A program made the translations under genes and the position numbers. The notes under the pieces were generated by a model, which was not told the DNA's origin, ran no database searches, and worked only from the letters and a program-made list of their open reading frames with translations. From Flavobacterium sharifuzzamanii (GTDB lineage Bacteria > Bacteroidota > Bacteroidia > Flavobacteriales > Flavobacteriaceae), in the NCBI RefSeq assembly GCF_003254585.1, contig NZ_QJGZ01000041.1:186001-250000 (forward strand): a stretch of DNA of 64,000 nucleotides, in the 5' to 3' direction. Shown piece after piece: positions 1 to 64,000 of this stretch (its first letter is position 1; every line of letters begins with the position of its first letter).

Positions 1-2
1 CT

Positions 3-1103
3 CACTTTCCTGAAGAACATAAAAAAGATAATTTCAATAGCCTGTATCTTCTGTATGATACATTAAAAGTTCAGAAACAGGAGCAGATTTCTAAAGAATT
101 AATTTACCGTTCGATTTTGAACAGTATCGATACTGCTGCTTTGATCTTAGAAAAAGAAAATGACAATTGGTCTGTTTTTATAATGAATGACTGTTTTTCG
201 AAGCTGTTCAAAGTGCCAAAAGTAAGCCATTGGCAGTATCTTAAAAATTATCTTCCGAGTTTGTGCAGTGAGATTGAAAAGGTCGGTTTTACAGAATTGA
301 AAACAGCTATTTCTATCAAAATTGAAGATCAAGACCTTCAGACTTTTATGCTTCAGACATCGCATACGCAAACTTACAATAAAGAATATTTTATCATTTT
401 GCTGGATAGTATTCAGCGTGTTATTGAGAAGAAAGAGAAAGAAGCGTGGATTAATTTGATGAAGATTATTTCGCATGAATTAATGAATTCCTTAACGCCT
501 ATTCGCGCGCTTTCGCAAAATTTGCTTCATATTGTAGATCAGGATGAATTGGAAGAAGATGATTTTGAAGACATCAAAAGCAGTATTTCGACAATCATAA
601 ATAGGAGTGATCATTTGCAGTTTTTTGTGGAGAATTACCGTAAACTGGCAATGCTGCCAACGCCAAACAAACAGATGACACCAATTAATGTTCTGTTTGA
701 AGATTGTTTGCGAATTATGAGTCCAATTTTGAAGGAAGAAAAAATTGAGTTGATAAATGAAATACATAGTTCACGTTCTATTATGATCGATAAAAATCAG
801 ATGGAGCAAGTGATTATCAATTTGATTACCAATAGTATTCATGCTTTAAAAGAAAAAACAGAAAAGAAACTGCTAATCTCAAGTTATACCGAAAATAATC
901 GCTTTTTTATTGTGATTGCAGATAACGGAAAAGGGGTTGATGCTGAGATTAGAGATAAAGTTTTCTTGCCGTTTTTCACCACCAGAAAAGATGGCGCGGG
1001 AATTGGATTAACGCTTTCTAAAAATATTATAGAAGCACATGGAGGCTACCTAAGCTATCAAACTGATGAAGATAAAACAAGTTTTGTGATTTGCTTGATT
1101 TGA
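3..1103 (+). CDS. Sensor histidine kinase, C-terminal part (5' end outside window)
   Basis: The frame is open from base 3 to a TGA at 1101-1103, so the gene starts before the window. It encodes a two-component sensor kinase that autophosphorylates on His and passes phosphate to a response regulator not seen here. Visible motifs: an H-box with ISHELMNSLTP (His codon at 474-476), an N-box (IINLITNSIHAL), a G1 box (DNGKGVD) and a G2 box (GAGIGLTLSKNII) close to the end. The segment before the H-box looks like a PAS-type sensing domain. The arrangement resembles NtrY/AtoS-like kinases of Bacteroidetes, often paired with an NtrC-type regulator, but that partner would lie upstream of the window. 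No transmembrane helix is visible in this part. Confidence 0.9.
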   Translation, partial: HFPEEHKKDNFNSLYLLYDTLKVQKQEQISKELIYRSILNSIDTAALILEKENDNWSVFIMNDCFSKLFKVPKVSHWQYLKNYLPSLCSEIEKVGFTELKTAISIKIEDQDLQTFMLQTSHTQTYNKEYFIILLDSIQRVIEKKEKEAWINLMKIISHELMNSLTPIRALSQNLLHIVDQDELEEDDFEDIKSSISTIINRSDHLQFFVENYRKLAMLPTPNKQMTPINVLFEDCLRIMSPILKEEKIELINEIHSSRSIMIDKNQMEQVIINLITNSIHALKEKTEKKLLISSYTENNRFFIVIADNGKGVDAEIRDKVFLPFFTTRKDGAGIGLTLSKNIIEAHGGYLSYQTDEDKTSFVICLI

Positions 1104-1113
1104 TTTTAATTCT

Positions 1114-1215
1114 CCTGCAAGGATTTCAAAACCTTGTAGGTATTGCTCTTTTAAATGTCTTTTAACTATTGTCAATTAAAATATTAGACCTACAAGGTTT
1201 TGAAAACCTTGCAGG
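1114..1215. repeat. Inverted repeat with two 28-bp arms between convergent genes
   Basis: The arm at 1114-1141 (starts CCTGCAAGGATTTCAAAACC) is the reverse complement of 1188-1215 with one mismatch, around a 46-base AT-rich loop. It lies between two convergent gene ends, so it could act as a bidirectional terminator, although no T-run follows either arm. Such palindromes are common in flavobacterial intergenic gaps. Confidence 0.85.
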
Positions 1216-1229
1216 AAGAGCCCTAGATT

Positions 1230-1556
1230 TTACGATTCAACTTCTGGTTTCCAGAAATGCTTTTCAAAGTCTACAATTTGATTGTTGACCACTTTTATTC
1301 CTTCATTTTCTAAAAGCTGCTGCATTAAATTAGTTCCATCAAAATGATGTTTTCCTGTTAGAAGTCCTTTTTGGTTTACAACTCTATGTGCAGGAACATC
1401 ATCCATATTATGACAAGCGTTCATTGCCCAGCCCACCATTCGTGCAGAACGTGCTGTGCCTAATGCTTTTGCGATAGCGCCATAAGAAGTAACTTTTCCA
1501 AACGGAATTTGTCTGGCGATTACATAAACTCTTTCAAAAAAATTCTCTTCTGCCAT
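1230..1556 (-). CDS. MGMT-family alkyltransferase-like protein (no acceptor Cys)
   Basis: A 108-residue protein matching the C-terminal DNA-binding half of O6-alkylguanine-DNA alkyltransferases: FFERVYVIARQIPFGKVTSYG, then GSARMVGWAM-like helix residues (here ARSARMVGWAMN). The active-site PCHRV motif reads VPAHRVVNQKG at about residue 53, so the alkyl-accepting Cys is Ala. That makes it an alkyltransferase-like (ATL) protein, a family known to bind O6-alkylguanine without transferring the alkyl group and to channel lesions to nucleotide excision repair. The size (about 110 aa, no N-terminal domain) fits ATLs. ATG at 1554-1556. The gene stands alone between repeats. Confidence 0.87.
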   Translation of the reverse strand: MAEENFFERVYVIARQIPFGKVTSYGAIAKALGTARSARMVGWAMNACHNMDDVPAHRVVNQKGLLTGKHHFDGTNLMQQLLENEGIKVVNNQIVDFEKHFWKPEVES

Positions 1557-1565
1557 GATTGTTTT

Positions 1566-1690
1566 GCCACAGATTAAAAGGATTATAAAGATTTTAAAAT
1601 TACTACTTATCTGTTAAAATCTGCGGAATCTGCGTGAAAAATTATTTAGCCACAAAGTAAAAAATCATTTTAATCTGTGAAATCTGTGGC
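1566..1690. repeat. Inverted repeat of the GCCACAGATT family
   Basis: GCCACAGATTAAAAGGATT near 1566 is mirrored by AATCTGTGAAATCTGTGGC ending at 1690. Related repeats occur at 3131-3258 and 47991-48123. This fills the gap between the ATL gene start and the end of the LysE-type gene. Confidence 0.7.
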
Positions 1691-1698
1691 TATAAAAA

Positions 1699-2337
1699 TT
1701 ATCCGAAGTAGTAATTCAGAATATTAAAAAGTGTTGCTAGCGCAACTAATCCAGTAATGGTTCCAATAATTGTATTCATGTTTCGCATGAAGTAATCGGT
1801 TTTCTTTTCTATTCTTCCAAAGAAGGCAATATAACTATACAAAATTGCAAAAGCCCCAAGAACCGAGCCTAATACAAAGGTTAAAATAATTGTATTTTCG
1901 AATACAAAAAGGTGATACGAAGCAAGTGTTACGCTTATTACCACATAATAAGGAATAGGAAAGAAGTTTAGTCCAGAAAGTAGCATTCCGAGAAAGAAAC
2001 TGCTTTTTTTGCTGGTTTTCTTTAGTTTCGTTTTTTTCTTTGCTATCGGATCTTTCGCAAAAAAGAAAAAATAAATAGTTAAGATAGAAAAAATGATAAA
2101 ACCAGCTTCACGCAATACTATTACAACATCTGGACGATTGTCTATGACGCGGGCAAACAATACCGCAATGTAAGCTTGAAAAAAAATAATTAAAACCGCA
2201 CCAATTACAAACGACAGAGCATTCTTTTTCCCTTCTTTCATTTTGATTTTGGCAGCCGTCATATTGAGCAATCCAGGCGGAATAGTTCCAATGGCAGCGG
2301 CAATAAAACCTGAAATTAGGGGAGTAAGGTAGATCAT
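1699..2337 (-). CDS. LysE/RhtB-type membrane exporter
   Basis: A 212-residue integral membrane protein with about six hydrophobic segments. The N-terminus (PLISGFIAAAIGTIPPGLLN) carries the small-residue, PPG-containing first helix typical of LysE/RhtB amino-acid exporters, followed by a cytoplasmic basic loop (AKIKMKEGKKNA) and a second Lys-rich loop (PIAKKKTKLKKTSKKS) at about residues 95-112. The substrate cannot be told from sequence; the family exports amino acids or similar small metabolites. ATG at 2335-2337. Same strand as trmB, with a 41-base gap, so the two may be co-transcribed. Confidence 0.8.
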   Translation of the reverse strand: MIYLTPLISGFIAAAIGTIPPGLLNMTAAKIKMKEGKKNALSFVIGAVLIIFFQAYIAVLFARVIDNRPDVVIVLREAGFIIFSILTIYFFFFAKDPIAKKKTKLKKTSKKSSFFLGMLLSGLNFFPIPYYVVISVTLASYHLFVFENTIILTFVLGSVLGAFAILYSYIAFFGRIEKKTDYFMRNMNTIIGTITGLVALATLFNILNYYFG

Positions 2338-2378
2338 TTAGTTATTAAATCGGTTAGATAAAGGCTTCAAAATTAAAG

Positions 2379-3056
2379 TTAGTCTTTAATTTTGAAACGA
2401 ATATACGTAATTGCCTTATTAATTTCTAAATATTGTTTCTCATAAAAAGTCTGGATAGAAGTCACAACTTCTGGGCTTCCTTCGTTTTTATATACGTTAT
2501 GGTTTGCGTATAAAACTTCGTGACCTTCACCGTGAAGCAATCCAAGAGTATAACCGTGCATAAATTCGCTATCGGTTTTAAGATTTACAACACCGTCTTT
2601 TTTCAGGATTTTTTTGTACAATTTCAAGAACTCAGAATTCGTCATTCTGTGTTTCGTTCTTTTGTATTTGATCTGCGGATCTGGGAAAGTAATCCAGATT
2701 TCGTCTACTTCGCCTTCAGCAAAAATATGATTGATCAATTCGATTTGAGTACGAACAAAAGCAACATTATGAAGTCCGTTTTCTACAGCAGTTTTAGCAC
2801 CACGCCAGAAACGAGCACCTTTAATATCAATTCCGATAAAATTTTTGTTTGGGTATTTCTCTGCTAATCCAACAGAATATTCTCCCTTTCCGCATCCTAA
2901 CTCTAAAACTAATGGATTATCATTTTTAAAGAAATCAGAATTCCATTTTCCTTTTAAAGGCATTAAATCGCCTACAACTTCTTCTCTGGTTGGTTGAAAA
3001 ACGTTTTGAAATGTTTCGTTTTCTCTGAATCTTTTTAGTTTATTTTTACTTCCCAC
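2379..3056 (-). CDS. trmB: tRNA (guanosine(46)-N7)-methyltransferase
   Basis: SAM-dependent enzyme making m7G46 in the variable loop of tRNAs. Motifs: LELGCGKGEYSVGLAEKYP (SAM binding), IGIDIKGARFWRGAK, and the family signature WITFPDPQIKYKRTKHRM. The open frame extends to a TTG at 3075-3077, but GTG at 3054-3056 (product MGSKNKLKRF...) is the more likely start because flavobacterial TrmB proteins begin there, as far as I recall, and because a TAnnTTTG box (TAATTTTG on the minus strand, 3075-3082) lies about 20 bases upstream and would overlap the longer coding region. Predicted length 225 aa. Confidence 0.93.
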   Translation of the reverse strand: MGSKNKLKRFRENETFQNVFQPTREEVVGDLMPLKGKWNSDFFKNDNPLVLELGCGKGEYSVGLAEKYPNKNFIGIDIKGARFWRGAKTAVENGLHNVAFVRTQIELINHIFAEGEVDEIWITFPDPQIKYKRTKHRMTNSEFLKLYKKILKKDGVVNLKTDSEFMHGYTLGLLHGEGHEVLYANHNVYKNEGSPEVVTSIQTFYEKQYLEINKAITYIRFKIKD

Positions 3057-3074
3057 TTTTACAAAAATTTTCGG

Positions 3075-3082
3075 CAAAATTA
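3075..3082 (-). promoter_or_regulatory. Candidate -7 box for trmB
   Basis: The minus strand reads TAATTTTG, a match to the flavobacterial TAnnTTTG -7 element, about 20 bases before the GTG start of trmB. No clear upstream TTG element at the usual spacing, so this is a weak call. Confidence 0.4.
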
Positions 3083-3130
3083 AGGAATATAAACGAATGA
3101 AATGGCGTAAGTGGGTTTAAATGTTTTTTT

Positions 3131-3258
3131 GCCACAGATTTCACAGATTAAAAGGATTTTTTTTAAATGTTTTCGCCACGAATTACACGAATTTTCACGA
3201 ATCAGTTTAACTGCAATGCAGAAAAAAAATTAGTAAAAATTGGTGTAATTCGCGGCTA
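3131..3258. repeat. Intergenic repeat cluster (GCCACAGATT / GCCACGAATT family)
   Basis: Starts with GCCACAGATTTCACAGATTA. It then carries CGCCACGAATTACACGAATT, mirrored by AATTGGTGTAATTCGCGGCT near 3238-3257. The same words recur around 1566 and 48000. It fills the gap between trmB and the end of amt. Confidence 0.65.
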
Positions 3259-3272
3259 AAAAAAAATATTTT

Positions 3273-4655
3273 TTAACCGTAATGTGGCTCAGTAATTGGT
3301 TTTGATTTTGGATCTAAAGTTTCATCGTGCTGAGATAAATCCAATCCGATATGTTCTGATTCTTCAGAAACTCTCAGCGGAATAATGAAATTCGTTACTT
3401 TAAACAAGAAATAAGCTCCGAAGAAAGTAAAGATCGAAACTAGAATTAGCGCCATCATATGGTGTCCGAAAACATTCCATCCGCCGTGAAGTAAACTTGC
3501 ATCTTCGCCGTGAGCGAAAATAGCAGTCAAGATCATTCCCATGATTCCGCCGACACCGTGACAAGCAAAAACGTCAAGTGTATCATCGAACTTTTTAGAG
3601 TATTTGCAATTTACAGCAGTGTTAGAAACTAACGCTGTAATGAAACCGAAAAACATACTTTCCGGAACAGAAACAAATCCTGCAGCTGGTGTAATGGCAA
3701 CTAAACCAACAACAGCACCAATACAAGCGCCAAGAGCAGAGACTTTTCTTCCGTTCATTCTATCAAAGAAAATCCAAGTTAACATGGCTGCGGCAGACGA
3801 AGTTGTAGTTGTAGCAAAAGCCATAGCAGCAGTTCCGTTGGCAGCAAGAGCAGATCCAGCGTTGAACCCGAACCAGCCGAACCAAAGCATTCCTGTTCCT
3901 AATAATACAAACGGAATATTGGTTGGAATATGCTGGCTGTTTTTTCTTTTTCCTAAAACAATAACTCCTGCCAAAGCTGCAAAACCAGAACTCATGTGTA
4001 CTACAGTTCCTCCTGCAAAATCTTTTACTCCAAAATAACTCCCTAAAATACCCGTCGGGTACCAAACCGCATGACATAAAGGAGCATAAATAAATATCGT
4101 GAATAAACTAATGAAAACTAAATAAGAAATAAAACGAACGCGCTCTGCAAATGAACCTGTGATAATGGCAGGGCAAATGATAGCAAATTTCATCTGAAAC
4201 AAAGCAAAAAGCATAAACGGAATTGTACTTGCCAATTGTTTATGAGGCAGAACGCCAACATAATCCATAAAAGCAAAAGTAGTCGGATTACCAAAAAAGC
4301 TATAAAAATGATCTCCAGAACCAAAACCAACCGGTTCTCCAAAAGCCAAACTAAATGCTACAACAACCCATAAAAGCGTTACAACTCCTAAACAGATAAA
4401 ACTTTGAAGCATGGTCGAAATAACGTTTTTCTTTCCAACCATTCCGCCATAAAAGAAAGACAATCCTGGTGTCATAATTAAAACCAGACAGCTCGAAGTA
4501 AGCATCCAGGCAACATCGGCAGGAACGATATGATCTGTAGTTCCAAATTCTGATAAAACATAATTATTTTCGGTCACTGTTGGCCAAAATGCCCCTATCG
4601 TACATACGACACTTATCATGATAAAGGAGATAATCCAGCGTTTTTCTATTTTCAT
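3273..4655 (-). CDS. amt: Ammonium transporter (Amt family)
   Basis: A 460-residue polytopic membrane protein. Signatures of Amt/MEP/Rh channels: DVAWMLTSSCLVLIMTPGLS followed by FFYGGMV, the pore histidine region VHMSSGFAALAG, WFGFNAGSALAANG, and the second pore histidine in ACHGVGGIMG. The N-terminal hydrophobic stretch is a signal-like first helix. The C-terminal tail is cytoplasmic. It imports ammonium for assimilation. No glnK/PII gene is adjacent, unlike in many bacteria. ATG at 4653-4655. The 263-base region upstream holds no gene and probably carries its promoter. Confidence 0.95.
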   Translation of the reverse strand: MKIEKRWIISFIMISVVCTIGAFWPTVTENNYVLSEFGTTDHIVPADVAWMLTSSCLVLIMTPGLSFFYGGMVGKKNVISTMLQSFICLGVVTLLWVVVAFSLAFGEPVGFGSGDHFYSFFGNPTTFAFMDYVGVLPHKQLASTIPFMLFALFQMKFAIICPAIITGSFAERVRFISYLVFISLFTIFIYAPLCHAVWYPTGILGSYFGVKDFAGGTVVHMSSGFAALAGVIVLGKRKNSQHIPTNIPFVLLGTGMLWFGWFGFNAGSALAANGTAAMAFATTTTSSAAAMLTWIFFDRMNGRKVSALGACIGAVVGLVAITPAAGFVSVPESMFFGFITALVSNTAVNCKYSKKFDDTLDVFACHGVGGIMGMILTAIFAHGEDASLLHGGWNVFGHHMMALILVSIFTFFGAYFLFKVTNFIIPLRVSEESEHIGLDLSQHDETLDPKSKPITEPHYG

Positions 4656-4814
4656 TTTTAAAATACTTTGTTTAACCCTATTTTTTTTGGGGTCAAAGTT
4701 AGAAAAAAATAAAGATTCTTGTTTTTAAGGCTGTTAAAATAGAGGTATGGGTTTTATTTTGATGAATTTTGTAAAATACGGTTTGTTTTTTTGACAGTAT
4801 CTTATTCTAAAGTT

Positions 4815-4868
4815 ACAAAAAAGCGCTGTTTTTGCCGAATTAATTAAAATTAATCTGCTAACAGCGCT
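4815..4868 (-). terminator. Terminator-like hairpin after the NTF2-like gene
   Basis: Arms AGCGCTGTT (4822-4830) and AACAGCGCT (4860-4868); read on the minus strand the hairpin is followed by a T-run (4816-4821 region). It sits just downstream of the gene ending at 4919, and before the amt start. Confidence 0.6.
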
Positions 4869-4918
4869 CCTAATGTGCTCAAAAAGTTACGTTTATAATA
4901 AGAAAAGCGTAAAATGTT

Positions 4919-5407
4919 TTATTTTTTCTGAAGTTTTGCAATCAAAGCGTCTTCAATTGGTGCTTTTATTTTGGTTACGGCATCAACTTCGTCATTTGGA
5001 ATTGTCATTGACAGCACATAATGTTGAATTTTCCATTCGTTGCCCACTTTGATTAAAACTCCAGATCCGCGACAGATTTTCATTTGTGTATCTAGCAATT
5101 CATCAAACCAAGCAATTTTTCCGCTTTTATCAAAAAAAATATGACGTTCTAAAGCTTTAAAATTCCATGTAGTTCCTTTATCAAAAAAAGGCTTTGCCCA
5201 GATAGCAAATTCTTTTTTAGTCCAATTTTCGGTTGCATCAGTTCCGATGTAAATTGCGTCGTCTGCCAATGTACTAAAGTATGCATCATATTTTACTTCG
5301 GCAGCCGCTTTGTGCCAAGCATCTAATGTGTGATTGATTTTGATTTTGTCTGTTTGCGCATTGGCAAAAGAAGCAACAAACAAAAGGAGTAAAAGTGTTT
5401 TTTTCAT
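4919..5407 (-). CDS. Secreted NTF2/SnoaL-like fold protein
   Basis: A 162-residue protein with a clear Sec signal peptide (MKKTLLLLLFVASFANAQ, cleavage after about residue 17). The mature part looks like an NTF2/SnoaL-like cone fold: LDAWHKAAAEVKYDAYFSTL, then ADDAIYIGTDATENWTKKEF and a C-terminal GSGVLIKVGNEWKIQHYVLS strand pair. Members of this superfamily bind small ligands or act as simple enzymes; no specific function is evident. Monocistronic, ending at a terminator-like hairpin. Confidence 0.75.
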   Translation of the reverse strand: MKKTLLLLLFVASFANAQTDKIKINHTLDAWHKAAAEVKYDAYFSTLADDAIYIGTDATENWTKKEFAIWAKPFFDKGTTWNFKALERHIFFDKSGKIAWFDELLDTQMKICRGSGVLIKVGNEWKIQHYVLSMTIPNDEVDAVTKIKAPIEDALIAKLQKK

Positions 5408-5514
5408 GAGATATCTTATTTGACTTTAAAGGTATAATTTTTTTTGAACCATATAAGTGATATAAGGAAATGGAAGTTTTTAATCTCCTACTCATATATA
5501 ATAAAAGTACTGTT

Positions 5515-5614
5515 TGTCATCCTGAGGAACGAAGGATCACACTAGAAACTCCGTAAAGAGATTCGCCAATCTTTGTAGAGCTCCGTGTGTAATCCTTCGT
5601 TCCTCAGGATGACA
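5515..5614. repeat. 100-bp palindromic repeat, GTCATCCTGAGGAACGAAGG family
   Basis: A left arm 5515-5542 (TGTCATCCTGAGGAACGAAG...) pairs with 5587-5614 with few mismatches, around a loop containing ACTAGAAACTCCG and GCCAATCTTTGTAGA. Further members: 26416-26534 and 28153-28258, with shared loop words. This is a dispersed flavobacterial intergenic element, possibly a non-autonomous mobile palindrome. Confidence 0.85.
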
Positions 5615-5692
5615 TAAAATCAAAACAATTTAAAATCCTGTGTTTAATTATCATTAACATTATTCATGTCATTTAATCTCTCAAAAAACCAC

Positions 5693-5700
5693 TATATTTG
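5693..5700 (+). promoter_or_regulatory. Candidate -7 box for the triple-repeat lipoprotein gene
   Basis: TATATTTG matches TAnnTTTG, 25 bases before the ATG at 5726. The upstream TTG element is not clear. Confidence 0.45.
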
Positions 5701-5725
5701 ATTCTCAATAAAAATACCCCCCATC

Positions 5726-6388
5726 ATGAATGCAAAAATACTTCTAGGCTCACTAGCTGTTACTTCTTTATTTTTTATTTCCTGTAAAAAGGAATTAGAA
5801 CCGCAAGAAAGTACAGCATCTTCCGAATTAGTAAGATTAGGACTTGCAAAAGATACCACAAAACCTGCTGCGCCAGTGGTGCAAAACCCTGTAGCGAACC
5901 CAAATACAGTTTTAAGCGATACAAAAGGAATTAATCCTGCTCACGGACAGCCAGGCCACCGTTGCGATATTGCGGTTGGAGCGCCTTTAAATTCTGCGCC
6001 AACACAGCAAGTTCAAGCAACTCAAGGACAAACAGTGCAAGTAAATCCGAGTCAGCAGCAGAAAATGGTGACAACTACAACTGTTGCGCCAGTTAAAGTG
6101 GCAAAAGGAATGAATCCGCCACACGGACAGCCAGGACACAGATGCGATATTCCTGTTGGAGCACCTTTAAATTCGCCTAAAGCAACAACAACTGCAACAA
6201 CGACAAATACGGCTCAAAGCGGAACAGTTACGCAAAACTTTAGCGTTACTCCTCCAGCATCAAACCCAGTTCCTGCATTGTTAAGCACAGAAGGTACTGA
6301 AGCTACGGTAGCAGACGGAATGAACCCGCCACACGGAAAACCAGGTCACCGTTGCGATATTGCAGTTGGCGCACCTTTGCCAAAATAA
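5726..6388 (+). CDS. Lipoprotein with three HGxPGHRCDI repeats
   Basis: A 220-residue lipoprotein: signal peptide and lipobox LFFISC with the lipidated Cys at residue 20. Three near-identical 23-residue repeats end at residues 90, 150 and 220, each with the core NPxHGxPGHRCDIxVGAPL (Cys 80, 140, 210). They are separated by low-complexity Thr/Ala/Pro/Gln-rich linkers. Each repeat carries two His and one Cys in a fixed pattern, which suggests metal, haem or thiol chemistry at the cell surface, but no function is known to me. ATG at 5726. The gene is monocistronic, followed by a strong bidirectional terminator. Confidence 0.85.
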   Translation: MNAKILLGSLAVTSLFFISCKKELEPQESTASSELVRLGLAKDTTKPAAPVVQNPVANPNTVLSDTKGINPAHGQPGHRCDIAVGAPLNSAPTQQVQATQGQTVQVNPSQQQKMVTTTTVAPVKVAKGMNPPHGQPGHRCDIPVGAPLNSPKATTTATTTNTAQSGTVTQNFSVTPPASNPVPALLSTEGTEATVADGMNPPHGKPGHRCDIAVGAPLPK

Positions 6389-6392
6389 AATA

Positions 6393-6534
6393 AACCATAT
6401 AAGTGATGTAAGTTAATTTAAGATTTTTCACTTGTTGTTATCCATAAAAAAAAGCGAAGCATTTTAGGCTTCGCTTTTTTTGTGATATAAGTTTTCAATA
6501 AACTCTAAAAATAACTTATATCACTTATATGGTT
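6393..6534. repeat. Inverted copies of a 22-bp repeat around a terminator
   Basis: AACCATATAAGTGATGTAAG at 6393 and its inverse AACTTATATCACTTATATGG ending at 6534 flank the terminator at 6449-6479. A third copy is at 5447-5467, so the lipoprotein gene is bracketed by the same element. Confidence 0.75.
6449..6479. terminator. Bidirectional terminator between lipoprotein and hibernation-factor genes
   Basis: A perfect 12-bp stem AAAAAGCGAAGC / GCTTCGCTTTTT with a 7-base loop and T-runs on both strands, placed between convergent genes. Confidence 0.9.
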
Positions 6535-6543
6535 TAAAAAAAA

Positions 6544-6858
6544 TTAATGTTCTTTTATCTTCTCGAAAGTGCTCGTCAATGTTTTTTTAGCTTTGGCCAA
6601 TGCACCGCTAAAAGCTTTTTCTAGAGTGTCTGCGTGTTCTGTAACCGTAATTGGCTGTAGTTTTACAGGACGAACTTCAATCACACATTTTTTGTCATGC
6701 AAGCTGAATTTTTCTCCATTTTCGTCTCCAAAATGAATTTCTACGCGAGTAATTTTATCTTGAAAACGGTCTAAGCTTTTTTCTACTTCTCCAGAAAAAT
6801 AACTTTCTAATCTTGCACTTCCTTCAATGTTTTTGTCGGTGTTGATTTGTACTTTCAT
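6544..6858 (-). CDS. Ribosome hibernation factor, HPF/RaiA family (short form)
   Basis: A 104-residue protein with the RaiA/HPF beta-alpha-beta-beta-beta-alpha pattern: MKVQINTDKNIEGSARLESY, then ITRVEIHFGDENG..., KKCVIEVRPVKLQPITVTEH and a C-terminal basic helix AFSGALAKAKKTLTSTFEKI. The family binds the 30S decoding region in stationary phase and blocks translation. The length fits the short form without the C-terminal dimerisation domain. ATG at 6856-6858. Confidence 0.85.
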   Translation of the reverse strand: MKVQINTDKNIEGSARLESYFSGEVEKSLDRFQDKITRVEIHFGDENGEKFSLHDKKCVIEVRPVKLQPITVTEHADTLEKAFSGALAKAKKTLTSTFEKIKEH

Positions 6859-7202
6859 AACAAATAAAATTTAATGATTCATTCTCAAACTTATCGATTT
6901 TAAAGATAAAAGACAAGTAGGTTAAGGAAATATTATGAAATTTTAAATTGATTTATTTTTCAATTTTGTAATTTCGATTTGGAGAAAATATACTTAGAGT
7001 ATTTTATTTTTAAATAAAGAAAAAACTTACAATTTATTTTTGTTTTTCATATATTTGGAGTTCCTAAAACTTCAAATAATGAACACAAAAAAACTTTTTG
7101 CCCGTGCGGAATGCTGGCGGTATTGGAAACAACTGCAACGCGTATTTGAAGGCGTAGGACAGCTAACCCGTGCGGGTTTTATTTTCCCTAAACTTCAAAA
7201 TT
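6859..7202. other. Gene-free stretch with TAnnTTTG box and an odd GC-richer leader
   Basis: 344 bases. A TATATTTG box lies at 7050-7057. After it, 7079-7249 could encode a 56-residue peptide (MNTKKLFARAECWRYWKQLQ...) that overlaps the next gene in another frame. The GC content of 7100-7178 is visibly higher than around it, with CCCGTGCGG repeated at 7101-7109 and 7167-7175, the second inside the palindrome AACCCGTGCGGGTT (7165-7178) followed by T-rich sequence. It may be a structured leader or attenuator; coding by the 56-residue frame is doubtful. Confidence 0.5.
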
Positions 7203-7436
7203 ATGAGTACCAACACCCTTTCCAAAGAAACCGAATTGAGGTTAACTGAATTCTTCAACAATTCAATTGATTCAAAAAGTATGGCAAAAACGATTAGGCA
7301 AGTAAATTTCCTAATTGCGTTAAACGCAATAAGAGAAGATGGATTTATGAAAACCGAAACCGTAAATATTGAAGATGGTTTCTTTTGGTTAAATGAATTA
7401 GCCGAAATTCTTGATCCTTATTTGGTGATTGAGTAA
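7203..7436 (+). CDS. Small uncharacterised protein, paralogue of 27741-27980
   Basis: A 77-residue protein, ATG at 7203. A longer frame begins at 7170, but the alignment with the second copy in this window (MATNDLSEETEKRLLDFFNN...) starts here. Both share LS-ET-RL--FFNN-ID-K--AK-IRQ-N--IAL---RE, then GF-WLNELAEIL-PYL at the end. The sequence is soluble and helical, with no signal peptide. I do not recognise a named family. The second copy sits divergent from an XRE regulator; this one has no such neighbour. Ends at a shared terminator with the defence operon. Confidence 0.75.
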   Translation: MSTNTLSKETELRLTEFFNNSIDSKSMAKTIRQVNFLIALNAIREDGFMKTETVNIEDGFFWLNELAEILDPYLVIE

Positions 7437-7444
7437 GAAATGAG

Positions 7445-7473
7445 AAAAAGCCACTTGGAAAGTGGCTTTTTTT
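7445..7473. terminator. Bidirectional terminator
   Basis: A perfect stem AAAAAGCCACTT / AAGTGGCTTTTT with a GGA loop and T-runs on both strands. It closes the small gene to its left and the five-gene minus-strand operon to its right. Confidence 0.9.
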
Positions 7474-7477
7474 GTTT

Positions 7478-8137
7478 TTAAACATTTTTTCTTAGGGCAA
7501 TCTCATTGCGAAACTCAAATAACATTCGGGATAATTCCACTCTATTCGTATTGTTCTTATTTAAGAGTATTGCATTAATTTCTTGGTTAATAAAAAATTT
7601 AAAGTATCTAGGAATGGAGCTGAAACAGATTTCGTTACTGATTAATTTTTTAACGACTTTAATTGAAATCTTAATGTATATGTCGTTGAATAAATTAATC
7701 TCATCAATACTCAATTTTTTTTTAATATCATTTTTGTTGTTATGAATTGTTAATTCCTCGTTAGAGCTAATTATGTTACCAAAGCCTAATGAAAAATTTG
7801 AATGAAAAATTTTTTCTATGTACTCTGATGATCTACAACTTAACAGAAAAACATCATGATCTTCAAAAAAATGATTTCCCCAATTAACATCTAAAAAGAG
7901 TTTTTCATATTCATGACTTTCGTCTGGTACATAAAGACCATAGGAGCTACCGTGTCCTAGAAATATTATTAATGATTTCGGATTTAAATCGCCTAATAAT
8001 CTTTTTGCCATTAAAACAGAATCGTTTGTAGAATCAAAAGAAACATAATAATCACTAAATTCTTTTTCAAAATTCTTTAAAAATAATGTTGAATTATCTA
8101 CGGCATGTAACATTAATATTTTTTTGTAATCATTCAT
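7478..8137 (-). CDS. Caspase/CHAT-like cysteine protease, candidate effector
   Basis: A 219-residue protein with the caspase-clan dyad arrangement: a hydrophobic strand then His62 in LIIFLGHGSSYG, and a second strand then Cys101 in HDVFLLSCRSSEY. This His-after-strand and Cys-after-strand pattern is what CHAT/caspase-like peptidases show. The first 55 residues look like the leading Rossmann-like strands (KKILMLHAVDN). The C-terminal 90 residues are helical and carry no motif I know. It is the last gene of the operon, overlapping the receiver gene by 8 bases, so it is probably the output. Substrate unknown; no gasdermin-like or obvious target gene is adjacent. No family-level search was possible. 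Confidence 0.7.
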   Translation of the reverse strand: MNDYKKILMLHAVDNSTLFLKNFEKEFSDYYVSFDSTNDSVLMAKRLLGDLNPKSLIIFLGHGSSYGLYVPDESHEYEKLFLDVNWGNHFFEDHDVFLLSCRSSEYIEKIFHSNFSLGFGNIISSNEELTIHNNKNDIKKKLSIDEINLFNDIYIKISIKVVKKLISNEICFSSIPRYFKFFINQEINAILLNKNNTNRVELSRMLFEFRNEIALRKNV

Positions 8138-8858
8138 TTAGTTTCGAATAATGTGCTATTGAAAGATCAATAAATTCACGAATAAATTTTAAACCTTTCA
8201 TATCTATATTATCTCCGTTTAAAATTTCATTAATACTTTTTCCGTCATAATTTATATTACCTGTATTAATTACCATGTTTTGGTCAAACGACAGTATTGA
8301 ATCTAGAACAATATTTGATATTGTATTTGAATCTCTAAGTAATGTAATAATTTCATTAAAATGTGTACCATCTCTTTTCCAAAATTTGATTTTAAGTTGA
8401 AGTATATCAGCAATAAAATTATTTAATGATAGATCATCAATTTTGTCTTTTCCATTACAAACTTCTTGCGAAATTTTTGATAATATATATTTGGAAGCTT
8501 TTTTTATATCTGAAGAATAAACAAAGAAAGGTTTTGATTTTAATTTATCTTTTGTTTTTATCACATATTCTAAAATATCCCATCCTACTAATCCTTTGTA
8601 GTTTTCATTACTATCTATAATGTTCCAATCTGTGACAATTAAATTGATATTTATGCCAGCAGTTTTTTCAATTATTGCAGTGGTAAATTCCTCTTCCTTA
8701 AATTCATTTTTATCAGCATCAAAGAAATCGCTTGGATTTATGTAAATAGGAATGCATTCATAACCATCAATTTTTACACTCCTCTTATATTGATTTTCTG
8801 CTTCATCGTCATCATCAAATACAAGATATCTTGATTGAAATTTATCAGTAGATGCCAT
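8130..8858 (-). CDS. Response-regulator-like receiver-domain protein
   Basis: A 242-residue protein whose first ~130 residues read as a receiver domain: strand 1 and acidic pocket YLVFDDDDEA (Asp15-18), the likely phospho-acceptor Asp77 in NLIVTDWNI, and the switch Ser at 115/116 in PFFVYSSDI. The usual Lys after strand 5 is not obvious. Residues ~135-242 are a helical domain with no DNA-binding motif I recognise, so it may signal by protein contact rather than as a transcription factor. It begins one base after the kinase-like gene and overlaps the protease gene, which suggests a relay between the two. Confidence 0.7.
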   Translation of the reverse strand: MASTDKFQSRYLVFDDDDEAENQYKRSVKIDGYECIPIYINPSDFFDADKNEFKEEEFTTAIIEKTAGININLIVTDWNIIDSNENYKGLVGWDILEYVIKTKDKLKSKPFFVYSSDIKKASKYILSKISQEVCNGKDKIDDLSLNNFIADILQLKIKFWKRDGTHFNEIITLLRDSNTISNIVLDSILSFDQNMVINTGNINYDGKSINEILNGDNIDMKGLKFIREFIDLSIAHYSKLNE

Positions 8859-8859
8859 A

Positions 8860-11373
8860 TTATATAATTATTTGAAAAGCTGCTCCTTTAAGTTTTAGAT
8901 TGTTACCTAAAAATTTAATATCTCCTTTTAAATTATTTACTCTTTTTTTTACATCAAACATGCCTATTCCCGAACCGCGTTCAGATGATTCTCTTACGCC
9001 TAGTTCAAAAATAGATTCAGAATTATTTATTAATTTATCAGACATGCCTAAACCATTATCATAATAATTTATCTGTATTTTATCATTTAGTTTTTCAAAA
9101 TCTATGAGAATTTCATTTGCTTTAGCTTTTATGGAATTTGAAACTAAATTATCTAAAACAATGTCTATTTCTATTGGATTGATTAAATAAAATTTGTCAA
9201 AAACCCCATCAATTTTAAATTTTAAGTTTGGTCTAGAAACATTTAAATCTTCAATATATTCCCTTATATATATTGGCAAATTTATTCTCTGTTTAGTATG
9301 CTTATAATCAAAATTTGATTTGATTATGATTTGCGAAACTTTTATGGCCTTATCGATATTGCTTTTAATAGAATAAAGTTTGTCTTTTACATCTTTACTG
9401 AGATTTGATACCAGTAATTCATTGACATACGTAGAAGCATTTCCGACATAGAGATCTATTGAGTGAACTAATTGTTCAGCATCTTCACTTAAAGTTTTTC
9501 TCGTTGCATTTAAATATTGATTTTTCTTTGTTTCAATATTTAATTGATTTTTTAAATTTTTATTTTTTTCTTCCTCTTCTTTCGCTTTTTGTTCAGCCTT
9601 TATTTTTGCTAACTCTGCTTCGGCTCTTTCTTTTTCTTTTTTTAATGTCTCAAGTTCGGCTCTTCTCCTTTTTTCTTCTTCTTCTCTCTGTTTTTTTTCA
9701 GCTTCTTCTCTTTTAAAACGTTCTAACTCAGCTTGCTTTTCAGCTTCAATACGTTTATTTCGCTCTTCGTCTTCTCGCTTTTCAGCTTCTTCTTTTTCTT
9801 TTATAATTCTATTAAAACTCTCTTCTGTTAATTTGACTTGATTTAATAAATCACTGTCATTTGTTTTCTCAGCTATTTTTTCTAAATCTGAAAGAAACTT
9901 AGGCTGAATGACATCAAGTTTTTCATTAACTAAATTAACGAGTTCTCTATTGTAGGTAATAATTTTAATGTCATTGTCATCACTCAAAGTTTTTATTAAG
10001 TTTACAAAATCAATTTTACTTCCTAAATTATTTAGTGCATCTTCATAAGAATCTTTATCCTTGTCATTTTGTAATTCTAATCTAAATTGTTGAGCAATTT
10101 CGTTGTCTAAAAAATAATTTTTTCTTTTAAAAGCCTCACCCCAAAGAACCCCTACCACGTATCTTTCTAATCTTAAAAAAGCTTTTTCTTTAAATAAATC
10201 AAATAACACTTTTTTCCCTAAAGTTTCAACTAAACCGCCAGCTCTACTGGATACTTCTTTAAATTCATTAAAATTTTCAGTTATTAAGTCAACTTTGCCA
10301 AATAAATCCCTTGTGCCAAGAAAACGATTATATCCTTGTTGTTTTCTATTATCTAATTCCCAGCTGTCATCTCCAACGTTTCCATAAGGTTGAACTCGGA
10401 AGCCATTTTTGAAAAGAAAAACATTCCCATATTTTACAGGCTCTATATCCATCAATCTTCCAAAATTGATTTTAGCGCTCCTATTTAAAAAATAAAGGTT
10501 TATTTCTAAATCGTCAATTAAGGATAAATATTTATTAGGCTCTTCAATATGATAAATTAATGCACCCCTATCGATAATCTTGGTAGTTATTATTTCATCT
10601 TTTAGTTTTAAATCAATTTGAGTAGTTTTTAAATCAAGAACCTTTAAAATACTATTGTCAATGATTCCATTTATTTTAAGCTTGTTATTAGAGTTATTGT
10701 CAATCTGGATGAATTGTTTTGCTTCAATTTCAATGCTAAAACTATTCTCTTTTGAAAAGGGATTAATGAGTTTTTCTAATGACCTCCTTAATTCTCTTAG
10801 TTTGTGAATGTCCCAATTAGAATTTAAGTTTTGGATTTTTAAAATCGTGCCATGATTTTTATTTTTTGGGAAAATATTATTGTTTTCAATGCTTTCAAAT
10901 GGAATTTGTATTGAATCAAAACTTTGTTGTGAATCTTTTTCAAATTCCCCCCAATCGACATCTACTTTATAAGTTTCATTAATGTCTACTTTTGATGTGA
11001 TAAGTTCTAATTTAGTTCCCAATCGATCACAAGAAAAACGACCAACACCTTTTGCTCCAGCATAAAATCTTCTGGATTTTAAATTGTTTAAATGAGAATC
11101 TCTTGACAAGTCTATGTCTTCAGTTTTATCCTTTTTAGCAGAATATGCTACTGCAAACCATTTTTTTTCTAAATCATTTTTTGACATACCTTTACCGTTG
11201 TCAGCAATAATGATCTCATCTTTATTAAAAATAACTTTTACAGCATCTGCGTATGCATCGTATGAATTTTTAACTAGTTCATAAATCGCAATAAAATCAT
11301 CGGTAATTAAATCTCTACCAATGATATTTTTCATTCCTGTTTTTATGTCAAAATTTAATACACCTTTATCCAT
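8860..11373 (-). CDS. Double-GHKL ATPase: MutL/MORC-like N-terminus, histidine-kinase-like C-terminus
   Basis: An 837-residue protein with two GHKL ATP-binding modules. N-terminal module: ELVKNSYDA (Glu32, Asn36, Asp39), DNGKGM (58-63) and GAKGVGRFS (106-114), as in MutL/MORC/Hsp90-type ATPases. A following region contains FLFKNGFRVQPYG and RKQQGYNRFLGTR, as seen in ATP-binding proteins of restriction-linked loci. A Glu/Lys/Arg-rich coiled coil spans about 520-620. C-terminal module: helical DHp-like region with a candidate His637 (QLVHSIDLY, without the usual Glu after His), N-box NLVSNSIKA (~745), DNGLGMS (~772) and GSGIGMFDVKKRV (~800). It overlaps the methyltransferase gene by 8 bases. 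Likely role: ATP-driven sensing coupled to phosphorelay; inferred. Confidence 0.8.
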   Translation of the reverse strand: MDKGVLNFDIKTGMKNIIGRDLITDDFIAIYELVKNSYDAYADAVKVIFNKDEIIIADNGKGMSKNDLEKKWFAVAYSAKKDKTEDIDLSRDSHLNNLKSRRFYAGAKGVGRFSCDRLGTKLELITSKVDINETYKVDVDWGEFEKDSQQSFDSIQIPFESIENNNIFPKNKNHGTILKIQNLNSNWDIHKLRELRRSLEKLINPFSKENSFSIEIEAKQFIQIDNNSNNKLKINGIIDNSILKVLDLKTTQIDLKLKDEIITTKIIDRGALIYHIEEPNKYLSLIDDLEINLYFLNRSAKINFGRLMDIEPVKYGNVFLFKNGFRVQPYGNVGDDSWELDNRKQQGYNRFLGTRDLFGKVDLITENFNEFKEVSSRAGGLVETLGKKVLFDLFKEKAFLRLERYVVGVLWGEAFKRKNYFLDNEIAQQFRLELQNDKDKDSYEDALNNLGSKIDFVNLIKTLSDDNDIKIITYNRELVNLVNEKLDVIQPKFLSDLEKIAEKTNDSDLLNQVKLTEESFNRIIKEKEEAEKREDEERNKRIEAEKQAELERFKREEAEKKQREEEEKRRRAELETLKKEKERAEAELAKIKAEQKAKEEEEKNKNLKNQLNIETKKNQYLNATRKTLSEDAEQLVHSIDLYVGNASTYVNELLVSNLSKDVKDKLYSIKSNIDKAIKVSQIIIKSNFDYKHTKQRINLPIYIREYIEDLNVSRPNLKFKIDGVFDKFYLINPIEIDIVLDNLVSNSIKAKANEILIDFEKLNDKIQINYYDNGLGMSDKLINNSESIFELGVRESSERGSGIGMFDVKKRVNNLKGDIKFLGNNLKLKGAAFQIII

Positions 11374-12595
11374 TATATAAAAGTTGTTTTAAAACCAAGC
11401 CACTTTGTTCACTAAATAATGGAGGAATTGCGTTTCCAATTTGCGTATATCTAGGAACTTCTTTAGTTCTCAATATTCCGCCTGTAGTATATTTTCCTTG
11501 AAAAACATACCAATCTGGAAATGACTGAATACGTGCATATTCACGAACTGTCAAAATTCGTGGCTCAGAATAATGTATATAATCATCAGGAAGAGTAGTA
11601 ATTGTAGGCGTTTTATCAAGCCCATTTAGCGGAATTACTGTTCTCTTTTTAATATTATATTTTTCTTGTATAATTTTACTAATGTTGAAATTTCTTCTTT
11701 CAAGAGAAGTTTCATCAAGAATATTTTTAAATCGATTTATTATTTCAGTTGAATGTTTTGGAAAACGATGACTGTCTGCAATTTTATCATTAATGCCTAC
11801 TCGCATTAATTTTTGATAGTTTCCCTTTTCCTTGCCATAAATTCCAGATTGAAAAGTTGGATATCCGGGGGTTTCTTTTAATCCATTTTGTTTAAATAAA
11901 TCAGAAATCGCATCTTGAAGATTCGTTTCGACACTTAATCCTTTTTCTTTTAAAAATTCAAAACGATTGTCTTTTAAAGATTCGAAAAACATTTCGGCTT
12001 TTTCTTGTGTAGCGTTTGGCAATGTTTTTTTAATGCCAACAAGTATAAAACGAGTTCTTTTTTGAGGTACGCCATAATCGCCAAAATTCACTAATTGACC
12101 TCTTACAAAATAACCAGCATCATTTAATTTCTGCGTAACTTGGGTAGAGTAAGCAATACCTTTTTCTTTACTTTTTTTGAATTCCATTGTAAAACCTTTT
12201 ACATTTTCGAAAAAAATAATTTTAGGTTCAACAATTTTTACAAAATTTATATATGAATTAATAAGGTCATTTCTTAAATCAAATTCATTTCGTTTTCCTG
12301 CCATTGAAAAACCCTGACAAGGCGGTCCACCAGCGATCATAGTGACTTTCCCTTTAAGCTTTTCTAAACTTGAAGCATATTTATCAAGCACAGTATTGAT
12401 TTCATGTGCTTGTTGAGGTAGCCAATTAGGCCAATTAAAATGATTTTTGTTTTTTATTAAATTGTGTTCAAGTGTTTTAAAAGCGTCAGGACTTTTCTCA
12501 ATAGCAAAAAGGCCTTGCCATCCTGCTTGATGCAATCCTAATGATAATCCCCCGCAGCCAGCAAAAAGGTCTATGTAGGTAAATTTATTTTTCAT
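11366..12595 (-). CDS. dcm: DNA (cytosine-5-)-methyltransferase
   Basis: A 409-residue C5-cytosine methylase of Dcm type. Motif I DLFAGCGGLSLGLHQAGW at the very N-terminus, motif IV with catalytic Cys GGPPCQGFSMAGKR, motif VI ENVKGF, motif VIII QKRTRFILVG, motifs IX-X RILTVREYARIQSFPDWY and QIGNAIPPLFSEQ. The target-recognition region lies at about residues 225-335 and does not reveal the site. An open frame extends to a GTG at 12635-12637, but ATG at 12593-12595 puts motif I at residue 8 as in most relatives. It follows the Vsr-like gene and overlaps the GHKL gene. It would modify host DNA in a restriction-modification-like role. Confidence 0.93.
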   Translation of the reverse strand: MKNKFTYIDLFAGCGGLSLGLHQAGWQGLFAIEKSPDAFKTLEHNLIKNKNHFNWPNWLPQQAHEINTVLDKYASSLEKLKGKVTMIAGGPPCQGFSMAGKRNEFDLRNDLINSYINFVKIVEPKIIFFENVKGFTMEFKKSKEKGIAYSTQVTQKLNDAGYFVRGQLVNFGDYGVPQKRTRFILVGIKKTLPNATQEKAEMFFESLKDNRFEFLKEKGLSVETNLQDAISDLFKQNGLKETPGYPTFQSGIYGKEKGNYQKLMRVGINDKIADSHRFPKHSTEIINRFKNILDETSLERRNFNISKIIQEKYNIKKRTVIPLNGLDKTPTITTLPDDYIHYSEPRILTVREYARIQSFPDWYVFQGKYTTGGILRTKEVPRYTQIGNAIPPLFSEQSGLVLKQLLYNG

Positions 12596-12686
12596 TAAAA
12601 ATTTGTAAAAATCCAAATTTATTAATAAAAAGTTCACGATGTTAATTTTTTGAGCAAAATCTTACAATATAAACAAAAAAATATTC

Positions 12687-13154
12687 TCAACCAATTTTTG
12701 TCTCCAAATATTCATTTACTAAAGAAATACATTTTTCGATATCTTTTTTGATTTCATGATCCCAAAATCTAAATATTTTATAGCCTAAATTTTCTAGTTT
12801 AATATTGTTTTCTCTATCCTTTTGCATGTTTCTTTCAATTTTAGAAATCCAGAAATCACGATTTGATTTTAGTTTTACTTTTTTTTCTTCCCAATTATAT
12901 CCATGCCAAAATTCTCCGTCAATAAAGATCACGAGTTTTAGTTTTTTATTTGTGATATCAGGATTTCCGGGAAGACTTTTATCGTGCTTTCTATATCGTA
13001 TTCCTGCTTTCCAAAGCTCTTTTCGAAATAGTATTTCAGGTTTTGTGTCTTTTCCCTTAATTTTAGACATAAGTTTACTTCTCTCAGGAGTTGTATAAAA
13101 ACCATTCGCTTCTTCAAATCTTAAGACTTTTATTTTCTGTTCAGAGTAATCCAT
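12687..13154 (-). CDS. vsr: Vsr-like (very short patch repair) endonuclease
   Basis: A 155-residue protein with the full Vsr pattern: RSKLMSKIKGKDTKPEILF, GIRYRKHDKSLPGNPDI (the Asp of the PD motif corresponds to the metal-binding Asp of E. coli Vsr), LVIFIDGEFWHG and a C-terminal YKIFRFWDHEI. Vsr nicks T:G mismatches created by deamination of 5-methylcytosine in Dcm sites. Here it leads an operon with Dcm and a GHKL ATPase and no other nuclease, so it may instead serve as the restriction nuclease, as has been proposed for such loci. ATG at 13152-13154, 16 bases from the end of the upstream AsmA-like gene on the same strand. Confidence 0.92.
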   Translation of the reverse strand: MDYSEQKIKVLRFEEANGFYTTPERSKLMSKIKGKDTKPEILFRKELWKAGIRYRKHDKSLPGNPDITNKKLKLVIFIDGEFWHGYNWEEKKVKLKSNRDFWISKIERNMQKDRENNIKLENLGYKIFRFWDHEIKKDIEKCISLVNEYLETKIG

Positions 13155-13170
13155 TCCATTTAATTAAAAC

Positions 13171-15639
13171 TTATTTATCCTTCTTCCCCCACTTAACCTT
13201 CATTTTTCCTTCATTATCATAAGCAATCAAATGCAGGACAATTCCGCGTTCGCGAACAGCTTTTCGTTCTTCTTTGGTGGCGAGTTTGGCGTCGTTTTTA
13301 GAGTTTCTTAGCGGGATGGTGAGGGCGAGATTGGTGCCTCGGCCGAAAGAGTAAATGCCATTTATGTCAAAATTTAAGACGCTGGAACTTATGGTAAGTT
13401 TATTGACATCGATTTGTTCTCCGCGAAGATTGAGCGAACCAGACAAATCGCTGAAAGTAATATTCTCTACATCGCGAAACGGAAAAGCAAATTTGCCGAC
13501 TTTCATAATCGGTTCAAAATTGATTAAGGCACCTTGGTTGACATTAAAATCTAGTTTTCCTTTCATAGAATTGACAATCAGATCGCCTTTACTGCTCATT
13601 AAACCTGCAACATTGGCATTGCTGGTCAATCGTCCGCGAATGTTTTTTGGACTAAAAGATTTGATTCCGAAATTATTAAAAGACCTTAAAAAACTCGCAA
13701 TATCAACTCGGTTTACCTGTGCGTTTGAAGTAAAAACATAATGGTTACCGCTTGGCTGTACAGAACCGCTAAACGTTATGCTTCCGCCAGAAGTCTGCAA
13801 TGTTCCGTTTTTGAGCAGAATCTTAGAATTTAGCATCTGGATTGTGGCCTGAGTGTTGGTTGCGGTAAGCGATCCGTAGGTAATGTTATCGGCTTTAAGA
13901 TTAATTACGGCTGCACATTTTTCTATTACCGATCGCAACTGATTCGTAAAGTTGACATTCTTCTCAACTGGTTTTTTCTCTGCCACTTTTTGTTTTGGAG
14001 AATTTTGCAGAACGCCTAAAAACTGTTTTACATCAATATTCGGGCAGTAAATATTCCAGTTTACCACCATTTTTTCGGGTGCGTCGTAATAGAGATTCAG
14101 GAAATTATCGATTTTTCCGTCAATGCGAATAATGTTCTTTTTGTGTTTGTAGGCTATTTTTTTAATGTAAAGCGCCTGTTGAGTAAACGACAGTTGTACA
14201 GCCGTTTTTTCGGCATGAATCTTTTTCGGAATATAATCGAATGTGGCATCAGCAATATCAACATCGCCTGTAAATTTTGGTTTATTGATGTACAAATCGA
14301 CAATATCAAACTGAAATTTCAAATTGGCTTTGGCATGACCGCTTTCAAAGTGAATAATTTTCTCGTTCATCATTCCGTTGAGTTTCGAAATATCAAAATC
14401 GGAATTTACAACTCCTGTGGCAATTGGTTTTTCGAGATTATTGATAACTGCTTGTGCAATTGTCAACGGAATACTTGCGTATTCGGCTTTAAAATTGGTT
14501 AAAATAATAGCCGAGTTCGGATCGCTGGATTCCTTTTCGGGTTTAAAAGTGTTAGTGAAAATTCCTTTGAAACTGCAATTGGTAAACAAGCCATCTGGAA
14601 TACTCACTTCGTTATCGCGAATATCTGCCTGCACCACAATTTTTGGATCTCCTTCAACATTCAAATCGCCTTTTATGTCGCAGTTTACTTTAATCGGTTT
14701 TTTTATATCAAATTGGTTAAGTTTAGAACTGATGTTTGCTGATAATAAATTGGAAGCATTTCGCCATAAAATATCCGTTCCGATATTGATTCCGAAAAGC
14801 GAATTGTTTTTTCCAATATTAAAATAAGCGACAATATCAAAAATGTCAGAACCAATTTTAAGTCCTTTGGTTTTAATATCTATTTTCTGATTGGCTTCAG
14901 CATACGAAATATCAAAATTACCTTCCAGAACTTTCTCCTTAGCAAAACTTCCGTGAACGGTATTAAAGGCTAGACTATTAATTTTGGTTTTCAAATACAG
15001 ATTGGTCTGCCAGTTGTTGTCGCCATAATTTACTTTAGATTCTAGACTTGCCACATCAAAATCAAACAATTTATGACCTAGATGATTGTCAATAATAACA
15101 TGAACATCGTTTAGGTTTACTTCGTCAATTGTCGTTTCGGGTTTCTCTTTATCGGTTTGCGTTTTCTTCTTTTTCGGTTTAAAAATATTGACGTTAGAAT
15201 AACCGTTTTCGGCTTTATAAATATAAATATCAGCGTCGTTGATTAAGATTTTATGAATGTTGATTTCGTGCTGCAACAAACTCAAAATGTTCAAACGCGC
15301 TTCGATTTCTTTTGCTCTCAGCAAAGTATGTTTGTGGCTCTGCCATTGGTTGTCTTTTATTTCGACATCATTTAACGCCAATGTAAAATTCGGAAAACCA
15401 GTTAGAAACTTATAATGAAAATCTCTAATATGAAATTTACCATTTATGTTTTCGTTGATTTTGGTATTGACTTTAGCAATAATTTCGGCTTTATTTCGAT
15501 TAAAATATATAGACAAACCTCCGCAGGCAAGCAAAAGAATGGCAATTAAGCCCAAGATAAAATATCCAAAACGTTTGGCGTATTTTTTAAAAGAATCAGA
15601 TTGCAGAAAAGATTTGGTTTTGGATAAAGCTTCTTTCAT
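13171..15639 (-). CDS. AsmA family inner-membrane protein
   Basis: An 822-residue protein anchored by one N-terminal transmembrane helix (about residues 24-46, FGYFILGLIAILLLACGG) with a large periplasmic part. AsmA N-terminal features: KAEIIAKVNTKINENINGKF and TGFPNFTLALNDVEI. The C-terminal AsmA-like region has repeated strands (LKNGTLQTSGGSITFSGS, GALINFEPIMKVGKFAFPF). AsmA/TamB-like proteins are long bridge-like beta structures implicated in lipid transport to, and homeostasis of, the outer membrane. ATG at 15637-15639. Lys-rich end. It precedes the defence operon on the same strand, but a functional link is unlikely. Confidence 0.85.
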   Translation of the reverse strand: MKEALSKTKSFLQSDSFKKYAKRFGYFILGLIAILLLACGGLSIYFNRNKAEIIAKVNTKINENINGKFHIRDFHYKFLTGFPNFTLALNDVEIKDNQWQSHKHTLLRAKEIEARLNILSLLQHEINIHKILINDADIYIYKAENGYSNVNIFKPKKKKTQTDKEKPETTIDEVNLNDVHVIIDNHLGHKLFDFDVASLESKVNYGDNNWQTNLYLKTKINSLAFNTVHGSFAKEKVLEGNFDISYAEANQKIDIKTKGLKIGSDIFDIVAYFNIGKNNSLFGINIGTDILWRNASNLLSANISSKLNQFDIKKPIKVNCDIKGDLNVEGDPKIVVQADIRDNEVSIPDGLFTNCSFKGIFTNTFKPEKESSDPNSAIILTNFKAEYASIPLTIAQAVINNLEKPIATGVVNSDFDISKLNGMMNEKIIHFESGHAKANLKFQFDIVDLYINKPKFTGDVDIADATFDYIPKKIHAEKTAVQLSFTQQALYIKKIAYKHKKNIIRIDGKIDNFLNLYYDAPEKMVVNWNIYCPNIDVKQFLGVLQNSPKQKVAEKKPVEKNVNFTNQLRSVIEKCAAVINLKADNITYGSLTATNTQATIQMLNSKILLKNGTLQTSGGSITFSGSVQPSGNHYVFTSNAQVNRVDIASFLRSFNNFGIKSFSPKNIRGRLTSNANVAGLMSSKGDLIVNSMKGKLDFNVNQGALINFEPIMKVGKFAFPFRDVENITFSDLSGSLNLRGEQIDVNKLTISSSVLNFDINGIYSFGRGTNLALTIPLRNSKNDAKLATKEERKAVRERGIVLHLIAYDNEGKMKVKWGKKDK

Positions 15640-15790
15640 AGTAGCCGAATTTTGAATGTATTAAAGATACTACAAAAAATATTAACTTTTTATTGGTTTG
15701 ATTTTCAGATAAATAAATTGTAATTTTAAAGTTATCTAGCTTATAATTAATGATAATACATTTATAACGAAAACTAATTTAGTAATGGTG

Positions 15791-15818
15791 TTTGATTTAT
15801 TTTAAATTTTTAAATTTG
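15791..15818 (+). promoter_or_regulatory. Promoter of trxA
   Basis: TTTG (15791-15794), 16 bases, then TAAATTTG (15811-15818): a near-consensus flavobacterial promoter about 50 bases before the trxA ATG. The spacer is one base shorter than the usual 17-23. Confidence 0.65.
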
Positions 15819-15870
15819 TACTGTAGTTTGAAAGTTAATATTTCAGACCTAATTTTAATCTTAATATATT

Positions 15871-16188
15871 ATGGCATTAGCAATAACAGATGCTACTTTT
15901 GATGAAGTAGTTTTAAAATCAGATAAACCAGTAATGGTAGATTTTTGGGCAGCATGGTGTGGTCCTTGTAGAATGGTTGGTCCAATCATTGACCAATTAA
16001 GCGAAGAGTACGCTGGTAAAGTAGTTGTTGGTAAAGTAGATGTAGATGCTAACCAAGAATTTGCTGCAAAATATGGTGTGCGTAACATACCAACCGTTTT
16101 GGTGTTTCAAAATGGTGAAGTTGTAGGAAAACAAGTAGGAGTAGCTCCGAAACAAGCCTACGCAGATAGTTTAGACGCTTTATTGTAA
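15871..16188 (+). CDS. trxA: Thioredoxin
   Basis: A 105-residue cytoplasmic thioredoxin. The active site WCGPC lies in [16 protein letters not shown] at about residues 31-35, and the cis-proline is in [10 protein letters not shown]. It reduces protein disulfides with electrons from thioredoxin reductase. Length and motifs are typical. Single gene with its own promoter and a clean terminator at 16211-16240. Confidence 0.97.
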
Positions 16189-16210
16189 TCTTAGATTACG
16201 ATTGATATAA

Positions 16211-16240
16211 AAAAGGTCCGACGAAAGTTGGACCTTTTTT
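16211..16240 (+). terminator. Rho-independent terminator of trxA
   Basis: Stem AAAAGGTCC / GGACCTTTT followed by more T residues, 22 bases after the trxA stop. Confidence 0.9.
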
Positions 16241-16340
16241 ATTTGAACACTTCGGATAATGTTGTAATGATTTGTTTCACACAGGTGAAATTCGTGGCAA
16301 ACTATTTTTTATTTTTAACGAATCTTATATTCCTGTAAAA

Positions 16341-18914
16341 ATGAAAATTCTTCACAGCCTTTTTGCCTTTTTTATAATGACGACGATTGTTTTCGCTCAA
16401 TCAAAACAAACAGAAGGTTTTACGGTCGAAAACGGTGTTTCAGAACAGCTGGCACATTTTCGTAAAAAACAGATTTCAGATCTTCAATACACTTTGTTTT
16501 TCGAAATTCCGAATCAGAAATCAGAAAATATAAACTCTCAACTATTTGTAAACTTGAATTTGTCTGATTTAAGTCAGCCTTTAATTTTTGATTTTAAAGA
16601 GAAAACTTCCAATATAAAAACAGTCGAAGCAAACGGAAAAAAGCTTTTGATTGTTCATGAAAACGGACATGTTGTAATTCCGGTTTCGGCTTTGGTTTTA
16701 GGGAAAAATACAGTTTCGATTTCATTCATTGCAGGTAATTTGTCATTAAACAGAAATGATGATTTCTTATATACTTTATTAGTTCCGGACCGAGCGAGTA
16801 CTTTATTTCCTTGCTTTGATCAGCCCGATTTGAAAGCGACTTATAAATTGAGACTTTCTGTTCCAAAAGATTGGTCTGTTTTGGCTGGAGCCGATGTGGT
16901 AGAGAAATTGGATAAAGGTGATTTTACGTCTTACACTTTTGGAGAATCGGATAAAATGAGCACGTATTTGTTTTCTTTTGTTGCAGGAAAATTCAAAAGC
17001 GCGACACAGAAACCAGGTTTAGAAATGACGATGTTGTATCGTGAAAATAGTCCGGAGAAATTTCGCGTAAGCGCTGATACTATTTTCAATCTACATCAAC
17101 AATCTTTAGACTTTTTAGAAAAATATACCAATTATAAATTTCCGTTTCAGAAGTTAGATTTTGCTTCAATTCCAGTTTTTCAATATGGCGGAATGGAACA
17201 TGTTGGCGCAATTCAGTACAGAGAATCTACTTTGTTCTTGGACAACAGCGCAACTGATACCGAGAAGTTAAACCGCGCCAAACTTATTGCACACGAAACC
17301 TCACACATGTGGTTTGGTGATTTGGTAACCATGAAATGGTTTGATGACGTTTGGATGAAAGAGGTTTTTGCCAACTTCATGGCAGACAAAATCATGAACC
17401 CGATTTTTCCTAAAGTCAATCATAATCTGCAGTTTTTTACGGCGCATTATCCGAGCGCTTATGCGGAAGATCGATCTTTAGGAACACATCCGATCAAGCA
17501 GCATTTGGCAAATTTGAAAGATGCAGGTTCGCTTTATGGCGCTATTATTTACAACAAAGCGCCAATTATGATGCGTCAATTGGAGGCTTCGATGGGCAAG
17601 GAAGGGTTCCAGAAAGGAATTCAAAAATACATTCTGAAATACGCCAACGACAATGCTGATTGGAATAACCTCGTAGAACTTCTTGATGCCGAAACTCCGC
17701 TTGATATGAAAAAATGGAGCGATGTCTGGGTTAATAAATCGGGGAGAGCCATTTATACAGATAAAATAGAATACGATTCTAAAAACCGAATTAAGAGCTT
17801 TGAAATTCAGCAAAAAGCAGAAGATAAATCAGAGAATATCTGGCCTCAGGTTTTTCAGATTGGTTTAGTTTATGCTAAAGAAGTGAAAGTTTTATCAGTT
17901 AATATTAATGACAAAAATACCGTTGTAAAAGAAGCTGTCGGACTTGAAAAACCACTCGCCATTGTTTACAATTATAATGGTTTTGGATATGGTGTTTTTC
18001 CGCTTGGCGGGATTAATTTAAATTATATTACCTCTTTAAAAGATGAAATGGCAAGAGCTTCGGCTTACAGCAATCTCTACGAAAATATGCTTATTGGGAA
18101 TATTTCACCCGATGATGCATTTAGATGTTATTTCAGAGGAATTCAATTAGAAGAAAATGAACTGGTTTTGCGAATTATAACTAATAATATAAACAATATA
18201 TATTGGAGATTTTTTACAGAAAAACAACAAACAATTAGTCAAAAAATGCTTGTATATACTTTGTTTGCGCGCCTGCCATCTGACTTATCTCCTAATATCA
18301 AAAAGACTTTGTTTGGTTTGTTTAGCTCAGTGGCTTATTCAGATTTGGGAAAAACAAGTTTATATAAAGTCTGGAACAGAGAAATCTCGATTCCAAACTT
18401 GAAACTTAACGAAGATGATTACACCAATATGGCGATGAATCTGGCGATTTTCAAACATCCAAAAGCCGATGAAATCTTGGAGAAAACCAGAACATCTTTT
18501 ACAAATCCTGATAAACAAAAGCGTTTTGAGTTTTTGCTTCCCTCTTTATCCAAAGATGAATCGGTTCGAAATGCGTTTATGGAATCATTAAAAGACGATG
18601 CAAACCGAGAGAAAGAATCTTGGGTTTCTGTTGGATTGGCAAATATTCATCATCCGCTTCGTCAGGAAAGTGCGCAGAAATATATTAGATTTTCATTAGA
18701 TTTGGTTGACGAAATTCAGCGAACGGGAGATATTTTCTTTCCGAAAGATTGGCTGGATAATACCGTTGGGAAATATTCATCGAAATTTGCTTTTGATGAA
18801 GTACAGCGATTCTTAAAAGAAAACCCTAATTTTAGTCCGATCTTGAAACGCAAATTGTTTCAGGCAACAGATTTGCTTTATAAAGCACAAAATATTAAAA
18901 AAGAAACCGAATGA
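16341..18914 (+). CDS. M1 family metallo-aminopeptidase, secreted
   Basis: The frame opens at 16272, but ATG at 16341 gives a proper signal peptide (MKILHSLFAFFIMTTIVFAQ), so the predicted precursor is 857 aa. The M1 motifs are intact: exopeptidase motif GGMEH (variant of GxMEN), zinc site HETSH (His318, Glu319, His322) and the third zinc ligand Glu341, 18 residues after the second His. The family removes N-terminal amino acids from peptides; this one acts in the periplasm or outside. Its last codons overlap the ATG of the DUF58 gene by 4 bases, so the two genes are co-transcribed. Confidence 0.93.
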   Translation: MKILHSLFAFFIMTTIVFAQSKQTEGFTVENGVSEQLAHFRKKQISDLQYTLFFEIPNQKSENINSQLFVNLNLSDLSQPLIFDFKEKTSNIKTVEANGKKLLIVHENGHVVIPVSALVLGKNTVSISFIAGNLSLNRNDDFLYTLLVPDRASTLFPCFDQPDLKATYKLRLSVPKDWSVLAGADVVEKLDKGDFTSYTFGESDKMSTYLFSFVAGKFKSATQKPGLEMTMLYRENSPEKFRVSADTIFNLHQQSLDFLEKYTNYKFPFQKLDFASIPVFQYGGMEHVGAIQYRESTLFLDNSATDTEKLNRAKLIAHETSHMWFGDLVTMKWFDDVWMKEVFANFMADKIMNPIFPKVNHNLQFFTAHYPSAYAEDRSLGTHPIKQHLANLKDAGSLYGAIIYNKAPIMMRQLEASMGKEGFQKGIQKYILKYANDNADWNNLVELLDAETPLDMKKWSDVWVNKSGRAIYTDKIEYDSKNRIKSFEIQQKAEDKSENIWPQVFQIGLVYAKEVKVLSVNINDKNTVVKEAVGLEKPLAIVYNYNGFGYGVFPLGGINLNYITSLKDEMARASAYSNLYENMLIGNISPDDAFRCYFRGIQLEENELVLRIITNNINNIYWRFFTEKQQTISQKMLVYTLFARLPSDLSPNIKKTLFGLFSSVAYSDLGKTSLYKVWNREISIPNLKLNEDDYTNMAMNLAIFKHPKADEILEKTRTSFTNPDKQKRFEFLLPSLSKDESVRNAFMESLKDDANREKESWVSVGLANIHHPLRQESAQKYIRFSLDLVDEIQRTGDIFFPKDWLDNTVGKYSSKFAFDEVQRFLKENPNFSPILKRKLFQATDLLYKAQNIKKETE

Positions 18915-19837
18915 AAATTGAATCGGAAATAGAAAAAGTCTCCAGTTTTCAGCACCTCGAAATGCTGGCGAATCAGATTGTGGAAGGTTTTATATCGGGA
19001 ATGCACAAGAGTCCGTTTCATGGATTTTCGGCTGAATTTGCTGAGCATAAAGTGTATAATGCAGGTGAAAGCACTAAACATATCGACTGGAAATTGTTTG
19101 CCAAAACGGATCGTTTGTACACGAAACGTTTTGAGGAAGAAACCAATTTGCGCTGTCATTTGATTATCGATAATTCGTCATCAATGCATTATCCTGAACT
19201 AAAATCAAATCAGCCTTTTTATGAAAAGAAGATTGGATTTGCGGTTTTGGCTTCGGCGGTTTTAATGAATATTTTAAAGAAACAGCGCGATGCCGTTGGT
19301 TTGAGCGTTTTCTCAGACAAATACGAATATTACGCTCCAGAGAAAGGAAGTGATCGTCACCATAGAATGCTTTTGAATAAACTGGAAGAATTATTGGTTC
19401 AGCCAAAAGTCAAAAAAACGACTGATACGATTACCTATTTGCATCAGATTGCGGAGAAAATGCATCGCCGTTCGATGATTATTTTGTTTACCGATATGTT
19501 TCAGACGGAAGATGATGAAAAGCTTTTTAATGCATTACAGCATCTTAAACACAACAAACATAAAGTAGTTTTGTTTCATGTAGTTGATAATGAAACCGAA
19601 TTGAAGTTTGATTTTGATAACACACCAAGAAAGTTTATCGACTTAGAATCTGGAGAAGAGGTTTCGATTTTTGCTGATAACGTAAAAGAGCAATATGAAA
19701 ATAGGGTAGAAGCTTATTTTAAAAACTTGGCTTTAACTTGTGCAAAGAACCAAATTAAGTACGTTCCGGTAAATGTTGGTGATAATTTTGAAAAAATATT
19801 GACTACATATTTGGTTGAAAAACAAAACTTTGGATAA
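18911..19837 (+). CDS. DUF58 domain protein (vWA-like)
   Basis: A 308-residue protein of the DUF58 family. Signature region: GESTKHIDWKLFAKTDRLYT followed by KRFEEETNL, then a vWA-type MIDAS motif HLIIDNSSSMHY. The rest has alternating strands and helices of a von Willebrand A fold. DUF58 proteins usually travel with MoxR AAA ATPases in putative metal-dependent chaperone loci; no moxR gene is visible here. It overlaps the aminopeptidase stop by 4 bases (ATGA). Function unknown. Confidence 0.88.
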   Translation: MKIESEIEKVSSFQHLEMLANQIVEGFISGMHKSPFHGFSAEFAEHKVYNAGESTKHIDWKLFAKTDRLYTKRFEEETNLRCHLIIDNSSSMHYPELKSNQPFYEKKIGFAVLASAVLMNILKKQRDAVGLSVFSDKYEYYAPEKGSDRHHRMLLNKLEELLVQPKVKKTTDTITYLHQIAEKMHRRSMIILFTDMFQTEDDEKLFNALQHLKHNKHKVVLFHVVDNETELKFDFDNTPRKFIDLESGEEVSIFADNVKEQYENRVEAYFKNLALTCAKNQIKYVPVNVGDNFEKILTTYLVEKQNFG

Positions 19838-19875
19838 TATTTTGAAAAATAATTTCATTTTTTTTATAAAAACGC

Positions 19876-19905
19876 TTGCAGAAATGAAATTCTGTTATAT
19901 CTTTG
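19876..19905 (+). promoter_or_regulatory. Promoter of the first tRNA-Asp
   Basis: TTG (19876-19878), 19-base spacer, TATCTTTG (19898-19905): a full match to TTG-N(17-23)-TAnnTTTG, ending 18 bases before the tRNA. Confidence 0.8.
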
Positions 19906-19923
19906 CAACCGCAATAACGCAGA

Positions 19924-19997
19924 GGTTTGGTAGTTCAGTTGGTTAGAATACATGCCTGTCACGCATGGGGTCGCGGGTTCGAGTCCCGTCCAGACCG
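19924..19997 (+). tRNA. tRNA-Asp (anticodon GTC)
   Basis: 74 bases without encoded CCA. Acceptor stem GGTTTGG pairs with CCAGACC (one G-T pair); D-arm TAGTTCAGTTGGTTAGAATA; anticodon arm ATGCCTGTCACGCAT with GTC; T-arm GCGGGTTCGAGTCCCGT; discriminator G, as in other tRNA-Asp. Confidence 0.97.
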
Positions 19998-20007
19998 CAA
20001 TATTGGG

Positions 20008-20036
20008 AAAGCCTTTCTTAACAGAAAGGCTTTTTT
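20008..20036 (+). terminator. Terminator of the first tRNA-Asp
   Basis: Stem AAAGCCTTTCT / AGAAAGGCTTT and a T-run. It is nearly identical to the hairpin after the second tRNA-Asp. Confidence 0.9.
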
Positions 20037-20118
20037 GCCCAAATACGGTATCTAAGATTAGTTGTGTTGTTTTGCTACGACTTTGTAACTCGTAGCTGGT
20101 TTAGTAGTTAGACCAATG

Positions 20119-20150
20119 AAAAGCTTTCCACTTTTGTGGATGGCTTTTTT
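20119..20150 (+). terminator. Terminator-like hairpin without an obvious gene
   Basis: AAAAGCTTTCCAC pairs with GTGGATGGCTTTT around a TTTT loop, followed by T residues. No gene precedes it closely, so it may be left over from a lost transcription unit. Confidence 0.5.
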
Positions 20151-20210
20151 GATTTAAAACACTTTTGTTTTTTTTTATTTTTACCGCAAAGAGCGCAAAG
20201 GTTTACGCAA

Positions 20211-20228
20211 TCCCGATAGCTATCGGGA
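20211..20228. repeat. 18-bp perfect palindrome, first copy
   Basis: TCCCGATAGCTATCGGGA. The same 18-mer is at 20566-20583, and a half copy lies near 58473. Both full copies interrupt CGCAAAG-type repeats. Confidence 0.85.
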
Positions 20229-20421
20229 GCAAAGATATTTTCTAAAGAATGCAAAGTTCGCAAAGCTTAATTAATTTTAAGCTTTGCGATTTTTTTTTGC
20301 TTAATTCTGATTTTAACGTAACAGTTTGTCATTTCGAGGAACGAGACTCGAGCGATAGCGAATAGGCAAAGCAAATCTTCGCAAGTAACTCAACAAAGAT
20401 TTTCCATTCATTATATAAAAA

Positions 20422-20495
20422 CATAGCCCGTGGTTTCAACCACGGGGACACAATGGATATAAATACGTCTCCCGTGGTTGAAACCACGGGCTATG
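20422..20495. repeat. Nested palindrome with CCCGTGGTTTCAACCACGGG
   Basis: CATAG + CCCGTGGTTTCAACCACGGG at 20422-20446 is mirrored by CCCGTGGTTGAAACCACGGG + CTATG at 20471-20495. Each arm is itself a near-perfect palindrome, so the DNA can fold as one long hairpin or two short ones. Confidence 0.85.
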
Positions 20496-20565
20496 CTTAA
20501 ATCAGGATGAATATTTCTATATGAAAAAGCCTTTGTCAAAGCTTTAAACTTTGCGGACTTTGCGT

Positions 20566-20583
20566 TCCCGATAGCTATCGGGA
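20566..20583. repeat. 18-bp perfect palindrome, second copy
   Basis: TCCCGATAGCTATCGGGA, identical to 20211-20228. Confidence 0.85.
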
Positions 20584-20700
20584 TAGTGCTCTTAGCGGTT
20601 AAGTAAAAGAAAGTTCCTACTTTTTGATTAAAACTTGAATTTTTAAAATATTGGATTTTAACCAATTAAAAAAATGTCTAAATTTTATTTGAAAAAACGC

Positions 20701-20730
20701 TTGCAGAAACGAAAATCTGTTGTATTTTTG
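20701..20730 (+). promoter_or_regulatory. Promoter of the second tRNA-Asp
   Basis: TTG (20701-20703), 19-base spacer, TATTTTTG (20723-20730). Flanking bases match the first tRNA-Asp promoter, so the whole unit was duplicated. Confidence 0.8.
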
Positions 20731-20747
20731 CACTCGCAATAACGCAG

Positions 20748-20821
20748 GGTTTGGTAGTTCAGTTGGTTAGAATACATGCCTGTCACGCATGGGGTCGCGG
20801 GTTCGAGTCCCGTCCAGACCG
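20748..20821 (+). tRNA. tRNA-Asp (anticodon GTC), second copy
   Basis: 74 bases, identical to the first copy at 19924-19997 in the mature region as far as I can read. Same acceptor stem, GTC anticodon and T-arm. Confidence 0.97.
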
Positions 20822-20832
20822 CCTAAGTTGTT

Positions 20833-20865
20833 AAAAGCCTTTCTTAACGGAAAGGCTTTTTTTTT
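20833..20865 (+). terminator. Terminator of the second tRNA-Asp
   Basis: Stem AAAAGCCTTTC / GAAAGGCTTTT with a long T-run. Confidence 0.9.
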
Positions 20866-20899
20866 GTTTAACCGCAAAGTTTTGTATTACTCACTCTGA

Positions 20900-21003
20900 T
20901 TTGTCATTTCGACGAAGGAGAAATCTTCACAAGAAGCTCCACAAAGATTGAATTATAGCGACGGAGCTACTTACGGAGATTTCTCCTTCGTCGAAATGAC
21001 AAA
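20900..21003. repeat. Palindromic repeat, GTCATTTCGACGAAGGAGAA family
   Basis: A left arm TTTGTCATTTCGACGAAGGA... from 20900 is mirrored by a right arm ending TCGTCGAAATGACAAA at about 21003. The loop contains AAGAAGCTCCACAAAGATTG. It is related to the elements at 5515, 26416 and 28153. Confidence 0.8.
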
Positions 21004-21092
21004 CGTTGTGGAATTGAAATTTGGAATTTCAGATATTGGAATTTAATTTCCTTATCTTTAATATAACGAAAAAAGTGCTGTATTAAACACCA

Positions 21093-21914
21093 ATGGAACA
21101 TTCCGGTCAAAAACTCGATAAATATTACATCAAGAAAGTAGATGCAGATAAAAAAAGCATTTATTGCCACCACGATTTGATGGGAGAATTGTTTATTCCA
21201 CCACACAGACATGTTAAAGCACAATTGCTTTATGCAGAAGGTGATGTTGTTTTTGTGACTACAGAGACCAAAACTTATTTTTTGCCAGCAAGACATTTTA
21301 TTTGGATTCCGAGTGGAGTGGAGCATAGTATCGAGCCGAAATCGGAAAGTGTGACAATGCGAAATCTGTATTTTCCTGTTGAAAAAGACGAAGATGACTT
21401 TTATAAAATAGAAGGAATTTATCCGGTTAATAATTTATTGCTGCAAATGATGCTTTTTACCAATCGATGGAATGGTGATCTTAAAAAAGGAACTCCAAAC
21501 TTTGCCATTGCCAAAGCGATAAAAGCGATTCTTCCTCAAATATGCACCAATAATCTTCCTTTAGAATTACCACAGCCAAAAGACAAACGACTTGGAAAGA
21601 TTCTTCGTCATATTGAAAATAACCTCGGAGAAACGATTCTGTTTGCCGATGTAGCTCACGAATTTGGTTTCAGCGAACGCTCTTTGTATCGCTTGTTTCA
21701 GAAAGATCTAGGTATGTCGTTTATTCAGTATTATACCATTAGAAGAATTTTAAAAGCGATTGAACTTTTATTAGAAAGAAAACTTTCAGTAAAAGAGGTA
21801 GCCGAAGAAGTTGGTTACAACAGTGTTCCTACTTTCAGCAACACTTTCTTCAAAATTTTAGGACAAAGACCTTCCGATTACTTAAATGGTGAGGAGATTT
21901 TGGAAAGTAAATAG
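21093..21914 (+). CDS. AraC-family transcriptional regulator
   Basis: A 273-residue regulator. N-terminal cupin-like sensor domain (LFIPPHRHVKAQLLYAEGDV, then ARHFIWIPSGVEHSI, a typical AraC-cupin His pattern). C-terminal double helix-turn-helix from about residue 165: ETILFADVAHEFGFSERSLY and RLFQKDLGMSFIQYY, then VKEVAEEVGYNSVPTFSNTF. It lies 370 bases upstream of, and in the same direction as, a three-gene efflux operon that it may control; this is inferred from position. Confidence 0.92.
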   Translation: MEHSGQKLDKYYIKKVDADKKSIYCHHDLMGELFIPPHRHVKAQLLYAEGDVVFVTTETKTYFLPARHFIWIPSGVEHSIEPKSESVTMRNLYFPVEKDEDDFYKIEGIYPVNNLLLQMMLFTNRWNGDLKKGTPNFAIAKAIKAILPQICTNNLPLELPQPKDKRLGKILRHIENNLGETILFADVAHEFGFSERSLYRLFQKDLGMSFIQYYTIRRILKAIELLLERKLSVKEVAEEVGYNSVPTFSNTFFKILGQRPSDYLNGEEILESK

Positions 21915-22283
21915 TTTTTATTTCACGCAGATTTTAATAGATTTTAGCTGATTTTGCAGATTCTTTTTATTCAATGCGAAAAAAAATCTAGCAGATTCCG
22001 CAGGTTTCAGAGATTTTTAAATGCTTTATAATCTGGACAATCTGACAAATCTGCGAGAGTAAAAAGAAAAATCTGCGCGCATCTGCTAAAATCTATTAAA
22101 ATCTGCGTGAAATTTCACAAACTAAATCTGTTTTGTAATAAATTGTTTTTCAGCGCTTTAATATAACGTTTTCGGAAAATGGAATTTTAACGTTTGTCCG
22201 AAATGAATATGTTCTTGGCTTTTTAGAATTATCAGTCACCAGAAAAATGAAGGAACTTTGCAGCATCAAATATTTAATTATTC
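21915..22283. other. Gene-free stretch dominated by a large hairpin
   Basis: 369 bases. The inverted repeat at 21921-22112 fills the first half. The second half has ATAACGTTTTCGGAAAATGG and AACGTTTGTCCGAAATG, an imperfect inverted pair (~22162-22206) that could be an operator for the AraC-type regulator. No TAnnTTTG box found before the efflux operon. Confidence 0.55.
21921..22112. repeat. Inverted repeat with perfect 27-bp arms
   Basis: 21921-21947 (TTTCACGCAGATTTTAATAG...) is the exact reverse complement of 22086-22112. The interior has more AATCTGC words in both orientations. It follows the AraC-type gene and may terminate it. Confidence 0.85.
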
Positions 22284-23639
22284 ATGTTCCTTAAAACAAC
22301 AAATTCTACAGACGATTGTTTTCCCAGAATCCTGCTGTTAATCTTAATTGTGTTAGCATTCAATGGCTTACAAGCGCAGGAAGTTCATACTGTTTCATTG
22401 CAAGAAGCTTTGAAGCTGGCTAAAGAAAACAACAAAAAAATCCTTAGATCTCAATTGGAGGTCACGCTCTCAGAGCAGAATATCAAAGAAAGAAAAGAAC
22501 TCCGACTGCCAGACGTACAGTTAAACGGCATGTATTCTCGAATTACGAATATTACCGAATTTAAAGGAAGCGGGTTTTTAAAAGACAAAGAAGTTACACC
22601 GGCAATTCCTGAAATTTATGAGGTCAATTCGACTTTTAAAATGCCAATTTATGCTGGAAATAAGATTAATAATGCCATCAAAATTGCCAATCAGGAAAGC
22701 GAAATTGCCAAAATAAAAACCGAAAAGGCCGAAAATGATATCGAGCTTGAAGTGGTGGCAAACTATCTGGCAATTTATAAAATGATGGAACTTCAGAAAA
22801 TATTCGAAGAAAACATCAAAGAAGAAAAAAGTCGATTGAAAGAAGTACAATCGCTTCAAAAATATGGAACGGTTACGAAAAACGAGGTTATTCGTGCCGA
22901 ATTACAGCTTTCAGATCGCGAATTGAATGCGTTAACTAACTCCAAAAACATTAAAATCGCACTTCACGATCTGAAAACGCTGATCCAGATTCCAGAAAAC
23001 GAAGAAATTGCGATTGACACAACATCGAGTTTGGACGAAATGAATGGTTTGGATCCGTATGATTTTTATATGACTAAAGCTCTGCAGAACGAAGAAATGC
23101 GTATTGCTAGTCAGGAGCTGAATATCAGTAAAACCGAACTGAAAATGGTAAAAGGAAACTATTTGCCAAGCGTTCATTTCTTTGGGAATTACGGTTTTTA
23201 TTATCCGAACTATAAATTCTTTCCGCCCAATCCGTATCTGTATACTTTAGGACAAGTTGGTATTGAAGCTACTTTTGATCTTTCGTCTTTATATAAAAAT
23301 AAAACCAAAATGGAGCAGGCGAACACCAAAATCAAATGGCAGGAAATGCAGAATGAAATTGTAAAAGAGGAAATTCAGGACAAGTTGTATAAAGAGCATA
23401 CACAGTATCAGGAAATTCTTGAAAAGTTTGTTGTTGTTGACAAGGCATTGGACTTGGCTGACGAAAATTACCGAATTGTAAAGCTGAAATACTTAAACCA
23501 ACTGGTTTTAATTACCGAAATGGTTGACGCCGATAATGCTTTGCTACAAGCGAAATACAACAAAATTTCTACGCGATTGGATGCGGTTTTAAAACATTAT
23601 GAACTGCTTCATACGGCTGGAATGCTTCCGCAGAGCTAG
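22284..23639 (+). CDS. TolC-family outer-membrane efflux protein
   Basis: A 451-residue protein with a signal peptide (ILLLILIVLAFNGLQAQ) and two OEP repeats of long coiled coils: VSLQEALKLAKENNKKILRS, EIAKIKTEKAENDIELEVVA, and in the second half QALNISKTELKMVKGNYLPS-like residues (written here ASQELNISKTELKMVKGNYL). It forms the outer-membrane channel of a tripartite pump with the next two genes. The N-terminal extension before the signal core is about 15 residues. Ends 92 bases before the adaptor gene. Confidence 0.9.
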   Translation: MFLKTTNSTDDCFPRILLLILIVLAFNGLQAQEVHTVSLQEALKLAKENNKKILRSQLEVTLSEQNIKERKELRLPDVQLNGMYSRITNITEFKGSGFLKDKEVTPAIPEIYEVNSTFKMPIYAGNKINNAIKIANQESEIAKIKTEKAENDIELEVVANYLAIYKMMELQKIFEENIKEEKSRLKEVQSLQKYGTVTKNEVIRAELQLSDRELNALTNSKNIKIALHDLKTLIQIPENEEIAIDTTSSLDEMNGLDPYDFYMTKALQNEEMRIASQELNISKTELKMVKGNYLPSVHFFGNYGFYYPNYKFFPPNPYLYTLGQVGIEATFDLSSLYKNKTKMEQANTKIKWQEMQNEIVKEEIQDKLYKEHTQYQEILEKFVVVDKALDLADENYRIVKLKYLNQLVLITEMVDADNALLQAKYNKISTRLDAVLKHYELLHTAGMLPQS

Positions 23640-23731
23640 ATGGTGAGAGGTTTTTAGAGGAAAGAGGCAAGAAGAAAGATATCCGAAGAAAAAGATTTTT
23701 AGAAAAGAACTAAGTAAAGAGATTAAAGAAT

Positions 23732-24781
23732 ATGGTTAAGATAAAAAATGAAACTAGAAGAAATAAAACGTTTCATATACTAATAACAATTATTGCGTGT
23801 GTGCTTGTTATAAGCGGTGTTATTTTAGGAATTTGGTTTTATGTGTTCAACAGAAATCACGAAGAAACCAATGACGCGCAAGTCGAACAATATGTAACGC
23901 CAATTATGTCGCGTATTACGGGTTACGTTCAGGAAGTTCGTTTTAACGAAAATCAGTTTGTGCATAAAGGAGATACTTTGGTTGTGATTGACAATCGTGA
24001 ATATAAATCAAAATTGAATGTGGCTCTTGCCGATGTTCAAAACGCACAGCAAAACAGCGTTGTGGCGCAGAAAAATGCTATAAATACAGCAAGTGCAACG
24101 GCGATAAACGAAGCGCAGTTAGAAGCAGCAAAATCGAATCTTTGGAAAACCAAATTGGAATACGAAAGATACAAAGCTTTGGTAAGCGAAGAAGCGGCTA
24201 CTTCTCAGCAATTAGAGAAAGTAAAAGCAGATTACGAATCGGCTCAGGCGCATTTTCAGGAAATGAAAAATAGAATTCATTCATCTGCTTTGAGTACTTC
24301 TGTTGCCGAAGCAAATGTTCCGACAACGCAAACGAATATTGCATCCAAACAAGCTGTTGCAGATAATGCTGCTTTATTTCTTTCGTACACCATAATTACA
24401 GCGCCTTATGACGGCTGGGTTGGAAAACGAACTTTACAGCCAGGACAATTGGTAAAAGAAGGTCAGTCTTTATTGTCAATTGTAAGTAAAGAAAAATGGA
24501 TTACGGCCAATTTTAAAGAAACGCAATTGCAATATTTAACCGTTGGGCAAGATGTTGAAATAAAAGCTGACGCTTTGAGCGATAAAACTTTTGTTGGTAC
24601 AATTGCCTCTTTATCGCCTGCGAGCGGGGCAAGATTTTCATTGCTTCCTCCAGATAATGCAACGGGTAACTTCGTAAAAATCGAACAAAGAATTCCGGTT
24701 AGAATTCAATTAAAAGACAGCGACAAACAAGCCGACTTTTTAAGAGCGGGAATGAATATTACTGTGATCGCAGCACACTAA
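23732..24781 (+). CDS. HlyD/EmrA-type membrane-fusion adaptor
   Basis: A 349-residue periplasmic adaptor with one N-terminal transmembrane helix (about residues 12-35, HILITIIACVLVISGVILGI). It has the HlyD lipoyl half-motifs NDAQVEQYVTPIMSRITGYV and later TIITAPYDGWVGKRTLQPGQ, an alpha-hairpin between them, and a beta-barrel region (VEIKADALSDKTFVGTI). It connects the MFS pump to the TolC-like channel. The next gene starts 1 base after its stop. Confidence 0.92.
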   Translation: MVKIKNETRRNKTFHILITIIACVLVISGVILGIWFYVFNRNHEETNDAQVEQYVTPIMSRITGYVQEVRFNENQFVHKGDTLVVIDNREYKSKLNVALADVQNAQQNSVVAQKNAINTASATAINEAQLEAAKSNLWKTKLEYERYKALVSEEAATSQQLEKVKADYESAQAHFQEMKNRIHSSALSTSVAEANVPTTQTNIASKQAVADNAALFLSYTIITAPYDGWVGKRTLQPGQLVKEGQSLLSIVSKEKWITANFKETQLQYLTVGQDVEIKADALSDKTFVGTIASLSPASGARFSLLPPDNATGNFVKIEQRIPVRIQLKDSDKQADFLRAGMNITVIAAH

Positions 24782-24782
24782 A

Positions 24783-26366
24783 ATGGAAGATAAAAGTATT
24801 TTTAAATCATGGGTTCCAAAATGGGCAATCATTACAATTTTGTTTGTTTGTCTTTTGCATTCCATGATTTTATTGGGAGTTTATACGTCAAACGTGACGT
24901 ATGCGGCAAGTTTTCTGGACATTGAGCCCGAAGATTTGCAGTACGCGATGTGCGTTACGTATGGAACTCTGCTGGCTACAATTCTTATAGAAAGCCGATT
25001 TTCGAGTTTTTTTCCTGCCAAAAATTACCTCATGGGCGTTTATTCCTTAATTGGAGTTACGATTGTGACGTCGGGTTATGTCGATAATTTTGCGGTTTTT
25101 CTATTGTTGAGAGTTGCCGAAGGAATCTTAATGGCGCTTCCTGCCATTACCATCAGACAATTGCTTATTGAGCAGTTTGATTCTAAAAATGCCATTATAA
25201 TTGGGTTTTCCTTTTATTATGGTTCTCTACTGTTGTCAACGCCTTTTATTATGAATATTGCAGTTTGGTTTCTGGATCATTATGATTGGAAATACATGCT
25301 GTATGTTTCGGGCGGACTGCAGGTTTTAAATGTCTTTTTAATCTTGGTTACTTTTCGTGGGCACCGAACAACAAAGAAAATTCCGTTGTATCAAATCGAC
25401 TGGATGAGCTATTTTTTGGTTTTAACAGCTATTCTTTGCGGTGCCTACTTTTTTGTGTATGCCGAGAAAAAATATTGGTTCGAATCTTCTCAAATGGTTT
25501 TAATGCTTATTACGGCACTTATTACGGGAGGTTTGTTCATCTTCAAAGAGCTTTTGGTTAAAAGGCCAACTTTTAATTTTGAAGTTTTTAAATATGCCAA
25601 TCTTCGAATTGGGTTTTTATTGTTTTTCCTGTTTTATATCAGCAGGGCAACGTTGAGTCTTTGCCATTCGGCGATGTATTCGATTTGGAATTGGGATCCG
25701 TCTCGAGTTGCGGGCGTACAGTACATTAACGGACTCGGAAATATTATCGGACTGGTTTTGGCGGCTTTTTTCTTGATGAAATCGCTTTCGACCAAAATCA
25801 TTTTTCTAATTGGTTTTTCACTGATTGCGTTGTATCACTTTTGGTTTACGTTTCTTTTTGTGCCCGATGTGGCTTTATCAGATATTATTGTTCCGTACTT
25901 TTTGCAGGGCATCGGAGTTGGATTGTTATTTGTTCCGTTGATTTTATTTACCACTTCTTCGGTTCCTGCAAATATGGCGGTTTCTTCGGGAATTGTGGGC
26001 GTTTCTGGACGTTTCTGGGGAAGTACGATTGGTTTTTGCGTCATGCAGAATGCAACTGTATTTTTAAACAAAAAACACTTTTTGAAACTTAGTCAATTTG
26101 TAACGGGCGAAAATCCCGAAGCACAGCAAAACATTGCAAACGCTACGCAGAGTTTTATTGCCAAAGGATATTCGGCAGATAATGCGAATGTTTTAGCTAT
26201 GAAAAAGATATTCGGAAGCATTGCCAAACAATCGACTTTATTGGCCGATATGGAGATTTACACCATTGTAGGTTACGGTTTATTGGTTTTGATTGTTCTT
26301 ATTGCATGCAATCAGCATTTGAGACAGACGATGACTTTGGTTAAAAGCAAAATTTGGATTGGGTAG
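24783..26366 (+). CDS. MFS drug efflux transporter, DHA2/EmrB type
   Basis: A 527-residue inner-membrane protein with about 14 hydrophobic segments, as in the EmrB/DHA2 group. After a first helix (WAIITILFVCLLHSMILLGV) it shows FLLLRVAEGILMALPAITIR, equivalent to the conserved RxxQGxG-type motif C/A region, and a later GVSGRFWGSTIGFCVMQNA segment. It is the proton-driven pump of the operon with the HlyD and TolC partners. Substrates are likely drugs or organic compounds; not determinable here. Confidence 0.9.
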   Translation: MEDKSIFKSWVPKWAIITILFVCLLHSMILLGVYTSNVTYAASFLDIEPEDLQYAMCVTYGTLLATILIESRFSSFFPAKNYLMGVYSLIGVTIVTSGYVDNFAVFLLLRVAEGILMALPAITIRQLLIEQFDSKNAIIIGFSFYYGSLLLSTPFIMNIAVWFLDHYDWKYMLYVSGGLQVLNVFLILVTFRGHRTTKKIPLYQIDWMSYFLVLTAILCGAYFFVYAEKKYWFESSQMVLMLITALITGGLFIFKELLVKRPTFNFEVFKYANLRIGFLLFFLFYISRATLSLCHSAMYSIWNWDPSRVAGVQYINGLGNIIGLVLAAFFLMKSLSTKIIFLIGFSLIALYHFWFTFLFVPDVALSDIIVPYFLQGIGVGLLFVPLILFTTSSVPANMAVSSGIVGVSGRFWGSTIGFCVMQNATVFLNKKHFLKLSQFVTGENPEAQQNIANATQSFIAKGYSADNANVLAMKKIFGSIAKQSTLLADMEIYTIVGYGLLVLIVLIACNQHLRQTMTLVKSKIWIG

Positions 26367-26643
26367 AGATTTTGTTTCAGGTTTCAGGTTCAAAGTTTCA
26401 AGTTTTTTGCGCAAAGTTTGTCATCCTGAGGAACGAAGGATCACACGTGGGATTCTGTAAAGATTGGCAACTTGCTTTAGGGAATTACTTTGTGGAGCTT
26501 CTAGTGTGATCCTTCGTTCCTCAGGATGACAAACAGTAACTTGAAAAAACTCTGAGAATCTCTGTGAAAATCCTTTGCGAATCTCTGCGTAATAACCGCT
26601 TTATTGTCCTAACTTGCATCTGTTAAAAACAACAAACAAAATT
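26367..26643. other. Gene-free stretch with simple and palindromic repeats
   Basis: GTTTCAGGTTTCAGG-type microrepeat at about 26374-26404, the palindromic element at 26416-26534, then AGAATCTCTGTGAAAATCC / GCGAATCTCTGCG words. No clear promoter for the HAD gene. Confidence 0.6.
26416..26534. repeat. 119-bp palindromic repeat, GTCATCCTGAGGAACGAAGG family
   Basis: The arms GTTTGTCATCCTGAGGAACG... and ...TTCCTCAGGATGACAAAC are perfect over the outer ~30 bases. The loop differs from the 5515 copy but keeps GTGATCC and TAAAGATTGGCAA words. Confidence 0.88.
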
Positions 26644-27303
26644 ATGAGCCAGCAATGTGTAATTTTTGATATGGACGGTGTGATTTCTCATACAAATCCG
26701 CATCATGTGATCGCTTTTGAAAAGTTTTTCGATAAATATAATATTCCGTACACAAAAGAAGAATTTGAAGAACATATGTACGGAAAACACAATAGTTATA
26801 TCATGACGCATTTCTTCAAACGTCCGATTGCGGGAGAAGAACTGATAAAATTAGAAGATGAAAAAGAAGGAATGTTTCGTGAGATTTACAAAGACAAAGT
26901 CGAAACGATTCCGCATTATATGGATTTTTTAAACGAATTAAAATCTCGCGGTTTCAAAACTGCAGTTGCGACATCGGCGCCGCGTGCGAATCTGGATTTG
27001 ATTGCAAACGCTTTGAAACTAGGTGACAAAATGGATTCGATGATGTCATCAGAAGATGTTACGTTTCATAAACCAAATCCAGAAGTATATTTAAAATCAG
27101 CAGAACGAGTTGGCGTTTCTCCGTCGGATTGTGTGGTTTTCGAAGATTCTTTTTCGGGTATTACAGCAGGATTAAATGCTGGAATGAAAGTCGTGGGAGT
27201 TTTGAGCACGCATACAAAAGAACAGCTTCCGCCATGTGATTTTTATATTTATGATTATAGCGAGATTAATGTCGATAAGATTGTTGAGTTGTTAAACAGC
27301 TAA
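26644..27303 (+). CDS. HAD-superfamily sugar-phosphate phosphatase/mutase
   Basis: A 219-residue protein (ATG at 26644; the frame opens at 26614 but motif I then starts too late). HAD motifs: I CVIFDMDGVIS (nucleophile Asp, acid Asp), II TAVATSAPRAN, III/IV via KPNPEVYLKSAERVGV and CVVFEDSFSGITAGLNAGM. It has the beta-phosphoglucomutase-like subfamily I cap between motifs I and II. The Asp-x-Asp-Gly and ExS signatures fit phosphatases or beta-phosphoglucomutases; the substrate is unknown. Confidence 0.87.
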   Translation: MSQQCVIFDMDGVISHTNPHHVIAFEKFFDKYNIPYTKEEFEEHMYGKHNSYIMTHFFKRPIAGEELIKLEDEKEGMFREIYKDKVETIPHYMDFLNELKSRGFKTAVATSAPRANLDLIANALKLGDKMDSMMSSEDVTFHKPNPEVYLKSAERVGVSPSDCVVFEDSFSGITAGLNAGMKVVGVLSTHTKEQLPPCDFYIYDYSEINVDKIVELLNS

Positions 27304-27361
27304 AATTTTAATCCTATAAGAAATATAAGTTCATTTAAATAAATGGGCTTAATTTGAATTG

Positions 27362-27388
27362 CCTCCTGCTTGAGCTGGAGGTTTTTTT
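27362..27388 (+). terminator. Terminator of the HAD gene
   Basis: CCTCC-T-GC / GC-T-GGAGG hairpin with a TTGA loop, followed by seven T. Confidence 0.85.
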
Positions 27389-27422
27389 ATGTTTTGAAGA
27401 GAAAAAGGCTTTAGCCGAATTA

Positions 27423-27653
27423 TTATTTCAAAGGAAAATCAAGCAACTCTTTAGGTTCAATATCTAAAGCATTGGCGATTTTTAAAAGAGTTTTTACAGT
27501 AGTATTTATTTCAGCTCTTTCAATTCTACCTATTTGAGTTTTTTTGATATCACAATCATCAGCCAAAGCTTGTTGTGATAAACCTTTTTTTTCACGCAAT
27601 TGTCTTATGTGAGTCCCAAGATTTGCAATAAAGGTTTCTTCTGAAATATCCAT
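27423..27653 (-). CDS. XRE-family helix-turn-helix regulator
   Basis: A 76-residue protein consisting of one Cro/cI-type HTH: FIANLGTHIRQLREKKGLSQ followed by QALADDCDIKKTQIGRIERA and a C-terminal NALDIEPKELLDFPLK. It is divergent from the small gene at 27741, with 87 bases between starts, so it may repress that gene and itself. Similar stand-alone regulators are common in Bacteroidetes. ATG at 27651-27653. Confidence 0.9.
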   Translation of the reverse strand: MDISEETFIANLGTHIRQLREKKGLSQQALADDCDIKKTQIGRIERAEINTTVKTLLKIANALDIEPKELLDFPLK

Positions 27654-27740
27654 ATTTCAAAATTCTTAAGATTTATTTTTGTCTTGGTTACATTTATGTG
27701 TTCAAAAGTATTATATTTACCACATTTAAAAAATAAGACA

Positions 27741-27980
27741 ATGGCTACAAATGATCTTTCAGAAGAAACAGAAAAAAGACTCTTAGATTTTTTTAATAAT
27801 GTTATTGATGCTAAAGATTTGGCAAAAGCAATTCGGCAATTAAACTATGCAATTGCTTTAGTTGTTATGAGAGAGGATGAAAAAGGACATATTTATGCTC
27901 AAAAAGAAAACTTAGAAAAAGGTTTTTATTGGCTGAATGAATTGGCAGAAATTTTACATCCGTATCTGGAAGTTGAATAA
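27741..27980 (+). CDS. Small uncharacterised protein, paralogue of 7203-7436
   Basis: A 79-residue protein, ATG at 27741 (a longer frame from 27684 lacks similarity in its first part). It shares with the first copy the ET-RL-FFNN-ID core and the end GF-WLNELAEIL-PYLE. It is acidic, helical and soluble. I know no function. Its divergent XRE neighbour suggests a regulated two-gene module; it might be an antitoxin-like or regulatory partner, but nothing in the sequence proves that. Confidence 0.75.
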   Translation: MATNDLSEETEKRLLDFFNNVIDAKDLAKAIRQLNYAIALVVMREDEKGHIYAQKENLEKGFYWLNELAEILHPYLEVE

Positions 27981-28005
27981 GAGAAAATAACGTTTTAAAA
28001 TATCT

Positions 28006-28127
28006 TCATTTCGACGAAAGGAGAAACCAAAGCAAAACCGACAAAAAATTCCAGGGTGATTTCCGCAATTTTTTTCATAGTTTGACAACCTGTTGGTGAT
28101 GCTGAAAAGCTCCTTTCGTCAAGATGA
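28006..28127. repeat. About 122-bp direct repeat, left copy
   Basis: Runs from TCATTTCGACGAAAGGAGAA to GCTCCTTTCGTCAAGATGA. It is almost identical to 29348-29469. Its ends are themselves inverted (CGACGAAAGGAG / CTCCTTTCGTC). The two copies flank the methyltransferase gene. Confidence 0.88.
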
Positions 28128-28152
28128 ATTGATAAAGATGAATTATCGCGTA

Positions 28153-28258
28153 GTTTGTCATTTCGAGGAACGAGAAATCACACTAGAAACTCCGCAAAGA
28201 AAATCGCCAATCTTTGTAGATATGCGTGTGTAATTTCTCGTTCCTCGGAATGACAAAA
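28153..28258. repeat. 106-bp palindromic repeat, GTCATTTCGAGGAACGAGAA family
   Basis: GTTTGTCATTTCGAGGAACG and its mirror ending GGAATGACAAAAC. The loop ACTAGAAACTCCG...GCCAATCTTTGTAGA is shared with the 5515-5614 element, so arms vary while the loop core is kept. Confidence 0.85.
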
Positions 28259-28294
28259 CTAGACGGATTTTTAGGATTATTTATAAGTTCTAAA

Positions 28295-29140
28295 TCATTT
28301 CTCTCCAGAAATCACAAGAGCATTTCCGTCAATATTGACATTTCCGTCAGGGAATTTTTCATTTACTTGTACAAAAACTTCTTGTTTGATTTTTTCTCTC
28401 ATTTCGTCATTGGCATTGCTGAGAGCGGCAACAAAAGGCGCGGCAATTTCTGTGATCAGATTCCAGTAGGTTTCTGCAGTACCGCAATTTAATTTGCCAG
28501 TCAGTTCTTTTTCAGAAGTATTTTTAAATCCAGCTTGTTGGAAAATATCGGCTATTAAACCGCTTTTCGAACAGCGAAACATTCCCGGAGCTTCTGAAGG
28601 CGGAGGAGTGAGCTGCATGTTTCTGTTGATTGTTCCGCCAACAGCAGTGATCCAGAAATTTTTCTCAGGTCCGCTCCAGACTGCGGTTGCGATTTTGCCA
28701 CCAGGTTTCAGAACCCGATGCATTTCTTTTGCCGCCAAAAGCATATCTGGAAAAAACATAAAACCCATTCGGCAGCTTATCGCATCGAAAGTATTGTCGT
28801 AAAAAGGAAGTTCGGTGACATCGCAAGCTTGAAATTCAACGTTTGTAATTCCTTTTCTAAAAGCATTTTCGCGGGCAATGGTAAGCATATCGTCAGCGAG
28901 ATCGGTAATAATGACTTTTCCGTCAGAAAGCATTGCGGCAATGCTCAAACCCGGTTCGCCAGTTCCAGCTGCGACATCTAAAATTACGTCAGATCCTTTT
29001 GGATTTATCGAACGTATGATTTCGTCAGCAAAAGGCTTCATAAAATCTAGAATTTCATGATCCCATTTTTTCCAGCCTGGAGAAAATTTGTTCCAAGAGG
29101 CTTTCTGCTGTTCCCGAATTTCCTGTAGTTGTGATTCCAT
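28295..29140 (-). CDS. Class I SAM-dependent methyltransferase
   Basis: A 281-residue soluble methyltransferase of the UbiE/Methyltransf_11 type. Motif I VILDVAAGTGEPGLSIA (about residue 54), motif II region GKVIITDLADDMLTIAREN, post-motif DAISCRMGFMFFPDML and HRVLKPGGKIATAVWSGPEK. The substrate is not evident. It stands alone, with an almost identical 122-bp repeat on each side, and no operon partner. ATG at 29138-29140. Confidence 0.85.
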   Translation of the reverse strand: MESQLQEIREQQKASWNKFSPGWKKWDHEILDFMKPFADEIIRSINPKGSDVILDVAAGTGEPGLSIAAMLSDGKVIITDLADDMLTIARENAFRKGITNVEFQACDVTELPFYDNTFDAISCRMGFMFFPDMLLAAKEMHRVLKPGGKIATAVWSGPEKNFWITAVGGTINRNMQLTPPPSEAPGMFRCSKSGLIADIFQQAGFKNTSEKELTGKLNCGTAETYWNLITEIAAPFVAALSNANDEMREKIKQEVFVQVNEKFPDGNVNIDGNALVISGEK

Positions 29141-29546
29141 TTTTGTTTATTGTTAAGTGGTTGAAAACGAATTTTATAACCGAAACAAAATTTGGGGAAT
29201 TTGTTCTGCAATAGGCAAAGAGAAGGGTTTATTGGCAGATTTTTTGGATTAGTAAAGATACGGAAGAAATCTTTTTGTTGGGTTGGATTTTGATGTTAAT
29301 TTGTTGGTTTGTAATATTCTGGATATTTTTTATTACCGCTCAGTTTGTCATTTCGACGTAAGGAGAAACCAAAAGCAAAACCGACAAAAAATTCCAGAGT
29401 GATTTCCGCAATTTTTTTCATAGTGTACAACCCGTTGGTGATGCTGAAAAGCTCCTTTCGTCAAGATGATAAATGATATATGTTGTAGAGTTTTTTCTTT
29501 TCTTTACTTATTGTTTGAAATATTGTGATTTTTATTTTTTCAAGTT
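29141..29546. other. Gene-free stretch with the second 122-bp repeat
   Basis: 406 bases. The first 200 bases are AT-rich with no gene and probably carry the methyltransferase promoter. The rest is the direct repeat at 29348-29469 and AT-rich sequence before the FRG gene end. Confidence 0.65.
29348..29469. repeat. About 122-bp direct repeat, right copy
   Basis: Near-identical to 28006-28127, including AACCGACAAAAAATTCCAG and GTTGGTGATGCTGAAAAGC. Confidence 0.88.
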
Positions 29547-30257
29547 CTAATATTTTTTAACTAGGTATTTCCAGTTTAAATGCATGCTTAAACCATTTAT
29601 ATCTGGGTAGATTGTTCTATTATTAATACCAAACATTGAAAGTTTATTTAGAATGTCTAGTTTTATTTTTGCAGGAATTTCAATTTCTGTCAGCTTTGTT
29701 TTTATTTTTGAGTTGGTTTCGAGAGTAACAAACTTTTTACTTTTTGTTGAATACTTGTGAGCAGTAAACCATCCTGATTGTGCAACAATTCTTTCATTGT
29801 TAAGGGTTGGTCTTAAAATTTTTGTACTAGAGCTATCAAAAGGTGATTGGTTTTTTGTTAGATCTACTTGTAAATCCTCATCGCATGACAATATATATAG
29901 ATATGAATTCTCTTTCATAGTATATTGATTCTGGCAAGCAAACCACAAAGCAACTAAGGGATTACTGCTCCAATCTAATAATCTTGTTTTTAGACCAAAA
30001 TGTTGGGCATAAATTAGCCATTCCCAATCATTTTCAAAATTTTTTGTTATTAATAAAGGAGAACGCCGCTTAAAATCTTCTAGCATTTTTTTTTCAGTTT
30101 GTGTGGTATCAACGGTTGGTTCTTCTCTACAAATAGAGGGTAGTAAAGAAAAATTAGAGGATTGACCTCGAAAAAGATTAATGTCATAGCCCATTAATTC
30201 AATTATTTCAATATGATTTAAAAAATCCTTAAATGATTTTATTTTATCTTTTTCCAT
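29547..30257 (-). CDS. FRG-domain protein
   Basis: A 236-residue protein with an N-terminal FRG domain (named for the Phe-Arg-Gly motif): INLFRGQSSNFSLLPSICRE, then WLIYAQHFGLKTRLLDWSSN followed by PLVALWFACQ, which is the second signature block. FRG domains occur in proteins linked to toxins, phage defence and mobile elements; they are often predicted to act on nucleic acid or as ADP-ribosyl-transferase-like effectors, but activity is not established here. ATG at 30255-30257 (an in-frame TTG lies two codons earlier). AT-rich, together with the next gene. Confidence 0.85.
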   Translation of the reverse strand: MEKDKIKSFKDFLNHIEIIELMGYDINLFRGQSSNFSLLPSICREEPTVDTTQTEKKMLEDFKRRSPLLITKNFENDWEWLIYAQHFGLKTRLLDWSSNPLVALWFACQNQYTMKENSYLYILSCDEDLQVDLTKNQSPFDSSSTKILRPTLNNERIVAQSGWFTAHKYSTKSKKFVTLETNSKIKTKLTEIEIPAKIKLDILNKLSMFGINNRTIYPDINGLSMHLNWKYLVKKY

Positions 30258-30315
30258 TTTCAATAAGTTAAAGCTCTATAATAAAAAATGTATTTTTTTT
30301 CTTTTGTTTGAGTTG

Positions 30316-31248
30316 TTATCTTAAATTTTTAATAGCTTCTTTTACTTTCAAAATTTCAGATTGTTCTTCGTTTATTTTCTTTATCACAAACTTTAGTAAT
30401 AAATCGATGCTTGTTGCTCTTGCTAGACAATCCTGTTCACTTAGAGAATGCAGTCCTTCTGATGTTTGATTATAAAGAGTTTTAATTGGGTTAATTCCTA
30501 ATGATTGTAATGATTTTGGTAAGAACTCAAAAATGTTTTCATAGATTGAATAGACTTGATTGGTAGAGCTGTATTGGTCATAAAGTTTACTTATTTGTGA
30601 ATCAGCCATGTCTAATTCTGAAATTTCTTTGACAATTGTAAGTAGTTCTTTTTCAATAATTCTTCGGAAATAAGCAAATGCTCCAATTCCATAATTTTGC
30701 TGAATGCATTTATTTGCTTTAAAATACCAATTGTTTGTTTCTCTGTCAAAATGTTTTTTGATTTCAGAATCAATAATAATAGTTTGTTCAGGGAGAATAC
30801 CAATTTTTTCTATAAAAATATTAGCATTAATTCCTTCAAAATCATTTTTGTTTATGCTACCTGGTGACCCACTAAGGTTGTAAAAACGAGTTTTTGGAAT
30901 TTTATTATCGCTCCAAACATGTAAAGTAAGTTCGATTTTGTAATTTTTACAGGATTTACAACGTCCTAAAAAGTGTTCAACAAAATTCAAATTTTCTTCA
31001 AGGTCAAACAAGACGTCAGGTATTCTATCTCCATCATAATTACCCCACCAATTTTCTGCACTTGAAGGGAGTTCTAACTCAAAAGTTTTCTCAGCCTGTT
31101 CAGTTTCGCAATAATGCATAAATGTTTCGCCGACAAATGCATAAGGTTGGTTGTAGCTAGGTTTTTGTGCTCTATAATTCTCTACAATTTTAAAAGCTTT
31201 ATATAGAGGATAATTTTTTAAAAATTCTTCTAATTTGATTTTACTCAT
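30316..31248 (-). CDS. Uncharacterised protein with a CxxC motif
   Basis: A 310-residue soluble protein that I do not recognise. Visible features: GRCKSCKNYKIEL (possible half zinc site) near residue 95, and a helical C-terminal region beginning GIGAFAYFRRIIEKELLTIV and ending LHSLSEQDCLARATSIDLLL plus a Lys/Glu-rich tail, which resembles DUF4145-type domains. It lies 58 bases upstream of the FRG gene on the same strand, so the two are probably one unit, and 158 bases from tRNA-Leu. ATG at 31246-31248. Confidence 0.6.
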   Translation of the reverse strand: MSKIKLEEFLKNYPLYKAFKIVENYRAQKPSYNQPYAFVGETFMHYCETEQAEKTFELELPSSAENWWGNYDGDRIPDVLFDLEENLNFVEHFLGRCKSCKNYKIELTLHVWSDNKIPKTRFYNLSGSPGSINKNDFEGINANIFIEKIGILPEQTIIIDSEIKKHFDRETNNWYFKANKCIQQNYGIGAFAYFRRIIEKELLTIVKEISELDMADSQISKLYDQYSSTNQVYSIYENIFEFLPKSLQSLGINPIKTLYNQTSEGLHSLSEQDCLARATSIDLLLKFVIKKINEEQSEILKVKEAIKNLR

Positions 31249-31369
31249 GCTTCATTATTTTAATACACTCAATTTTGGGTAAATCAAATATAGAAAAGAA
31301 TTCTTATGAAATTTAAGTGAGAATTTAATTTTCGAAGGATATTGTGTAAAAGGAGAAAAACCAAAAACA

Positions 31370-31405
31370 AAAAAGCTTCTGAAAAATCTTCAGAAGCTTC
31401 TTTTT
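31370..31405 (-). terminator. Terminator of tRNA-Leu
   Basis: On the minus strand, AGAAGCTTCTGAA and TTCAGAAGCTT form a long stem followed by a T-run, directly after the tRNA 3' end. Confidence 0.85.
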
Positions 31406-31406
31406 G

Positions 31407-31488
31407 TGCGGATAATAGGACTCGAACCTACACGCCTTGCGGCACCAGATCCTAAGTCTGGCACGTCTACCAATTTCGCCATATCCGC
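31407..31488 (-). tRNA. tRNA-Leu (anticodon TAG)
   Basis: 82 bases, class II tRNA. Acceptor GCGGATA pairs with TATCCGC; D-arm TGGCGAAATTGGTAGACG; anticodon stem CCAGA/TCTGG with loop CTTAGGA, so anticodon TAG; long variable arm TGCCGCAAGGCGTG; T-arm GTAGGTTCGAGTCCTAT; discriminator A. CCA not encoded. Confidence 0.96.
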
Positions 31489-31568
31489 GGTAATTGTGGG
31501 TGCAAAGATAGGCATACTTTTGAATTATCAAAGCATTTTTTGAAAATTTTTTTTAATTCTCTTTTTTG

Positions 31569-31576
31569 TACTTTTG
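31569..31576 (+). promoter_or_regulatory. Candidate -7 box of the dipeptidase gene
   Basis: TACTTTTG matches TAnnTTTG, 22 bases before the ATG. The nearest TTTG (31539-31542) is 26 bases upstream, slightly too far for consensus. Confidence 0.4.
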
Positions 31577-31598
31577 GGTTTCTATAAAAATAATTTAA

Positions 31599-32987
31599 AT
31601 GGAAAATATTAAGTCCTACGTTCAACAACATAAAGATCGGTTTATCAACGAATTGATCGAATTATTAAAGATTCCGTCGGTTTCTGCCGACACTGCATAT
31701 TCTCAAGATGTTATTGACACAGCAGAGGCTGTAAAAGAAAGTTTATCAAAAGCAGGGTGCGATTATGTCGAAACTTGCGACACTCCAGGTTACCCAATTA
31801 TCTACGGAGAGAAAATTATAGATCCAAATCTTCCAACGGTTTTAGTTTACGGCCACTACGACGTACAACCGCCAGATCCATTAGAATTATGGACATCGCC
31901 ACCTTTCGAGCCTGTTATTAAAACTACAGATATTCACCCAGAAGGCGCAATCTTCGCGCGTGGAGCTTGTGACGACAAAGGTCAGATGTACATGCACGTA
32001 AAAGCGCTTGAATTAATGGTACAAAGCAATACGTTGCCTTGTAACGTAAAATTCATGATCGAAGGTGAAGAAGAAGTAGGTTCTGCTAGTTTGGCTTGGT
32101 TCGTAGAGCGCAATCAGGAAAAACTGAAAAACGACGTAATCTTGATTTCAGATACAGGAATGATTTCTAACCAACAGCCGTCTATCACGACAGGTTTAAG
32201 AGGTTTGAGTTATGTTGAGGTCGAAGTTACAGGTCCAAACCGCGATTTGCATTCAGGTTTATACGGTGGAGCTGTGGCAAACCCAATTAATATTTTGGCA
32301 AAAATGATTGCTTCGCTTCACGACGAAAACAATCATATTACGATTCCGGGTTTCTACGATAAAGTAGAAGAATTATCTGCAGAAGAAAGAGCCGAAATGG
32401 CAAAAGCGCCTTTCAGCTTAGAAAAATATAAAAATGCTTTAAATATCGAAGATGTTTATGGTGAAAAAGGTTATGTAACCAATGAAAGAAACTCAATCCG
32501 TCCGACATTAGACGTAAACGGAATCTGGGGCGGTTATACTGGCGAGGGTGCTAAAACGGTTATTGCGAGCAAAGCTTTCGCTAAAATCTCGATGCGTTTG
32601 GTTCCAAATCAGGAATGGGAAGAGATTACAGAACTTTTCACAAAACATTTTACAAGTCTTGCTCCAGCTGGAGTTACAGTAAAAGTAACGCCTCATCATG
32701 GTGGTCAAGGTTATGTTACGCCAATTGACAGCATCGGATATCAGGCGGCAAATAAAGCGTATACAGAAACGTTTGGAGTTCCAGCAATTCCGGTTCGTTC
32801 TGGTGGAAGTATTCCGATTGTGGCTTTGTTTGAAAAAGAGTTAAAAAGCAAAACGATTTTAATGGGATTTGGTTTAGATAGCGATGCTATTCACTCGCCA
32901 AATGAGCATTTCGGAATCTTTAATTACTTGAAAGGTATTGAGACTATTCCGTTGTTTTACAAGTATTTTGTGGAGCTTTCTAAGTAG
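31599..32987 (+). CDS. M20-family dipeptidase
   Basis: A 462-residue metallopeptidase. M20 site: LVYGHYDVQPPDP (zinc His and catalytic Asp), ARGACDDKGQMYMH (bridging Asp), MIEGEEEVGSASLAW (catalytic Glu and zinc Glu), LISDTGM (zinc Asp) and IHSPNEHFGIFN (last zinc His). The dimerisation lid domain spans the middle (GLRGLSYVEVEVTGPNRDLH). No signal peptide, so cytoplasmic; it hydrolyses dipeptides. Single gene followed by long tandem repeats. Confidence 0.94.
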   Translation: MENIKSYVQQHKDRFINELIELLKIPSVSADTAYSQDVIDTAEAVKESLSKAGCDYVETCDTPGYPIIYGEKIIDPNLPTVLVYGHYDVQPPDPLELWTSPPFEPVIKTTDIHPEGAIFARGACDDKGQMYMHVKALELMVQSNTLPCNVKFMIEGEEEVGSASLAWFVERNQEKLKNDVILISDTGMISNQQPSITTGLRGLSYVEVEVTGPNRDLHSGLYGGAVANPINILAKMIASLHDENNHITIPGFYDKVEELSAEERAEMAKAPFSLEKYKNALNIEDVYGEKGYVTNERNSIRPTLDVNGIWGGYTGEGAKTVIASKAFAKISMRLVPNQEWEEITELFTKHFTSLAPAGVTVKVTPHHGGQGYVTPIDSIGYQAANKAYTETFGVPAIPVRSGGSIPIVALFEKELKSKTILMGFGLDSDAIHSPNEHFGIFNYLKGIETIPLFYKYFVELSK

Positions 32988-33302
32988 TTTTTTAACGCAA
33001 AGAACGCAAAGGTTTACGCAAAGTTCACTAAGATTTTTTAAGTAAGATTTTATAAAAGTTCGCAAAGCTATATGATTAAGCTTTGCGAACTTTGCGTTTA
33101 TAAACGTAATCTTAAATAAAAATCCTTGCGTTCTTTGCGGTTAGTTTTTTTAACCTCAAAGAACGCAAAGGTTTACGCAAAGTTCACTAAGATTTTTTAA
33201 GTAAGATTTTATAAAAGTTCGCAAAGCTATATGATTAAGCTTTGCGAACTTTGCGTTTATAAACGTAATCTTAAATAAAATCCTTGCGTTCTTTGCGGTT
33301 AA
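32988..33302. repeat. Two tandem ~159-bp copies of a CGCAAAG palindrome
   Basis: Copy 1 begins at about 32988 and copy 2 at about 33147; the offset of matching words is 159 bases (for example GGTTTACGC at 33011 and 33170). Each copy starts CAAAGAACGCAAAGG and ends CCTTGCGTTCTTTGCGG, so it is also an inverted repeat, with an inner pair GTTCGCAAAGCT / AGCTTTGCGAAC. Near-identical copies suggest recent duplication. Related words are at 20184-20290 and 20549-20600. Confidence 0.88.
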
Positions 33303-33500
33303 AATTTTCGGCAGTATTTTTAAAAATAGAATCCGTTCAGAAATGAGCGGATTTTTTTTGTTTCCCATGGTTTTAAGATTCAAAAGAAAAACCTTTGCCA
33401 CTTTGCATCTCTGAACCTTTGCTTCTAAAAAAGGAACTTTTTCTTGCATATTTAAAATTTAACTCTACATTTGTAGAAACGAATCTATAATTGTAGAGCA
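33303..33500. other. Spacer before the YwqK-like gene
   Basis: Contains an ATCCG(TTCAGAAATGAG)CGGAT hairpin with a T-run (33330-33360), which may terminate transcription of the dipeptidase unit, then AT-rich sequence with TCTACATTTGTAGA and ATCTATAATTGTAGAG, which could be operator-like for the BlaI-type regulator of this operon. Confidence 0.5.
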
Positions 33501-33932
33501 ATGATGAATTTGAAAAATATCTTTTTATTATTTCTTTTGGGTTCAATGCTTTTGAGCTGTAAAAGCAAACCAATCAATCAGAAAATTGACAAGAAAAAAG
33601 AAGGTGTTTGGATTGATGATTATACGCAGGATGGTACAAATTATAAATCGTATGAATATTATAAAAATGATCTTCCAGTTAAAAAGTGGAAATCGTACAT
33701 TAACGGAAAAATCTACAAAACAGAGAAATACAAAAACGGAATTTGTGTCGTGAAAAGTTATTACGAAAACGGAAAACTGGAATCGAAAGGGAAAACAAAA
33801 TTAGAAACAAATTCGGTTGAAACGCATTGGTTTTATTTTGGAGAATGGAAGTTTTATTCAGACAAAGGAAAATTAAAAGGAATCAAGAATTATGACAAAG
33901 GAGAATTGATTTCGGAACAAAATATTAAATAA
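33501..33932 (+). CDS. YwqK/MORN-like repeat lipoprotein
   Basis: A 143-residue lipoprotein: N-terminal hydrophobic stretch and lipobox MLLSC (Cys at about residue 20). The mature part has repeated strands of the toxin-antitoxin 'YwqK-like' / MORN_2 type: KSYEYYKNDLPVKKWKSYIN, KSYYENGKLESKGK, GEWKFYSDKGKLKGIKNYDK. Such repeats are structural and common in Bacteroidetes surface lipoproteins. The start could be either ATG of ATGATG. It precedes the DUF6624 gene by 19 bases, so it is probably in the same operon with the BlaI/M56 pair. Confidence 0.78.
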   Translation: MMNLKNIFLLFLLGSMLLSCKSKPINQKIDKKKEGVWIDDYTQDGTNYKSYEYYKNDLPVKKWKSYINGKIYKTEKYKNGICVVKSYYENGKLESKGKTKLETNSVETHWFYFGEWKFYSDKGKLKGIKNYDKGELISEQNIK

Positions 33933-33951
33933 GCTAACTAACCTCTAAACC

Positions 33952-34914
33952 ATGAAAAAATTAATCACGCTTTCTTTTCTTTTAATGAACTGCTTTTTCT
34001 TGCAAGCTCAAACGTATAAAGAATGGGTTCGTAAAGCAGATTCATGCTACACGGCGAAAAACTATGAATTGTCTGTTTCGTATTATGAAAAAGCTTTTAA
34101 AATAGAACAGAAAGACAATCGAGATTTATACAATGCAGGCTGTTCTGCTTCTATGGCAAAAAGGAATAAAAAAGCATTCAAATGGCTGAATCTTTCTATC
34201 GATAACGGATACGAGAATATGGCGCATATTAAAATTGATAACGATTTAAAACCGTTACACTCAGAAAAAGAATGGAATAAGACAATTGATAAACTGCAAA
34301 AGAAGTTAGATGTTATTGGAGCAAATTATGATAAAGTGCTGGAAAAACAACTTGCGGAGATTTATACAGACGATCAGGAAATTCGAGGAGAATTTATGAA
34401 TGTTTATCGAGCTACTAAACCTGACAAAAAGAAAATAGACAGCATTGGGAAAATTATGGAAAGAAAAGACAGTATTAACCTTATTAAGGTGATGAAAATA
34501 CTGGACGAAAAAGGCTGGTTAGGAAAAAATGTTGTAGGCTCTCAGGGAAATCAGACTTTGTTTCTGGTGATTCAGCATGCCGATTTAGAATATCAGCAAA
34601 AATATTTGCCTATGATGAGAGAGGCTGTTAAAAATGGCAATGCCAATCCAGCAAATCTAGCTTATTTAGAAGATAGAGTTGCTTTGAGAGAAGGAAAAAA
34701 ACAAATTTATGGCAGTCAGAGTTCAAAGAATAAAAAGACTGGTAAAATTTGTATTGCACCAATGATAGATCCAGATAATGTCGATAAAAGGCGTGCAGAA
34801 GTTGGACTTGGAACTATGGCCGACTATGCAGTAAAACTAAATATTGACTGGAACTTGGAGGAATATAAAAAGGAATTGGCTGAAACAGAAAAACTTGAAA
34901 ATACAAAACCATGA
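33952..34914 (+). CDS. Secreted TPR and DUF6624-type protein
   Basis: A 320-residue protein with a signal peptide (LITLSFLLMNCFFLQAQ), then TPR-like helices (YTAKNYELSVSYYEKAFKIE, NLYNAGCSASMAKRNKKAFK-type) and a C-terminal region of the DUF6624 kind: KIMERKDSINLIKVMKILDE, GWLGKNVVGSQGNQTLFLVI and QKYLPMMREAVKNGNANPAN, ending with RVALREGKKQIYGSQ. The function of the domain is unknown. Its stop overlaps the ATG of the BlaI-type gene by 4 bases, so it is translationally coupled to the regulator. Confidence 0.8.
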   Translation: MKKLITLSFLLMNCFFLQAQTYKEWVRKADSCYTAKNYELSVSYYEKAFKIEQKDNRDLYNAGCSASMAKRNKKAFKWLNLSIDNGYENMAHIKIDNDLKPLHSEKEWNKTIDKLQKKLDVIGANYDKVLEKQLAEIYTDDQEIRGEFMNVYRATKPDKKKIDSIGKIMERKDSINLIKVMKILDEKGWLGKNVVGSQGNQTLFLVIQHADLEYQQKYLPMMREAVKNGNANPANLAYLEDRVALREGKKQIYGSQSSKNKKTGKICIAPMIDPDNVDKRRAEVGLGTMADYAVKLNIDWNLEEYKKELAETEKLENTKP

Positions 34915-35285
34915 TACAATTATCAAATGCAGAAGAACAGTTAATGGAGCATTTATGGAAGCTTGAAAAGGCTTTTATGAAAGATTTGCTCGAAGCGTAT
35001 CCGGAACCAAAACCGGCAACAACAACCGTGGCAACGCTTTTAAAACGAATGATCGATAAGAAGTTTGTGGCGTATAACGAATTTGGGAATTCGAGAGAAT
35101 ATTACCCTTTAGTGAAGAAAACAGATTATTTTGCAAAACACGTAAAAGGGCTGATTAGTAATTTCTTTAATAATTCGGCTTCTCAGTTTGCTTCGTTTTT
35201 TACGACCGAGACCAATTTATCGTCTTCAGAATTGGAAGATCTTAAAAAAATAATTGATTCAGAAATTCAAAAAAAGAAAAAATGA
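34911..35285 (+). CDS. BlaI/MecI/CopY-family repressor
   Basis: A 124-residue winged-helix repressor: LSNAEEQLMEHLWKLEKAFM, TTTVATLLKRMIDKKFVAYN (recognition helix), then a wing EFGNSREYYPLVKKTDYF and a C-terminal dimerisation helix. In the beta-lactamase system the paired M56 protease inactivates this type of repressor. Here the protease gene overlaps its stop by 4 bases (35282-35285). Targets are probably its own operon and others; no beta-lactamase gene is nearby. Confidence 0.92.
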   Translation: MIQLSNAEEQLMEHLWKLEKAFMKDLLEAYPEPKPATTTVATLLKRMIDKKFVAYNEFGNSREYYPLVKKTDYFAKHVKGLISNFFNNSASQFASFFTTETNLSSSELEDLKKIIDSEIQKKKK

Positions 35286-36496
35286 TAACGTATCTTTTAA
35301 AATCGGGTTTGCTGCTTGCTGTTTTTTATGCGGTGTATAAATTGTTGTTAGAAAACGAAAGAATGTTTCGTTTTAATCGTGCTTATCTTCTCGGAAGTTT
35401 GATTTTTAGCCTAGTTATTCCGCTACAATTGTTTTCGATTGCATCATTTTTTCCGTCAAAAATTAAAACAATTCAGCTAGATGAAATAATGATTGTGTCT
35501 AGTAAATCAATCTTAAGCGAAGTTTCATACAGTGAAATCGTATATTTCTCTTTAGGTGTAATTTATATTTTTATTACAGCAATTTTACTGATTCGATTTG
35601 CTGTAAATGTGTCTTCTTTTTTCGTGAAAATGAAAAAGAATTCTGTAGAATTTATAGATAATCAGAAACTTGTTTTAATGAAAGAATCGATTTTGCCGCA
35701 CTCTTTCTGGAATGCTATTTTTATTAGTAAAGAAGATTTTGCAAATGGAAGAATTCCGTCAGAATTAATCGCTCATGAAAAAGCACATTTGCAGCAAAAA
35801 CATACTTTGGATATTCTTTTTGTTGAGGTTTTGCAAATCGTATTTTGGTTTAATCCGATGTTTGTTTTGTTTGAAAAAGCCATAAAACTCAATCATGAAT
35901 TTTTGGCTGATGAAGCGGTAAACAGACAATTTGATGAAGTTAAAAGCTATCAGAACTTATTATTGCAATTTGCTTCAAATAAACATACTGTTGCTTTGGC
36001 AAGTAATATCAATTATCAAATAACCAAAAAACGTTTAATAATGATGACCAAAAAAGAATCTGTTGCAAAGGCTGTATTTAAAGTACTGGCGGTTGGCGCT
36101 ATTAGTATGATATTATTATTTACTTTCAGTTCTGAAGCTGTTGCCCAAGACGTTAATATTGTGAATAATAAGGTGTATAAAGCTGGCGATTCTGAAATCA
36201 AGCAACCTGAATTTCCGGGAGGAATGCTGGAGTTCTACAAGTTTGTGGGACAACGCTTTAAAATTTCGGAAGAAGTCTCAAAAAATAAGATAGACACAAA
36301 AATATACATGCAGTTTATGGTTGAAAAAGACGGAAGCTTATCTGAAATTACAATTGTAAAAGATGCGGGATACGGACTAGGAGAGGAAGCAATTCGTGTT
36401 TTAAAACTTTCGCCAAACTGGATTCCAGGTAGTGAAAACGGAAAACCAGTTAGAGTGTTGTATTCTCTACCAATTACTATTCAAACTGAGAAATAG
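35282..36496 (+). CDS. M56-family (BlaR1-like) metallopeptidase with TonB C-terminal domain
   Basis: A 404-residue membrane protein. The N-terminal part has three or four transmembrane helices; the zinc site HEKAH lies in LIAHEKAHLQQKHT, with NHEFLADEAV as the following acidic ligand region (Glu). A further transmembrane helix (VLAVGAISMILLFTFSSEAV) leads to a periplasmic C-terminal domain that reads like the TonB C-terminal fold: YMQFMVEKDGSLSEITIVKD and AIRVLKLSPNWIPGSENGKP. There is no penicillin-binding sensor domain as in BlaR1. Paired with the BlaI-type repressor. Confidence 0.9.
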   Translation: MITYLLKSGLLLAVFYAVYKLLLENERMFRFNRAYLLGSLIFSLVIPLQLFSIASFFPSKIKTIQLDEIMIVSSKSILSEVSYSEIVYFSLGVIYIFITAILLIRFAVNVSSFFVKMKKNSVEFIDNQKLVLMKESILPHSFWNAIFISKEDFANGRIPSELIAHEKAHLQQKHTLDILFVEVLQIVFWFNPMFVLFEKAIKLNHEFLADEAVNRQFDEVKSYQNLLLQFASNKHTVALASNINYQITKKRLIMMTKKESVAKAVFKVLAVGAISMILLFTFSSEAVAQDVNIVNNKVYKAGDSEIKQPEFPGGMLEFYKFVGQRFKISEEVSKNKIDTKIYMQFMVEKDGSLSEITIVKDAGYGLGEEAIRVLKLSPNWIPGSENGKPVRVLYSLPITIQTEK

Positions 36497-36600
36497 AGTT
36501 TCAGAGTAACAAAGGAGCAAAGTGACAAAGGTTTTTTTGCGCAAAGTATAAAGCCTTTGCCACTTTGTTCCTCTGAACCTTTGCGCCTCAAAATAAAAAA

Positions 36601-36627
36601 ATCCGCTTCTTGATGGGAGAAGCGGAT
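36601..36627 (-). terminator. Terminator of the saccharopine-dehydrogenase-like gene
   Basis: A perfect stem ATCCGCTTCT / AGAAGCGGAT with a 7-base loop; on the minus strand a T-run follows (complement of 36590-36600). Confidence 0.85.
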
Positions 36628-36679
36628 AAAATTAAAAACTAATTAAAAAAAAATTCTAAAATAAACATGCAGACCAAGA

Positions 36680-38044
36680 CTAGAACAAGTCTGGGTTGTA
36701 TCCAAAATAAGGTACATTTTGTTCGTTAAAAATGACCCCATATTCTTCTAGCTCTTTCAAAATAGGTTCGTAAACTTCCTTTTTAATAGGAAGCTGAACG
36801 CCTGGAGTTGTGATTTTTCCGTTTAAGATTAACAAAGTGGCAATCGCAACCGGAAGTCCGACTGTTTTTGCCATTGCAGTATAAGTTTGGTCTTCGCCAA
36901 TACAAACCATTTTAGAGTCGATTTGTTTCTTTTCGCCATTCAATTCATAACCAAATTTGTGATACATCACGATCATGTCTTTATCATCTGGTTCAAGAGC
37001 CCAGCTTTCAGATAATATTTTCTCCAAAATTTGAGCAGGAGTAGCATTTGGGAGATTTACTTTTTTGTTTGGGTTAAATAAATCCAGTTCCAAAAGTTTA
37101 TCCCACATAATATCGTCCTGATCGATTTTTAGAATCAATCGAGTTTTGATTTCGACAGAATCGGTTGGATGATACGGAAGGAAAGAATTGATGAACTGAC
37201 GATAACTCATATTTTCTGACCCCTCTAAAACATAGCTATCATCAGTCATCCCGAGCTGTACAAACATATTCCAAGCGCGAGAATAACCCACTCTTCTAAT
37301 TGTACCTCTATATAAGGTAAGAACATCATCTAAGCCATAAACTGATCTGTATTTAAGAGAGTCACGGTTAGAATAAGCTTCAAACTTTCCGTAGCCTTCT
37401 ACTTCAAGAAATTCGGTTCTGCGAAATAAAGCGCTGTAGGGAATATATTTATAAGTGCCTTCTTGGATAAACTTGGCAGCGCCACCTTGACCGGCCAAAA
37501 CTACACTTCTTGGTGCCCAAGTAAATTTGTAGTTCCATAAATTATTATCAGATTCAGGAGCTACAAGTCCGCCGCAGAAAGACTCAAACAAAAGCATTTT
37601 ACCGCCTTTTGATCTTATTTCGTCAATGACTTTCATGGCGCTCATATGATCGATTCCTGGATCAAGACCAATTTCGTTCATGAAAATCAGATTGTTTTGA
37701 ATGGCTTCTTCGTTTAAGGCCTGCATTGCATCACTAATATAAGATGCGGTAACAAGATGTTTTTTGAATTCAAGGCAGTCTTTTGCAATCTCGATATGAA
37801 GATGTGCAGGAAGCATAGAAATTACAATTGATGCATTTGCAATAGCTTTTTTTCTTTCATCAGAATTAAAAATATCTAAGGCAATCGGAGTGGCATTAGG
37901 ATGGTCTTGTGTTTTTGCTTTGGCAAGATTCAATGAAAGATCGGCTACTGTTAAATGCAGCTTTTCTTCATTAGATTTTGATAGTAAATATCGAATCAAA
38001 GAAGATGCAGATCTTCCTGCTCCAAATATTAAAATGTTTCTCAT
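36680..38044 (-). CDS. Saccharopine dehydrogenase family protein
   Basis: A 454-residue NAD(P)-dependent enzyme. N-terminal Rossmann fold with NILIFGAGRSASSLIRYL (GxGxxx) and LTVADLSLNLAKAKT; mid region SIVISMLPAHLHIEIAKDCL and GLDPGIDHMSAMKVIDEI, as in saccharopine dehydrogenase C-terminal (catabolic) domains. The family interconverts lysine/alpha-aminoadipate intermediates or related substrates. In Bacteroidetes such genes are often annotated saccharopine dehydrogenase. The carrier may be lysine degradation; not certain. ATG at 38042-38044. Confidence 0.85.
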   Translation of the reverse strand: MRNILIFGAGRSASSLIRYLLSKSNEEKLHLTVADLSLNLAKAKTQDHPNATPIALDIFNSDERKKAIANASIVISMLPAHLHIEIAKDCLEFKKHLVTASYISDAMQALNEEAIQNNLIFMNEIGLDPGIDHMSAMKVIDEIRSKGGKMLLFESFCGGLVAPESDNNLWNYKFTWAPRSVVLAGQGGAAKFIQEGTYKYIPYSALFRRTEFLEVEGYGKFEAYSNRDSLKYRSVYGLDDVLTLYRGTIRRVGYSRAWNMFVQLGMTDDSYVLEGSENMSYRQFINSFLPYHPTDSVEIKTRLILKIDQDDIMWDKLLELDLFNPNKKVNLPNATPAQILEKILSESWALEPDDKDMIVMYHKFGYELNGEKKQIDSKMVCIGEDQTYTAMAKTVGLPVAIATLLILNGKITTPGVQLPIKKEVYEPILKELEEYGVIFNEQNVPYFGYNPDLF

Positions 38045-38231
38045 GTCTTAAATATTTAACACAAATATATTTAAATGTTATAAATATAACAATTCAAATT
38101 AAAGAAAATTAAATTATTTTTTTCGCAAAACCCGAAAAATAATTTGATTTTGTTCTAAATAATCCAGAAACAAAGGCGGTTTTTCAGTTCGTTTGAATTA
38201 TTTTTGTTTGAAATTTCAAAAGAGATATATT

Positions 38232-38618
38232 ATGAAAAGAAGAATTATTCTAACTGGAGCTTTTATTGGTATGCTGGCTATTATTTTGGGTGCTTTTGGT
38301 GCTCACTTATTGAAAAAATATCTTTCGGTTGATCAATTAAATACTTTTGAAGTTGGTGTTCGTTACCAAATGTATCATGCTCTTTTTCTTCTTTTTTTAT
38401 CTACCCAAAAAGACATTGCAGAAAAAACCTTAAAAACCATCTATAATTTAGTAGTTGCAGGCGTTTTGCTTTTCAGCGGTTCAATCTATTTATTGGCAAC
38501 AAAAGACTACACTTTGTTCGAATCTAAAATTATCGTATTCGCAACACCTTTGGGTGGTTTCTTATTAATTATCGCTTGGGCGCTATTATTCTTTACGATT
38601 TTGAAGAGAAAATCATAA
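38232..38618 (+). CDS. DUF423 small membrane protein
   Basis: A 128-residue protein with four transmembrane helices: an N-terminal helix IILTGAFIGMLAIILGAFGA followed by the conserved HLLKKYLSVDQLNTFEVGVR and YQMYHALFLL, typical of the DUF423 (YgdD-like) family of unknown function. ATG at 38232; the frame opens at 38193, but the signature starts at this Met. A TATTTTTG box lies at 38199-38206. Confidence 0.88.
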   Translation: MKRRIILTGAFIGMLAIILGAFGAHLLKKYLSVDQLNTFEVGVRYQMYHALFLLFLSTQKDIAEKTLKTIYNLVVAGVLLFSGSIYLLATKDYTLFESKIIVFATPLGGFLLIIAWALLFFTILKRKS

Positions 38619-38919
38619 AATCCCGAAAAAAAAATTCTGTCTAAGAATTAATCTTTAATTTTGTCACATAAATAACATATAACTTTATTTGTGTGACTTT
38701 TTTGTATTTTCTTTTATGAAACAAAAATAATATAACAAATTCGCGCATAAGGTTGTAAATAAACAAATTAAGAGCGATTATTTTTTTCTTTTTGTAATTT
38801 TAAAAGTGAAATTTCTCTTTTTTAATATAAATAGAAGTGAAATTTAATTATTTTAAAAGAAATAAAAATTAATCTGTAATTTTGCTTTAAACAAAAAATC
38901 ACACACAACTTAAAAATTT
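38619..38919. other. Long AT-rich leader region of pckA
   Basis: 301 bases without a gene and very AT-rich. Two TAnnTTTG boxes (TAATTTTG at 38656-38663 and 38877-38884) suggest two transcription starts for pckA; the second is 36 bases before the ATG. No terminator for the DUF423 gene is obvious. Confidence 0.5.
38877..38884 (+). promoter_or_regulatory. Candidate -7 box of pckA
   Basis: TAATTTTG matches TAnnTTTG, 36 bases before the ATG. No TTG element at standard spacing, which would fit an activator-dependent promoter. Confidence 0.45.
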
Positions 38920-40524
38920 ATGGACACTAATACAGTTTTCGCGCAATCGATTTCGTTAAAAGAGTTAGGAATTGAAAATGCAAAAGTTCGTTATCAACTA
39001 TCTGCAGATGAATTACATGCGATTACTTTGCAGTCTGGTCAAGGTGTTGAGAATTCTACTGGAGCATTAGCAATTAATACAGGTGAATTTACAGGTCGTT
39101 CTCCACAAGATCGTTTTATCGTAAAAGATGATATTACTAAGGATCAAGTTTGGTGGGGGAATGTAAATATCCCATTCGAGCCTCAAGCTTTTGAAAAGCT
39201 TTATAATAAGGTAACAGCATTTTTATCAAACAAAGAAGTTTTTGTTCGTGATTCTTATGTGTGTTCTGATCCAAATTATAGATTGAATGTTCGTGTTGTA
39301 ACAGAAACTGCTTGGTCAAACTTGTTTTGCTACAATATGTTCTTACGTCCAGAAGCTTCAGAACTGGCTAATTTTACTCCAGAATGGACTGTAGTTTGCG
39401 CTCCAAGTTTTATGGCAGATCCTGCTGTAGACGGAACACGCCAGTCTAATTTTGCTATTTTAGATTTTACTAAAAAAATTGCTTTAATTGGTGGAACTGG
39501 TTATACAGGAGAAATGAAAAAAGGAATTTTCTCTGCATTAAACTTTATTCTTCCAGTTTTCAAAAATACACTTCCAATGCACTGCAGCGCCAATGTTGGT
39601 GAAGCAGGAGATACAGCAATCTTCTTCGGATTGTCTGGTACAGGAAAAACAACTTTATCTGCAGATCCAGAGCGTAAATTAATCGGAGACGATGAGCACG
39701 GTTGGACAAATGAAAACACTGTTTTCAATTTTGAAGGCGGATGCTACGCAAAAGTTATCAATTTAACTGAAGAAAATGAACCGGACATTTTTAGAGCAAT
39801 CAAAAAAGGAGCGCTTTTAGAAAATGTGGTTTTCAAAGCAGGAACAAACGTAGTTGATTTTGACGATGTTTCTATTACTCAAAATACTCGTGTAAGTTAC
39901 CCAATTACACATATTGATAATGTTCAGCCAGGTTTGATTGGACACAATCCTAAAAATATATTTTTCTTAACAGCGGATTCTTTCGGAATTTTGCCTCCAA
40001 TCTCAAGATTGACTCCAGGTCAGGCGGCTTACCACTTTATTTCTGGATATACGGCAAAAGTTGCTGGAACAGAAGCTGGTGTAACAGAGCCTCAGCCTAA
40101 TTTCTCTGCTTGTTTTGGAGCTCCATTTATGCCTTTGCACCCAACGCGTTACGCTGAAATGTTGAGCAAAAAAATGAAGGATGCAGGAGTAAAAGTTTGG
40201 TTAATCAACACAGGATGGACTGGAGGAGCTTACGGAACAGGAAGCCGTATGAAGCTTAAATATACTCGTGCTATGATTACTGCTGCATTAAAAGGAGAAT
40301 TGAATGATGTAGCGTTTAAAAATCATGAAGTGTTTGGAATTGAAATTCCTCAAGATTGTCCAAATGTTCCAGTGGAAATTTTAAATCCTAGAAACACTTG
40401 GGAAGATAAAGATTTATACGATAAAAAAGCGTTGGAATTAGCACATAAATTCAAAGCTAATTTCGCCAAATTTGAAGAGTTTGCAAATGCTGAAATCTTA
40501 GCAGGAGCACCGATTACAGAATAA
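38920..40524 (+). CDS. pckA: Phosphoenolpyruvate carboxykinase (ATP)
   Basis: A 534-residue cytoplasmic enzyme converting oxaloacetate and ATP to PEP and CO2, the entry step of gluconeogenesis. ATP-type signatures: P-loop FFGLSGTGKTTLSADP, metal site LIGDDEHGWT, TGEFTGRSPQDRFIVKD near the N-terminus, and RMKLKYTRAMITAALKGELN near the end. Length and motifs are typical. Monocistronic, with a strong terminator. Confidence 0.97.
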   Translation: MDTNTVFAQSISLKELGIENAKVRYQLSADELHAITLQSGQGVENSTGALAINTGEFTGRSPQDRFIVKDDITKDQVWWGNVNIPFEPQAFEKLYNKVTAFLSNKEVFVRDSYVCSDPNYRLNVRVVTETAWSNLFCYNMFLRPEASELANFTPEWTVVCAPSFMADPAVDGTRQSNFAILDFTKKIALIGGTGYTGEMKKGIFSALNFILPVFKNTLPMHCSANVGEAGDTAIFFGLSGTGKTTLSADPERKLIGDDEHGWTNENTVFNFEGGCYAKVINLTEENEPDIFRAIKKGALLENVVFKAGTNVVDFDDVSITQNTRVSYPITHIDNVQPGLIGHNPKNIFFLTADSFGILPPISRLTPGQAAYHFISGYTAKVAGTEAGVTEPQPNFSACFGAPFMPLHPTRYAEMLSKKMKDAGVKVWLINTGWTGGAYGTGSRMKLKYTRAMITAALKGELNDVAFKNHEVFGIEIPQDCPNVPVEILNPRNTWEDKDLYDKKALELAHKFKANFAKFEEFANAEILAGAPITE

Positions 40525-40547
40525 AAGGAATTATTTAATTCAAAATA

Positions 40548-40577
40548 AAAAAGCTGTTCAGAAATGAACAGCTTTTT
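40548..40577 (+). terminator. Terminator of pckA
   Basis: AAAAAAGCTGTTCA / TGAACAGCTTTTTT stem with a GAAA loop; T-run on both strands, so it may also serve the convergent phytase gene. Confidence 0.92.
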
Positions 40578-40648
40578 TTAGTTGGTTTCCAATCGCAGTA
40601 AAAAAAATAGACACTGAACACGGGACTGCGACTGAAAACCTTGAAACT

Positions 40649-41707
40649 TTATTTTTTAGCTTCGTCTATACGTTTTTGAATTAAATCCCAAGCGTAATAG
40701 TGGAAAGTCATTCCGTTGCTCATCGCTACAAAAAGTCCGTTTTTATATTGTCCGCCAAGGTTAACGCTTGTAACATCTGCACCATCACATTCAATTGTTG
40801 ATGTTGGAACTTCAGCTAATAAAGGATGATTGTTTGCGTTTCCTTTTGCACCTTCTCTCGGATAAACCATAAAAGAGTTTGCTTGCTGATTTGATACTAA
40901 AATATATCCTGTAGAATCTGTTTTTTTGTAGATCGCGATTCCTTCGTGATCTGCTTTAAAGTCTTTCTGACCAAAGAAAGCCAATTCTTTATTATCGTTT
41001 AAAGCAGGATCTGCTTTGTATTTTCTAATTCCAGCTTGTTCATCACAATAGTACACAAAACCTAATTCGTTGTCTACTGCAATAGCTTCAATTTCTTTTT
41101 TACCGCTATACGTTCCGAATTTGCGAACCACTTTTGCTGTCGCGAATTTTCCATTTCCAGAAAGTTCATATTGCCATAAATAACTTCCAGAAGGCCCAGT
41201 TTTTCTTCCCACAATAGCAAAAATCTTCCCGTCGCTTGGGCGAGTGTATAATGAAACTCCCATTGGATCACGTTGAGATTCTCCTTCAAAAACAGGAATT
41301 CCGCCGTTATCAATTGGTTCTAAATCGGGTAAACTAAAAATTCTAATTTTGTTTTCTTCACGTTCTGTAGTAACGGCAACATCTACTTTTTTTTCGTCAA
41401 TAATTAATCCGTAAGCGATATCAACGTTGTTAGGACGTTTTAGTGGAATTGATTTTTTAAGGATTTTTCCATTCAAATCAAAAGCGTATAAACCGCCGTC
41501 TGTATCTTTATCTGTTCCGACAATAATACTCTTTGAAGCATCAGTTGGATTAATCCAAATTGAAGGATCGTCTGTGTCGTGCGGAAGTGCTTCTGTAACT
41601 GTTGTAGGTTTTACAGCATTCGGTTGAATTGGCGCCAGTTTATCATTTTTACAAGCTGCAAATGCCAAGCTCAAAAGTAAAAAAGCAACTAAAAATTTAT
41701 TTTTCAT
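40649..41707 (-). CDS. Beta-propeller phytase lipoprotein
   Basis: A 352-residue lipoprotein with lipobox LAFAAC after MKNKFLVAFLLLSL (ATG at 41705-41707; an in-frame start at 41743 would spoil the signal peptide). The sequence matches beta-propeller (alkaline) phytases: PHDTDDPSIWINPTDASKS, GTDKDTDGGLYAFDLNGKIL, RPNNVDIAYG, DPMGVSLYTRPSDGKIFAI and SDQ/ADHEGIAIYKKTDSTGYI-type calcium sites (acidic clusters DDPS, DKDTD). It releases phosphate from phytate. It lies downstream of, and on the same strand as, a TonB-dependent receptor gene (74 bases), so the two likely form an uptake and hydrolysis unit. Confidence 0.9.
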   Translation of the reverse strand: MKNKFLVAFLLLSLAFAACKNDKLAPIQPNAVKPTTVTEALPHDTDDPSIWINPTDASKSIIVGTDKDTDGGLYAFDLNGKILKKSIPLKRPNNVDIAYGLIIDEKKVDVAVTTEREENKIRIFSLPDLEPIDNGGIPVFEGESQRDPMGVSLYTRPSDGKIFAIVGRKTGPSGSYLWQYELSGNGKFATAKVVRKFGTYSGKKEIEAIAVDNELGFVYYCDEQAGIRKYKADPALNDNKELAFFGQKDFKADHEGIAIYKKTDSTGYILVSNQQANSFMVYPREGAKGNANNHPLLAEVPTSTIECDGADVTSVNLGGQYKNGLFVAMSNGMTFHYYAWDLIQKRIDEAKK

Positions 41708-41781
41708 TTGTATTATATATTTTAATGCAATTAGACAGAGCATTAAACTCTGTCTAATTTAAGAATTTTAATTTTTTCAGA

Positions 41782-44592
41782 TTACAAGTCTAGTTTCAAT
41801 CCGAAATTGTAACGTGGCTGGTAATATTCAGCTTGTTTTGTGTGTGCAGCAACTCCTTGGTAGTAGCGTAACGGCTGATTTGTTAAGTTATTTGCTTCAG
41901 CAAAAACACGTAATTGTTTCGTGATTTTATAAGAAGCATTGGCATCTAAGAAAAATTGCTTGTCATAGTAGCTGTCTTTGTAAGACTCAGAACCTAATTC
42001 ATCTAAATAATCAGATGTAAAGTTGGTTGAGATTCTTGCAGAAAAACGCTTGTTTTCCCAAGATAAAGATCCGTTAAACATATGTGGCGTTGTTCCTGGA
42101 AGGCTGATGTCATTTCTTTCGTTTCCATCTTCATCAGCAATTCCGCTTGCTTTAGATTTTGTATAAGTATAGTTTAAATAGATACCAAAACCTTTTAAGA
42201 ACTTACCAGGCAAGAAATCTAACTGACGCTGAAAAGCAACCTCAAATCCATAAACATCTACATTTTCTCCATTTCTTGATTGTAAAAATGACCAGTTTTC
42301 TCCCGCTGGAATTGGGTTTGCCTGATTAGGGAAATCTGCAGCAAATTTCGCATCAGTATATTGATTGTCGCTGTAGTTATAGATGAAATCATTTAATCTT
42401 TTGTAAAAAACACCTCCAGAAATTAAACCAACAGATTTGAAATAGTTCTCTGCCATGAAATCATAATTGTATGAATAAGTAGCTTTAAGATCTGGATTTC
42501 CAGCTGTAATTTCTTTGTCAGCAGCAATGTTATTTACATAAGGTGCTAATGCATAATAGTTTGGTCTGGCTAATGCTGTTGTAGCTGCAGCTCTTAAAAC
42601 TAGATCTTTTGTTGCATTATATTGTAATGAAATACTTGGCAATAAATTGGTGTAAGAGTTGGTATTGTTGATTTTGCTTTCTAATTCTTCTTCGTCCAAT
42701 ACGCGGTTTCCTGTATAATCGATATGCGTATTTTCGACACGAAAACCTAAAACCATAGAAAGTTTATCGTTAAAATCCTGATCCCATCTTACATAAGCAG
42801 CAGTAATTCTTTCTTTTGCATTATAGTTTACAGCTAAATATTCTGCTGGATCTGCTTCTTTATCAAATAAAGCAGGATTATTTAAATCTAAACTTCCTAA
42901 GAAAGCTGCAGAAGCAAAAGTTCCCGGTACATATTTACTTCCTGGATTAAAATCTTTTCCGTCAAAATAGCTTGTTGGAACTTGAGATAATAATTCCATA
43001 TCATCATTAATTGGCTCATAAGAATAGAACATATTGTTTCTTTCTTTTTCTTTTAAGCGAAGTCTAAGACCAGTTCTTAATCTTCCTTTTTCTCCAGCAA
43101 TAACAGAAAATGGGAAACGGATATTTACTTTAGCTCCAAATTCGCTTTCGCTTGTTTCATCTGTGTTTTCAGTAACTGAATCAAATTTAAATTTGTCAAC
43201 AGATTCTCCAACTGTTGTTATTAAAGGAAATCTAATGTCTGATAAATCTTCAAACATTTCTAAACCTTTCTGACGGTATTCGATATAACGCTCACCCGGA
43301 CGGTATTCTCTTGCTTTTGCATAGTTCGCAGACCAATCTAAATCTAAAGTAGAATTGATTAAGTGCTCTCCACGAATAGAATAGTTTTGAACTCTTTGAT
43401 CTTCTAATCTTCTGTTTTTATTTCTGTTGTTGTCTAAACCACCTTTTGTCTGACGTTTTACACGACCTTCAAAACCTACAATTTCTTCCCCATTATAAAG
43501 TGGCTCAATATCATCGTAAGTAGTTCTGAAACGGTTTTCTCTGTCATCTCTCCAATTGTAGATTGCATTAGCAAAAATGGTATTGTTGTCATTGAATTTA
43601 TAATCTAAAGCAACAGATGCACTGCGACGAATACGCTGTACATCATACTTTCTAATTTCAGATGCTTGTAAATACTCATTTCCAAAATCATCTTTTACCC
43701 ATTCGTTTTCGATGTTATCAGAACCGTAATCAACATTGTTATAAGATCCGCTGAAAACTACTCCTAATTTATCATTTGCAAAACGGTTACCATAAACTAA
43801 ACCAGCAGTATAAGAGGCGTGGTCGCGAATTGGTAAATATCCTCCAGCAAGAGTTGCAGAAATTCTTTCTCCGTTTGGAGTTGCTCTTGTAATTAAGTTT
43901 ACAGAACCTCCAATTGCATCAGCATCCATATCAGATGTAAGCGTTTTGTTTACTTCGATTGTAGAAATCATGTCAGACGGAATCAAGTCCATTTGTACGT
44001 TTCTGTTGTCTCCTTCTGCAGATGGAATTCTATCACCATTTAAAGTAACAGAGTTTAAAGATGGAGCCAAACCTCTAATAATAATGTTACGCGCTTCACC
44101 TTGATCATTTTGCATTGTGATACCTGGAACACGTTTTAAAGCGTCTCCCACGTTAGCATCTGGAAAACGTCCCATTTGATCTGAAGAAATTACGTTTCCG
44201 ATATTTTTATTGTTTTTTTGCTGATTCAGTGCTTTTGCTTGACCTTTTAAGATGTCTCCAACAACAACTTCTTTTAGCTCATTCTCAGAAGCTTTAAGTG
44301 CAAAGTCGATTACATTGTTTCTTCCTTGCTCCACTTTTATTTCTTGAGTTAAAGTAGTATATCCAATATATTTTACTTCAACTTTATAAGTTCCCTCATT
44401 AATATTTAATAATTCAAAACGACCGTTATAATCAGAAACGGTGTATTTTTTCTCGCCTACAATTTGAACCATAGCTCCAGGAAGAGGCAGTTTGTCATCA
44501 GCGTCCAATATCTTTCCAGAGATAATGGCCTTCTGTGCAAAACCTGTAAAGGCGAATAAAAAGAATGCGGTTAATAGATAAAATTTTTTCAT
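41782..44592 (-). CDS. TonB-dependent receptor with carboxypeptidase-like N-terminal domain
   Basis: A 936-residue outer-membrane receptor: signal peptide (KKFYLLTAFFLFAFTGFAQ), CarboxypepD_reg-like domain (IISGKILDADDKLPLPGAMV, VSDYNGRFELLNINEGTYKV), plug (MGRFPDANVGDALKRVPGIT, ARNIIIRGLAPSLNSVTLNG) and a 22-strand barrel ending in YYQPRYNFGLKLDL with an aromatic/hydrophobic C-terminus. It imports a substrate using TonB energy. Its partner is the phytase gene just downstream, so the ligand may be phytate or its products; inferred from context. No SusD-like gene is present. Confidence 0.93.
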   Translation of the reverse strand: MKKFYLLTAFFLFAFTGFAQKAIISGKILDADDKLPLPGAMVQIVGEKKYTVSDYNGRFELLNINEGTYKVEVKYIGYTTLTQEIKVEQGRNNVIDFALKASENELKEVVVGDILKGQAKALNQQKNNKNIGNVISSDQMGRFPDANVGDALKRVPGITMQNDQGEARNIIIRGLAPSLNSVTLNGDRIPSAEGDNRNVQMDLIPSDMISTIEVNKTLTSDMDADAIGGSVNLITRATPNGERISATLAGGYLPIRDHASYTAGLVYGNRFANDKLGVVFSGSYNNVDYGSDNIENEWVKDDFGNEYLQASEIRKYDVQRIRRSASVALDYKFNDNNTIFANAIYNWRDDRENRFRTTYDDIEPLYNGEEIVGFEGRVKRQTKGGLDNNRNKNRRLEDQRVQNYSIRGEHLINSTLDLDWSANYAKAREYRPGERYIEYRQKGLEMFEDLSDIRFPLITTVGESVDKFKFDSVTENTDETSESEFGAKVNIRFPFSVIAGEKGRLRTGLRLRLKEKERNNMFYSYEPINDDMELLSQVPTSYFDGKDFNPGSKYVPGTFASAAFLGSLDLNNPALFDKEADPAEYLAVNYNAKERITAAYVRWDQDFNDKLSMVLGFRVENTHIDYTGNRVLDEEELESKINNTNSYTNLLPSISLQYNATKDLVLRAAATTALARPNYYALAPYVNNIAADKEITAGNPDLKATYSYNYDFMAENYFKSVGLISGGVFYKRLNDFIYNYSDNQYTDAKFAADFPNQANPIPAGENWSFLQSRNGENVDVYGFEVAFQRQLDFLPGKFLKGFGIYLNYTYTKSKASGIADEDGNERNDISLPGTTPHMFNGSLSWENKRFSARISTNFTSDYLDELGSESYKDSYYDKQFFLDANASYKITKQLRVFAEANNLTNQPLRYYQGVAAHTKQAEYYQPRYNFGLKLDL

Positions 44593-44765
44593 TGTGTGTG
44601 TTTAGTTTGATTTTCGGTTGCGAAACTAAGGCCTGCGTATTACTAAAGCCTTGAAAAAAAATTAACATAGTGTTATGATTAGTCAGTTATTGCTTATAAT
44701 TATTAATGTTTAACTAACATTTAAACTTCAAACGTTTGATTCACAACTAAAAAGAAATTGATATT

Positions 44766-44798
44766 TTGACTGTATTTGAAAATTTGGCTTTAAATTTG
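44766..44798 (+). promoter_or_regulatory. Promoter of the DUF4407 gene
   Basis: TTG (44766-44768), 22-base spacer, TAAATTTG (44791-44798), ending 30 bases before the ATG at 44829. A good flavobacterial promoter match. It also argues that the longer frame starting at 44766 is not the true gene. Confidence 0.7.
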
Positions 44799-44828
44799 CC
44801 TTATCATCTTAATCAAAAATCATCAATC

Positions 44829-45929
44829 ATGTTAAAACAATTTTTTATTCTATGTTCAGGAGTCGATAGAGACCTCTTGAAAGACTGCTCAGAAGGCGAA
44901 CAAACCAAATATGTTGGTATTGGCGCCACCGTATTCTTTACAGCAGTTATGGCTTTCTTGGCCAGCGCTTATGCGCTTTTTACCGTTTTCGATTCTATTT
45001 ATCCGGCTTTAATTTTCGGATTTGTTTGGAGTTTATTGATTTTTAATCTTGACCGTTTTATTGTTTCTACGATTAAAAAAAGAGATCGTTTCTTAGACGA
45101 ATTTCTGCAAGCAACTCCGCGTATTGCTTTGGCTATTATTATTGCTATCGTAATTTCGAAACCTTTGGAAATTAAAATCTTCGAAAAAGAAATCAATACC
45201 GTTTTGCTGAAAGAGAAAAATGAAATGAAATTGGCTAATAAAAAGCAAATTGGAACGTATTTCAAAACAGACTTAGATAAAAATAAAGCTGAGATTGCCG
45301 CTTTAAAAGCTGATATTGTAAAGAAAGAAAAAGAAGTAAACGATTTGTATTCGGTTTATATTACCGAAGCAGAAGGAACTGCAGGAACTAAAAAACTAGG
45401 AAAAGGTCCAGTTTATAAAGAAAAACGAGAAAAGCACGATGCAGCTTTAAAAGAATTCGAAACGCTAAAAAAAACAAACGAAGCTAAAATTGCCGAAAAA
45501 GAAAAAGCAGGCGTTCAGCTTCAAGCTGATTTAGATAAAAAAGTTTCACAAACTCAGCCAATTATTGAAGGTTTCGACGGATTAATGGCGCGTATTAATG
45601 CTTTAAATAAACTGCCTTGGTTGCCGTCATTTTTCATTATGCTGTTGTTTTTAGCTATTGAAACTTCACCCATTATTGCCAAATTATTAGCACCAAAAGG
45701 AGAATTCGATTTCAAACAAGAAGAAGCCGAAACAGCAATGAAAGCGACTTTAGCTCAAAACAAATACCAACGTGAATTATTAGTTAAAACCAGCGCTGAA
45801 ATGCATGATAAAGTTTACGCTGATATCGCAGAAGATAAAGGTTTGTTTGATCTGCAGCGAAAAAATGCAAAAGAGTTACTAGAACTGCAATCGCACAAAT
45901 TTGTAGAAAAGCAGAAGGCGACTTTATAA
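44829..45929 (+). CDS. DUF4407 membrane protein
   Basis: A 366-residue membrane protein (ATG at 44829). The N-terminus LCSGVDRDLLKDCSEGEQTK and then YVGIGATVFFTAVMAFLASA is the DUF4407 signature. Four transmembrane helices: two before residue 65, one at about 90-105 (IALAIIIAIVISKPLEIKIF) and one late (WLPSFFIMLLFLAIETSPII). Between the third and fourth lies a long Lys/Glu-rich coiled coil (about 110-250). Function unknown. The family often sits next to phage or defence genes, but nothing here suggests that. Confidence 0.88.
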   Translation: MLKQFFILCSGVDRDLLKDCSEGEQTKYVGIGATVFFTAVMAFLASAYALFTVFDSIYPALIFGFVWSLLIFNLDRFIVSTIKKRDRFLDEFLQATPRIALAIIIAIVISKPLEIKIFEKEINTVLLKEKNEMKLANKKQIGTYFKTDLDKNKAEIAALKADIVKKEKEVNDLYSVYITEAEGTAGTKKLGKGPVYKEKREKHDAALKEFETLKKTNEAKIAEKEKAGVQLQADLDKKVSQTQPIIEGFDGLMARINALNKLPWLPSFFIMLLFLAIETSPIIAKLLAPKGEFDFKQEEAETAMKATLAQNKYQRELLVKTSAEMHDKVYADIAEDKGLFDLQRKNAKELLELQSHKFVEKQKATL

Positions 45930-45969
45930 GTACAAAGTGCAAAGTTTCTAAGTACAAAGTTATAAATGC

Positions 45970-46006
45970 AAAGCCCGAAATAGAATCTCTATTTCGGGCT
46001 TTTTTA
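45970..46006 (+). terminator. Terminator of the DUF4407 gene
   Basis: AAAGCCCGAAATAGA / TCTATTTCGGGCTTT stem followed by T-run. It is flanked by GTACAAAGT microrepeats in both orientations (45928-45960 and 46027-46060). Confidence 0.9.
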
Positions 46007-46062
46007 TTTTAGACAAAGTCAATAATCTTTGTACTTTGTACTCAGAACTTTGTACTTTAAAA

Positions 46063-46776
46063 TTACATGTAACTTAAAATCTCTTTTTTGTAAGCATCAT
46101 ATTCTCCTTGCATGATTAAACCATTATCAAGAAGCTTTTTGTAATTCTGTAGTTTGTCAAAAAGTTCTTCTTTAGATAAGTCACTTAATCTACGTTCTCC
46201 AGCAGGTTGAGCTGGTTGTGTCGGAAGCGGTTCGTAAGTTTCTGTAACAGCAGGAGCAGCTGGTAAAATTTCAGCAAAGCTTGTTACTTCTTCTGTTTCT
46301 ACTTCTTCGATTTCTTCCTCTGCTTCTTCTTCAAAAATTGGTTCAGCAGTTTCTTGAATTGGAGTTGCCGTTTGAACAGGATTTTTTAGTAAATCCAATT
46401 GTTCTTTAGCGTAAGTATAAATTTTTCTAGCTTGAATTTTTGGAATATAATCAATAGAAACGGCTAAATCTGTTTTTGTTCCAAATGAAAATTCAGAACC
46501 CAAAATATTCTCCTTTACAAAAGTACTTGCAATATCATCCCAAGTATAATCTGTAAAATCCATAGAAAGACCTAGATTTTTAGGTTTGCAGATAATGATA
46601 CGTTTGTTTGTTAATACAATACTATCAGGAAAAACAGTAATTGCAGGTTTTTTTTGCACTGCAATATATCCAACTTCTTCGCCTTTCATCAATAAATCTG
46701 AGAGTTTCGAAGTGATTTTTTCAATCGCCTTTGGATCTTGTTCTTCGTTTAGAAATTTTTTAAATTGTTCTTTCAT
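46063..46776 (-). CDS. Bacterial PH-domain and SHOCT protein
   Basis: A 237-residue cytoplasmic protein. Residues about 25-125 form a bacterial PH-like (YdjM/YokE-type) domain: GYIAVQKKPAITVFPDSIVL, TNKRIIICKPKNLGLSMDF and YTWDDIASTFVKENILGSEF. A Glu/Pro/Thr-rich linker (about 140-195) follows. The end has a SHOCT motif: LSKEELFDKLQNYKKLLDNG and LIMQGEYDAYKKEILSYM. Such proteins are widespread and of unknown role, possibly linked to membranes or oligomerisation. ATG at 46774-46776. Confidence 0.85.
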   Translation of the reverse strand: MKEQFKKFLNEEQDPKAIEKITSKLSDLLMKGEEVGYIAVQKKPAITVFPDSIVLTNKRIIICKPKNLGLSMDFTDYTWDDIASTFVKENILGSEFSFGTKTDLAVSIDYIPKIQARKIYTYAKEQLDLLKNPVQTATPIQETAEPIFEEEAEEEIEEVETEEVTSFAEILPAAPAVTETYEPLPTQPAQPAGERRLSDLSKEELFDKLQNYKKLLDNGLIMQGEYDAYKKEILSYM

Positions 46777-46848
46777 GATGCTATAAAATGCTAATTTGCA
46801 AACTGATTCGGGTTTTTAAGTTTTGATCTTACCCTGCAAATGTAATGC

Positions 46849-47220
46849 CTAATTTTTTAATTCGATAATTTCATTCTGAATTTTCTTTGTCAAACTTTTG
46901 AAAACCAAATCATACGAATGGTCTATCAATTCTTTGACGAATTTGTCTGGAAGATTTCCGTTTAAAGCGATCGTATTCCAATGCACTTTGCTCATATGAT
47001 AACCGGGTTGAATTTCGTCATATTCAGCTCTGAGTTCCTGCGCGCGGTCTGGATCACATTTTAAATTTGCTGATTGCTCATTTTTTTCCCATTGAGAAAG
47101 AGAAGATAAAGCAAACATTTTTCCGCCTACTTTAAAAACCAAAGTATCTTCATCAAAAGGAAAATGTTCACTTACTCCTTTTTTCGACAGACAATATTCG
47201 TAAAACGTTTCTAAATTCAT
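46849..47220 (-). CDS. MmcQ/YjbR family protein
   Basis: A 123-residue protein with the double-wing fold family signature: FYEYCLSKKGVSEHFPFDED, TLVFKVGGKMFALSSL, LKCDPDRAQELRAEYDEIQP, GYHMSKVHWNTIALNG. The family resembles a CyaY-like domain and is predicted to bind DNA. It is next to DUF4260 (6-base gap) and a GNAT gene on the same strand, so the three form a short operon. ATG at 47218-47220. Confidence 0.9.
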   Translation of the reverse strand: MNLETFYEYCLSKKGVSEHFPFDEDTLVFKVGGKMFALSSLSQWEKNEQSANLKCDPDRAQELRAEYDEIQPGYHMSKVHWNTIALNGNLPDKFVKELIDHSYDLVFKSLTKKIQNEIIELKN

Positions 47221-47226
47221 AATTGT

Positions 47227-47577
47227 TTATTTACCAATTTCACCCAAATGTGTGTATTTAAAACCTTTTTCATATTTAAGACCGTAACCAAAAATGCGAT
47301 CCATTGCTGAATGTGAAAATAATATAATTCCAGCTAACTGAATACTTTCAATGTTTAAATAACATCCTAAAGCATAAATTAAAAGAGCAATTCCTTTATG
47401 ATGAAATAAATTATAGGCAAATGCACCTGTTTTGTTTCCAAAAACATATCCAATCATCGATAAATCTGGAGCCAAAATTAAAACCAAAAACCACCACCAT
47501 TCGTAATTCAAACGGTTAAAAAGAAATATTCCAAGAATAAATAAAGCGATTTCTTCTAGTTTTAAGATTGTTTTCAT
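47227..47577 (-). CDS. DUF4260 membrane protein
   Basis: A 116-residue integral membrane protein with three or four helices and the DUF4260 pattern: LEEIALFILGIFLFNRLNYE, WWWFLVLILAPDLSMIGYVF, AFAYNLFHHKGIALLIYALG and SHSAMDRIFGYGLKY. Conserved Asp, His and Asp residues line the helices. Function unknown. It overlaps the preceding GNAT gene end by 4 bases. Confidence 0.88.
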   Translation of the reverse strand: MKTILKLEEIALFILGIFLFNRLNYEWWWFLVLILAPDLSMIGYVFGNKTGAFAYNLFHHKGIALLIYALGCYLNIESIQLAGIILFSHSAMDRIFGYGLKYEKGFKYTHLGEIGK

Positions 47578-47975
47578 TTGACTATTTTTTCCATCATCTT
47601 TTCGGGATGATTCAGTTTTGTAAATCCGAATTTCTCATATAAAAAGTGAGCGTCAGTTGTTGCCAAGCGCCAGATTTTTACTTCTTGCAATTGAGGCTCA
47701 TTCATCATAGCATCAATTAGAATAGATGAATAACCTTTTCCGCGATGTTCTTCATCAATAAAAACATCCATTAAATAAGCGAAAACGACATAATCAGTTA
47801 TGACGCGTGCAAAACCAATTTGCTTGTCATCTAAATAAATTCCAAAACAAACCGAAGCATCAATCGTACGCTGGACTTCTTCAATAGTTCGTCCCGCAGC
47901 CCAGTAAATGTCTTTTAAAAAGTTCTGTATAAATGGAATGTCGAGTTTGGTTTTATCTGTAGAAACACTAATCAT
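47574..47975 (-). CDS. GNAT-family N-acetyltransferase
   Basis: A 133-residue acetyltransferase (ATG at 47973-47975; the frame opens at 48059, but that extension reads through a repeat and is unlikely). GNAT motifs: AAGRTIEEVQRTIDASVCFG, GFARVITDYVVFAYLMDVFI, then the acetyl-CoA loop EEHRGKGYSSILIDAMMNEP, and a C-terminal FLYEKFGFTKL. The acceptor substrate is unknown. First gene of a three-gene unit with DUF4260 and MmcQ/YjbR. Confidence 0.9.
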   Translation of the reverse strand: MISVSTDKTKLDIPFIQNFLKDIYWAAGRTIEEVQRTIDASVCFGIYLDDKQIGFARVITDYVVFAYLMDVFIDEEHRGKGYSSILIDAMMNEPQLQEVKIWRLATTDAHFLYEKFGFTKLNHPEKMMEKIVK

Positions 47976-47990
47976 ATTGTTTTTGTTTTT

Positions 47991-48123
47991 TTTGCCACGA
48001 ATTTCACGAATTAATTTTTTGCCACAGATTAAAGGATTAAAATGATTAAATCTGTGCAAATCTTTTTAATCTGTGGCAAAAGAAAAAAAGAAATTCGTGC
48101 AAATTCGTGAAATTCGTGGCAAA
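47991..48123. repeat. Long inverted repeat, GCCACGAATT / GCCACAGATT family
   Basis: TTTGCCACGAATTTCACGAA and TTTTTGCCACAGATTAAAGG on the left are mirrored by TTAATCTGTGGCAAAAG and AAATTCGTGAAATTCGTGGC on the right. The same family as at 1566 and 3131. Occupies most of the gap between the GNAT and cyclase genes. Confidence 0.82.
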
Positions 48124-48125
48124 CC

Positions 48126-48899
48126 TTAAACCTTATATAAAATTGGTTTTGATGGACTTGCATCATTTTCAAACGAAGCGATTTGAAGATTTAGTATATA
48201 ATTTCCATCTTCAATTTCGTCTGAAACATAAATCATTTCGGTTATTGTGGCATTAAATCTTGCATCAGAATTTAAATTGTGCGTGTCTTTTACATTCCAA
48301 AACGCTTTGTGCGCTAATAATTTTCCTTCGTCATGTTCTTTGTCTACACTTGGCAAATCGATCAATAAATGTTGAATTTCGCTTTCGCGGATGAAAATCG
48401 CAGCCTCTTCAGACAAATATGGTGGATTTGTATTCGAATATTTTCTTGATTTCTTTTCCTTCTGATTTGGAAGAGTCCGAATTATTATCGCTTCCAATTT
48501 TGTCACGCTGAGCGGAGTTGAAGCGCCCAACGCTTTTTCAATTAATTCTTTCGTAATCACAAAATCATCTCCAATCTTTTCAGGTTCAACTGTAATCAAT
48601 TTAGCAGAAAAGAAAAACTGTTTCAACGACTGATTAATGCTATAAAAATCATTCGTAATATGACCTAAACATTCCGTGTGCGTTCCATGCCCATGCGGAT
48701 TGAAGAAAATATTATTGAAATTAGTAGATGATTTCCCTTCTGAAACTTTTCCAATCCAGTCGCCAAAAACTACTGGTTCAATGACTGGTTTTTCAATATA
48801 CCAAGCAATCGGATTTTCATCTGTATTGGTTAAAGGAATAGAAATATCAATAGGTTTTGATAAGTCGATTTGATATTTATTGTCGAGAATTACAATCAT
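48126..48899 (-). CDS. Cyclase-family (kynurenine formamidase-like) metal hydrolase
   Basis: A 257-residue protein (ATG at 48897-48899; a GTG three codons upstream is possible). The metal motif of the cyclase/KynB family is clear: NPHGHGTHTECLGHI near residue 75. DLSKPIDISIPLTNTDENPI begins the domain; a later LIDLPSVDKEHDEGKLLAHK gives further ligands (Asp, His, Glu). The family includes kynurenine formamidases and related amidohydrolases; the true substrate is unknown. No kynurenine-pathway genes are adjacent. Confidence 0.88.
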   Translation of the reverse strand: MIVILDNKYQIDLSKPIDISIPLTNTDENPIAWYIEKPVIEPVVFGDWIGKVSEGKSSTNFNNIFFNPHGHGTHTECLGHITNDFYSINQSLKQFFFSAKLITVEPEKIGDDFVITKELIEKALGASTPLSVTKLEAIIIRTLPNQKEKKSRKYSNTNPPYLSEEAAIFIRESEIQHLLIDLPSVDKEHDEGKLLAHKAFWNVKDTHNLNSDARFNATITEMIYVSDEIEDGNYILNLQIASFENDASPSKPILYKV

Positions 48900-48901
48900 T
48901 T

Positions 48902-48980
48902 GGGACACGGATTTTACGGATATACTAACGCGGATTCTACGGATTTATCAGCGTTGCTTGCATCCGTTTTATCAGCGTCC
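48902..48980. repeat. Inverted repeat with TATCAGCG / ACGGATTT words
   Basis: GGGACACGGATTTTACGGAT at the left is mirrored by ATCCGTTTTATCAGCGTCC at the right, with inner ACGCGGATTCTACGGATT / AGCGTTGCTTGC. It lies between the cyclase-gene start and the hemW end. Confidence 0.65.
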
Positions 48981-48985
48981 TATTT

Positions 48986-50140
48986 TTAGTCTTCCAAATT
49001 TAAATAAAACAGATCACTTGCAATTCCATCCGTTAAAAATTTTCCTTTTGGAGTTGGTTTTAAAATGTTGTTTTCGATTGAAAGTAAATCGTCATTTAAG
49101 AATTTTTGAGATTGTTCAAGTAAATAATTCAAATATTCTGATCCAAATTCCTTTTCAATTCTGTCTAAAGAAACACCCCAAATCGTTCGTAAACCTGTCA
49201 TAATATATTCGTTATAACGATCTGAAATGGTTAATATTTCTGTTTCAATAGGAAGTTCGTCGTTTTGAATCGCTTTCAAATACAAAGAATTATTGGCAAT
49301 ATTCCAGCCTCTTTTTTCACCATCATAACTATGTGCCGAAGGACCAATTCCGATATATTTTTTGCCCAGCCAATACGCCGAATTGTTTTTGGAGAAATAA
49401 TTCTCTTTCCCAAAATTGGATAATTCGTAATGGATAAAACCATTTTTTTGAAGCATCTCAACCAAAATCATAAAATGGTTTGAAGCGACTTCGTCTTGCG
49501 GTTCAGCGATTTTTCCAGTTTGAATTAATTTGCTTAAAGCCGTTTTCGGTTCAACTGTCAAAGCATAACTCGAAATATGTGGAATGCCAAAATCCAAAGC
49601 AGTCTGAATATTCTGTTTCCACATTTCGTCGCTCAATCCTGGAATTCCATAAATCAAATCAAGCGAAATATTGTCAAAGTATTTTGTTGCTTCTTCCAAA
49701 CATTTTTTGGCTTCCGCCGAATTATGAGCGCGATTCATCATCTTCAAATCTTCTTCGTAAAAAGATTGAATTCCGATGCTTAATCTATTTATTGGGCTTT
49801 TAGATAATTCTAAAATTCTTTCGGGCGACAAATCATCTGGATTTGCCTCAAGAGTAATTTCTGGATTTTCTACAACTTTATAGTTTTTATAAACTTCAGA
49901 AATTAAAAAGTTGATTTCGTTATTCGATAAAACCGAAGGAGTTCCACCACCAAAATAAATGGTTTCTATAATCTCATTGTCACTTCGAGCGGAGTCGAGA
50001 AGCTCATTTTTGCGCATGCCAATTTCTTTAGCCAGAGCCAAAACCATCTCGTCTTTCTTTTTCATTGAAGTCGAAAAATGAAAGTCACAATAATGACAAG
50101 CCTGCTTGCAAAAAGGTATGTGAATGTAGATACCGCTCAT
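48986..50140 (-). CDS. hemW: Radical SAM haem chaperone HemW
   Basis: A 384-residue protein similar to oxygen-independent coproporphyrinogen oxidase but acting as a haem chaperone. Radical SAM cluster motif IPFCKQACHYCDFH (CxxxCxxC), GGGTPSVL, IEANPDDLSPE-like residues (here LEANPDDLSPERILELS), SIGIQSFYEEDLKMMNRAH, LDLIYGIPGLSDEMW and the HemW C-terminal domain GLRTIWGVSLDRIEKEFG. The Cys close to the start of true HemN proteins for oxidase function is missing as expected of HemW. ATG at 50138-50140. Confidence 0.93.
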   Translation of the reverse strand: MSGIYIHIPFCKQACHYCDFHFSTSMKKKDEMVLALAKEIGMRKNELLDSARSDNEIIETIYFGGGTPSVLSNNEINFLISEVYKNYKVVENPEITLEANPDDLSPERILELSKSPINRLSIGIQSFYEEDLKMMNRAHNSAEAKKCLEEATKYFDNISLDLIYGIPGLSDEMWKQNIQTALDFGIPHISSYALTVEPKTALSKLIQTGKIAEPQDEVASNHFMILVEMLQKNGFIHYELSNFGKENYFSKNNSAYWLGKKYIGIGPSAHSYDGEKRGWNIANNSLYLKAIQNDELPIETEILTISDRYNEYIMTGLRTIWGVSLDRIEKEFGSEYLNYLLEQSQKFLNDDLLSIENNILKPTPKGKFLTDGIASDLFYLNLED

Positions 50141-50147
50141 ATTTTTA

Positions 50148-50270
50148 GTGTTCAGTGTTCAGAATATTAGTGTTCAGATTTTAGTGATCAGTCAGTGTTC
50201 AGTTTTTTAGTGATCAGTTTTTTACCAATTACAAACTGATCACTAAAAAACTGAACACTGATCACTCTTT
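50148..50270. repeat. AGTGTTCAG / GATCAGT direct and inverted repeat cluster
   Basis: Multiple AGTGTTCAG and AGTGATCAG words in tandem (50148-50225), then an inverted copy: CAGTTTTTTAGTGATCAGTT is mirrored by AAACTGATCACTAAAAAACT near 50236-50258. More copies follow the four-helix-bundle gene start at 50715-50745. Confidence 0.8.
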
Positions 50271-50633
50271 TCTAACTCCAAACTTCTCCGGGTTTAAAAG
50301 CATATAGTTTAATAATTTACCTATTTCAATACTTTCGGATAAAAGTTCATCATAAGTTTCATTTGAAATATATTTACAAGCAAAAGCAAATTCTAGCCAA
50401 GTTTGTGTTTCAGAGTTTTCACCATCAGAATCGGTTAGTTTACTGTAGAAATGTTTTGGATAGATACGTTTTCTATAAGCTTCTGCAATAGTAACAGTAA
50501 CACTTCTGGATGAGCGTCTAATTTGATCAGTTAATGAATAAGTTTCTTCTTTAGGAAACTGTTTTGTAATATTAAATATCTTCATCGCTAAAGAAAAAGA
50601 TTTTTTGTAAGCTAATAAATCTTGAAATCTCAT
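50262..50633 (-). CDS. Four-helix-bundle (S23/23S IVS-like) protein
   Basis: A 123-residue helical protein with the four-helix-bundle family signature: LLAYKKSFSLAMKIFNITKQ, FPKEETYSLTDQIRRSSRSV, TVTIAEAYRKRIYPKHFYSK and SETQTWLEFAFACKYISNET plus a final ELLSESIEIGKLLNYML. The family takes its name from proteins encoded in intervening sequences of 23S rRNA and includes diversity-generating-retroelement accessory proteins; here neither an rRNA gene nor a reverse transcriptase is near. It is bracketed by the GATCAGT-type repeats, which suggests it travels as a unit. ATG at 50631-50633. Confidence 0.88.
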   Translation of the reverse strand: MRFQDLLAYKKSFSLAMKIFNITKQFPKEETYSLTDQIRRSSRSVTVTIAEAYRKRIYPKHFYSKLTDSDGENSETQTWLEFAFACKYISNETYDELLSESIEIGKLLNYMLLNPEKFGVRKE

Positions 50634-50741
50634 TATATTTTTTTAATCACAACGAAATATTTGAAAGAAAATTACTTCAAAATAAGATTGTTTTTTGGCA
50701 AGATCTGAATTAGCTGATCACTAAACACTGAAGACTGAACA

Positions 50742-51296
50742 CTACTTCTTGACTCGATCCTCGTTTTGTTTCACAAAAGCATCCCAACCAGAATAGCTTT
50801 TTCCTGCCACAACTTTTCCTGAATTAAAGTGATGACAAACCGCAGCTGCCAAACCATCTGTTGAATCGAGATTTTTTGGTAATTCTTTTAAGCCTAAAAG
50901 CTGTTGTAGCATTTTGGCAACTTGTTCTTTGCTGGCATTTCCGTTTCCGGTAATCGCCATTTTTATCTTTTTAGGTTCGTATTCCGTAATCGGAATTCCT
51001 CTTGAAAGCCCTGCTGCCATTGCAACGCCTTGTGCGCGACCTAGTTTCAGCATCGATTGCACGTTTTTGCCAAAGAAAGGTGCTTCAATCGCAATTTCGT
51101 CTGGACAATGTGTTTCGATTAATTCGATGGTTCGTTCAAAAATGATTCTTAGTTTTTGGTAATGATTATCGTATTTGGATAATTGCAATTCGTTTAATTG
51201 CAGAAATTCCATTTTTTTATTGATTACTTTAATCAATCCAAAACCCATAATCGTGGTTCCGGGGTCAATACCTAATATGATTCGTTCTTGTGTCAA
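50742..51296 (-). CDS. ruvC: Holliday junction resolvase RuvC
   Basis: A 184-residue endonuclease resolving four-way junctions with RuvAB. Catalytic acidic residues in RIILGIDPGTTIMGFGLI (Asp), DEIAIEAPFFGKNVQSMLKL (Glu) and LDSTDGLAAAVCHH (Asp). The start is TTG at 51294-51296 (MTQERII...); no ATG is available in frame near it, and the conserved ILGIDPG core sits at residue 6, as in other RuvC proteins. Its first 24 bases are nearly repeated at the start of the next upstream gene (53054-53077), see findings. Confidence 0.95.
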   Translation of the reverse strand: MTQERIILGIDPGTTIMGFGLIKVINKKMEFLQLNELQLSKYDNHYQKLRIIFERTIELIETHCPDEIAIEAPFFGKNVQSMLKLGRAQGVAMAAGLSRGIPITEYEPKKIKMAITGNGNASKEQVAKMLQQLLGLKELPKNLDSTDGLAAAVCHHFNSGKVVAGKSYSGWDAFVKQNEDRVKK

Positions 51297-51301
51297 TTTT
51301 T

Positions 51302-53077
51302 TTAATTGTAATAATAAGAGAATTTATTTTCTACTTCATTTTTGGAAAGATCCGATTTGATTACTTCATTTTTATTATTTATTATCGAATATTTTCCATT
51401 CTTCAAGACGTAAAATTCAGTTTCTTTTTTCTTTGAAAAGAAACTAGGCTCCAGATATATTTTTTCATAGATAAATGGAATTACCTGTTTATTTTGAATC
51501 GTAACAACACCATATTTACCATTTTTAGATAGAATAATTATTTTATCACTATCATAAAAAAGACTATCATAGATTACTGGGATAACGGTTTTTCCTTCTT
51601 TAGTAATTAAACCTTGTTTTTTATCTTTTGTTACGAAATGAAAGTTCGAGCCAGGGCCATATTCTACCCAATTTGACATTTCGGTATACTGAAAAGGAAT
51701 AATAATTCCACCCAACCTATCTATAACACCATATAAACCATTTTGCTTGGCAATAAATTTATTAATCTGGTCATAAAAACAGGGTTGTAAATCTTGATAA
51801 TCAAAATTTATTATTGTTTTTAATTCTTTGTTAATGATTCCAACTTTGCCATTTTTCTTTATGATATAATAAGCTAAATCCCGACTATTTTGCTCGATTT
51901 CTTCGTTGTCAATAGGATAAGTAGTTTTGTTGTTCAAATCAACAAGTCCAAATTTACCCTTATATTTTACGATTGCATTGTTATTGCTTCTAAAATCTCG
52001 AAATTCATCATACATAACAGGAATTACTAATTCCCCTTTGGTGTCAATTGCGCCATATTTTCCATTTAAGTCCTGAATATGGTAAATTTTTTGGATCTTG
52101 TTTGCTAAGGATGCATGATCAAATGAAAAGTCTTTTATCTTGTCGTAAATTTTCTTTCCATTCTTATCAAGTAAAACCAAATAATTGCCTTTTTTTGCAA
52201 CAAAAATTTCAGATTCATGATATGATTCTTCAGGATGTTCTATAGTATCATATTCTGGTTTTACGCGTTCTTTTCCAAATTCATCAATGATGCCATATTT
52301 ATGATTTTTTGAAACAATGGCAATTCTGTTTTTATTGAATCTTTCACCTGTGTTGTATTTTCCACAAGAAACTACTTCTTTTAAGTTTTTGTCCAAATAA
52401 GCAATTTGTTTGTTTTTTCGAACTAAGATCAATCCATTCTTCCAAAAGGTGCTTTCGCTTTCTCCGTCAATATTAATATTAGTTAAAGCAATTTCATCAT
52501 AAATAAAATCAGATTTTTGCTTTCCAAATGAATCAAAAAATGCCCATTTTCCTTTTTTATTCAGAGAAACTAAACTGTCTGCTGTACCTTCGTTTGCGTT
52601 TTGATAAATGATAGGAATTATTTCTTTTCCTTGTTTATTTATAAAGCCATACAGTTTATTTTTCTCTACGAGAGCTAATCCTGTTTTTTGAAAGTACGTC
52701 TCATCTTCAAATTGAATTGGAATTACAATTTTTCCTCTTCGATTAACAAAACCATATTTATTGTCCTTTTTTATACAAGCTAAATCTTGACTAAACAGGC
52801 TAATGTCATCATAATCAAAAGGGACAATTACATTTTCATGAATGTCAATGTAGCCATGTTTGTTCTTTAATTCGGCTAATATCATCCCTTTTTCATCAAT
52901 TGGATTTAGAAATTTATATTTTCCTAAAGGAATAATTACATTTCCTTTTTCATCATTATATCCCCAAGAGCCTTTGCCCATGATTCTAACATACTGTTTT
53001 GGCGCATTATTGTCAATTTTGCTACATGAGATCATTAGCATTAATAAAAAAGCAAATATGATGCGTTCTTGTGTCAA
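51302..53077 (-). CDS. WG-repeat lipoprotein
   Basis: A 591-residue lipoprotein (signal RIIFAFLLMLMISC, Cys at about residue 18) made of many WG-type repeats: GYNDEKGNVIIPLGKYKFLN, KYGFVNRRGKIVIPIQFEDE, GFINKQGKEIIPIIYQNA, KYGAIDTKGELVIPVMYDEF, KYGVVTIQNKQVIPFIYEKI. WG repeats form solenoids and are common in Bacteroidetes secreted proteins of unknown role. The start codon is TTG (53075-53077), and the first 24 bases are almost the same as those of ruvC. It lies 5 bases upstream of the ruvC start on the same strand. Confidence 0.85.
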   Translation of the reverse strand: MTQERIIFAFLLMLMISCSKIDNNAPKQYVRIMGKGSWGYNDEKGNVIIPLGKYKFLNPIDEKGMILAELKNKHGYIDIHENVIVPFDYDDISLFSQDLACIKKDNKYGFVNRRGKIVIPIQFEDETYFQKTGLALVEKNKLYGFINKQGKEIIPIIYQNANEGTADSLVSLNKKGKWAFFDSFGKQKSDFIYDEIALTNINIDGESESTFWKNGLILVRKNKQIAYLDKNLKEVVSCGKYNTGERFNKNRIAIVSKNHKYGIIDEFGKERVKPEYDTIEHPEESYHESEIFVAKKGNYLVLLDKNGKKIYDKIKDFSFDHASLANKIQKIYHIQDLNGKYGAIDTKGELVIPVMYDEFRDFRSNNNAIVKYKGKFGLVDLNNKTTYPIDNEEIEQNSRDLAYYIIKKNGKVGIINKELKTIINFDYQDLQPCFYDQINKFIAKQNGLYGVIDRLGGIIIPFQYTEMSNWVEYGPGSNFHFVTKDKKQGLITKEGKTVIPVIYDSLFYDSDKIIILSKNGKYGVVTIQNKQVIPFIYEKIYLEPSFFSKKKETEFYVLKNGKYSIINNKNEVIKSDLSKNEVENKFSYYYN

Positions 53078-53167
53078 GAGATTGTGGTTTCAAGTTTAAG
53101 GTTTCAAGTTTAGAAAATTGCCTCATTTTCTCACTTCCTAATTGTCACATTTGATTACTTTTGCGGC

Positions 53168-54112
53168 ATGATTTCAATTCCTCACAAAGCTAAGCAATTC
53201 CTAGTTCTTCTGGCCAAACTTTTAATTGTTGGCGGCGCATTTTATTTTATTTATAATCAGTTGGCTAACAACGATAAATTAGACTGGCAGAAGTTTATTG
53301 TTTTGTTTAAGAAAAATCAATCGGTTTTAGGGATTTCGTTTATCTTGCTTTTGAGTGTTTTGAATCGTTATTTCGAGATTTTGAAATGGCAGAATCTGGC
53401 ACAAGTAATTCATAAAATATCGGTTTATGAAGCTACAAAACAGGTTTTAGCTGCTTTGACAGCAGGAATTTTTACGCCAAATGGAGTGGGAGAGTATGCT
53501 GGAAAAGCTTTGTATTATCCAAAATCGGAAGCTAAAAAAGTTGTTTTCTTAAACCTGATTTGCAACGGAATCCAGATGATTTTAACGATCATTTTTGGGA
53601 TTTTCGGATTACTGTATTTTAATGCTGAATTTAATGTAATTACAACCAAAACGGTTCTAATTCTTTTTGGTGGATTTGCATTACTTTTAATTTTATTATT
53701 TTCAATAAAAAAGATAAAAGTAAAAGGATATTCAATTGAAAAACTGATTCACAAAATCAATGAAATTCCAAAATCTATTCATCAGAAAAATATCTTTTTA
53801 GGCATTTGCCGTTATTTGGTTTTCTCGCATCAATATTACTTTTTGTTTTTAGGTTTTGATGTCGATTTACCTTACTTAACTTTAATGGCAGCCATAACAT
53901 CAGTTTACTTTTTAGCCTCTTCATTGCCAACTTTTCAGTTTTTAGATTTTGCGGTAAAGGGAAGTGTAGCAATATATTTCTTCGGAATTTTGGGTGTCAA
54001 CGAATGGATTGTAATTTTCATCAGCACTTTAATGTGGTTTTTGAATGTTGTTTTACCAGTTGTTTTTGGAAGCTATTTTGTACTGAATTTTAGAACTAAA
54101 ACAATAGAATGA
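53168..54112 (+). CDS. Lysylphosphatidylglycerol-synthase-like (UPF0104) membrane protein
   Basis: A 314-residue membrane protein with about eight transmembrane helices. FLVLLAKLLIVGGAFYFIYN near the start, WQNLAQVIHKISVYEATKQ, GIFTPNGVGEYAGKALYYPK (the GxxxPxxxGE signature) and ITSVYFLASSLPTFQFLDFA match the LPG_synthase_TM / UPF0104 family, which includes flippase domains of MprF. The gene has no synthase domain, so it is a stand-alone membrane part. It overlaps the glycosyltransferase gene by 4 bases, suggesting they work on a shared lipid-linked product. Confidence 0.85.
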   Translation: MISIPHKAKQFLVLLAKLLIVGGAFYFIYNQLANNDKLDWQKFIVLFKKNQSVLGISFILLLSVLNRYFEILKWQNLAQVIHKISVYEATKQVLAALTAGIFTPNGVGEYAGKALYYPKSEAKKVVFLNLICNGIQMILTIIFGIFGLLYFNAEFNVITTKTVLILFGGFALLLILLFSIKKIKVKGYSIEKLIHKINEIPKSIHQKNIFLGICRYLVFSHQYYFLFLGFDVDLPYLTLMAAITSVYFLASSLPTFQFLDFAVKGSVAIYFFGILGVNEWIVIFISTLMWFLNVVLPVVFGSYFVLNFRTKTIE

Positions 54113-55212
54113 TATTGGCTCTATTTGTCATATTAGCAATTTATATTGTGAGCATTTCTTTGCTGATTTATGGTTTTTTCAGAGTGAAGAAATATCAAAA
54201 AACAGATTTAAAACCGCAAACGAGTTTTACGATTATAGTTCCGTTTCGGAATGAAGAAGAAAATCTGCCAAAGCTTTTAGAGAGTTTTTCAAAATTAAAT
54301 TATCCAACAGATTTATTTGAAGTGATTTTAGTTGATGACGCTTCAATTAAAAAGTTTCAGGTTTCAAGTTTCAGGTTTCAAGTTTCAATAATTGAGAACA
54401 TTAGAATTTCCAGTTCTCCCAAAAAGGACGCCATTACAACGGCAATACAGTACGTAAAAACCGATTGGGTTATTACAACCGATGCCGATTGTATTGTTCC
54501 CGAAAAGTGGTTGTTGACTCTTGATAACTATATTCAGCAGAACAAAGTTGCAATGCTTGCTGGAGCTGTAACTTATCAATGTGAAAATTCATTTTTAGAT
54601 CATTTTCAGCAATTGGATTTAACCAGTTTACAAGGCGCAACAATTGGGAGTTTTGGTTTAAATAAAGGATTTATGTGTAACGGAGCCAATTTTGCGTACA
54701 GGAAATCATTGTTTGAAAAACTGAATGGCTTTGATGGGAACGACAAAATCGCCAGCGGAGACGATGTTTTTTTACTGCAGAAAGCAATTGAAAAGTTTCC
54801 TGATGAAGTTCATTATTTAAAAGCTCAAGAAGCAATTGTAGTTACAAAACCAACTGAAAATTGGAAGACATTATTTCATCAGAGAGTGCGTTGGGCGGCC
54901 AAAACTAGTTCGTATAGAAGTTCTTTCGGAAAACTATTAGGCTTAATTGTTTTCTTTGGAAATTTGAGTTTTGTAATTGGATTTTTCTTTCTCCTTTTTG
55001 GAATCTGGTCGTATCCGATTTTTGTGCTTTTTGCTTTTTCGAAGTTTGCAATTGATTGTGTTTTGCTTTCAATAACGAATCAATTTTTGACTAAAACCAG
55101 AATAAAAAGCCTTTTGTTGAGTAGTTTGCTGTATCCGTTTTTTAGTTCGACAGTTGCTTTGTACAGTCTTTTTGGTTCTTATGAATGGAAAGACCGTCAG
55201 TTTAGAAAATAG
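54109..55212 (+). CDS. Family 2 glycosyltransferase (processive type)
   Basis: A 367-residue membrane glycosyltransferase: N-terminal helix (ALFVILAIYIVSISLLIYGF), GT2 start FTIIVPFRNEEENLPKLLES, LVDDAS, the DxD motif VITTDADCIVPEKW, a GDD motif ASGDDVFLL and the processive QxxRW motif HQRVRWAAKTS (about residue 265), then C-terminal helices. It adds sugars to a lipid or polymer. An in-frame insertion of a microrepeat (KKFQVSSFRFQVSIIENI, 54354-54388) sits right after LVDDAS, which relatives lack (see findings). Confidence 0.9.
   Translation: MILALFVILAIYIVSISLLIYGFFRVKKYQKTDLKPQTSFTIIVPFRNEEENLPKLLESFSKLNYPTDLFEVILVDDASIKKFQVSSFRFQVSIIENIRISSSPKKDAITTAIQYVKTDWVITTDADCIVPEKWLLTLDNYIQQNKVAMLAGAVTYQCENSFLDHFQQLDLTSLQGATIGSFGLNKGFMCNGANFAYRKSLFEKLNGFDGNDKIASGDDVFLLQKAIEKFPDEVHYLKAQEAIVVTKPTENWKTLFHQRVRWAAKTSSYRSSFGKLLGLIVFFGNLSFVIGFFFLLFGIWSYPIFVLFAFSKFAIDCVLLSITNQFLTKTRIKSLLLSSLLYPFFSSTVALYSLFGSYEWKDRQFRK
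54354..54388 (+). repeat. TTTCAGGTTTCAAG microrepeat inside the glycosyltransferase gene
   Basis: GTTTCAGGTTTCAA occurs twice plus a partial copy, in frame, and encodes FQVSSFRFQVS. Intergenic counterparts are at 26374-26404 and 53087-53111. Confidence 0.82.
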
Positions 55213-55224
55213 CTTCTTATAAAA

Positions 55225-55710
55225 CTATTTATCGTCTTTTGCTTTTATAATAACAGGTAGAATAAATTGCGTTTTTACAGGAATTCCACGTTTTATTGCC
55301 GGATTTACTTTTGGGAAATCGACTAGACGCGCATGTAGAATACTGTCAATCTTTATGGTGTCATAAGCCACAGAGTCTTTTGGAAACTGAGGTTCGAACT
55401 TCATAGTCGAGTTTGGAAAAACAGTTACTTTGACTTCTATTGTGTCTAATTCTGGATATAATATAGAAAGAGTATCAACGTTTAATTTTTCTTGTATAAG
55501 GTTTGACATGACCTCAAAAAAACATTGCTGGCGCTTTTTTTTATCGGCAATTTTATCGCAATTTGGAACAGAAGGATATTCGTCAACTTCTTTCCAATTA
55601 ATTGATTTTAATTCTTTTTGAAGTAGCTCTTTTTCAGACGGAACCTGCTTCTCAAAATATTGACAAGAATTAAAAAGAATACATATAAAAAAAGGGAAAA
55701 ACTGCCTCAA
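55225..55710 (-). CDS. TonB C-terminal-like lipoprotein
   Basis: A 161-residue lipoprotein with lipobox LFNSC (Cys at residue 16), short signal with TTG start (55708-55710; no ATG available). The mature part ends in a TonB C-terminal-like arrangement: ELDTIEVKVTVFPNSTMKFE, YDTIKIDSILHARLVDFPKV and NPAIKRGIPVKTQFILPVII. Before it, WKEVDEYPSVPNCDKIADKK followed by KRQQCFFEVM has a CxnC pair. A role in periplasmic energy transfer or as a small surface protein is only inferred. Confidence 0.7.
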   Translation of the reverse strand: MRQFFPFFICILFNSCQYFEKQVPSEKELLQKELKSINWKEVDEYPSVPNCDKIADKKKRQQCFFEVMSNLIQEKLNVDTLSILYPELDTIEVKVTVFPNSTMKFEPQFPKDSVAYDTIKIDSILHARLVDFPKVNPAIKRGIPVKTQFILPVIIKAKDDK

Positions 55711-55862
55711 AGTTTTAAAATTGAATGAATGAACAAAAATACGATTTTTTTTGCGAAGCTTACCGCTGTTATGAATCTTCCATACTTTAAAGATACATAT
55801 TTTAAGGTTTGTGCGAAAAAAAATAAAGTAGTAATTTGTAAAAATAAATTGATAAAAATGAT

Positions 55863-56363
55863 ATGGATTTACTTTTAGTTCTGTTGGGTTTTATATGCGT
55901 AGTTGTGGGTGTTTTTGGGAGTTTTCTTCCTGTCTTACCTGGATTATCAAGTTGCTGGGTAGGGTTACTGTTGCTGTATCTGACCAAAGCAGTAGAAAAT
56001 AATTACTGGATTCTAGGAGTCACTTTTGTTTTGATGGTAACGATTACAATTTTGGATTATGTGATTCCATCTAAGGGAACCAAAAAGTTTGGAGGAAGCT
56101 CTTATGGAGTCTGGGGAACTAACATTGGTTTGATTGTAGGGATTGTAGCGCCTATTCCGTTTGGAATCATCATAGGGCCGTTTGTTGGAGCACTTGTTGG
56201 TGAATTATTATACGATTCTCAAAATCACAAACGTGCGCTAAAAGCTGCTACGGGTTCTGTTCTCGGATTCTTAGCTTCGAGTTTTGTGAACTTCTTTTTT
56301 TCAGTAATTTATCTCGGGATTTTCTTGACTGTCCTATGGCAAAATAGGCAGCTTATTTTCTAA
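55863..56363 (+). CDS. DUF456 membrane protein
   Basis: A 166-residue membrane protein of the DUF456 family: hydrophobic helices LLVLLGFICVVVGVFGSFLP and VLPGLSSCWVGLLLLYLTKA with the family's glycine-rich segment SKGTKKFGGSSYGVWGTNIG, GLIVGIVAPIPFGIIIGPFV and GALVGELLYDSQNHKRALKA. Function unknown. ATG at 55863. No operon partner is close; the next gene is 279 bases away. Confidence 0.9.
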   Translation: MDLLLVLLGFICVVVGVFGSFLPVLPGLSSCWVGLLLLYLTKAVENNYWILGVTFVLMVTITILDYVIPSKGTKKFGGSSYGVWGTNIGLIVGIVAPIPFGIIIGPFVGALVGELLYDSQNHKRALKAATGSVLGFLASSFVNFFFSVIYLGIFLTVLWQNRQLIF

Positions 56364-56642
56364 ATGGTAATTTTGACTTTAAGCTTTTTCTTATATTTTT
56401 GATTTTTTGAAAAAAAACTCTTAAAATTTTAAAAATAAGTTTTGTATCTTATAAGTTACGCCAAGCTTTATATTTCCTCATTTTCCTATTTTTTAGGGCT
56501 AAATGCTTGAAAATCGACTACCTAAATTTTTAACTTAATTTTTGGAAATGTTAAAATATTTTATATTTTTATCACGATAATCGATGAAAAGCCTCACTTT
56601 ATCGGTTATTTTAAATAAGTATAAATAATCATTTTTTAAGTT
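56364..56642. other. AT-rich gene-free stretch
   Basis: 279 bases, very AT-rich. I see no repeat family, no strong hairpin and no consensus promoter box, although it must carry the promoter of the DUF937 gene. Confidence 0.4.
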
Positions 56643-57251
56643 ATGAGTATGACCCCAAACCTACAAATTGAACTTAGACGCTTTATTTCTTCTAATGTTG
56701 TCTCCAAGTTAAACAAGTTTTATTTTGAAAATGATGCACTTTTAATCAAGGGAATAGATGTCTCGATCGGCACAATTTTGATGGGACTCTACAACAAAGC
56801 CGAAGAATCTGATTTTTACTCCGAAATTGTTTCACTAATCCAAGAAGATTCCACTTTTTACCAAGAAGTAGATTTTAATGCAGGCAGAATTTTATCAGTC
56901 GATGACTGTTACCGTTTAGAAGGAAATGTATTGCTGAAAGAATTGTTCTCTAATAAAAAAGGCAGAATTTCAGAAATGGTTTCTAATGAAGTTGGCATTA
57001 AAAGCGAAACAGCCAGAGAAATACTTAACTTTTCAGCATTACTTGTAATGTCTTATTTAAGATACAATCTTCAATTAATAGAAAGTTTAAAACTCCTTTT
57101 AGAAGATCAAAAAAGAGATATTTTAAACAGCATTCCGCCCGGAATCAAAATCATCCTAGGTTTTTCAAATTACGAAACAGTAGAAGATAAAAACCAATCT
57201 ATCGGAAGATCTATTTTCACCCTTTTCGGACATAATTTCTTTAGTTTTTAA
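56643..57251 (+). CDS. DUF937-domain protein
   Basis: A 202-residue soluble protein. LEGNVLLKELFSNKKGRISE followed by MVSNEVGIKSETAREILNFS and ALLVMSYLRYNL matches DUF937 (YidB-like) domains, here around residues 100-145. The N-terminal half is helical and acidic and without motif. The end (GRSIFTLFGHNFFSF) is aromatic. Function unknown. ATG at 56643. Single gene, facing the pseudouridine synthase gene tail to tail. Confidence 0.75.
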   Translation: MSMTPNLQIELRRFISSNVVSKLNKFYFENDALLIKGIDVSIGTILMGLYNKAEESDFYSEIVSLIQEDSTFYQEVDFNAGRILSVDDCYRLEGNVLLKELFSNKKGRISEMVSNEVGIKSETAREILNFSALLVMSYLRYNLQLIESLKLLLEDQKRDILNSIPPGIKIILGFSNYETVEDKNQSIGRSIFTLFGHNFFSF

Positions 57252-57288
57252 AAATAAAAAATCCCATTTTCAAGAAGGAAAACAGGAT
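57252..57288 (-). terminator. Terminator between DUF937 and pseudouridine synthase genes
   Basis: AATCCNNTTTTC-type stem with two mismatches; on the minus strand (serving the pseudouridine synthase gene) it is followed by a T-run of six. Confidence 0.65.
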
Positions 57289-57314
57289 TTATTATGGCTT
57301 AATTTGAAAAACGC

Positions 57315-58223
57315 TTAAACGTTTTTCAAATTGATAATTTCTTGGTCGGTCAAAAAGCGCCAGTTTCCGCGAGGAAGATTCTTTTTGGTCAATCCAGCAA
57401 ATGAAACACGGTCAATTCTTAAAACATTATATTCGAAAGATTCAAAAATAGAACGCACCACTTTTACGTTAGCAGTACGCAGTTTAAGACCAACTTCGCT
57501 TTTTGGTTCGTTATCAATATAGCTTACTTCTTCAACAAAAACGCGGTGTCCATCTAGAACTAAACCTTTGCTGATTTTTTCTAAATCTTCAAATTTCAAG
57601 TTTTTGTCTAAAGAAACCTGATAGATTTTAGACGATTTCTGATTCGGCAATGTAAATTTACGAATCATATCAGTGTCGTTTGTAAACAAAAGCAAACCAG
57701 TTGTATTCTTGTCCATTCTTCCGACAGCAGCAATTTTTGCATTTGTAGCACCACGGACAAGTTCTAGAACGTTACGATATTCCTGGCCTTCATCTAGGGC
57801 AGTCGTGAAGTTTTTAGGTTTGTTTAATAAAATATATTCTTTCTTTTCAGGAGTTAGTGTAACGCCGTCAAAGTTTACAACATCATTCAGTTTTACCAAA
57901 TAACCCATTTCTGTAACTACAGTACCGTTAACTTTAACGTTTCCAGACTGAATATAAATGTCGGCATCACGACGAGAACAAACACCAGAATTAGAGATGT
58001 ATTTGTTTAGACGAATTTCATCTGAAGCTTTTTGTCTCTTAGCAGGCTGATTTTGTTTTCTAAATTTTTCAGCAGCAGCTTCCTGAGCAGCTTTAACTTC
58101 AGGTTTTACTTTTTTAGGCCCTTGCGCGCGCTTAGCCATAGGAGGTTTTGGCTTGTTAGAGTTTGATCGTGAGCTATTTGGTCTCGATCCGCCTCTTTTA
58201 TTGTTGCCTTCCTTGTTGTTCAT
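57315..58223 (-). CDS. RluB/RsuA-family pseudouridine synthase
   Basis: A 302-residue RNA-modifying enzyme. A disordered basic N-terminus (about 1-65, Lys/Pro/Ser/Asn-rich) precedes an S4 RNA-binding domain (EIRLNKYISNSGVCSRRDAD, VKVNGTVVTEMG). The catalytic domain has YILLNKPKNFTTALDEGQEY and the Asp-containing core AAVGRMDKNTTGLLLFTND. It converts a uridine of rRNA (23S in RluB, 16S in RsuA) to pseudouridine. ATG at 58221-58223. A TATCTTTG box on the minus strand lies at 58241-58248. Confidence 0.92.
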   Translation of the reverse strand: MNNKEGNNKRGGSRPNSSRSNSNKPKPPMAKRAQGPKKVKPEVKAAQEAAAEKFRKQNQPAKRQKASDEIRLNKYISNSGVCSRRDADIYIQSGNVKVNGTVVTEMGYLVKLNDVVNFDGVTLTPEKKEYILLNKPKNFTTALDEGQEYRNVLELVRGATNAKIAAVGRMDKNTTGLLLFTNDTDMIRKFTLPNQKSSKIYQVSLDKNLKFEDLEKISKGLVLDGHRVFVEEVSYIDNEPKSEVGLKLRTANVKVVRSIFESFEYNVLRIDRVSFAGLTKKNLPRGNWRFLTDQEIINLKNV

Positions 58224-58542
58224 AGAATCATTAATTTGTGCAAAGATAGTTTTTTCCTGCTAATAAATCTTAAGTTCAATGTTCTTAGATTAATAGCACT
58301 TTATTTTAAAATGTTCAGGAGCAATGCAATTGGCTTTTTTTGAGACATGGTTTCCCGCTTTTCGTTTCAATTTTTTATTTTTTAAAGAAAAAAATAAAAA
58401 GATTTCCACTTCACTCGGGGCTAAAATCAAACAATTGGCTTCTTTTAAAGATTGTTATTACACATAGATTAGCAATCCCGATAGCTACACGAAAGAAAAA
58501 ATCTGATAAATCTGCCAGATCTGCGAGAAAACTAAAAAGATT
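58224..58542. other. Gene-free stretch
   Basis: 319 bases. It holds a candidate -7 box for the pseudouridine synthase gene (58241-58248), a half copy of the CCCGATAGCT palindrome (~58474) and a short AATCTGATAAATCTGCCAGATCTGCG repeat-like segment near 58500. No gene seen. Confidence 0.5.
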
Positions 58543-59499
58543 TTAGTAATTAGAAATCAATTCCTTTCCGTGCCATAAAACACTAGGGTTAATCAGTACA
58601 ATGCAAAAAACGCCAGAAACAATCAGGAATTTTAAAACATTATGAAGCCTTAAAAACTGTTCTTTAGAATTGGATTGCCATAAATAAATTAGGAAGAAAA
58701 GCAGTACTCCAAAACATACATAAAAATAGATGTCCATATAACCTACATCGTGTATGTTGACCAAAACATACACAGGCACAATGGTTAAAAAAGTTAAAGC
58801 TGTAATGATTTGTTTCGAAATTTTTTCGCCATATAAAACAGGAATTGTTCTATAATCGGTTACTAAATCGCCTTTTAGATTTTCAAGATCTTTTATCATT
58901 TCGCGAATCAATAAAAGCAGAAATAAGAAAACAGCATGCGCAGAAATCACCACAAAATGACTCATGTGATTCTCAAGTTCTTCAAACGAAATTTTATTGT
59001 AGAAGTATAGTAAAATGGCAAAAAACGGAGTTACAGCAAGTAATGCTGACATTAAATTCCCAATAATTGGATACTTTTTAATTTTATGCGAATAAAACCA
59101 AATCATAAAAATATAGCCCGAAAAGAATAAAAAAGCTCTCCATGAAACTATAAAAGCCATTAGAACAGCAAGAAAATTCAAACTGAAATAAACATTCAAT
59201 TTAGTTTTCTGACTGACCAAACGATCCAACATTGATTTATTCGGGCGATTAATTAAATCCTTTTGGCTGTCGTAAAAATTATTGATGATATATCCCGAAG
59301 CAATTGTAATAGCGGAAGCAAAGACAATTAAAAACAAATGAAAATCAAGCAAGATATCTAGTGCTCTAATTTCTGGAGCAAGTATAAAAATTGCTGATAA
59401 ATATTGTGCTAAAACAATGATAGGAATATTGTAACCTCGAACTACAGAGAACAGACTAACAATTTTCATTACTAAAAGTTTTTGTTGTCTGCTTAACAT
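58543..59499 (-). CDS. UbiA-family prenyltransferase
   Basis: A 318-residue membrane enzyme with about eight helices. The Asp-rich motif is ITIASGYIINNFYDSQKDLI (NxxxDxxxD), followed by NRPNKSM, and the second Asp-rich motif is IREMIKDLENLKGDLVTDYR. Such proteins in flavobacteria are often annotated as geranylgeranylglycerol-phosphate geranylgeranyltransferase-like; the acceptor here is unknown. It lies 62 bases from DUF502 and near mevalonate-pathway genes, which supports an isoprenoid role. ATG at 59497-59499. Confidence 0.88.
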   Translation of the reverse strand: MLSRQQKLLVMKIVSLFSVVRGYNIPIIVLAQYLSAIFILAPEIRALDILLDFHLFLIVFASAITIASGYIINNFYDSQKDLINRPNKSMLDRLVSQKTKLNVYFSLNFLAVLMAFIVSWRAFLFFSGYIFMIWFYSHKIKKYPIIGNLMSALLAVTPFFAILLYFYNKISFEELENHMSHFVVISAHAVFLFLLLLIREMIKDLENLKGDLVTDYRTIPVLYGEKISKQIITALTFLTIVPVYVLVNIHDVGYMDIYFYVCFGVLLFFLIYLWQSNSKEQFLRLHNVLKFLIVSGVFCIVLINPSVLWHGKELISNY

Positions 59500-59561
59500 A
59501 GATGATAGGGTAGGATTGATTTGATTTAGGGAAGTTAAAGTATATTTTTTGATTCTGAAAA

Positions 59562-60152
59562 CTAGAGCTTGTTTTTTAACAATTCTTCAGATCCATAACC
59601 TAATTTTCGAATACAGGCTAAAGCTTGTTTTTGTGTAATGTCAATTTCTGTGATATCTTTTTTATCTACAAAAACCACCGATCCGCTCCACGGATTTGGA
59701 GCATCCGGTATAAAAACTGTAAATTTCTCATCACTGACTTGCTCTATTAAAAAAGCAAATTGCAAACCAGCATCTGTAGGAACTAAAATTACTTTTAAAT
59801 CGTCTTTAGATTCTAAACCTAATATGTTTTCATTCATGCTTTTCATAAATGAATAACCAGGGACAAAACTTAAAATACCATCTTCTAATTTCTGAACTAA
59901 TTTTTCAGCAGCTGCCGTTTTTGCCAATAATCCAGCAATAAAACAAATTAGGATTATGATTAATATTCCAACAAGCTCCTGAATTGCAAGGCCTAAAACG
60001 CTTACTTTTGGTAAAGTGCTTACAAGTGGCAGTGTAGTCTTTTGTACAAGACCATATCCTTTTTCCAAAACAATTAATAGTACAACCAGCGGTACTAAGA
60101 ACAGAATTCCTCCTAAAAAAGTTGCTTTGAGAATCTTTAAAATACTTTTCAT
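59562..60152 (-). CDS. DUF502 membrane protein
   Basis: A 196-residue inner-membrane protein: two hydrophobic segments (ATFLGGILFLVPLVVLLIVL and VSVLGLAIQELVGILIIILI plus CFIAGLLAKT) then a soluble part with GSVVFVDKKDITEIDITQKQ-type strands and KVILVPTDAGLQFAFLIEQV. This is the DUF502 pattern, function unknown. ATG at 60150-60152. Between the UbiA and GHMP kinase genes on the same strand. Confidence 0.88.
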   Translation of the reverse strand: MKSILKILKATFLGGILFLVPLVVLLIVLEKGYGLVQKTTLPLVSTLPKVSVLGLAIQELVGILIIILICFIAGLLAKTAAAEKLVQKLEDGILSFVPGYSFMKSMNENILGLESKDDLKVILVPTDAGLQFAFLIEQVSDEKFTVFIPDAPNPWSGSVVFVDKKDITEIDITQKQALACIRKLGYGSEELLKNKL

Positions 60153-60222
60153 AGGCAATAATTTTTTAAGATTAAATGTTTAGGAAACGGTATTCAATAG
60201 CAATATTTTAAGAGGTTTAACT

Positions 60223-61161
60223 TTAAAACTGATAAACGACCTCTAATTTGTAGTCTTTTAAGGATGCTTTGGCTCTTTCTAAATCTTCGGTAAAACCAAG
60301 AATGTAACCACCACCGCCAGAACCGCAAAGTTTTAGGTAATAATCGTTTGTGTCAATTCCGTGTTGCCAGATTCCGTGAAATTGTTCTGGGATCATTGGT
60401 TTAAAATGATTTAAAACAACTTTAGAAAGCTTTTTAGTATTGGTAAACAAAGATTTCATATCGCCGTGCAGGAAGTTTTCTACGCAAGCATCTGTATATT
60501 TCACAAACTGGTTTTTAAGCATGGCACGGAAACCTTTATCTTTTAAGTTTTCCATAAAAATGCTAACCATTGGAGCAGTTTCGCCCACAATTCCTGAATC
60601 TAATAAAAAGACAGCACCTTTTCCGTCAAAACTCTGAGTCGGAATTCCAGTTGCTTCAATGTTATCTTTAGAATTAATCAGGATTGGAATACTCAAATAG
60701 CTGTTTAAAGGATCTAAACCAGAGCTTTTTCCGTGGAAAAAGCTTTCCATTTGAGAAAATATATTTTTTAGGTGTAATAATTTTTCACGAGTCAAATTCT
60801 CCAGAACAGTAATTTTGTTGGTAGCATATTTATCATAAATAGCTGCAACAAGTGCACCGCTGCTTCCAACACCGTATCCTTGTGGAATACTAGAATCGAA
60901 GTACATTCCAGTTTCAACATCATTTTTTAAAGTGTCTAAATCGAAAGTAACCAATTCTGGCTGCTGAGTATGTAGCACTTCAAGATAAGAAGCAAAACTT
61001 CTTAAGCTTCTATTTGATGAAATCGCTTCTTCTGTAGGCTCTTCAGATTTTTTTAAAGCGCCATTGTAAAAGTTATAAGGGATAGAAAGTCCTTTAGAGT
61101 CGCGGATAATTCCGTATTCTCCAAAGAGTAATATTTTTGAGTAAAATAGTGGTCCTTTCAT
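60223..61161 (-). CDS. GHMP kinase, mevalonate kinase-like
   Basis: A 312-residue kinase. Motif 1: LLFGEYGII; ATP loop: IPQGYGVGSSGALVAAIYDK (PxxxGLGSSAA variant); motif 3: LCGSGGGGYILGF near the C-terminus. In flavobacteria this type is annotated mevalonate kinase, phosphorylating mevalonate. Its gene lies on the same strand as diphosphomevalonate decarboxylase, separated by the toxin-antitoxin pair (3 bases after the toxin end). ATG at 61159-61161. Confidence 0.88.
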   Translation of the reverse strand: MKGPLFYSKILLFGEYGIIRDSKGLSIPYNFYNGALKKSEEPTEEAISSNRSLRSFASYLEVLHTQQPELVTFDLDTLKNDVETGMYFDSSIPQGYGVGSSGALVAAIYDKYATNKITVLENLTREKLLHLKNIFSQMESFFHGKSSGLDPLNSYLSIPILINSKDNIEATGIPTQSFDGKGAVFLLDSGIVGETAPMVSIFMENLKDKGFRAMLKNQFVKYTDACVENFLHGDMKSLFTNTKKLSKVVLNHFKPMIPEQFHGIWQHGIDTNDYYLKLCGSGGGGYILGFTEDLERAKASLKDYKLEVVYQF

Positions 61162-61164
61162 GAT

Positions 61165-61470
61165 TTATTTAATGTCTTTCTTAATTTTATTTGGGTTTTG
61201 CCTGGTATCGAAAATATTATGAATTCTGATTTCATTTGCGCTAAAACTATATAACAGACTTGATTGTTTTGTTATAACGCATTTTCGATATTTTTTGTTT
61301 ACAGATGATTTTGGAAAAATCTCTGGATTCATCACCATTATTGAAATTGCTTTTTCAAATTTGACAATAAACATCTTTTTTGATTTTTCTGACCATCTTG
61401 CTTCAATGAACTTTAAAACTGAATCTAAATTTTTCTCCGCTGTTTTTGAAAAACTTACTTTAAGATCCAC
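61165..61470 (-). CDS. ParE/RelE-superfamily toxin
   Basis: A 101-residue protein of the RelE/ParE toxin fold: LKVSFSKTAEKNLDSVLKFI, SEKSKKMFIVKFEKAISIMV, PEIFPKSSVNKKYRKCVITK and RIHNIFDTRQNPNKIK. The end motif IFDTRQNP is typical of ParE-like toxins, which attack gyrase, while RelE toxins cleave mRNA; sequence alone does not decide. GTG start at 61468-61470 overlaps the antitoxin stop by one base (TAGTG). Confidence 0.9.
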   Translation of the reverse strand: MDLKVSFSKTAEKNLDSVLKFIEARWSEKSKKMFIVKFEKAISIMVMNPEIFPKSSVNKKYRKCVITKQSSLLYSFSANEIRIHNIFDTRQNPNKIKKDIK

Positions 61471-61688
61471 TATCTGTATTTTTTCATCACATCCTCATAG
61501 CTCGTAAATTCTCCTCTTTCAAATTCTAATTCACTTTGAGCTATATCTTCTTTTTGTTGATCAGTCAAATCGTCCCACCAATCTTTTTTATTTTTTCTAA
61601 GCAATTTTGCAACTGCCATAATGATTGAAGGATCATCAGTTTTTTTCAACATCTCCATCGCTTCGCGTTTTTCTAATTGAATGTCCAT
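61470..61688 (-). CDS. Antitoxin partner of the ParE/RelE-type toxin
   Basis: A 72-residue acidic, helical protein (ATG at 61686-61688): QLEKREAMEMLKKTDDPSII, KLLRKNKKDWWDDLTDQQKE, then SELEFERGEFTSYEDVMKKY. The C-terminal part resembles toxin-binding tails of addiction antitoxins; the first part may bind DNA. It ends overlapping the toxin start, a usual antitoxin-first order. Together they may stabilise this locus. Confidence 0.82.
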   Translation of the reverse strand: MDIQLEKREAMEMLKKTDDPSIIMAVAKLLRKNKKDWWDDLTDQQKEDIAQSELEFERGEFTSYEDVMKKYR

Positions 61689-61718
61689 AACCAAAAATTT
61701 AACTAAAGATACGGAAAA

Positions 61719-62819
61719 TTATAATGCAATCGCGCCGCTTCCAATTTTGTCGCAAATGTACTGACCATTCTGACAAAAAACAACTAATTCACTCTGAATA
61801 AATTGTAATACTTTTTCGCTAACGTTTTCAGGATAAAGTACATGAACATTTGCTCCAGCATCAAGCGTAAAACATACTGGAATCTTGGTTTCATTTCTAA
61901 ATTTCCAGATTGCGTTTATGATTTGAAGCGTGTTTGGTTTCATCAAAATAAAATAAGGCATTGATGTCATCATCATAGCATGCAGCGTCAATGCTTCACT
62001 TTCTACAACTTTGATAAATTCTTCTAAATCTCCGTTTTCAAAAATGGCGATTAATTTATCCAGATTTTCGTGTGCTTGTGCAAAACGTCTTTCTGCATAC
62101 GGATGGTTGTGCATTAAATCGTGCCCAACCGTACTAGAAACTTGTTTTTCGCCTTTGTCAACCAATAAAATGGTATCTTGATAATTCTTGAAGTTCTCGT
62201 GAATTGTATACGGAAATTCAACTCCAAATAAATCTGTACTTCCTTCGATATTAGCCTGATTTCCCCAAACTACTACATTTCCTTTTACACTTCGGCAAGC
62301 ACTTCCTGAACCTAAACGAGCTAGAAATGAAGCTTTTTGATAGAAATAATCATCAGTCATTTCTGGATTCAATTTTCTTTCCAAACTCATAAAATTCATT
62401 GCCAAAGCCGCCATTCCAGAAGCCGAAGAAGCAATTCCCGAACTATGCGGAAAAGTATTTTGAGTATCAATTGTAAAATGATATTCTTTCAAAAAAGGCA
62501 GATAAACTTCAACTCTTTCTAAAAACTTCTGAATTTTTGGCTTGAAATCTTCTTTTGGTTTTCCTTCAAAAAGTAAATCAAAAGAAAAACTATTTGTCCC
62601 GCTAGGCGGAGTCGAAGCGTCTTTTTTAGAAAAAGCCAATTTCGTAATCGTTTTACAATTATTCAAAGTAAAACTTACAGAAGGATTTGCTGGAATCTGG
62701 TTGTTTTTTTTCCCCCAGTATTTCACTAACGCAATGTTGCTTGGAGCGCTCCATTCAAAGTTTCCGTTTTCGATTGTTGAAGTATATGGATTTGGTATAA
62801 AATCAGCTGCTGTTAACAT
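61719..62819 (-). CDS. mvaD: Diphosphomevalonate decarboxylase
   Basis: A 366-residue enzyme converting mevalonate diphosphate to isopentenyl diphosphate with ATP. GHMP-type motif FPHSSGIASSASGMAALAMN, then FLARLGSGSACRSVKGNVVV, a catalytic Asp in FTLDAGANVHVLY and the family start SAPSNIALVKYWGKKN. ATG at 62817-62819. A TATCTTTG box (minus strand, 62837-62844) lies 18 bases before it. It is the first gene of the isoprenoid unit with the GHMP kinase, DUF502 and UbiA. Confidence 0.95.
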   Translation of the reverse strand: MLTAADFIPNPYTSTIENGNFEWSAPSNIALVKYWGKKNNQIPANPSVSFTLNNCKTITKLAFSKKDASTPPSGTNSFSFDLLFEGKPKEDFKPKIQKFLERVEVYLPFLKEYHFTIDTQNTFPHSSGIASSASGMAALAMNFMSLERKLNPEMTDDYFYQKASFLARLGSGSACRSVKGNVVVWGNQANIEGSTDLFGVEFPYTIHENFKNYQDTILLVDKGEKQVSSTVGHDLMHNHPYAERRFAQAHENLDKLIAIFENGDLEEFIKVVESEALTLHAMMMTSMPYFILMKPNTLQIINAIWKFRNETKIPVCFTLDAGANVHVLYPENVSEKVLQFIQSELVVFCQNGQYICDKIGSGAIAL

Positions 62820-62836
62820 GAATTACAAAATTTTGG

Positions 62837-62844
62837 CAAAGATA
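62837..62844 (-). promoter_or_regulatory. Candidate -7 box of mvaD
   Basis: The minus strand reads TATCTTTG (TAnnTTTG). No TTG at the usual spacing. Confidence 0.4.
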
Positions 62845-62929
62845 GTTTTTTCGCCATAAAGGGATAATTTTTTATCCATAATGGTTTAAACTTTTCTTTT
62901 GACTATTTTTGAATTCAAAATTTGATACA

Positions 62930-63406
62930 ATGAATAAGTTCGTCAAAATCGCTATAGCTTTAGTAATTTGTTTAACAGTAGGATATTCTGCGGGATTGGT
63001 TACAAAGCCAAGTATAGAGACTTGGTATGTCATGCTGGAAAAACCAGTTTTTAATCCGCCGAATTGGGTTTTTATGCCAGTTTGGACTGTAATTTATATT
63101 CTAATGGCAATTGCGGCTGCATTAGTTTGGGACAGAATAAAAGAAAATACAGAAGAAGTTAAAAAAGCATTGCTGTTTTTTATCATTCAATTGATTTTAA
63201 ATTCAATTTGGTCTTATTTATTCTTCGGACTAAAAAATCCGATGCTGGCTTTAATCGAAATCGTGCTTTTATGGTTAATGATTTATGAAACGTATTTAAA
63301 ATTCATCAAAATCAATAAAACTGCAGGTTATTTATTGATTCCGTATTTAGCTTGGGTTGGATTTGCAACTGTTCTGAATGCTAGTATTTGGTGGTTAAAC
63401 AAGTAG
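62930..63406 (+). CDS. TspO/MBR family membrane protein
   Basis: A 158-residue protein with five transmembrane helices. TspO signature: KPSIETWYVMLEKPVFNPPN followed by WVFMPVWTVIYILMAIAAAL, then LNSIWSYLFFGLKNPMLALI. TspO-type proteins bind porphyrins and related ligands and take part in tetrapyrrole or stress regulation. ATG at 62930; the frame opens at 62909 but the first helix starts here. A TATTTTTG box at 62904-62911 may be its -7 element. Confidence 0.92.
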   Translation: MNKFVKIAIALVICLTVGYSAGLVTKPSIETWYVMLEKPVFNPPNWVFMPVWTVIYILMAIAAALVWDRIKENTEEVKKALLFFIIQLILNSIWSYLFFGLKNPMLALIEIVLLWLMIYETYLKFIKINKTAGYLLIPYLAWVGFATVLNASIWWLNK

Positions 63407-63410
63407 TTTT

Positions 63411-63998
63411 TTAATTTTTAATCTCCGTTTTCAGTTTCTTAAATTCTTCATTTTTAGCATATAAAAAATCCATTGTATAAAGTAGATTTTTTTGTTTTAG
63501 AATAACTTCTGATTGTGGATCAGCGGAACAAAATTCTAGAAAAAGAGCCTTTTCATTTGGATTTAATTTTAAGTCTTTTGTAAAGAAATCCAGAGGGCAT
63601 GTTGCTTCCATGAATGTTTTGAAATCTAATTCGGGAGTTTTCTTTTTAGGTTTTTTATTGGTGCTGTCTTCTTTTTTAAACAAACTTAGAAGGCCTGCGC
63701 CCATAGCGCCAAAATTCATTCCATTTGAAATGGAGCCGTCATAAACTCCAGTGTATTTCCGTAAATCGCGAGAAGCTCTCTGTAATGCAATCGAATCTGA
63801 AACTTCTGCAGTAGGACCTACGTGAGGAAATTTTATGTTTGTTATTAAGACCTCATCTAGTTCTTCTGGTTTCAAAATCATATTCACCACAATATTGTTC
63901 TGATCTATATTTTCCTGTGAAATTTTTAGCCTTTTAAAAAAGTAATCTTTAGAGAAAAACAACACACTATCTTGCGGTCTTACCAGAATCGAAAATTC
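63411..63998 (-). CDS. Carboxypeptidase-like regulatory domain protein, C-terminal part
   Basis: Open at the right edge of the window, so partial; no start is needed at 63965. The visible N-terminal part EFSILVRPQDSVLFFSKDYF and then NIVVNMILKPEELDEVLI has the end of a CarboxypepD_reg-like beta-sandwich. The rest (about 160 residues) is helical, with FKKEDSTNKKPKKKTPELDF, and has no known motif. Such proteins are usually secreted or outer-membrane-associated in Bacteroidetes. The 3' end is convergent with the TspO gene, with 4 bases between stops. Confidence 0.75.
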   Translation of the reverse strand, partial: EFSILVRPQDSVLFFSKDYFFKRLKISQENIDQNNIVVNMILKPEELDEVLITNIKFPHVGPTAEVSDSIALQRASRDLRKYTGVYDGSISNGMNFGAMGAGLLSLFKKEDSTNKKPKKKTPELDFKTFMEATCPLDFFTKDLKLNPNEKALFLEFCSADPQSEVILKQKNLLYTMDFLYAKNEEFKKLKTEIKN

Positions 63999-64000
63999 GC

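Follow-up and report, generated by a model that had tools for sequence, protein, structure and literature searches.

The Detocs gene set consists of DtcA, DtcB and DtcC, and the effector best characterised for it is an ATP-cleaving PNP. Systems closer in gene content are found next to R-M genes. Bellieny-Rabelo et al. (2021; PMC8011034) reported HATPase_c_3, HEF_HK and HATPase_c combined in 174 of their 222 sequences, alongside genes for receiver-like proteins, C5 methylases and Vsr, and suggested that they form a two-component system connected with R-M and paraMORC ATPases. In HEF_HK, the core His is followed by Glu or Asp. In the available part of that paper, the receivers have no known domain other than Response_reg_2, and neither a caspase-like nor a HEPN output is mentioned. 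The broad architecture described below (two GHKL modules, a receiver-like neighbour and a C5 methylase) is thus already known since 2021. The paraMORCs, or prokaryotic MORCs, of R-M operons (Iyer et al. 2008; PMC2292703) are likewise GHKL ATPases with methylase and Vsr neighbours, but their partners, unlike those seen here, are SFII helicases and restriction endonucleases; the text available for that paper does not use the words receiver, HisKA, two-component and caspase.

Here we analyse a locus of this general kind in Flavobacterium sharifuzzamanii, within a stretch of 64,000 nucleotides (hereafter, the window). Five close ORFs lie on the minus strand and encode, in the order of transcription, a Vsr endonuclease, a C5 methylase, an 837-aa sensor-kinase protein, a 242-aa receiver-like protein and a 219-aa caspase/CHAT-fold protein. 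Neighbours among the last four share an 8-base overlap or stand 1 base apart, and the gap between Vsr and methylase is 49 bases. The features are as follows.

12687..13154, minus strand: Vsr endonuclease, 155 aa, first gene of the apparent operon (PF03852, E 3.7e-28; TIGR00632, E 8.5e-40)
11366..12637, minus strand: C5 cytosine DNA methylase, 423 aa as listed, GTG start (PF00145, E 1.4e-57)
8860..11373, minus strand: double-GHKL sensor-kinase protein, 837 aa (Pfam, A5 alignment, AlphaFold2 model, VIA-align)
10144..11373, minus strand: sensor-kinase residues 1-410, MORC/SMCHD1-type GHKL ATPase module with Glu32 and Asn36 (HATPase_c_3 at 28-163; SMCHD1 match)
9496..9855, minus strand: sensor-kinase residues 507-626, long charged helices (model; identity drop against locus L015)
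9319..9483, minus strand: sensor-kinase residues 631-685, predicted DHp helix pair, His637 codon 9463-9465 (model; His637 in 50/50)
8863..9297, minus strand: sensor-kinase residues 693-837, histidine-kinase CA domain with N, G1 and G2 boxes (PF02518 at 734-833; kinase fold matches)
8130..8858, minus strand: receiver-like protein, 242 aa, Asp77 codon 8628-8630 (conserved columns; two of five long homologues with PF00072)
7478..8137, minus strand: caspase/CHAT-fold protein, 219 aa, putative effector, His62 codon 7952-7954, Cys101 codon 7835-7837 (model, invariant residues, VIA-align)

The sensor kinase and its two partners

The original prediction concerned the 837-aa protein. Its description of that protein as two GHKL modules is confirmed, with an agreement far beyond chance, but its context fell short: the protein is one part of a five-gene operon, whose effector the prediction lacked. 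At the N terminus, Pfam places HATPase_c_3 at residues 28-163 (E 3.7e-21, above cut-off). The MutL/MORC-like motifs named in the prediction are present in the translation, and Glu32, Asn36, Asp58, Gly60, Gly62, Gly106, Lys108, Gly109 and Gly111 are each identical in all 50 rows of the alignment (A5). AlphaFold2, run on A5, gave a model of the whole protein (mean pLDDT 77.0, pTM 0.50) for which Foldseek returned rows of Hsp90, SMCHD1, histidine-kinase and MutL type. By VIA-align, residues 9-412 resemble the SMCHD1 ATPase module (6mw7_D; Z 17.2, rmsd 5.3, 328 aligned). Residues 30-233 also match the NCBIfam model of the BbrUII/HgiDII restriction enzyme (NF050001; E 4.3e-20), at 71.8 bits against a cut-off of 550. 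The charged coiled-coil stretch expected between the modules appears in the model as long helices at residues 507-574 and 578-626.

The C-terminal module matches HATPase_c (PF02518) at residues 734-833 (E 9.4e-15, above cut-off). His637, Asn746, Gly802 and Gly804 are each identical in 50/50 rows of A5, whereas the neighbours of His637 vary. The residue that follows it is Ser638 in the window; among the 50 rows, it is Q in 13, S in 10, H in 8, I in 7, N in 6, V in 2, D in 2 and others in the remainder, so that it is acidic in only two rows (both Asp) and not acidic in 48. This bears out the expectation that a putative phospho-His near position 637 would lack the usual Glu after it. In the model, one helix (residues 631-654) carries His637 and is followed by a second (660-685) and by an alpha/beta CA domain with the N, G1 and G2 boxes. 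A predicted structure without a DHp helix pair had been set in advance as counting against a kinase; the pair is predicted, although with modest confidence (10-residue pLDDT means of 44-79 across residues 631-690). VIA-align relates residues 628-837 to the histidine kinase YycG (4zki_B; Z 19.5, rmsd 4.1, 185 aligned) and to HK853-RR468 complexes (Z about 18). The histidine-kinase-like boxes that had been described are likewise present in the translation. Invariant residues, model and folds are all in line with the proposed fusion of a dimer-closing sensor ATPase to a kinase output, but the architecture had already been published in kind.

The receiver-like protein of the window has no Pfam match at E<=1. 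In the 29 caspase-type loci (window included; see below), Asp16 and Asp77 are present in 29/29 and Tyr114 and Ser115 in 28/29, and no column of the alignment holds Lys at 80% or more. Five long homologues were scanned with Pfam: PF00072 passes the cut-off in L012 and L068, lies below it in L055, and gives no match in L015 and L103. Pfam found no DNA-binding output (0 matches) in the window receiver or in six of its homologues from main-family loci. Invariance of the His and of the receiver Asp, together with co-inheritance of kinase and effector (below), favours phosphorylation as the putative activity of the C-terminal module; the non-conserved residue after the His and the lack of a conserved Lys in the receiver speak against it.

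The 219-aa protein also has no Pfam match at E<=1. Its model has a mean pLDDT of 94.1. Foldseek alone gave no match to it at E<=0.001 and did not find caspases; a VIA-align comparison was therefore made, and this gave a caspase-like fold. The top row is SAVED-CHAT (8tl0_C; Z 12.6, 162 aligned), with separase (11.1), MALT1 (10.6) and Craspase TPR-CHAT (7y85_D; 10.0, 156 aligned) further down, and caspases and legumain likewise among the top rows. His62, Gly63 and Cys101 are invariant in the 24 aligned rows of the family, and His62 and Cys101 provide a putative catalytic dyad. We read this protein as a putative caspase/CHAT-fold protease.

Related loci and exchange between halves

A pattern-based scan of a species-genome collection returned at least 593 stretches, at least 529 of which encode relatives, and viral contigs contributed 55 loci. 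The main family comprises 98 non-duplicate loci (>400 bits and >700 aa), plasmid and whole-genome loci included: the best 80 of the 529 genome relatives, 14 of the 55 viral-contig loci, and L006, L010, L011 and L012. Since only the best 80 of 529 were used, this census is weighted towards close relatives. Left out were the window's own copy (L001) and duplicates (L002-L005 and L009), as were L007, L008, L104 and L108-L146, which lie below the score limit; L147 gave no row. Named sources comprise Bacteroidota, Pseudomonadota, a spirochaete, planctomycetes, Verrucomicrobia, Patescibacteria and the archaeal Methanimicrococcus, some of these phylum names being our presumed assignments; many are MAGs, with binning as deposited.

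Two types of output were found. Loci in which the first downstream ORF has 260-400 aa form a long-receiver class (66 of the 98 listed loci), characterised by an R-x4-H motif, and those in which it has 160-259 aa form a short-receiver class with a caspase-like ORF (28 loci). Four fall in neither class: L011, L079 (receiver runs off contig end), L088 (reading frame stops early) and L092. The long class was counted by receiver length alone, because a label based on the motif pattern is circular for counting the motif; the motif-pattern count is 65, and L103 is the added locus. All 66 long receivers have the Arg and His of R-x4-H as well as the receiver Asp and Tyr, and in 62 the Arg is followed by Asn. 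All 28 short-receiver loci carry a caspase-like ORF in the locus, although the contig ends within the motif of L044 and L006 gives a weak match (E 1.4e-9). The window and 23 of the 28 loci went into the caspase profile; the matches outside that set are L006, L010, L028, L044 and L050. No long-receiver locus has a caspase-like ORF (0/66), and no listed locus has both outputs. In the five long receivers scanned, Pfam gave HEPN_Swt1 in L012 and L015 (E 0.004, below cut-off), a DUF4145/HepT-like match in L103 (below cut-off) and no HEPN match in L055 and L068. From their motif, the R-x4-H outputs are probably RNA-cutting HEPN-type effectors.

A methylase relative is present in 96 of the 98 listed loci and lies directly upstream on the same strand in 70. 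Vsr relatives occur in only 11, and Vsr is thus accessory. An HNH-type third gene was considered and set aside: of 38 third-gene candidates, 10 are Cys-rich proteins from the distant viral-contig set (L111, L122, L126, L127, L138, L141-L143, L145 and L146), one of which, L141, matches HNH (E 6.1e-6); alignment A4 left these ten out.

Comparison of individual loci showed that the two ends of the sensor can have very different relatives. In L015, from Flavobacterium swingsii, identity to the window is 85% for the methylase and 88% for the GHKL module, against only 24% for the kinase module, and the output is HEPN-type. In 40-residue windows along the two sensors, identity is 75% from residue 521 and 12% from residue 601, a drop that lies within the charged helix. 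L045 is the converse case (GHKL 50%, kinase 75%), with a caspase-like output. Among pairs whose GHKL modules are at least 70% identical, kinase identity is 61-98% in 33 caspase-type pairs and 48-89% in 36 HEPN-type pairs, but 18-27% in 49 mixed pairs.

The same pattern is seen in trees, which were of a quick kind without bootstraps and covered 93 of 99 rows (the 98 listed loci and the window); the divergent L006 was omitted, as were L011, L079, L088, L092 and L103, all unclassified. On the GHKL tree, the effector label changes 17 times (11 changes forced by well-supported branches; shuffled mean 24.4), and on the methylase tree, with 91 rows, 19 times (shuffled mean 24.3, lowest shuffle 20). 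On the DHp-CA tree, it changes once (shuffled mean 24.5), as it does with the CA part alone. The kinase module tracks effector class; the GHKL module and the methylase do not. A single change on the kinase trees is the pattern expected if each kinase is tied to a receiver and effector of its own. Across 4656 pairs, identity in the methylase correlates with that of the GHKL module (rho 0.59) more than with that of the kinase module (0.27). Within a class, the picture is less clean. In the 29 caspase-type loci, the strongest correlation of the kinase module is that with the receiver (0.67), as expected, but the methylase shows similar values for GHKL (0.45), kinase (0.47) and receiver (0.43), and a higher one for the effector (0.57); in 63 HEPN-type loci, methylase and receiver correlate at 0.60 and kinase and receiver at only 0.41. 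The clean separation thus lies between effector classes. At the level of sequence, then, the recognition and output parts act like interchangeable halves, and during evolution the sensing and killing halves seem to have changed partners on many occasions. The point at which the relatives' recognition and output halves diverge, as judged from the alignments, is the predicted charged helices at residues 507-626.

The site of the operon differs between congeners. An AsmA-like flanking gene is present in 7 of the 13 genus genomes searched, that of the window included. In two of the six other carriers, which were compared with the window, the window sequence matches up to 7477 (or 7492) and again from 13175 (or 13179), and the sequence between these flanks has no match in either. 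By our reading, the interval encodes an XRE-type regulator, a C5 methylase and another ORF of 435 aa in one congener (L154), and has one HNH-like ORF in the other (L155). As these two congeners have other restriction-type ORFs at the same site, restriction-type genes seem to replace each other there.

Proposed mechanism and alternatives

We consider it somewhat more probable than its negation that the operon is an immune signalling system on the R-M plan, that is, an R-M-derived phosphorelay with exchangeable effectors. The C5 methylase, judging from its family, would mark self DNA, and the MORC/SMCHD1-like N-terminal ATPase would serve as a clamp, driven by ATP and responsive to DNA without the mark. 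Clamp closure would be relayed along the long helix to the DHp-CA module, which may autophosphorylate on His637 and pass the phosphoryl group to Asp77 of the receiver, as residues, folds and gene order suggest. The receiver would then switch the adjacent caspase/CHAT-fold protein, a putative protease that may disable the infected cell. Sister systems couple a similar recognition half to a kinase whose receiver protein bears the HEPN-type RNase motif. Phosphotransfer, protease activity, phage defence, and methylation or phage DNA as the trigger are all putative elements of this scheme.

An immune phosphorelay is suggested by the sensor and kinase folds together with the invariant His, the receiver Asp and the His and Cys of the caspase-like protein; by the alternation of two known defence-enzyme classes at the output position (66 and 28 of the 98 listed loci); by the one effector change on the kinase trees, against 17 for GHKL and 19 for methylase; and by the other restriction-type ORFs at the same site in two congeners. 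Against it stand the non-acidic residue after the His in 48/50 rows, the receiver without a Lys column or Pfam match, the modest DHp confidence, the failure of Foldseek alone to find caspases and the unclean separation of the halves within a class.

Several of these points would fit a C-terminal module that binds ATP without phosphorylating and passes on a conformational signal, with the receiver-like protein as a docking subunit between sensor and effector. The variable residue after the His, acidic in only 2/50 rows, and the absence of a conserved receiver Lys would be as expected, and the VIA-align fold matches include DivL (4q20_B; Z 17.2), a kinase homologue that dispenses with the usual His. 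Docking, however, needs neither an invariant His nor an invariant Asp, yet His637 is invariant amid varying neighbours, as are the N and G2 box residues, and the receiver Asp is found in 29/29 caspase-type and 66/66 long-receiver loci; we regard this explanation as unlikely. That effector and methylase share one operon would also suit an addiction module, in which kinase and receiver silence the effector as long as the methylase is there, the cell dies once the operon or methylation is lost, and defence is secondary; post-segregational killing by R-M systems is stated in PMC8011034. Such a module does not by itself explain the exchange of outputs, and we give it little credence, although sequence cannot separate it from an immune phosphorelay.

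Two further explanations appear very improbable. One, suggested in PMC8011034, is that a two-component system regulates the methylase and Vsr next to it; the gene neighbourhood is of the kind reported there, but what was found at the output is either an R-x4-H motif or a caspase fold, and none of the seven receivers scanned has a DNA-binding Pfam output. The other, to which we attach the same very low probability, is that of ordinary restriction, with cleavage of unmodified DNA by the GHKL protein or by Vsr. The match of residues 30-233 to NF050001 would be in keeping with this, but it falls far below the family cut-off, the C-terminal half resembles histidine kinases rather than a nuclease, and few of the listed loci have Vsr.

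Returning to the phosphorelay, a more general statement would be that these are R-M-derived receptors in which a MORC-type ATPase and a methylase report non-self DNA, uncut, through a His-Asp phosphorelay to interchangeable death effectors (a caspase-like protease or a HEPN RNase), with recombination inside the coiled coil joining the halves; we judge its chances to be evenly balanced. Such a system would join three usually separate things, DNA self-marking, a two-component phosphorelay and a caspase-fold protein. If so, R-M-type recognition could trigger a cell-level response without a restriction nuclease, in a bacterial counterpart of modular receptor-to-caspase signalling. The natural chimeras, with recognition halves 85-88% identical and unrelated kinase-effector halves, would offer a ready test of two-component partner specificity, and HEF_HK-like systems, whose function was left open in 2021, would gain a likely output and a direct test.

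Comparison with known systems

In one soluble protein, both HEF_HK/Response_reg_2 systems and the window combine HATPase_c_3, a DHp-like part and HATPase_c, and both have a receiver-like gene and a C5 methylase adjacent and Vsr (often, in HEF_HK systems) nearby, as far as the available text of PMC8011034 describes them. We nevertheless rejected membership. The sensor has no match to PF19191 (HEF_HK) at E<=1, and its own genome holds three sub-cut-off matches, all on other contigs; the receiver has none to PF19192 (Response_reg_2) at E<=1, nor has its genome at E<=0.001. The acidic residue described after the HEF_HK His is replaced by Ser in the window, and is Asp in 2/50 relatives. A genuine PF19192 locus (L161) has methylase-like, double-GHKL and receiver genes in the same order as the window, but its sensor is only 31% identical to that of the window, over 171 residues. 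Given the lack of matches to both families, we treat the window proteins as a divergent branch.

Other systems share single parts. The BbrUII/HgiDII family has the N-terminal GHKL stretch in common with the sensor (residues 30-233), but the window protein is far under the family cut-off and has a kinase module at its C terminus. MZA, considered on account of the MutL-like motifs in the sensor, was rejected: MzaB scores 24.3 bits against a cut-off of 850, and no Z1 (PF10593) was found in the genome at E<=0.001. In PADLOC-DB at E<=0.1, where Detocs models are possibly not included, the sensor matches only REase_II and MzaB, and the receiver and caspase-like proteins match nothing. Ymh-family HEPN domains, according to the accessible text of PMC3710099, are fused directly to paraMORCs; here, the R-x4-H motif sits on the receiver protein, and the architecture is therefore different. 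The CHAT proteases of SAVED-CHAT and Craspase share their fold with the 219-aa putative effector, which, unlike them, has no SAVED or TPR part and no Pfam match at E<=1, and adjoins a receiver-like protein as its neighbouring partner.

The nearest functional precedent is Detocs, a defensive two-component system that couples two-component-type signalling to an effector, as proposed here; the available text of its description (PMC11249213) mentions neither a methylase nor a MORC-type sensor. A figure legend of the DefensePredictor paper (PMC13092281) has HATPase and REC among the abbreviations for predicted, unvalidated systems, and some overlap with the present systems is therefore possible. 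A search of largely open-access papers, without supplements, gave no earlier account of the caspase-like and receiver-HEPN outputs or of their exchange. What looks new here is the presence of a putative effector in the operon, and the way in which each effector class is inherited one-to-one with its kinase module.

Candidate output genes in and beyond the main family

In nearly all main-family loci, the putative output is either a caspase-like ORF or an R-x4-H (HEPN-type) motif on a long receiver. More distant loci encoding a double-GHKL sensor, on viral contigs, carry a Cys-rich protein after a short receiver-like ORF (L111, L122, L126, L127, L138, L141–L143, L145 and L146; L-numbers denote loci with sensor relatives). 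The one such protein scanned, that of L141, matched HNH (E = 6.1e-6). The Cys-rich protein of these viral-contig loci may represent a third output type. In a further group of distant double-GHKL loci (L109, L112, L113, L115–L121, L124, L125, L133–L135, L139 and similar ones), the ORF following the sensor gene is approximately 440–465 amino acids long; the one scanned, from L119, had no Pfam match.

The receiver is just ~140 amino acids long in these close relatives, and neither a caspase-like ORF nor an R-x4-H domain was found adjoining it:
L009/L092, 9045–9470 (L009 coordinates), receiver
L011, 5121–5534, receiver

Plasmid relatives of the sensor

A plasmid search with the sensor matched 92 records, 43 of them from Campylobacter and 61 with conjugative typing. 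Identity to the sensor was below 60% in every match and none reached 80% coverage, the alignments lying mainly in the N-terminal GHKL half among the matches listed.

Operon site and neighbouring ORFs

An annotated Piwi-domain protein (231–2462) lies near the L008 locus, a putative SIR2-like ORF (10581–12416) lies near the L020 operon, and a lipoprotein-like ORF in the window (5726–6388) repeats a motif built around HGxPGHRCDI. The site between the AsmA-like and HPF-like genes holds restriction-type ORFs that differ among three congeneric genomes:
window, 7478–13174
L154, 2607–5689
L155, 2569–3397
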